Positions 1-9,375 of a stretch of DNA of 9,375 bases are shown piece by piece (within the stretch, counting starts at the first letter, position 1; every line of letters starts with the position of its first letter). The stretch spans positions 1 to 9,375 of the forward strand of contig WTGE01000266.1 of NCBI GenBank assembly GCA_011525445.1, written 5' to 3'. The translations under genes were made by a program, and so were the position numbers. The notes below the pieces were generated by a model. The model saw only the letters and a list, made by a program, of their open reading frames with translations, had not been told where the DNA came from and ran no database searches. The stretch comes from Synechococcus sp. CO36386bin_37 (GTDB lineage Bacteria > Cyanobacteriota > Cyanobacteriia > PCC-6307 > Cyanobiaceae).

Positions 1-239
1 AAGTTGATGTCAAGCCAATCAAAAGTGGTTGCAGCATTGCGAAGTGCACCCCCAAGAATGCCTCGTCTTGTGAAGCCGAAATCGTTACTGATATACCAAT
101 CGGTAGCTGGCCAGCTTGCTGGGCCTAGGTGTTTGAGGTTGGCGTATCCGGTAGCGGCCGCTAAGAGAGCAGGTATTGCCATCATGAAGGTCACAATCCT
201 TTTCGAGTTATTTCTGAAATTGCTCGATGTGAATTTCAT
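1..239 (-). CDS. N-terminus of a second GT-C-like polytopic membrane protein (paralogue of the gene at 793-2148), cut by the window edge
   Basis: Seen: reading leftward from an ATG at 239-237, the frame stays open for 79 codons to the window edge, so the C-terminal part is missing. A hand alignment with the protein encoded at 793-2148, started at its internal Met (2127), gives about 54 identities in 79 residues without a gap. The shared block includes WYISNDFGFTRRG, LGG, and AATTFDWL. There is a basic N-terminus and then a hydrophobic segment (residues ~15-32), as in the paralogue. Start choice: the base sequence just upstream aligns with that of the paralogue but is out of frame with it, so ATG 239 is the first start shared by both copies. 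A GAGG lies directly against the ATG, too close for a normal ribosome site. Inference: it has the same function as its paralogue, perhaps with another acceptor, and arose by tandem duplication. Function is unproven. Confidence 0.85.
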   Translation of the reverse strand, partial: MKFTSSNFRNNSKRIVTFMMAIPALLAAATGYANLKHLGPASWPATDWYISNDFGFTRRGILGGALRNAATTFDWLDIN

Positions 240-309
240 GCCTCAATACGTTTGTTTGCACTGATTCCGAGAATCATAATGCAATCAGTAAGCAGATTAA
301 ATGATTTGT

Positions 310-550
310 ATTGATTGCGATTCAATCGTTTCCTCAATTCAGGCATGAAGATGTGCCCTTTGTTGTCATGATTGATGCTTTCCTCTCATTAGTGAGTAGA
401 GGAAGTCTCGTTTGATGTTAATCGTTTTCGGCTTTGAATCCTTGGCCAGGTCAAGCTTCTCACCTCCTGCTGCTATTTCTTCATCGAGTTGGTCTACCAC
501 CCCCAACAGCCGTGGTGTCGCTGTAGGTCAATCAGCCGCAGCTCCATCCC
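310..550 (-). pseudogene. dprE1: Decayed copy of the dprE1 3' end
   Basis: Seen: this stretch aligns with about 2198-2440, the last ~80 codons of the intact dprE1, at an offset drifting from 1886 to 1890 bases through small indels. Read on the minus strand it gives VDQLDEEIAAGGEKL, then AKDS, then IKRDFLYS, matching the intact VLDQLDDEVAGAGGRL, AKDS, FKRSYLLFS. After a 2-base loss the match continues in another frame as INHD...IFMPELRKRL against INHD...IFMSDLGKRL. An in-frame TGA at 530-528 replaces a Val codon. The second frame ends in a TGA that overlaps the ATG of the membrane gene at 239 (GCATGA). Upstream of 550 only patches still resemble dprE1, for example near 570-630 (TGCTCAAGC, ACTGGCTTC). 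Inference: a remnant of a tandem duplication and not a working gene. Confidence 0.85.
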
Positions 551-792
551 CACAGCAGTGACCACTGCTTGAGCAGGGCCTGGTAGTGACATTCATGAAG
601 AAGCCAGTTGATTATTCTCTGCCTACCCAAGCAGCGGATTTGTTTGATTAAGAGATCCTGTGAAATTTCCAAGACCTGACACATGCGCATTGAAAAGAAG
701 CAAGTCTGTGAGCAGTAGAAAGGGATGGACCGCTACCTTGATGTCTTTTGCAATAAAAAATTGAATAACTTCCTGAAATGTGCAAATAATAT
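551..792. other. Low-GC spacer without a supported gene
   Basis: This is the stretch between the 3' end of the membrane protein gene and the recognisable dprE1 remnant. I see no ORF worth calling. Patches on the minus strand resemble more upstream parts of dprE1: around 603-615 (ACTGGCTTC, as in the TGF of the intact gene) and, weakly, around 715-735 (CCATCC). The remnant may therefore extend here with large deletions. A 7-base perfect inverted repeat with a 2-base loop (AGCAGTG AC CACTGCT) lies at 554-569. It has no following T-run in either direction, so I do not call a terminator. Confidence 0.5.
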
Positions 793-2148
793 CTACGTTA
801 TTAATTTAATCAAGGCTTTAGCGCGAACTAACAGTGGATTGAAAAGCCATAGTTTTACGTTCCACCACACTGCAGAATGAGGAAGTGTGGTGAAACAGCT
901 GATAAAAATAAGAGTTAGATTGAGCCATCTTGATCCGATGCGTGACAATGGCCATTTGCCTTTCGAGGGAAATATCGATGAAAGTATTACCGCTGCTGAT
1001 GCGATGTGCTTTTGATAGATCAAACAAGTAGCCAGTATTAATGTCAGAGAAACGGAAAGCCATCGACCATAGTCGATCGCTAAAATATACAAAGGAGCAT
1101 TAAAAATTGCCGTCACACCGCAGAGACCGGCCAGTAAAGCTGCGATGGCATAGCGAATATCTGTGGATGTTTTACTAATGCTGCTTTCCACAAGAGGAAC
1201 GAAACATGCTGCTATCAAGGCAATGACATAGCCAAACGTAAAAATCCATTCAACGTAGATCTCTGGGCTTCCATAGGAGGCCATAATTGTATCGAAATAG
1301 CTGCTACTACTGTTCCCATGATTTTCTGTACCCGCCAAGGCCATTAATGCAGATGGAAGCGGAATGCACGATAAATCTGAATAAACACTCTGCCAGGATC
1401 TGCAGATTGCTTCCACCTGTTCAACAGGGGGTGTGGAATAGAAAAATGCAGCAAGAAGAGCAATCAGTGCTGGAATGAAAAGGCACAGGGATCTTGCCAA
1501 TGGCAAAAGTGCTGAGAATACTTTGCTCCAATCGCGGTTTCTGTTGATCCAGTTAATGACCATTACAAAGACAAGAATAGGTGCGCAGAAGAAAAAGATT
1601 GCTTCGTGAACCAGCGTTAGCAACGGCAGGGTGAGTGCAACAAGTATTGTAGATATTGTATTCAAATATCGCTTTTTGGCGTTCGCAAGCATCAAATAGA
1701 TCAGTACAAAAATGATTGCCAGGGAATCTTTTCTTCCTCCTCCCGCTGGGTCCCATAGGATGAAATTCTGATAAAATACTGGCGAGAATGCTAAGGCCAG
1801 TTGAGCGGAAAGACTGATCGTTCTTGCTTTGAGGATCAAAAGGACGGTGACAGCAAAAATGGCAATGATTGTGAGCAGATATGCGAACCAGTTGACACTA
1901 AGCCAATCAAAAGTGGTTGCAGCAGCTCGAAGTGATCCCCCAAGTAGGCCTCGCCTTGTGAAGCCGAAATCGTTGCTGATATACCAATCGGCAGCCTGCC
2001 AGCTCGCTGGGCTGAGGTCTGTGAAATAGATGTATCCGTGTAGGGCTGCTAACAGGGCAGGCGCAGCCATGATGAAGCTAACGATCCTCCTTGAGGCGTT
2101 TTTGAAACAGCTCACTGGGAATTCCATGCCTTGAAGAAGTTTGTGCAT
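793..2148 (-). CDS. Polytopic membrane protein, GT-C-like, candidate glycosyltransferase
   Basis: I do not recognise a named family with certainty. Seen: 451 residues, roughly ten or more hydrophobic segments, and four conserved-looking polar motifs near membrane edges: DFGFTRRGLLGG (60-71), DPAGGGRKD (133-141), a HE pair (181-182) within a hydrophobic region, and DYGRW (359-363). A soluble-looking loop with three Cys lies near 249-285. Acidic and Arg motifs set in a multi-pass protein fit GT-C glycosyltransferases or polymerases that use polyprenyl-phosphate sugars. This is inference, supported by the position 39 bases after dprE1. Start: ATG 2148 gives the longest frame. ATG 2127 is an equally good choice because only from there does the N-terminus align with the paralogue at 1-239. 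Neither has a good ribosome site. Sampled GC is near 42 percent, well below the genes upstream. A transporter or polymerase role cannot be excluded. Confidence 0.8.
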   Translation of the reverse strand: MHKLLQGMEFPVSCFKNASRRIVSFIMAAPALLAALHGYIYFTDLSPASWQAADWYISNDFGFTRRGLLGGSLRAAATTFDWLSVNWFAYLLTIIAIFAVTVLLILKARTISLSAQLALAFSPVFYQNFILWDPAGGGRKDSLAIIFVLIYLMLANAKKRYLNTISTILVALTLPLLTLVHEAIFFFCAPILVFVMVINWINRNRDWSKVFSALLPLARSLCLFIPALIALLAAFFYSTPPVEQVEAICRSWQSVYSDLSCIPLPSALMALAGTENHGNSSSSYFDTIMASYGSPEIYVEWIFTFGYVIALIAACFVPLVESSISKTSTDIRYAIAALLAGLCGVTAIFNAPLYILAIDYGRWLSVSLTLILATCLIYQKHIASAAVILSSIFPSKGKWPLSRIGSRWLNLTLIFISCFTTLPHSAVWWNVKLWLFNPLLVRAKALIKLIT

Positions 2149-2440
2149 GAAAGTCTTGGAAAGTATGCTGTAGTTGAAAGTTCTGCTTTATTTTCTGTAG
2201 GTGAAGCCCAATCTTTTCCCCAGGTCAGACATGAAGATATTGCTGGTGCGGTCATGATTGATGGTTTTCTCCCATCTGGAGAATAGAAGGTAGCTTCGTT
2301 TGAAATGAATAGATTTTTGCCTTGAATCTTTGGCCATGTAAAGCCTCCCGCCTGCTCCTGCTACTTCGTCATCGAGTTGGTCCAGCACCTTCAACAGCCC
2401 TGGCACCGCGGCAGGTACATCAGCCGCCAAGGTCCATCCT
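1889..2440. repeat. Source copy of a tandem duplication (dprE1 3' end plus membrane gene 5' end)
   Basis: Bases 1889-2127 match 1-239 at a constant offset of 1888 without indels, for example AAGCCAATCAAAAGTGGTT and GTGAAGCCGAAATCG in both. Bases ~2198-2440 match ~310-550 with a few small indels. The material between the two blocks (the spacer from dprE1 stop to membrane gene start) is only partly alignable. The repeat period of about 1.89 kb equals dprE1 tail plus membrane gene plus spacer. The other copy leaves the window at position 1, so the full repeat length is unknown. Confidence 0.85.
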
Positions 2441-3582
2441 GGGATTGGAAATGAAAGCGGTGAGGGGTTGCTGTCGCCAAAGCGCTTGAGCACTGTCAAG
2501 AAACTTGGTGCTCCAACGTTCCGAAGTGCTTCCAGGGTTCGTGGCACCAGGTGCGCCGCTTCATCGGGCACAGCAAACTGGTACTGGAGGAAGCCAGTCG
2601 GGCCGTAGATCCGGTTCCAGTCCTGTACGCCATCGAGAGGATGGAAGAACGATGCAATTTCCTGCAGTTCGCCAACGCGATGCTTGGGGGCCTTGCGATA
2701 CCAAGCTTCGTTGAAGGCTCGCACCGTGAACTTGTTCAGCAACCCCCGTGGCAGGAATGCCGGAGCAGATGCCAAGGCCCTCGGGTCGTAGAAGAGAGGA
2801 TCTGCTTGCTTGTTTTTGGGAAGTGTTTCCGCGGGGGCATGGTCGCCGCAGGTCAGCACTCCGCGCCCTTTGGCGTTGAGGCTGTCGACCCACGCCACAC
2901 TGTAACGATAACGACTATCAGCTTCCACCATCGCCGCCATCAGTGACTTCAGATCCCCGTAGCGGCTCGTATCGACGCTGATCAGCGAGCTTGTGATCGG
3001 AATCAGAGAGATCGTGGCTTCAACGATCACACCCGTGAGTCCCATGCCGCCAATGGTGGCCCAGAAGAACTCAGCTCCCTTTGAATTCCCACGGCCGCTG
3101 GGGGTCAGCTCTCTGAGCTCTCCTTTGCCATCAACCAGCAGCAGCCGCTGCACGTGGTTGCCAAAACTGCCATCCACATGGTGGTTCTTGCCGTGTACGT
3201 CGGCGGCAATCGCTCCTCCGACGGTGACGTTGCGGGTGCCAGGCGTCACTGGCAGAAAGAATCCCGCCGGCACAATCATCCGCAGGATCTGATCCAGGCT
3301 CACCCCAGCCCCAGCCGTGACCGTGCCACTGCCTTGATTCAGTTCAATGCGATTCAAGGCCGGAAGTTCGATCACCATGCCGTCTGCGAGTTGTGCCGCA
3401 TCGCCGTAGGAGCGTCCCAGCCCCCTGGCAATCAGCGACTGGGGTGGCGATAAACGGATCAACTGTCGTAGCTGCTCCATTGAGCTGGGTTGCACCACCT
3501 GGCTGGTGACGGGGTTGGTTCGGCCCCAGCCACTCAGCGTTCTGGTTTCAGACGAGAGGCCTTCTGGAAGGGTGATGGTCAT
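2188..3582 (-). CDS. dprE1: DprE1-like polyprenylphosphoryl-beta-D-ribose 2'-oxidase
   Basis: Family knowledge: DprE1 is an FAD enzyme that oxidises the 2'-hydroxyl of polyprenylphosphoryl-ribose to the 2'-keto form, which DprE2 then reduces to arabinose. Seen: 464 residues, close to mycobacterial DprE1 (~460), and alignable with it from memory over nearly the whole length. Shared blocks include LSGWGRT (16-22), IARGLGRSYGD (51-61), the FAD-binding stretch PGTRNVTVGGAIAADVHGKNHH (114-135, two segments), SFGNHV, FFWATIGGMGLTG, YGPTGFLQYQF (326-336), LSFPIPGW (376-383) and LYMAKDSR (414-421) with the active-site Lys418. The residue matching mycobacterial Cys387 is Ala386. Start: ATG 3582, 8 bases after the dprE2 stop. 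A longer frame to 3657 lies inside dprE2 and its extra 25 residues are unlike the family. The 3' end exists a second time as a remnant at ~310-550. Membrane-associated cytoplasmic or periplasmic location is not decided. Confidence 0.95.
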   Translation of the reverse strand: MTITLPEGLSSETRTLSGWGRTNPVTSQVVQPSSMEQLRQLIRLSPPQSLIARGLGRSYGDAAQLADGMVIELPALNRIELNQGSGTVTAGAGVSLDQILRMIVPAGFFLPVTPGTRNVTVGGAIAADVHGKNHHVDGSFGNHVQRLLLVDGKGELRELTPSGRGNSKGAEFFWATIGGMGLTGVIVEATISLIPITSSLISVDTSRYGDLKSLMAAMVEADSRYRYSVAWVDSLNAKGRGVLTCGDHAPAETLPKNKQADPLFYDPRALASAPAFLPRGLLNKFTVRAFNEAWYRKAPKHRVGELQEIASFFHPLDGVQDWNRIYGPTGFLQYQFAVPDEAAHLVPRTLEALRNVGAPSFLTVLKRFGDSNPSPLSFPIPGWTLAADVPAAVPGLLKVLDQLDDEVAGAGGRLYMAKDSRQKSIHFKRSYLLFSRWEKTINHDRTSNIFMSDLGKRLGFTYRK

Positions 3583-3590
3583 AGGTTGCT

Positions 3591-4346
3591 TCAGAGCCTT
3601 GAGGCGAGAGGAGCAGGGAGAACACGAATCAGCAGCATCAATGGTGCCCACCACCAAGGCAGGTATTCGATCCCTCGTCTGTTCGGATGACGCAGCAAGT
3701 CCCTCGTGACCGATTCAGGGCTGGCACATAGGGCTGGCGGCGCTTTGCCTACGGTCATTGGAGTGGCCATGAAACCAGCCTTGATGATGCGGACGGCAAA
3801 CGGCATGCCGTGGGAGCGCAGGAGCAACCCCTCACATAGGGCTGTAAGAGCGGCTTTCGCTGCTCCGTAGTGGTAGTTCGAGGGCCGGCCTCGATCGGCT
3901 GCTACCGAGCTGAACACCCATAACCGACCTGGCTTGGTCAGTCTTTCAGGGGTGGCAATGGCCGTGATCCAAGGGATTAACCCAGTGACGTTAGCGGCCA
4001 TGATCCGCAGGGCTTCAGCGGCATCATGGCGAGCAAGCTCTGCATCCCCGAGTGAGCCGGCGGTGATCAGATAGAGATCGAAAGTGCCCACCTGAGGCCG
4101 GTAGGCCAAGTTCGGAGCACTATCGACCAGCAGATCGGTCTGTTCCGTGCTGATCGCTGCGCCGTAGCTCTGCTCCAATTCCTTTGCCAACACTTGATTG
4201 GCTTCTCCATGGCGTGCCACTAGGTGGAACCGCCCGCAGCCACGTCTGGCTAATTCCCTGCAGATGGCCTTTGCCACTGCGCTGGTGCTTCCCAGGACAA
4301 AAGCACTGCGAATAGCGATGGGAACAACAGCAACTATTGCTGGCAT
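3591..4346 (-). CDS. dprE2: DprE2-like short-chain dehydrogenase (keto-arabinose-forming epimerase subunit)
   Basis: Family knowledge: DprE2 uses NADH to reduce the 2'-keto intermediate made by DprE1, giving polyprenylphosphoryl-beta-D-arabinose. Seen: 251 residues, as usual for the family. There is a Rossmann nucleotide site VLGSTSAVAKAICREL (17-32), then AGSLGDAE (96-103), Asn119 in AANVTG, Ser146/Ser147 in FSSVAADRGRPSN, and the catalytic pair Tyr160-Lys164 in YGAAK. Next comes VRIIKAGFMATPM (185-197), the position of the usual PG motif, here KAG. The C-terminus is hydrophobic with a WWWAPLMLLI stretch (231-240), which may dock to the membrane. The AGSLGDAE and SSVA-RPSNYHYGAAKA blocks resemble mycobacterial DprE2. 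The start at 4346 overlaps the upstream gene by 13 bases. A GGAG lies about 16 bases upstream, rather far. dprE1 follows after 8 bases. Confidence 0.92.
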   Translation of the reverse strand: MPAIVAVVPIAIRSAFVLGSTSAVAKAICRELARRGCGRFHLVARHGEANQVLAKELEQSYGAAISTEQTDLLVDSAPNLAYRPQVGTFDLYLITAGSLGDAELARHDAAEALRIMAANVTGLIPWITAIATPERLTKPGRLWVFSSVAADRGRPSNYHYGAAKAALTALCEGLLLRSHGMPFAVRIIKAGFMATPMTVGKAPPALCASPESVTRDLLRHPNRRGIEYLPWWWAPLMLLIRVLPAPLASRL

Positions 4347-5896
4347 TGTCGCCTGTTTGGTTCTCCTGCGGAAAAGGGAAGGATGCCGATGGCAGCAGCC
4401 AAGGCCACAATTGACCAGGGTGTGATCAGCCGTCGCAAAACTGCGATCGACAATGCCAATGCTGCCGGGACGCCTTCCTGGCCCAGGAGCAGCACTGTGG
4501 CCGCCTCATTCACGCCAATCCCGCCCGGTAGGAAAGAGGCGATGCCGGCAGTGCCTGAGAGCAGGTAAATGGTGATTGCTGAGGGGATGCCGATCGGAGC
4601 TGGTGCCAGAAGCCGTATTAGCAACCACAACACGAGGGCTTCGATTGCCCAGATCAGTACCGAAATCAAGATGACAGGAGGCATGCTGTTCGCTATGGCG
4701 CCGTTGGGGAGGTACTGACGCCAATGTTGCTGCTGGTTCTGCAACCAACGACGACAGGAGGGTTGCCTGGCTAGCAGCAGAGCAAAAGCCACGACCAGGG
4801 CCATGGCCAGGAGCCACTGGGCATCAAGAGATGGAATTCTGCTGAAAAGCTGATTGGGGGTGAGTACCAATAGCAGTAGCCCAAGGGCTGCTGCATCAGC
4901 ACAGCGTTCAGCAATGAAGACATGCACCAGCGGCAGCCTGGGATAACTGAGCTGTTCATGCAGCAGTTGCACGCGGCTCAGCTCACCCGCCTTGGCGGGT
5001 GTGGCTGTGAGAGCGAAACCACGGAACCAGCCCAGCAGATCAGGCCAACTCGGGCGACCAATGCCTAGGGATCCCAGCAGCAAGCGCCAGCGCCAGTACC
5101 GGCCTGCGTAACTGAGAGCCACCACCCCATAAAGAACTGGGAACAATTTGAGCAGGCTGGAGCCATGCCACATCAGATCAGCCTTTGCATCGGGGGCCAT
5201 GAACACCACTCCACTGAGGGCGACGAGGAGCAGTGCCAATGCCAAAAGGGGCACGATCCAACGACCATGCGTGGGCTGCGGATATGGCTTCGCCGTGCTG
5301 TGGAAGCTGCGCCAGTGAGGCTGGCCACTGGCCTGCAACAGCTCCCGGTCGCCCTGGCTGTCGCCATAGGACTCGAGTTGATCTGGCCCTGGAAGAAAGC
5401 CAAGGTGATGCTCCAGGCGCCGAAGCTTTTCAGGGCCTTTGCAGTTTGGAGTCGTCAAGCGCATGGGCCGGCTGGGCTCCACCTGAATGAGATCACTGCA
5501 ACCGGTTGCAATCAACTCCACCTCAAGATGCCTGGCAAGCGGGGCGATCAACGGCTCCGGAGAAGCTGTGACAATCAGGCAGCGATGGCCTTGGTGCTGA
5601 TGCCAGTGCAGGCGAGTTACAGCCTGGGGTTTCAGTTGTGCGATCAGCGTTGCGGGCAGCTGGCTCAGGGCAGTTTCTCGACGCCTCCGCGATGCTGCCT
5701 GGAGTGCCCGATTCAAGACAGTCGCCTTGATCTGAGCAGTGCTGCAACGTCTAAGACTCCAACTAAGCAGTTGCGGGGCAAGCATGCAAAGGTCAAGTGC
5801 CAGTTCGATCGGACCGCGAAGCAACAACAAAAATTTTCGCGTTGCATCTCCCTTGATTAGCGTGCCATCGCAGTCGAAAACAGCGATGTATTTCAT
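4334..5896 (-). CDS. Fusion: HAD-superfamily phosphatase plus UPF0104/LPG-synthase-TM (flippase-like) membrane domain
   Basis: Seen: 520 residues in two parts. Residues 1-~200 are a HAD phosphatase: motif I FDCDGTL with Asp8 and Asp10, motif II IVTASPE (Ser112), Lys153 in CKGPEKL, and motif IV YGDSQGDRELL with Asp179 and Asp183, so the catalytic set is complete. A helical cap occupies ~20-90. Residues ~212-508 hold about seven to eight membrane segments with the motifs of the AglD-like family: TPAKAGELSRVQLL (298-311), ERCADAAALG (330-339) and FLPGGIGVNEAA (455-466). Inference: the HAD part removes the 5-phosphate from polyprenylphosphoryl-ribose-5-phosphate, a step mycobacteria assign to a separate protein. 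The membrane part may translocate the lipid-linked sugar. Other substrates are possible for both. The ATG at 5896 overlaps the gtrA stop as ATGA, which suggests translational coupling. The HAD subclass looks SerB-like (type IB). Confidence 0.92.
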   Translation of the reverse strand: MKYIAVFDCDGTLIKGDATRKFLLLLRGPIELALDLCMLAPQLLSWSLRRCSTAQIKATVLNRALQAASRRRRETALSQLPATLIAQLKPQAVTRLHWHQHQGHRCLIVTASPEPLIAPLARHLEVELIATGCSDLIQVEPSRPMRLTTPNCKGPEKLRRLEHHLGFLPGPDQLESYGDSQGDRELLQASGQPHWRSFHSTAKPYPQPTHGRWIVPLLALALLLVALSGVVFMAPDAKADLMWHGSSLLKLFPVLYGVVALSYAGRYWRWRLLLGSLGIGRPSWPDLLGWFRGFALTATPAKAGELSRVQLLHEQLSYPRLPLVHVFIAERCADAAALGLLLLVLTPNQLFSRIPSLDAQWLLAMALVVAFALLLARQPSCRRWLQNQQQHWRQYLPNGAIANSMPPVILISVLIWAIEALVLWLLIRLLAPAPIGIPSAITIYLLSGTAGIASFLPGGIGVNEAATVLLLGQEGVPAALALSIAVLRRLITPWSIVALAAAIGILPFSAGEPNRRQCQQ

Positions 5897-6303
5897 CGCC
5901 CAGCGGAACGAAAACTCAGATGCTTATGTCCAAAATAGCTTGTAAAAGCAGGCACAGTTAGGCCAAAAATGTGGGCCATGAGATCGACAAGAGCCACAAT
6001 GCCAATGACTGGAAGTAGCAACTGTCGTAGGCCGATGCTCACTAGCCAAGTCTGCACGACCGCGACCAGGTTCACCAGAGCAAAGGCTGCAAAGGATCTC
6101 TTCACGCTCAGGCCACTGTTCGTGAACACGTAGCGGCGGGCGAGGATGAAGGCAATGATCATCCCGACTGCATAAGCGGCCAGTACTGCAAGCTCAAAGC
6201 TCAGTAGCGTTGAGAAGCCGACCCGGCTGATCACATTCACAAGAGCAGACGTGCCACTGGTGAGAACAAACAACAGAAACTGTCGACCCGAGCTGCTACT
6301 CAT
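5893..6303 (-). CDS. GtrA-family membrane protein, candidate lipid-linked sugar translocase
   Basis: Family knowledge: GtrA proteins are small four-helix membrane proteins thought to flip or assist transfer of polyprenyl-phosphate sugars. A mycobacterial member (Rv3789) sits beside dprE1. Seen: 136 residues with four hydrophobic segments (about 8-26, 36-54, 70-88, 98-118). The family signatures are FVLTSGTSALVNVISR near the start, AFILARRYVFTNSG (51-64), and the ending PAFTSYFGHKHLSF close to the C-terminus. Start: the frame is open further upstream, to 6489, but that part lies inside the oxidoreductase and is not GtrA-like. ATG 6303 overlaps the oxidoreductase stop by 8 bases and gives the normal family length. 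The stop overlaps the next gene as ATGA. Tight packing with the HAD-flippase fusion and dprE genes supports a role in the same lipid-sugar pathway. Confidence 0.9.
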   Translation of the reverse strand: MSSSSGRQFLLFVLTSGTSALVNVISRVGFSTLLSFELAVLAAYAVGMIIAFILARRYVFTNSGLSVKRSFAAFALVNLVAVVQTWLVSIGLRQLLLPVIGIVALVDLMAHIFGLTVPAFTSYFGHKHLSFRSAGR

Positions 6304-7744
6304 GCCCGTTGTTTTCACCTTGTAACGATTCAACGGCTTGGCTCGCCAATTGTCGTCCGAAGCCAATGCTCTCGCTAATCCCCCGATCTTCCGGATAGTA
6401 GGCGGTGGTGTCAGCGGTGAACACTCCAGGAAATGGCTGCAGCGGAGGCAAACTGTCTTGAAAATGCACACCACAGACCGGCTGGGCAAATCGGTATCGG
6501 CTGCAGTGACTGTTCAGTAAGTCAGCTTCGCTGAGCTGAGGGTTGATCGCCCTGAGGCAGGCCCAAGCATCAGCGATGAAGGCCTCGTTCGGCCGCTGGT
6601 AATCCGGATGATCCGCCGGAATGTAGAACGGTACGTAGGCGATATGACCCTGGAGAGATCGCAGGTTGCTCATCTCAATCACTCCGGGGATCGCGAAGCG
6701 CGCGTCGTTGACATTGGTCCAGAAATTGGCGGTAACCTGTCGCCGTGTTTGGAGCACGACGCAGGCACAGGCGACAGAAGGCAGGGTTCTGTAGCAGTCC
6801 ACCAAGCCGTCCTCCGCGCCACCAGCTTGCAGAACCGATGCCATGAGGGGCAGTGGCACGGTACTGATCACGCCATCGAAAGCCTTTTCCCCAGACGGTG
6901 TGGTCAACACGGCACCACCGGAGGGGAAGGGCTTGAGGCCCTTCACAGGGGTGCTGAGCTGAATCTCACCCCCGCCCGCTCGGATTGCATCCGCGATCGC
7001 ATCGATCAGCTGCTGGGAGCCTCCGTCCAAAAAACCGAGGGTTTCCTTCAGCCTGCGGCGCGACTGCCCCAGACGGCGGACCCGGCTCCAGATCCAGGCA
7101 GCTGAGATCTGATCGCTGTAGTGGAAGAACTTGTAGGCGAATAGCTTGTGCCAGAGCACCTGATAACCCTGTTCTCCTAACCAGCTGCGCAACCATTGGG
7201 TGGCGGTTATCCGATCGAGGCGACTCCAGTTCCGGATCGTGAGGCAGCGGGCCGCGTGCAGCAGGTAGCGAAACCGGATGAGCCAAGGAAGCCGCCAAAA
7301 GCCCAGAACCGCCCCCACGGATCCCCAGGGATAGAGGTGCCCATCCAGGTAGAAGCCCATCTTGGTGTTGCGCCAATGAAGCTGATCTTCCAGGCCCAGC
7401 TCTCGGAGCACTTGGAACAGTGCCGTGTCGCTGAGACAATGAAAGTGGTAATAGCGCTCCAGTTGCATTCCGGCGAACTCAAAGCAGGCCGCCATGCCGC
7501 CGAGGCGATCATCAGCCTCGAGCAAGACCGGCCTTTGCCCCAACCGTGTGAGCTCATAGGCCACTGCCAGCCCCATCGGGCCGCCACCAATGACTGCTAT
7601 TCGAGACTTTTGGTGATTGAGGTGAGTCACTGCAACGGCATCTCCATCCGGCTGTGGCAAGGGGTCTGATAGCTGAGCCTCAGTGCTTCCTCCAGTGGTG
7701 CAGGGATGACCGAAAAGATCCCCGGTCAATTGATGAGTTTGCAT
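6296..7744 (-). CDS. FAD/NAD(P)-binding amine-oxidase-like oxidoreductase (UDP-galactopyranose-mutase/protoporphyrinogen-oxidase-like fold)
   Basis: Seen: 482 residues from ATG 7744. A dinucleotide-binding motif IAVIGGGPMGLAVAYEL (~49-65) is followed by an acidic residue ending the second strand in LLEADDRLGGMA (~74-85), as in amine-oxidase and UDP-galactopyranose mutase type flavoproteins. The C-terminal FAD contact is probably DTTAYYPEDRGISESIGFGRQLA near the end (two runs). A central region rich in Trp, Tyr and His (FYLDGHLYPWGS, HKLFAYKFFHYSD) fits a sugar or lipid substrate pocket, but I cannot name the substrate. The first ~45 residues are not family-like. A GTG at 7630, just before the Rossmann strand and with GGAG 11 bases upstream, is a plausible alternative start. 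gtrA overlaps its stop. It has no counterpart in the minimal mycobacterial arabinose-lipid pathway, so its role in this locus is open. Confidence 0.85.
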   Translation of the reverse strand: MQTHQLTGDLFGHPCTTGGSTEAQLSDPLPQPDGDAVAVTHLNHQKSRIAVIGGGPMGLAVAYELTRLGQRPVLLEADDRLGGMAACFEFAGMQLERYYHFHCLSDTALFQVLRELGLEDQLHWRNTKMGFYLDGHLYPWGSVGAVLGFWRLPWLIRFRYLLHAARCLTIRNWSRLDRITATQWLRSWLGEQGYQVLWHKLFAYKFFHYSDQISAAWIWSRVRRLGQSRRRLKETLGFLDGGSQQLIDAIADAIRAGGGEIQLSTPVKGLKPFPSGGAVLTTPSGEKAFDGVISTVPLPLMASVLQAGGAEDGLVDCYRTLPSVACACVVLQTRRQVTANFWTNVNDARFAIPGVIEMSNLRSLQGHIAYVPFYIPADHPDYQRPNEAFIADAWACLRAINPQLSEADLLNSHCSRYRFAQPVCGVHFQDSLPPLQPFPGVFTADTTAYYPEDRGISESIGFGRQLASQAVESLQGENNGHE

Positions 7745-7929
7745 CAACAGCCAGTGGTGCTGCCGTTACCGGCGTGGAGCATGACAGAGGCATCGCACAG
7801 CCTGATCGTTGCTGCACGAAGCTGGCCTTCAATGTTGGAGAGGTCTGGGGAAGACATGACTGCGGGGAAGTGCTCAAAAGCAACGGTTTGCGGTTTTTGA
7901 TCGACCACGCACAAGGATCCAATCGGCAT
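7744..7929 (-). CDS. Doubtful small ORF between the UbiA and oxidoreductase genes
   Basis: Seen: a 61-codon frame from ATG 7929 (MPIGSLCVVDQKPQ...) whose TGA overlaps the ATG of the oxidoreductase as TGATG, a pattern typical of coupled genes. I recognise no family, no membrane segment and no motif. There is no clear ribosome site. It lies in the 248-base gap 7748-7995, the longest gap inside the cluster. It may be chance, a decayed gene, or part of a leader region. Real only if related genomes keep the frame. Confidence 0.2.
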   Translation of the reverse strand: MPIGSLCVVDQKPQTVAFEHFPAVMSSPDLSNIEGQLRAATIRLCDASVMLHAGNGSTTGC

Positions 7930-7995
7930 GGTTGCTTTGCAGCAGAGCGATCAGATTCAGACTTCCCCAGGCCTGTCGCCCCAAGACCAGATCTC
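7748..7995. other. Intergenic gap within the cluster
   Basis: Apart from the doubtful small ORF above, I see an inverted repeat CTGGGGAAG (7845-7853) / CTTCCCCAG (7962-7970) with a 108-base loop, and a third GGGGAAG at 7864-7870. The loop is too long for a simple terminator. No T-run follows the UbiA gene. I cannot point to a clear -10/-35 promoter for the downstream genes. Confidence 0.4.
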
Positions 7996-8940
7996 TTATC
8001 CAAACAGTCCCCCTGCGGGAAGCAGACCCGCATGATTGCTGAAGCCCACGACCGCGACGGTGAACAGCCAGCTCATCAGAATGATTTGTATGCCTCGGTC
8101 CCTCAGCAGGATCTGTTCCGGTTGCTCACAGGTTTTCTCGATTGGTGCGAAAAGACGGCGGCTGACCTCCTCTGGATCACTTATCAATTGATAACGAAAG
8201 ATTCCTATCAGAACAAAAGGCACGCTCAGGAGCATCCAGCTCGATGATGCGCCCCTTGTGTCCAAAGCTGGCCCTGCGGCCCAAATGGAATAGCTGATAA
8301 ATGCACTTGTTGATAACAAGCTTTCAAACCGTAGTAACAAGGGGAGCGAGTAGCGAGTCAGGACTTGGCGAGTCACCACCCCACGATCCAGGTCGATTTG
8401 TAATTCGGCCTTACGTTTCTCCACCGCCAGGAACATCGCCAGCAGCCCAACCGTCAAGAGGAACCAGGGAGATAGGGCAATTCCTGCGGCAACACCGCCG
8501 GCTATGGCTCGCAATAGGAACCCGGAGCCGATGCAGCACAGATCCAACAACGGTTCGCGTTTGAGGCGCAGGCAATAGCCCACCTGAACCAGCGCGTACG
8601 CCAAGGTCACCACCGCCAGCGGTGCTGTTATTGCTCCTGCAAGCGTCAGACTGCTGACGGCCAACAGTGCTGATGCAGCCAGTGCCATGGTCACAGACAC
8701 CAGCCCTGCTGCAATCGGGCGATAGCGCTTGCGGTGATGCTGGCGATCGGCCTCGATGTCAAGGCTGTCGTTCAGCAGGTAAACGGCACTTGAAACCATG
8801 CAGAACGCCACCAGGGCTCCACAAGCGGGAAGCCAAATATCTGAGTCGAAACGAAAGCTAAAGAGCGGTGCTGCAAACACAAGTAGATTTTTGATCCACT
8901 GCCTGGGCCTGCAAGATCTGACAAGCGCTATGAACGTCAT
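7996..8940 (-). CDS. UbiA-family polyprenyl-phosphate phosphoribosyltransferase (DPPR-synthase-like)
   Basis: Family knowledge: DPPR synthase (mycobacterial Rv3806c) transfers 5-phosphoribose from PRPP to decaprenyl phosphate in the membrane, the first step to lipid-linked arabinofuranose. Seen: 314 residues with about eight to nine membrane segments. Features typical of this subfamily are RPRQWIKNLLVFAAPLFS (11-28), the aspartate-rich first motif NDSLDIEADRQH (57-68) followed by KRYRPIAAG (71-79), and the second motif region GYCLRLKREPLLDL (121-134) with GFLLRAIAGG (140-149). EKRKAEL follows at 174-180. RP-QWxKN together with the RPIAAG motif separates it from ubiquinone, chlorophyll and haem UbiA members. 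Start: ATG 8940. A TTG one codon upstream is less likely. No strong ribosome site is visible, only a GAGGG about 15 bases upstream. It is first in the cluster, 100 bases after the hrcA stop. It is separated from the next gene by 248 bases. Confidence 0.92.
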   Translation of the reverse strand: MTFIALVRSCRPRQWIKNLLVFAAPLFSFRFDSDIWLPACGALVAFCMVSSAVYLLNDSLDIEADRQHHRKRYRPIAAGLVSVTMALAASALLAVSSLTLAGAITAPLAVVTLAYALVQVGYCLRLKREPLLDLCCIGSGFLLRAIAGGVAAGIALSPWFLLTVGLLAMFLAVEKRKAELQIDLDRGVVTRQVLTRYSLPLLLRFESLLSTSAFISYSIWAAGPALDTRGASSSWMLLSVPFVLIGIFRYQLISDPEEVSRRLFAPIEKTCEQPEQILLRDRGIQIILMSWLFTVAVVGFSNHAGLLPAGGLFG

Positions 8941-9040
8941 CAAAGAGTGAACACCCTCACGCAGCTTTCTTATTCCAGAAACGCTGCTTCGTCGTATCTG
9001 GTTGGGTTCCTTGAAACATGTCTGTTTAATTCGATGTCGG
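8941..9040. other. Intergenic region between hrcA and the UbiA-family gene
   Basis: This 100-base region would have to hold the promoter of the cluster if it is not read through from hrcA. A TTGACC lies at 9039-9034 on the minus strand, but the hexamer 17 bases on is ACATGT, a poor -10. No hairpin with a T-run is visible after the hrcA stop. No CIRCE element (the usual HrcA operator) is seen. Confidence 0.4.
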
Positions 9041-9375
9041 TCAAGACAGCAGCAGGTCTAGGTGGCGGGCGACCCGCTGCACAGCCGCGTGGGCTGTGGC
9101 ATAGGCCATTCGCATTGGCCCCACTAACGCCACCTGTCCCACCCCTTCCTGACCGCAGCGGTAAGGGGCCTGCACCACAGAACAGGCCTGCAGGGCCTTC
9201 TCTGGATGCTCTTCGCCGATCCAGACGCCCGGATGATCCGTGGCGCTCACCACGGCACCCGGCTGGTCATCGATGAGCTCCAGCAGTGGCCGCAGCTCTG
9301 TTGAGCTGCGGAACTCCGGCTCGGCTACCAGCCTGGACAGGCCATGCACTACGAGGGGTGTTTCTGGAGACATGG
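9041..9375 (-). CDS. hrcA: C-terminal part of the heat-shock repressor HrcA, cut by the window edge
   Basis: Family knowledge: HrcA binds the CIRCE operator and represses groESL/dnaK-type heat-shock genes; GroEL modulates it. Seen: about 111 codons ending in TAG at 9043-9041. The C-terminal core reads GVWIGEEHPEKALQACSVVQAPYRCG, in two runs, then GVGQVALVGPMRMAYATAHAAVQ and VARHLDLLLS. The IG-E-P, C-V-APY and LGPMRM-Y pattern is the conserved end of HrcA, in its cyanobacterial form. The frame stays open to the right edge, so the N-terminal DNA-binding domain and most of the GAF-like domain lie outside. The ATG at 9373 is internal, not the start. hrcA is a housekeeping gene and marks the border of the sugar-lipid cluster. 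Confidence 0.9.
   Translation of the reverse strand, partial: MSPETPLVVHGLSRLVAEPEFRSSTELRPLLELIDDQPGAVVSATDHPGVWIGEEHPEKALQACSVVQAPYRCGQEGVGQVALVGPMRMAYATAHAAVQRVARHLDLLLS

Follow-up and report, generated by a model that had tools for sequence, protein, structure and literature searches.

The gene cluster described here, from the cyanobacterium Synechococcus sp. CO36386bin_37, probably makes polyprenyl-phosphoryl-beta-D-arabinofuranose and passes it to a membrane glycosyltransferase, judging from its sequence. Mycobacteria and related bacteria are the best-known makers of D-arabinofuranose, and its synthesis there is a drug target. A polyprenyl-phosphate-arabinofuranose donor is well supported because DprE1 and the UbiA-type protein exceed curated cut-offs, the UbiA residues agree, and the two genes co-occur. 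The arabinofuranose-donor system is not a new idea in itself, given the work of Kelly et al. 2024 on lipid-linked pentofuranose systems in other bacteria (PMC11127046) and the clusters on alphaproteobacterial plasmids. What appears to be new here is a mosaic cassette, with an actinobacterial-type DprE1 beside a cyanobacterial-type UbiA, and a putative phosphatase-flippase-like fusion; also new are an unannotated membrane protein next to DprE1 that may be a GT-C transferase and, in the same DNA, a disrupted duplicate of the DprE1 end together with what is left of an epimerase gene.

Locus layout and core enzymes

The analyzed DNA, hereafter the window, is a stretch of 9,375 nt (contig WTGE01000266.1, positions 1 to 9,375). 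An earlier note had described five genes on one strand, encoding UbiA, HAD, DprE1, DprE2-like, and GtrA proteins, and all five are present on the minus strand between 2188 and 8943. Its description of them as mostly overlapping holds, for example, for the GtrA open reading frame (6489-5893), which overlaps its neighbor, but 248 bp separate the UbiA frame from that of an FAD-dependent oxidoreductase. The latter (7747-6296) and a membrane protein, TMx (2148-793), were omitted from the earlier note, which named no transferase. The window contains an open reading frame for each of UbiA, the FAD oxidoreductase, GtrA, the HAD fusion, the short-chain reductase (SDR), DprE1, and TMx.

The UbiA-type polyprenyl-phosphate phosphoribosyltransferase (7996..8943, minus strand) scored 268.6 bits against NF008978, the decaprenyl-phosphate phosphoribosyltransferase model, above the curated equivalog cut-off of 207, and fell below the cut-offs of two related models that bear that name as well (235.7 vs 474 and 183.6 vs 234). 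It also matched PDB 8j8j (E = 1e-52). Using the PRPP-site residue list of Rv3806c (PMC10994848), we found that 10 of the 12 PRPP/Mg-binding residues were kept (R22, K28, Y70, N73, D77, K87, R90, Q135, Y138, and K143), with Y157 replaced by F and K208 by Q.

DprE1, of the decaprenylphosphoryl-ribose 2-oxidase type, occupies 2188..3657 on the minus strand; its true start is probably near 3582, giving a 464-aa form. It scored 532.1 bits against NF053785 (curated equivalog cut-off, 500) and matched PDB 4aut (E = 8.5e-114), and both it and UbiA align to their profile models over nearly the whole length. For the active-site check against the solved enzyme we assumed residue roles and a numbering offset of 7 between two species; 11 of 14 positions were kept, including Y60, H132, K134, R325, Q334, Q336, K367, and K418, and the substitutions were Y314F, N385T, and C387A. 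Sequence data establish which families UbiA and DprE1 belong to, and that the two genes occur together.

The HAD-IB phosphatase forms the first ~200 residues of a 520-aa protein (4334..5896, minus strand), the remainder of which is the flippase-like domain PF03706, LPG_synthase_TM (113.3 bits, cut-off 33.4, E = 2e-32). The HAD domain matched PF12710 (92.6 bits, cut-off 27, E = 5.5e-26) and TIGR01488 (58.9, cut-off 45), and scored 79.3 on TIGR01490, under its cut-off of 98.3. The phosphatase here is of HAD type, and Rv3807c is unrelated to HAD-family phosphatases (PMC11127046). The GtrA-like protein (5893..6489, minus strand; PF04138, 36.5 bits, cut-off 26.1), whose gene probably starts near 6303 as judged by eye, is a candidate flippase. 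It is not the sole candidate: the HAD-LPG_synthase_TM fusion occurs in 14 of 21 picocyanobacterial loci and GtrA in 10, nine of these together with the FAD oxidoreductase. That oxidoreductase (6296..7747, minus strand; PRK07233 family) scored 452.8 bits on NF005560 (cut-off 252), and its true start probably lies inside the open reading frame.

In the proposed pathway, the HAD domain would remove the 5-phosphate, DprE1 would oxidize C2, and the SDR would reduce the product with inversion, yielding lipid-linked arabinofuranose. Transfer of the donor to the periplasmic face would then fall to GtrA, to the LPG_synthase_TM part of the phosphatase fusion, or to both, and TMx, as a GT-C-type enzyme, would attach arabinofuranose to an acceptor at the surface, be it a glycan, a lipid, or a protein. 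The two flippase roles are predicted from domain matches, and the phosphatase substrate, the polyprenol length, the acceptor, and the role of TMx are likewise presumptive.

The candidate transferase

TMx (793..2148, minus strand) is a 9-TM protein that we propose as the best transferase candidate within the window. At E 0.01 neither Pfam nor NCBIfam assigned it to a family, its alignment retrieved nothing from the PDB sequences, and a Foldseek search was empty at E 0.001; the null PDB and Foldseek searches are no evidence against a GT-C fold. When a low-confidence structural model was compared with known structures, the first 25 rows were all GT-C by title and included AftA, AftB, AftD, EmbA-EmbB, and EmbC, whereas a single-sequence control model (pLDDT 45, pTM 0.28) gave no GT-C among 50 rows. 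In a profile comparison against the 196 membrane ORFs of the loci, the TMx family alone scored and each of the other clusters inspected reached a probability of at most 1%, so that any GT-C kinship of TMx is not visible by sequence. The family shares a motif, mostly [DE]W followed by GF-x-RRG; in TMx itself an Asp-Trp comes after the first membrane helix.

In five loci (L117, L119, L037, L038, and L134) a TMx relative lies no more than ~1 kb from DprE1 or UbiA, and a further relative, found independently of the rows of the profile, lies 3.1 kb from DprE1 in another genome (G185). TMx was present in 4 of 16 DprE1 genomes vs 3 of 370 others (Fisher 6.5e-5), and in 2 of 14 vs 3 of 370 when the two profile genomes were removed (Fisher 0.012). 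There is an appreciable, if lesser, chance that TMx is some other membrane glycan protein, such as a polymerase or the transferase of another sugar, and that the arabinofuranose transferase lies outside the window. The three sampled genomes with TMx and without DprE1 point that way, as do the low confidence of the model, the loss in L038 of the acidic residue proposed as catalytic, and the observation that most DprE1 loci carry other membrane proteins, a few of them PMT, GT87, or TMEM260-like. Against it stand the GT-C rows at the head of the structural comparison, not seen with the control, and the enrichment in DprE1 genomes. By the model, TMx may be an unannotated GT-C transferase adjoining DprE1, and possibly a new enzyme type; the comparison covered Pfam, NCBIfam, and PDB.

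Identity of the sugar and state of the locus

The claim of a polyprenyl-P-arabinofuranose pathway is supported as far as the donor pathway is concerned, UbiA and DprE1 passing their equivalog models, but the SDR missed the DprE2 cut-off. This DprE2-like protein (3591..4346, minus strand) found its best PDB match in a DprE2 chain, 21gq_C (E = 1.5e-12), and scored 93.1 bits on the DprE2 equivalog NF053786 (cut-off 250) and 166 on NF005489 (PRK07102), its nearest family, again below cut-off. The product might then be another polyprenyl-phosphoryl pentofuranose (ribose, xylose, or a 2-keto sugar), with an SDR that is not a true DprE2 and a changed DprE1 pocket, a reading to which the two missed cut-offs and the three DprE1 substitutions lend some weight. 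An NAD-dependent epimerase gene, present in 9 of the 21 picocyanobacterial loci, may bear on the same question, as a possibly related one-gene epimerase converts the donor to xylofuranose in the systems of PMC11127046. We nevertheless regard another sugar as unlikely: the SDR adjoins DprE1 in all 21 loci, its best solved relative is DprE2, DprE1 passes its cut-off, and the epimerase has been lost in the window. The SDR is thus assigned a putative DprE2 role on the grounds of sequence and neighborhood.

An intact form of the epimerase gene occurs in Cyanobium usitatum (L001, 5012-5950). In the window, tblastn detected a remnant (7633..7960, minus strand) in and beside the 248-bp gap, with residues 14-38 at 7960-7889 (60%) and residues 271-312 at 7758-7633 (52%). 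A broken second copy of the DprE1 3' end (320..599, minus strand; repeats D2 and D3) appeared as two tblastn pieces with 44% and 55% identity and an internal stop. A second TMx copy is present with its first part only, since it runs off the window (3..242, minus strand; tblastn 69% over 80 residues, profile E = 1.1e-23). A tandem duplication covers 12..549, and its other copy lies at ~1900-2439 at a spacing of ~1888 bp (73.7% identity by blastn across 552 columns, E = 1.3e-81). The remnant, the broken copy, and the duplication could point to a decaying locus that has lost its function in this organism; this is improbable, as all seven genes are open, DprE1 and UbiA are near full length, DprE1 keeps its lysine and histidine, and the broken piece is a second copy. 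That UbiA is an ordinary prenyltransferase of quinone, haem, or chlorophyll type with unrelated neighbors is very improbable indeed, for although the fold (PF01040) is common to such enzymes, the haem, quinone, and chlorophyll models gave no more than ~40 bits and a prenyltransferase model of unspecified type 49, vs 268.6 for the phosphoribosyltransferase, UbiA co-occurs with DprE1, and the phosphoribose-binding residues, which are not conserved across the UbiA superfamily (PMC10994848), are mostly kept.

Distribution, origins, and relation to known systems

Beside the cluster lies the 3' part of hrcA, encoding a heat-shock repressor (9041..9373, minus strand; PF01628, 1.5e-21), which is outside the pathway and serves as a host marker. 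The HrcA fragment was 53-73% identical in nine Cyanobiaceae genomes (best match 73%, in G272), vs 33-35% in two other cyanobacteria and 32-37% in three actinobacteria, and had no match in two Prochlorococcus genomes and one actinobacterial genome. The cyanobacterial host suspected in the earlier note is thereby supported, and by this comparison its family is Cyanobiaceae. A conserved chromosomal site beside hrcA was considered and rejected: the distance from the DprE1 start to the hrcA start is ~9.6 kb in G270 and at least 168 kb in G272, G336, G538, and G491, and in the remaining genomes hrcA either sits on another contig than DprE1 or went undetected. The three pattern matches from viral contigs did not include a relative of DprE1, and phages gave no match.

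DprE1 was found in 14 of 201 Cyanobiaceae genomes and UbiA in 12, all within those 14 (Fisher 1.4e-17). In the two DprE1 genomes without UbiA the cluster is cut by contig ends, and one of them (G495) still shows a UbiA piece. The full-length HAD-LPG_synthase_TM protein occurred in 11 of the 201, also within the 14; another of these (G447) matched in the membrane part alone, with stops. With the same thresholds, Corynebacterium glutamicum was the only one of 14 named control genomes with a DprE1 or UbiA match. A DprE1 with 81% identity is recorded for Synechococcus sp. 8F6.

A DprE1 phylogeny, suggested in the earlier note, was run, and in trees and AU tests DprE1 nests inside Actinobacteria and UbiA groups with other cyanobacteria; the AU-test p values are optimistic because the groups were chosen after the identities and trees had been viewed. 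DprE1 of planktonic Actinobacteria (Nanopelagicales and kin) is sister in the tree and 59-60% identical in the best four, whereas their UbiA (40-42%, best four) and SDR (32-35%, best four of the actinobacterial group) are not close kin of those in the window, and one planktonic actinobacterial SDR scores 357 on the DprE2 model. By its scores, the window SDR is a diverged relative of the PRK07102 type that adjoins DprE1 in Rhizobium, where it passes that model (359, cut-off 267).

We tentatively suggest, at somewhat under even chances, a wider picture: some picocyanobacteria, including marine Prochlorococcus, would carry surface D-arabinofuranose made with a DprE1 acquired from Actinobacteria that share their planktonic habitat, a cyanobacterial UbiA, a diverged DprE2, and a phosphatase-flippase fusion, with a swappable, undescribed GT-C family as strain-specific transferase and arabinose as a variable surface mark. 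If true, this patchy mosaic version would mean that common aquatic bacteria could be tested for a new surface sugar, and would be a case of DprE1 transfer between phyla. The few known parts of lipid-linked pentofuranose systems would then grow by a candidate GT-C family and by the fusion.

Literature searches gave no paper for DprE1, cyanobacteria, and arabinofuranose combined, and for DprE1 and cyanobacteria none on a cyanobacterial pathway by title or abstract opening, most subscription papers lying outside the scope. Among the matches listed, no title or abstract opening concerned D-arabinofuranose synthesis in cyanobacteria. In PMC11851481, gtrA denotes a glutamate transporter gene and not the GtrA considered here.

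The mycobacterial system (Rv3806c, Rv3807c, DprE1/DprE2, and Rv3789) resembles the cluster in its PRPP-site UbiA, DprE1, DprE2-like SDR, and GtrA-like protein. It differs in that here the HAD domain is fused to a flippase-like domain, the SDR is nearer PRK07102 than DprE2, and a Pfam search of eight proteins from the window found no Emb or Aft domain. Nor is the pathway restricted to mycobacteria, with DprE1/E2 homologues tied to arabinofuranose-bearing glycans of other bacteria (PMC11127046), a paper whose main text lacks the word stem "cyanobacter". The three-component system of Citrobacter youngae in that paper likewise has a PRPP-based polyprenyl-phospho-pentofuranose donor, a HAD phosphatase, and flippase and GT-C candidates, but its phosphatase is fused to UbiA and its flippase is of MATE type, whereas here LPG_synthase_TM is the fusion partner of the phosphatase and there is a GtrA as well. 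Of these components, the window synthase is recognized by curated score and the HAD by family, while domain matches point to the putative flippase and a fold comparison to the putative GT-C. Plasmids of Alphaproteobacteria (Rhizobium leguminosarum pR132503 and Paracoccus pAK3) also carry UbiA, GtrA, DprE1, and SDR genes in one row; they differ in the HAD domain borne by the Rhizobium UbiA, in the other proteins encoded downstream, and in their DprE1, which falls in another clade (40-44% identity for the three proteins compared).

Genes and residues of the cassette

We further examined the minus-strand gene set (cassette) proposed to make a polyprenyl-phosphoryl-arabinofuranose donor. UbiA (8943-7996) and DprE1 (3657-2188) passed curated NCBIfam equivalog models (268.6 against a cut-off of 207 and 532.1 against 500, respectively). 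Between them, on the same strand, lie an FAD oxidoreductase (7747-6296; PRK07233, 452.8 against 252), GtrA (about 6303 to 5893; Pfam gathering score passed, 36.5 against 26.1), a HAD phosphatase fused to an LPG_synthase_TM domain (5896-4334), and an SDR (4346-3591). The SDR stayed under the NCBIfam cut-offs for both DprE2 (93 against 250) and PRK07102 (166 against 267); among solved structures, it is nevertheless closest to DprE2 in entry 21gq (E 1.5e-12), an entry that also contains a DprE1 matching that of the window. All five genes that the earlier note had combined into a complete lipid-linked D-arabinofuranose pathway are present, with the putative DprE2 (the SDR) short of its cut-off.

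At the Rv3806c positions binding PRPP and Mg, as listed in PMC10994848, the window UbiA is identical at 10 of 12; Tyr157 is replaced by Phe, a residue reported there for some mycobacteria, and Lys208 by Gln. By eye, DxDGT and GDSxxD motifs are recognizable in the HAD domain and a YxxxK motif in the SDR. DprE1 keeps 11 of 14 checked positions, including Y60, H132, K134, R325, Q334, Q336, K367, and K418, which we take to be catalytic. The changes are Y314 to Phe, N385 to Thr, and C387 to Ala, the last presumably at the residue bound by benzothiazinones; we assume a numbering offset of 7 between two mycobacterial species.

For TMx, a membrane protein beside DprE1 (2148-793, minus strand), simple hydropathy counting predicts 9 helices. 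The stretch at 12-549 is a repeat of about 1900-2439 (74%, copies spaced about 1888 bp apart). It carries a copy of the DprE1 3' end interrupted by a stop, together with the beginning of another TMx, so TMx and the end of its neighbor were probably duplicated in tandem. Another locus (L134) has two tandem TMx-family genes near DprE1.

The 3' end of hrcA (9041-9373, minus strand) is rightmost, outside the cassette. The HrcA fragment best matched a Cyanobiaceae genome (G272, 73% identity), followed by eight further Cyanobiaceae (53-67%; two matches span only residues 35 or 38 to 110). Identity was 33-35% for two other cyanobacteria and 32-37% for three actinobacteria, and the remaining three of the 17 genomes compared (two Prochlorococcus, one actinobacterium) gave no HrcA match. 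This agrees with the probable cyanobacterial host proposed earlier. Among the matches listed, the named sources of close DprE1 homologues include a Cyanobacteriota MAG and Synechococcus sp. 8F6. Near the cassette in the window, hrcA also lies within about 10 kb of it in G270 (46-720 of locus L119), and in four other genomes far from it; its proximity perhaps marks a shared island edge.

Gene order and flippase candidates

Gene order was compared in 21 picocyanobacterial loci (the window, Cyanobium usitatum, six Prochlorococcus, and 13 Cyanobiaceae genomes), three of which (L037, L117, L122) reach a contig edge near the cluster. DprE1 adjoins the SDR in all 21. The order in Cyanobium usitatum is UbiA, epimerase, FAD oxidoreductase, GtrA, HAD-LPG_synthase_TM, SDR, DprE1, and the window shares it save for the epimerase, reduced to two short pieces of an NAD-epimerase remnant (7633-7960). 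The epimerase, whole in Cyanobium usitatum, is matched in eight further loci (9/21 in total).

The earlier note had listed GtrA within the mycobacterial set that makes and may flip the lipid donor. GtrA and the FAD oxidoreductase each occur in 10/21 loci (both in nine, just one in two, neither in ten) and the HAD-LPG_synthase_TM fusion in 14/21. Because the LPG_synthase_TM domain is thus the more constant partner, GtrA, although present here and adjoining DprE1 in alphaproteobacterial rows, is not clearly the pathway's flippase. Only one of 201 Cyanobiaceae genomes (G474) has the FAD oxidoreductase without DprE1. There, on one 3.7-kb contig (L143 296-3623), its neighbors are an LPG_synthase_TM protein and a GT2 transferase; among NCBIfam models, the GT2 scores best with PgfS and an ArnC-type transferase, in both cases under cut-off. 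This neighborhood suggests that the FAD oxidoreductase and the LPG_synthase_TM protein are perhaps a general polyprenyl-phospho-sugar accessory pair.

Mosaic origin

Over the best four matches per group, the window DprE1 is 59-60% identical to actinobacteria and 41-45% to other cyanobacteria, compared with 40-42% and 45-49% for UbiA and 32-35% and 34-38% for the SDR. The phylogeny of DprE1 called for in the earlier note (62 rows; 27 of 74 loci of a mostly actinobacterial group, drawn from the best 80 of the scan, and 11 of 13 other-cyanobacterial loci) placed the 21 picocyanobacterial rows in one clade (100), sister to planktonic actinobacteria (99) within the actinobacterial part. In the UbiA tree (58 rows), picocyanobacteria and four other cyanobacteria formed a group (90, not starred), and a separate clade (99) held all but one of the 26 actinobacterial-group rows; the remaining row, a Chloroflexota-titled locus, fell elsewhere. 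In the SDR tree (62 rows), the 27 actinobacterial-group rows formed their own clade (100) without picocyanobacteria, whose long branch was unplaced. These are quick trees without bootstrap, including several rows of unusual amino-acid make-up and few other phyla.

AU tests, with groups named after the data were seen, rejected joining picocyanobacterial DprE1 to the four other cyanobacteria (p 1e-45), an actinobacterial DprE1 clade excluding picocyanobacteria (p 0.009), and joining picocyanobacterial UbiA to planktonic actinobacteria (p 4e-17); the same joining for the SDR was weakly rejected (p 0.034). By NCBIfam, the one planktonic actinobacterial SDR checked is DprE2 (357 against 250) and the Rhizobium SDR beside DprE1 is PRK07102 (359 against 267), while four picocyanobacterial SDRs scored 146-166 for PRK07102 and 82-112 for DprE2. 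Together, the identities, trees, AU tests, and SDR scores indicate that DprE1 and the remaining cassette genes have different histories, with the direction of transfer read from nesting alone.

Three loci titled Bifidobacterium breve or Rubrivirga (L009, L025, L026) resemble the window DprE1 at the planktonic-actinobacterial level, and L009 falls among planktonic actinobacteria in the tree; these titles look wrong. One non-Cyanobiaceae cyanobacterial cluster contains a second, diverged DprE1-like protein (L129 9720-11024).

Distribution and known relatives

In 201 Cyanobiaceae genomes, some incomplete and with absence counts uncorrected, DprE1 was found in 14 at E 1e-60 or better (13 above cut-off). 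UbiA occurred in 12, all among these 14 (Fisher 1.4e-17), with a stop codon within the matched frame in G425; in the other two (G447, G495) the contig ends at the cluster, where G495 retains a UbiA piece. The FAD oxidoreductase was found in seven genomes, six among the 14 (Fisher 2.4e-7), and full-length HAD-LPG_synthase_TM in 11, all among the 14. Of the remaining three DprE1 genomes, G447 matched HAD-LPG_synthase_TM in the membrane part only, with stops, and G412 and G425 gave no match to it; three weak matches outside the DprE1 genomes (E 1e-11 to 1e-15) covered only the membrane part. Across the phylum, 16 of 386 genomes had a DprE1 match of at least 341 bits, the next genome scoring 81. 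By these counts, the cassette is patchily distributed and accessory rather than standard in cyanobacteria.

PMC11127046 already proposes that the ribo-, xylo-, and arabinofuranose of bacterial glycans share one entry point, lipid-linked ribofuranose derived from PRPP, with DprE1/E2 homologues accompanying Araf-containing glycans. On alphaproteobacterial plasmids, UbiA, GtrA, DprE1, and SDR likewise stand in a row, annotated by family only; in Azospirillum, an acyltransferase gene separates DprE1 from the SDR. From that proposal and these rows, the cassette represents an already known type of pathway, here in a host group for which a search of titles and abstract openings found no report of it. 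New here are the gene layout, the mosaic ancestry, and TMx as a candidate for a new transferase. After the SDR, Rhizobium and Paracoccus plasmids carry two proteins of about 500-540 aa annotated as hypothetical (L146 8179-11357; L149 6092-9162); the Rhizobium pair had no Pfam or NCBIfam match, and these proteins are possibly transferases. DprE1 kin occur on 64 plasmid records (E 1e-20), one of them from the cyanobacterium Kovacikia minuta.
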